Shown in pieces: positions 1 to 5,880 of a stretch of DNA of 5,880 nt. The translations under genes were made by a program, and so were the position numbers. Numbering within the stretch: position 1 is the stretch's first letter; the number at the start of each line of letters is the position of its first letter. Below the pieces are notes generated by a model. The model saw nothing but the letters and a program-made list of their open reading frames with translations, was not told where the DNA came from and did not search any database. The stretch spans positions 1 to 5,880 of the forward strand of contig VBBQ01000005.1 of the NCBI GenBank assembly GCA_005888755.1. The letters run 5' to 3'. The DNA is from Candidatus Bathyarchaeota archaeon (GTDB lineage Archaea > Thermoproteota > Bathyarchaeia > 40CM-2-53-6).

Positions 1-1
1 C

Positions 2-3000
2 GATTCGCTGAATCCCAATACGCTCAAGATGGAAGACCGAAACGTCTCACACGTCTGGAAGCTACACACCGACAAGCTGGTCAAGGTTACCCTCAGGAAC
101 GGCTACTCTGTGGAAACGACACCAGAACATCCATTCTATACAGTAGCAGAAAACGGAACAGTCAGACAGAAGAGGGCCGACAGGATTACAAGGAATGACT
201 TCGTTCTCGTTCCGAACACCCTGCGATCGCTGCCGAGTAAGATAGAACAGATAAAGTCCGAGATCTTGGAGGGTCTGAGTTCTCGCAAATACTACATCGC
301 CTATCTAGAGAAAGAGTTCTCGGGCGAGATTGCGCGACTGGTTAAAGATAAGGGTGTGAAACAAATTCATTCAGGCCTCAGAACGGACTCTTCGTTCAAG
401 GCGTTCAAAGCCGGACTCAGTCTCGGTAGAATAAGACTAGACGACCTGGCAAGAATCGCGGATTTGCTTGGGATACGGAGAGACCAGGTTTATGATCACA
501 TCCATAGAATCGCCTACAGGCAAAGCCACGCGAAGCCTGGCAGGCTTTCAAACCTAGTCAAATTGCCACGAACCTCGAAGCAATTTGAGAAACTTGCATA
601 CCTTCTGGGTATCCTCTGGGGCGATGGTTCTGTCCGAGCGAGCTTCACCAACAGTTACAGGCCGCTTCTACACACAGCATCCCAAATCTTTCGAAGTGTT
701 TTCGGGGTTAGCTCAATCCTCGTTAAGGACAAGAGGAGAAACACGTACCGGCTCGACCATCACGGTGGTTTCAGCCTCATCAAATTCCTTGAGGACACGT
801 ACGAGTATCCTGCAACGCACAAGGCTCACAACATTGTCTTTCCCAAGCTTATCCTGAAGATGGGGAACGAACACGTCGCGGCATTCCTAAGAGGGGAATT
901 TGACACAGACGGAGGGGTCGAGAGGACTAGCGCGGTCATATCTCTGACGACGGCCAGTCGAAAGTTCGCGCGGCAGGTCTCGATCGCTTTGCTTAGATTC
1001 TCGATCATTCCAACGATCCGTCAGAGAGGAAATTACTTCACAATCACAGTATCCGGGCGCGACACTCGGAGATTTGAGACAAGAATCGGATTCAGCATTC
1101 CAAGAAAGCGTAGGGCGCTTCGTAATCTCACTCGCAAAGCGGTAAGCAACAGAAAGACAGGAATTGTGCCAGTCGGTGGGCAGACTCTCCTGGAGGTTAG
1201 GAACCAGCTGGGCATTCCCTCAAATTACTTGGAGTTGAAGGTGCCTTTCTACCGAAGCTATGAGTCAGGAAGGCAAAACCTCACAAGGCCGATTTTCAGA
1301 AAAATTCTTGATGCTTTCGAAGGGTTCTTGGTTTCCAAACCTTCGGGGGTTGCCGCTGTTACACTGATGCACGAGTGGCACAAGCTCCTCGAAGGAGAAA
1401 TTCGACCAGTCCGGGTGAGGGACATAGCCACACGTACTGGCTCGTTCGACGTCTACGATCTGACTGTTCCAGAAAATCACACATTTGTTGCGAATGGTAT
1501 GGTTGTCCACAACACGACGATGACGGACAGTCTCCTCTCGGGAGCTGGACTCCTCTCGCCGTCTCTGGCGGGTACGGCTCTGGCGATGGATTTCATGGAG
1601 GAGGAACAGAAACGTCAGATGACCATCAAGGCTGCGAACGTCAGCCTGTACTACGAGCACAACGACTTGCCTTTCGTCATAAACCTGATCGATACCCCTG
1701 GCCACGTAGATTTCTCGGGTAAAGTCACAAGATCGCTGCGGGCCATCGATGGCGCTGTGGTCGTTGTCGACTCGGTCGAAGAAGTGATGGTCCAGACTGA
1801 GACGGTGACGCGGCAAGCTCTGGAAGAACGAGTCCGGCCTGTCCTTTACATTAACAAGATTGACCGGTTGATCAAGGAGCTGAAACTCAACCCGGAGCAG
1901 ATACAGGAAAGAGTTGCGAGGATAATCAAGGACTTCAATGCCCTTCTTGACCTCTACGCTGAGCCTGAGTTCCGCGAGAAGTGGAAGGTAAGCTTTGCCA
2001 CCAATACCGTGGCGATGGGCTCGGCCAAGGACAGATGGGGCTTCAATGCCGTAGTGGCTAAGAAGAAAGGGGTCAAGTTCTCCGATGTCGTCGACGCGTA
2101 CCTAAACGGGAAAGTGGAGGAGCTCAAGAACAGAGCGCCGATCCACGAGGCCATCTTGGGGATGGCGGTTGAAGTCATGCCGCCGCCGCATAAGGCTCAG
2201 GTCTACCGGATTCCGAAGATCTGGCATGGAGACCCTGATAGCGAGTATGGCCAAGCGATGATCAAATGCGACGACAAGGGCCCCGTTCTGATGTCTGTCA
2301 CTAACATCGTTGTGGACCCCCAAGCCGGCGTTGTTGCTACTGGTCGACTTTTCTCGGGCACAGTTACCGACGGCGAGTCAGTCTATCTGATCAACTCCCG
2401 CACTCAAGGACGGGTCCAGCAAGTGGCCATCTACATGGGACCACAACGCGAGATCGTCGGACACCTCAGTGCAGGTAACATTCCAGCCCTTCTTGGGCTA
2501 GAAAATGTGAAGGCAGGGGAAACTCTTGCCTCGGTGAAACAGTTTGTCCCATTCGAAGCCGTACACTATGTCACCGAGCCAGTTGTGACGATAGCTGTGG
2601 AGCCGAAGTTCAACAGAGATCTTCCCAAGCTGGTTGAGATCTTGAGAAAGCTCTCACTTGAAGACCCCAACCTGGTCACCAGCATCAATGAGGAGACTGG
2701 CGAGTATCTGATTTCAGGAATGGGGACGCTGCACCTTGAGATTGCAAACACTCTCATCACGAAGACGGGAATGGAGATTGTAACTTCCAAGCCCATCGTG
2801 ATTTACCGTGAGGCCGTTAGGAGGAATGCAGGTCCCGTTGAGGGGAAGTCGCCCAACAAGCACAACAAGATCTACATCGAAGTCGAACCGCTTGAAGACG
2901 CTGTCTTGGACCTGATCAAGCAGGGAAAGATTAGCGAGTACGGCGACAAAGCGGAGATGGCGAAGACTCTCCGAGCAGTAGGATGGGCTCCGGAGGAGGC

Positions 3001-3604
3001 GAAGGGAGTTTGGAGTATTGACGAGCCCTTCAACATGATTCTCGATGTGACCAAGGGAGCCCAATACATGCAAGAGGTGAGGGATATGGTATTGGCTGGA
3101 TACCGGTGGGGAATCAAGGAGGGTCCCATTGCCTACGAGCAAATCCGGGGTTTGAAAGTAAAGATCACCGACGTCAGCCTTCACGAAGACCCTGTTCACA
3201 GGGGTCCGGCGCAGATAATGCCCATGACGCGGAGGGCCATGTTCGTGGCTTTCCTAGAAGCTGCACCGACATTGCTAGAGCCGGTTCAGAAGATTACTAC
3301 ACGTGTTCCAAACGAGTTGTTGGGCGCCGTAACGAGTGTGATCACACAAAAGCGCGGAAAGATTGTATCAGTCGACCAGAAGGGACACTTGGTCTCAGTG
3401 GTTGGAGAGATGCCTACCGCCGAAAGCTTCGATTTGTCAGAAGTAATGAGGAGCCAGACTCAGGGGCGTGCGTTCTGGGGATTGGAATTCGCTCGCTGGT
3501 CACCTGTCCCAACTTCTCTGCTGCAGACCGTCGTCGAGGGAATTCGGAAACGAAAGGGACTTTCACTGGAGCCTCCGAAAGCCTCCGATTTCATGGAAGC
3601 CTGA
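2..3604 (+). CDS. fusA: Archaeal translation elongation factor 2 (EF-2) interrupted by an intein; 5' end outside window
   Basis: EF-2 is the cytosolic GTPase that drives ribosomal translocation. The frame is open from the left edge with no stop before the ATG at 29, so that ATG is internal. Residues below count from it. Residues 1-495 are intein; 496-1191 are EF-2. GTPase motifs visible are the Thr pair that finishes G1 (496-497), RQMTI with Thr532 (G2), DTPGH 555-559 (G3), NKID 609-612 (G4) and SAK 665-667 (G5). Domain II lies near 750-845, III near 850-920, IV near 920-1080 and V near 1085-1165. The diphthamide-site motif HRGPAQI starts at His1057. The 696-residue C-extein plus about 30 missing N-terminal residues matches the usual ~730 of archaeal EF-2. 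The RQMTI form suggests a TACK archaeon (from memory of Sulfolobus-type EF-2). The stop is TGA at 3602-3604. The promoter is outside the window. Confidence 0.96.
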   Translation, partial: DSLNPNTLKMEDRNVSHVWKLHTDKLVKVTLRNGYSVETTPEHPFYTVAENGTVRQKRADRITRNDFVLVPNTLRSLPSKIEQIKSEILEGLSSRKYYIAYLEKEFSGEIARLVKDKGVKQIHSGLRTDSSFKAFKAGLSLGRIRLDDLARIADLLGIRRDQVYDHIHRIAYRQSHAKPGRLSNLVKLPRTSKQFEKLAYLLGILWGDGSVRASFTNSYRPLLHTASQIFRSVFGVSSILVKDKRRNTYRLDHHGGFSLIKFLEDTYEYPATHKAHNIVFPKLILKMGNEHVAAFLRGEFDTDGGVERTSAVISLTTASRKFARQVSIALLRFSIIPTIRQRGNYFTITVSGRDTRRFETRIGFSIPRKRRALRNLTRKAVSNRKTGIVPVGGQTLLEVRNQLGIPSNYLELKVPFYRSYESGRQNLTRPIFRKILDAFEGFLVSKPSGVAAVTLMHEWHKLLEGEIRPVRVRDIATRTGSFDVYDLTVPENHTFVANGMVVHNTTMTDSLLSGAGLLSPSLAGTALAMDFMEEEQKRQMTIKAANVSLYYEHNDLPFVINLIDTPGHVDFSGKVTRSLRAIDGAVVVVDSVEEVMVQTETVTRQALEERVRPVLYINKIDRLIKELKLNPEQIQERVARIIKDFNALLDLYAEPEFREKWKVSFATNTVAMGSAKDRWGFNAVVAKKKGVKFSDVVDAYLNGKVEELKNRAPIHEAILGMAVEVMPPPHKAQVYRIPKIWHGDPDSEYGQAMIKCDDKGPVLMSVTNIVVDPQAGVVATGRLFSGTVTDGESVYLINSRTQGRVQQVAIYMGPQREIVGHLSAGNIPALLGLENVKAGETLASVKQFVPFEAVHYVTEPVVTIAVEPKFNRDLPKLVEILRKLSLEDPNLVTSINEETGEYLISGMGTLHLEIANTLITKTGMEIVTSKPIVIYREAVRRNAGPVEGKSPNKHNKIYIEVEPLEDAVLDLIKQGKISEYGDKAEMAKTLRAVGWAPEEAKGVWSIDEPFNMILDVTKGAQYMQEVRDMVLAGYRWGIKEGPIAYEQIRGLKVKITDVSLHEDPVHRGPAQIMPMTRRAMFVAFLEAAPTLLEPVQKITTRVPNELLGAVTSVITQKRGKIVSVDQKGHLVSVVGEMPTAESFDLSEVMRSQTQGRAFWGLEFARWSPVPTSLLQTVVEGIRKRKGLSLEPPKASDFMEA
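590..1108 (+). other. LAGLIDADG homing endonuclease domain of the intein
   Basis: This is a two-repeat monomeric LAGLIDADG endonuclease within the intein. The first motif is LAYLLGILWGDG, with the catalytic-position acid Asp199. The second is AFLRGEFDTDGG, with Asp294 at the matching position (numbers from the ATG at 29). About 95 residues separate them, typical for this class. The block-H-like stretch LLRFSIIPTI follows near 321-330. Both catalytic acids are present and the frame is intact, so by family knowledge it should cut an intein-free EF-2 allele at the P-loop codons. Activity is inferred, not shown. Confidence 0.9.
1169..1324 (+). other. Possible helix-turn-helix-like DNA-recognition segment in the intein
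   Basis: Between the endonuclease and the splicing blocks, residues 381-432 read like a short helical DNA-binding module. LLEVRNQLGIPSNYLE is followed by YESGRQNLTR and PIFRKILDAF, with the spacing of an XRE-type helix-turn-helix (a 'YE.G' turn and a closing helix). Similar segments occur in other archaeal inteins, by recollection. A second helical stretch with Leu-Gly-Ile turns (LARIADLLGIRRDQVYDHI) lies at 140-158, before the first LAGLIDADG motif. The likely role would be to help the endonuclease grip its long target. The call rests on pattern reading only. Confidence 0.35.
1499..1519 (+). other. Intein C-terminal splice junction in the P-loop codons
   Basis: Codons read Met-Val-Val-His-Asn, then Thr-Thr. 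The penultimate His and terminal Asn (1508-1513) are the standard residues for Asn cyclisation, and Thr at 1514-1516 is the +1 nucleophile. Thr-Thr-Met-Thr-Asp continues the EF-2 P-loop (GHxDHGK before the break), so the cut falls between the phosphate-contacting Lys and Thr. The N-terminal junction is outside the window. Confidence 0.92.
3197..3199 (+). other. Diphthamide-site histidine codon of EF-2
   Basis: The His of the HRGPAQI motif in domain IV aligns with the diphthamide His of eukaryotic and archaeal EF-2 (yeast motif HRGGGQI). The surrounding residues (LHEDPVHRGPAQI) are intact, so the protein should be a substrate for the archaeal diphthamide enzymes. The modification itself is inferred. 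Confidence 0.85.
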
Positions 3605-3639
3605 GGCCTTCCTTCCGAGCCAGAACCCCGTAGCCTAAG

Positions 3640-5073
3640 CTATTGTCTCAGCGACAGACCCCTTCTATCGTTAGAGCCTTGCGCGACGGTCTCAAGAGGC
3701 TCGGTCCGAGAGCCGGTCGTAGACACGACTCTAGGAGACGAATCGGCTCTCGTTAGCCAACCCCCCTTCCAAGGCGTAGCCAATCCGTACAGCAAGATTG
3801 TAAGGGTTAGGAAAAGTGAAACGAAGACAAACAGCATTCGATAGGGAACTGACTCTATCGATGTCCTCTTATACTTCCAAGTGTTGAGCCCGTGTAGAAA
3901 TCCGGCTAATATCGTTCCTGCAAGGAACGCGGCGGCACCCATCCATTCGCCCCGAAGGGGAACGACGAAAAGCCACAGGACGACTATCGCTGGGCTCAAG
4001 ATGAGCAGAAACTGGAACAGGTAGGAGACAAAGGAGGCGGGAAAGGGCTTTCTCCACATGAAACGCCAGGAAAGAACAGATCCATGAATCCAAGCACGAG
4101 TCCATCGGAGCTGCTGTCGCAAGAACTGCCTCGGGGAATCCGGCACGATCGTATGGACTACGGCGTTAGACTGGTAGACGACTCTGGAATCTTTCCCTGA
4201 CAACGCGAAGGCTGTTAGGATCCGGTCTTCTCCAGGCGATTTGATGAGTTTGCTGGCCAGCCCTCGGGCTACCCAGCTTCCCGGCGGCACATCACCTAGT
4301 ATAACTGGCGTTTTTGCAGTTGGCCTTTCCTTCAACCATTCGTTGACAATCGGGATAATCGCCTCTCTTCTATATGCAGCGAGCATGCCAGAACAGCAGC
4401 TGACGCATCCAAAGCGAGATTCCATTCCTTTCAATAGTCTGAACATCTCTGCGTACCAGTAGTGTTGGAGCCTCGGGAGGAGGCCTTCGTCTTTGTTTAA
4501 GGCCTCTCCGTGGCCAGATACGGCCATAACTCTGCTGTCATTCAAGGGTTGAACGAGGAGCCTGATTGCGTCTTTGTCCACGAAGCTGTCAGTGTCTATG
4601 CAGACGATGATTTCCCCGTGTGATCGAGCGATTGCTGAGGCGAGAGCAGCACGTTTTCCATAGTTTCTCTCATGTCTGACTAGTTCAAGGTGGTCTGAAA
4701 ATTCGGAGTCTTTTTTTGCCCTTAGCATCCCTTCCCAGGTACGGTCGGTGCTGCCGTCATCGACGACTATCACCTGCATTCTGGAAAGGGAATAGTCGCT
4801 GCTGAAAACGGTCCTTATGACGGACTCGATTACCTCCTCCTCGTTTTTAGCCGGAATAACGACGGTGATCTCGGGCCTGAAACCGGAATCTGTCTTCGGC
4901 TTGTAGCCTGCCGTGGCTGTGTACATGAAAATGAGGAATCCAGTCATTGATATGGAGTACAGACCAAGTATAGTGTTCTGAGAGGCTCTAAGCCAGACGA
5001 CCATTATCGCTAGTATGGATCCGAAGGTGAGAAGGGTGACCAACCCGTTAAGCAGTCTATTCCTACCGCTCAT
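3640..5073 (-). CDS. Membrane-bound processive glycosyltransferase, GT2 family (hyaluronan/chitin synthase or NodC-like)
   Basis: It probably polymerises or adds sugars from nucleotide-sugar donors at the cytoplasmic face of the membrane, for a surface polysaccharide. Residues count from the ATG at 5073 (477 aa). Two membrane helices lie near 6-28 and 35-56. The GT-A domain follows: VVIPAKNEE 71-79, DDGS 105-108, the metal-binding DTD 160-162, CCSG 226-229, the catalytic-base-type GED 281-283, and the QQLRW motif 320-324 typical of processive GT2 enzymes. Further helices are near 345-372, 378-396 and 412-432, then a polar tail. Between CCSG and GED there is a longer insert than I expect in hyaluronan synthases. 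A GTG start at 5097 would add eight residues; neither start has a clear Shine-Dalgarno, and I prefer the ATG. The stop TAG faces the EF-2 stop 35 bp away. The sugar product cannot be told. Confidence 0.9.
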   Translation of the reverse strand: MSGRNRLLNGLVTLLTFGSILAIMVVWLRASQNTILGLYSISMTGFLIFMYTATAGYKPKTDSGFRPEITVVIPAKNEEEVIESVIRTVFSSDYSLSRMQVIVVDDGSTDRTWEGMLRAKKDSEFSDHLELVRHERNYGKRAALASAIARSHGEIIVCIDTDSFVDKDAIRLLVQPLNDSRVMAVSGHGEALNKDEGLLPRLQHYWYAEMFRLLKGMESRFGCVSCCSGMLAAYRREAIIPIVNEWLKERPTAKTPVILGDVPPGSWVARGLASKLIKSPGEDRILTAFALSGKDSRVVYQSNAVVHTIVPDSPRQFLRQQLRWTRAWIHGSVLSWRFMWRKPFPASFVSYLFQFLLILSPAIVVLWLFVVPLRGEWMGAAAFLAGTILAGFLHGLNTWKYKRTSIESVPYRMLFVFVSLFLTLTILLYGLATPWKGGWLTRADSSPRVVSTTGSRTEPLETVAQGSNDRRGLSLRQ

Positions 5074-5142
5074 CCGGACAGCCGCAGCATGGAGCACATC
5101 TGCGATAGACTGAACTGCACTGGTTGCCCGGTGAAAAGTATT

Positions 5143-5175
5143 GAGGTGATCAACTCATTTTTCTATCTTAAGATA
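5143..5175. promoter_or_regulatory. Two palindromes upstream of the glycosyltransferase (possible operator)
   Basis: TATCTTAAGATA at 5164-5175 is a perfect 12-bp palindrome. GAGGTGATCAACTC at 5143-5156 is a palindrome with one mismatched pair. Their centres are 20 bp apart, about two helical turns, in an AT-rich patch 70-100 bp upstream of the glycosyltransferase start. This could be a regulator binding site or the core promoter of that gene. I see no convincing TATA box at leaderless distance from either proposed start. Chance is a real alternative. Confidence 0.2.
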
Positions 5176-5284
5176 CCTAGATATTGTCTCACCTTAGAGC
5201 GAGAGAGTCCAAGCGTGCCTCGCCGGAATCAAGCCAACATGCTATTCGGGAGGCCGAGCGCCGAGGTGTGCGTCCATCTCGATT

Positions 5285-5494
5285 CTAGGTTTGCTTCTGC
5301 GCTTGGGAGGAACGGGCTTTATTTGAACCGCTCACGAATATTAGCACGAATCCGACGATGAATAGCACGGTAAAGGCCGAATTGTCAAGGAAGCCATTGA
5401 TAGCCAACAGCGCGGGTCCCACAATCAGGAAGAATCCGGCGATGGCTGTGAGCTTGCCCAGAGTTCTCACAGGGATCCTGGAAGAAGATCTCAT
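5285..5494 (-). CDS. Small two-helix membrane protein of unknown function
   Basis: It has 69 residues and no family that I recognise. The N-terminus is short and basic (Arg at 2, 6 and 10, Lys 14). Hydrophobic helices follow at about 15-34 (AIAGFFLIVGPALLAI core) and 40-56 (TVLFIVGFVLIFVSG core), then a basic polar tail of about 13 residues with Lys and Gln. By the positive-inside rule both ends are probably cytoplasmic, giving a hairpin. The ATG at 5494 is supported by a TATA-like box about 30 bp upstream, which would give a nearly leaderless transcript. It lies in the same direction as the glycosyltransferase but about 210 bp upstream of it, so a shared transcript is possible but not shown. 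Confidence 0.65.
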   Translation of the reverse strand: MRSSSRIPVRTLGKLTAIAGFFLIVGPALLAINGFLDNSAFTVLFIVGFVLIFVSGSNKARSSQAQKQT

Positions 5495-5520
5495 CGCGAA
5501 TAATTGAACCTAACGAATCT

Positions 5521-5534
5521 GCAAATAAAGTTCA
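5521..5534 (-). promoter_or_regulatory. Putative archaeal promoter (BRE plus TATA box) for the small membrane protein
   Basis: Read on the minus strand this is TGAACTTTATTTGC: a TTTATT box A with a purine-containing BRE-like TGAA just before it. The box centre is about 31 bp before the ATG at 5494. With the usual ~25-bp spacing to the start of transcription, the leader would be only a few bases, as is common in archaea. Confidence 0.45.
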
Positions 5535-5555
5535 GCTGGGAATCGGAGAAAACGC

Positions 5556-5562
5556 TTAGAAA
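5556..5562 (+). promoter_or_regulatory. Weak candidate box A for the tRNA-Gly gene
   Basis: TTAGAAA is centred about 27 bp before the mature tRNA 5' end, the right distance for an archaeal TATA box. The match to TTTAWA is poor, so this is placement evidence more than sequence evidence. Confidence 0.2.
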
Positions 5563-5600
5563 GAGTGGTCCTCAGGGTCCTAACAGCGGCCGTGGTCCAG

Positions 5601-5635
5601 AGTCAGCGCCACCACCTCCAAGGGTTGACGGACAT
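5601..5635 (+). other. tRNA intron 1: D-loop, 35 nt, bulge-helix-bulge
   Basis: The predicted splice motif has a central helix GTCC (5595-5598) with GGAC (5630-5633). The 5' bulge is AGA (5599-5601), and the inner helix is GTCA (5602-5605) with TGAC (5626-5629). The 3' bulge is ATC (5634-5636). Cutting after the second base of each bulge removes exactly 5601-5635 and joins AG to CCTGG, which restores a normal 11-base D loop. The insertion falls between positions 15 and 16. The outer helix is almost absent (one pair, 5594 with 5637), so this is a relaxed motif. The archaeal splicing endonuclease would remove it. Confidence 0.85.
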
Positions 5636-5660
5636 CCTGGTCTATGACACCGGCTTCCCA

Positions 5661-5675
5661 TCACGGCACGGAAAG
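5661..5675 (+). other. tRNA intron 2: anticodon loop 37/38, 15 nt, bulge-helix-bulge
   Basis: The central helix is TTCC (5655-5658) with GGAA (5670-5673). The 5' bulge is CAT (5659-5661) and the 3' bulge is AGA (5674-5676), with the anticodon stem as outer helix. Cuts after the second base of each bulge remove 5661-5675 and leave loop TTCCCAA. There is no inner helix; the remaining eight bases only close a loop. This is the canonical site for archaeal tRNA introns, and the intron is near the short end of their range. Confidence 0.88.
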
Positions 5676-5738
5676 AGCCGGGAACCCGGGTTCGAATCCC
5701 GGCGGCCGCACCATATGCGTTTGGCGAAATGGGGGTAT

Positions 5739-5880
5739 TCAAGTGGTGCCAGACTGTAGACGCTGCTTGAGGTAACCGGTTAGCTCCGAGAGGAGGATCC
5801 TCGCTTCTCTCTGGTCAATGGTCTCAGGCGTCGCCGTGACTCTATGGGGTTCTGTTAGCGCCTCGCCGGTGAGGTACTTG
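5739..5880 (-). CDS. C-terminal fragment of an unrecognised protein, cut by the window edge
   Basis: On the minus strand a frame is open from the right edge (first full codon 5879-5877) to TGA at 5741-5739, giving 46 residues. It starts KYLTGEALTEPHRVTATP and continues with an amphipathic stretch (REARILLSELTGYLKQRL) that looks like a terminal helix. The composition is protein-like and the other two minus frames are less convincing (one has an early TAG). It converges on the tRNA, with 25 bp between the CCA and its stop. I do not recognise the family, and the sequence is too short to assign a function. Confidence 0.5.
   Translation of the reverse strand, partial: KYLTGEALTEPHRVTATPETIDQREARILLSELTGYLKQRLQSGTT

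What the first reader, a model, noticed from the sequence alone, without database searches (positions are those of the whole stretch)
5586..5713. tRNA-Gly(CCC) with two introns, one in the D-loop
The gene carries a 35-nt D-loop intron (between positions 15 and 16) and a 15-nt intron at 37/38. Each has a 4-bp central helix flanked by 3-nt bulges, and the predicted cuts restore a regular 75-nt cloverleaf exactly. D-loop introns are far rarer than those at 37/38, and simple tRNA scanners may miss or mis-bound this gene. Multiple non-canonical introns are known mainly from TACK archaea, where a heteromeric splicing endonuclease with broad specificity is found.
Basis: partly seen in the sequence, partly recalled or inferred. 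Interest (0 to 1): 0.6.

Follow-up and report, generated by a model that had tools for sequence, protein, structure and literature searches.

The report
Two-intron glycine tRNA in soil archaeon
A glycine tRNA gene of an uncultured soil archaeon (Bathyarchaeia) is interrupted by two short introns, one of them in the unusual D-loop; comparison with relatives shows both are real, but this is a further case of a known archaeal tRNA-splicing system.

Summary
Window 5586-5713 (+) encodes tRNA-Gly(CCC) with encoded CCA, a 35-nt intron at 15/16 (5601-5635) and a 15-nt intron at 37/38 (5661-5675). Removing the first lets ARAGORN find the tRNA and place the second exactly; the default scan misses the gene. 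Intronless orthologues, and the two other tRNA-Gly genes of this genome, carry the exact predicted D-loop junction. The bulge-helix-bulge (BHB) is supported by covariation: across 16 distinct sequences all six intron-helix pairs show double changes. The D-loop intron recurs in the genus and in two families of the order. The genome has a catalytic EndA alpha subunit with the crenarchaeal-specific-loop lysine, a second non-catalytic EndA-like subunit, and RtcB. Both motifs are half-relaxed BHBs, the kind (alpha-beta)2 enzymes accept. The genome has many other non-canonical tRNA introns, so this gene is typical of an intron-rich lineage, like Thermoproteales. Verdict: real, correctly interpreted, a new member of a known kind; modest interest. 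Splicing itself is inferred; no RNA was available.

The parts
5586..5713 (+). tRNA-Gly(CCC) gene, two introns, CCA encoded
   Evidence: orthologues
5586..5600 (+). exon 1 (positions 1-15)
   Evidence: junction matches intronless orthologues L015, L017, L025
5601..5635 (+). intron 1, 35 nt, D-loop position 15/16
   Evidence: BHB fold, covariation, absent in orthologues and in sister tRNA-Gly genes
5595..5598 (+). GTCC, 5' strand of central BHB helix of intron 1 (also D-stem 10-13)
   Evidence: pairs with 5630-5633
5599..5601 (+). 5' bulge AG|A, cut predicted after 5600
5602..5629 (+). intron-side helix 5602-5607/5624-5629 with loop
   Evidence: six pairs, all with double changes among relatives
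5630..5633 (+). GGAC, 3' strand of central BHB helix of intron 1
5634..5636 (+). 3' bulge AT|C, cut predicted after 5635
5636..5660 (+). exon 2 (positions 16-37), anticodon CCC at 5657-5659
5661..5675 (+). intron 2, 15 nt, canonical position 37/38
   Evidence: placed by ARAGORN; 37/38 introns of similar length in orthologues
5655..5658 (+). TTCC, 5' strand of central BHB helix of intron 2; pairs with GGAA 5670-5673
   Evidence: 0 intron-side, 5 exon-side pairs
5676..5713 (+). exon 3 (positions 38-73 plus CCA)

Best explanation
This is a functional single-copy tRNA-Gly(CCC) gene whose transcript carries two protein-spliced archaeal introns. In the precursor, D-stem nucleotides 10-13 (GTCC) pair with the 3' end of intron 1, so the D-arm cannot form; this makes a BHB that a heteromeric EndA cuts after G15 and before C16. 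A second BHB in the anticodon arm is cut after A37 and before A38. RtcB joins the exons, the D-arm then folds, and the mature tRNA reads GGG. Anatomy, conservation and the presence of the enzymes are shown here; transcription, cutting, order of splicing and ligation are inferred.
For: Spliced sequence is a clean tRNA-Gly(CCC) and is the best product of all two-intron removals by BHB in the region: 122.8, against 109.8 for the next. The same D-loop sequence AG|CCTGGTCTA stands uninterrupted in orthologues (such as L015, L024, L025, L026) and in this genome's tRNA-Gly(TCC) and tRNA-Gly(GCC). Twelve same-genus genomes carry the complete gene with exons nearly invariant and D-loop introns of 32-44 nt. 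The BHB is kept by 24 double-change cells in 16 sequences, 93.8% of cells paired against 33-47% when the partner is slid. EndA alpha has Tyr, His, Lys and the KP loop lysine aligned with A. pernix K44; a second EndA-like subunit lacks Tyr and His; RtcB is present. It is the only CCC gene among the three tRNA-Gly loci found.
Against: No RNA data. The sliding control is biased because the structure was derived from these sequences, and the sequences are related. The mature D-stem keeps a C13-U22 mismatch. G008 lacks exon 1, by deletion or misassembly. Five same-genus genomes show no complete copy, though the bins are incomplete and G013 is cut by a contig end.
Confidence: 0.95

Rival explanations
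1. The insert in the D-loop stays in the mature tRNA as an extended D-loop; only the 37/38 intron is removed.
For: The acceptor, anticodon and T arms can be drawn with the insert present; no RNA data exclude it.
Against: The MFE fold of the insert region pairs D-stem 10-13 with the insert, and that pairing is conserved, with covariation in the adjoining intron helix. Orthologues and sister genes lack the insert with an exact junction. Length varies 25-44 nt among related genomes.
Confidence: 0.02
2. The gene is a decaying pseudogene with insertions; GGG is read by tRNA-Gly(UCC) through wobble.
For: G008 lacks exon 1; some same-genus bins have no complete copy.
Against: Exons are nearly invariant over 12 genomes of the genus while introns diverge; BHB pairing is kept by compensatory changes; CCA and all stems are intact apart from the C13-U22 mismatch.
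Confidence: 0.03
3. The tRNA-like match is a tmRNA, as the only sub-threshold Rfam hit in the window suggests.
For: cmscan reports RF00023 at 24.1 bits.
Against: The score is far below the gathering score of 47; only the acceptor and T arms align, with the tag and pseudoknot region skipped. The spliced product is a complete tRNA-Gly.
Confidence: 0.001

Closest known systems
Multi-intron tRNA genes of Thermoproteales (Sugahara et al. 2007, 2008; reviewed in PMC4090602, PMC4033280)
   Same: Several short BHB introns per tRNA, canonical and non-canonical positions, relaxed BHBs, heteromeric EndA
   Different: Here in soil Bathyarchaeia; position 15/16 is not among the positions named in the review text read (20/21, 22/23, 25/26, 29/30, 30/31, 45/46, 53/54, 56/57, 59/60, 3/4, 'etc.'). 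The review's figure and the primary tables were not available.
D-arm tRNA introns of Candidatus Caldiarchaeum subterraneum (PMC3293823)
   Different: Exact positions and isoacceptors differ or are not given in the text read
(alpha-beta)2 EndA of Aeropyrum pernix with the crenarchaeal-specific loop (PDB 3p1z, 3ajv; PMC6379350)
   Same: Closest solved relative of the alpha subunit (E 4e-42); catalytic residues and loop lysine K44 aligned
   Different: Activity and subunit assembly of the Bathyarchaeia proteins untested; the second subunit is closer to other EndA proteins than to a solved crenarchaeal beta chain

Membership tests
Archaeal BHB tRNA intron | 4-bp central helix flanked by two 3-nt bulges that hold the cut sites | tested here: met
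   for intron 1; for intron 2
Archaeal BHB tRNA intron, strict hBHBh' form | At least two pairs on both the exon-side and intron-side helices (definition in PMC7714728) | tested here: not met
   D-loop intron 6 intron-side, 1 exon-side; 37/38 intron 0 intron-side, 5 exon-side: both are relaxed forms
Archaeal BHB tRNA intron | Removal restores a normal tRNA | tested here: met
Archaeal BHB tRNA intron | Structure conserved by compensatory change | tested here: met
   (intron 1); intron 2 not tested separately
Archaeal BHB tRNA intron | Spliced RNA observed | not testable with these tools
   no RNA data
(alpha-beta)2 heteromeric EndA | Two distinct PF01974 subunits, one catalytic, one not | tested here: met
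(alpha-beta)2 heteromeric EndA | Crenarchaeal-specific loop with conserved Lys | tested here: met
   (K42 against K44 of A. pernix); same loop motif found in 25 of 30 loci scanned
(alpha-beta)2 heteromeric EndA | Heterotetramer that cuts relaxed BHBs | not testable with these tools
   needs biochemistry

The most novel reading that the evidence does not exclude
Position 15/16 is a recurrent entry site for introns in tRNA-Gly across Thermoproteota. It recurs here in two families of one Bathyarchaeia order, in both CCC and TCC isoacceptors of G018, and in tRNA-Gly(GCC) of G310 and tRNA-Gly(TCC) of G534 from outside the class. By holding D-stem 10-13 in the BHB next to G15, the usual archaeosine site, the intron may impose an order in which splicing precedes D-arm folding and G15 modification.
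Probability: 0.2. Interest if true: 0.45.

Novelty: new member of a known kind. Interest (0 to 1): 0.27.

Why it matters
It extends the well-described link between heteromeric EndA and scattered tRNA introns to soil Bathyarchaeia, and it shows that a default ARAGORN scan and a plain tRNA model miss or mis-bound such genes, so tRNA counts of such MAGs made that way will be too low.

Tried and rejected
A second tRNA near 5738-5880 was considered and rejected: the minus strand there is an open 3' coding end of 46 aa with no Pfam match. A split (trans-spliced) tRNA in G008, whose copy lacks exon 1, was considered: alignment with G003 shows a simple 78-bp deletion between CCAG repeats, or a misassembly, and no separate exact exon-1 copy was found in G008. 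Similarity of intron 1 to other introns of the genome was sought by short-word BLAST over the tRNA loci held: nothing beyond chance 9-12-nt words. A loose phylum-wide pattern gave many chance hits; of those inspected outside the class, only G310 and G534 were tRNA genes. A held copy of Sugahara 2007 was not available, so prior report of 15/16 could not be settled. My BHB enumerator mis-parses some genes (for example those called Ile(aat), Leu(aag), and Asp with a wrong acceptor), so its totals are not used as counts.

Full report
What was checked. The window is a whole 5880-bp contig (G000:C11) of a 2.0-Mb genome, 95% complete. The closest named records, matched through the neighbouring glycosyltransferase, are Candidatus Bathyarchaeota MAGs BA_21 and BA_3 (93% and 82% protein identity). 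The contig of BA_21 has the same length as that of G014, which carries the same tRNA gene close to that glycosyltransferase.

The gene. Removing 5601-5635 and 5661-5675 leaves a 78-nt tRNA-Gly(CCC) with encoded CCA. ARAGORN, given only the D-loop deletion, finds the gene and places the 15-nt intron at the predicted site unaided. With the D-loop insert present it finds nothing in the window by default, or in intron mode a wrong tRNA-Asp on the isolated gene. The Rfam tRNA model catches only an inner part, 5638-5702, at 19 bits, and cmscan offers a sub-threshold tmRNA.

Intron boundaries. Intronless orthologues in other families of the order read GTCCAG-CCTGGTC or GTCTAG-CCTGGTC without a gap. 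The tRNA-Gly(TCC) and tRNA-Gly(GCC) genes of the same genome have the same uninterrupted D-loop. The nucleotides on either side of the two cuts differ (A5601 against C5636, G5600 against T5635), so the boundary cannot be slid without changing the product. That puts the intron at 15/16.

Bulge-helix-bulge. For intron 1 the central helix is GTCC/GGAC, the bulges AG|A and AT|C, and six further pairs lie inside the intron; the minimum-energy fold is that structure. The exon-side helix has only one pair. For intron 2 the central helix is TTCC/GGAA with bulges CA|T and AG|A, the anticodon stem on the exon side and no intron-side helix. By the definition in PMC7714728 neither is a strict hBHBh'. Among 2,000,000 shuffles of the 35-nt insert the central helix with at least four intron pairs arises in 0.012%.

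Conservation. Twelve genomes of the genus have the full gene with a D-loop intron of 32-44 nt; two more have it truncated by a deletion or contig end. The family members G018 and G019 and three genomes of another family of the order also have it. Across 16 distinct BHB sequences 93.8% of cells pair, 24 cells show changes on both sides, and all six intron-helix pairs have double changes; sliding the partner drops pairing to 33-47%. The exon part of the central helix hardly changes because it is also the D-stem; its intron partner moves between A-U, G-U and G-C. Caveat: the slid control favours a structure derived from these sequences, and the sequences are related.

Enzymes. Every one of 41 relatives has at least one PF01974 protein, most have two. 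In this genome the first (189 aa) matches A. pernix EndA at E 4e-42, with the catalytic Tyr, His and Lys conserved, and with a KPVGIPKP loop whose lysine aligns with K44 of the crenarchaeal-specific loop, which is needed for broad specificity. The second (176 aa) belongs to the same family by Pfam but lacks the Tyr and His. RtcB, the archaeal tRNA ligase (from general knowledge), is present. This is the enzyme set expected for relaxed BHBs.

Setting. A crude search that removes up to three BHB introns and scores the product with ARAGORN found clean products with non-canonical introns for several further tRNAs of this genome: Gly(TCC), Gly(GCC), Asn, Lys(CTT), Ala(CGC), Val(GAC) and Val(TAC). 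Of 150 random windows only one gave any tRNA, at 99, against 110-123 for these. Some other parses are wrong and no total is claimed. The genome is thus intron-rich in the way described for Thermoproteales (PMC8450103; PMC4033280) and Caldiarchaeum (PMC3293823).

Outside the class. G534, a 1.5-Mb essentially complete genome, has a tRNA-Gly(TCC) with an 18-nt insert at 15/16, and G310 a tRNA-Gly(GCC) with apparent introns at 15/16, 37/38 and in the T-loop (read by eye). G534's central helix has one mismatch. The site has thus probably been used more than once or is old; I did not build a tree.

Verdict. A real and correctly read feature, a new member of a known kind. Whether 15/16 has been tabulated before could not be settled because the primary tables are not in the library; the review text read lists other positions and ends with 'etc.', and PMC6379350 states in general that relaxed BHBs occur in the D-loop.

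Noticed in passing
window 2-3604 (+): Archaeal EF-2 gene interrupted by a LAGLIDADG intein; the intein ends ..VVHN and the following extein TTMTDSLL is the P-loop region of the GTPase. The intein start and N-terminal extein are off the contig.
   Followed up: partly
G018:C8:32348-32410 (L114): tRNA-Gly(TCC) of a relative appears to have three introns: 15/16, about 29/30 and about 53/54.
   Followed up: partly
L020 around 1460-1627 (G019): tRNA-Gly of a relative seems to have a third intron at 3/4: AGTG CG|A GAG...CTC CACT AG|G restores the acceptor stem (read by eye).
   Followed up: partly
L140 (G534) and L143 (G310): tRNA-Gly genes from outside the class, same phylum, with inserts at 15/16.
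   Followed up: partly
L029 (G038): tRNA-Gly of another Bathyarchaeia family with an apparent intron near 10/11 and further inserts (read by eye).
   Followed up: no
L013 (G008:C34): tRNA-Gly(CCC) copy without exon 1: a 78-bp deletion between CCAG repeats relative to G003, or a misassembly.
   Followed up: yes
G000:C39 and G000:C13 tRNA-Gly genes (L111, L054): tRNA-Gly(GCC) and tRNA-Gly(TCC) share a 26-nt T-arm intron at about 53/54 with similar sequence, which hints at intron copying between isoacceptors.
   Followed up: no
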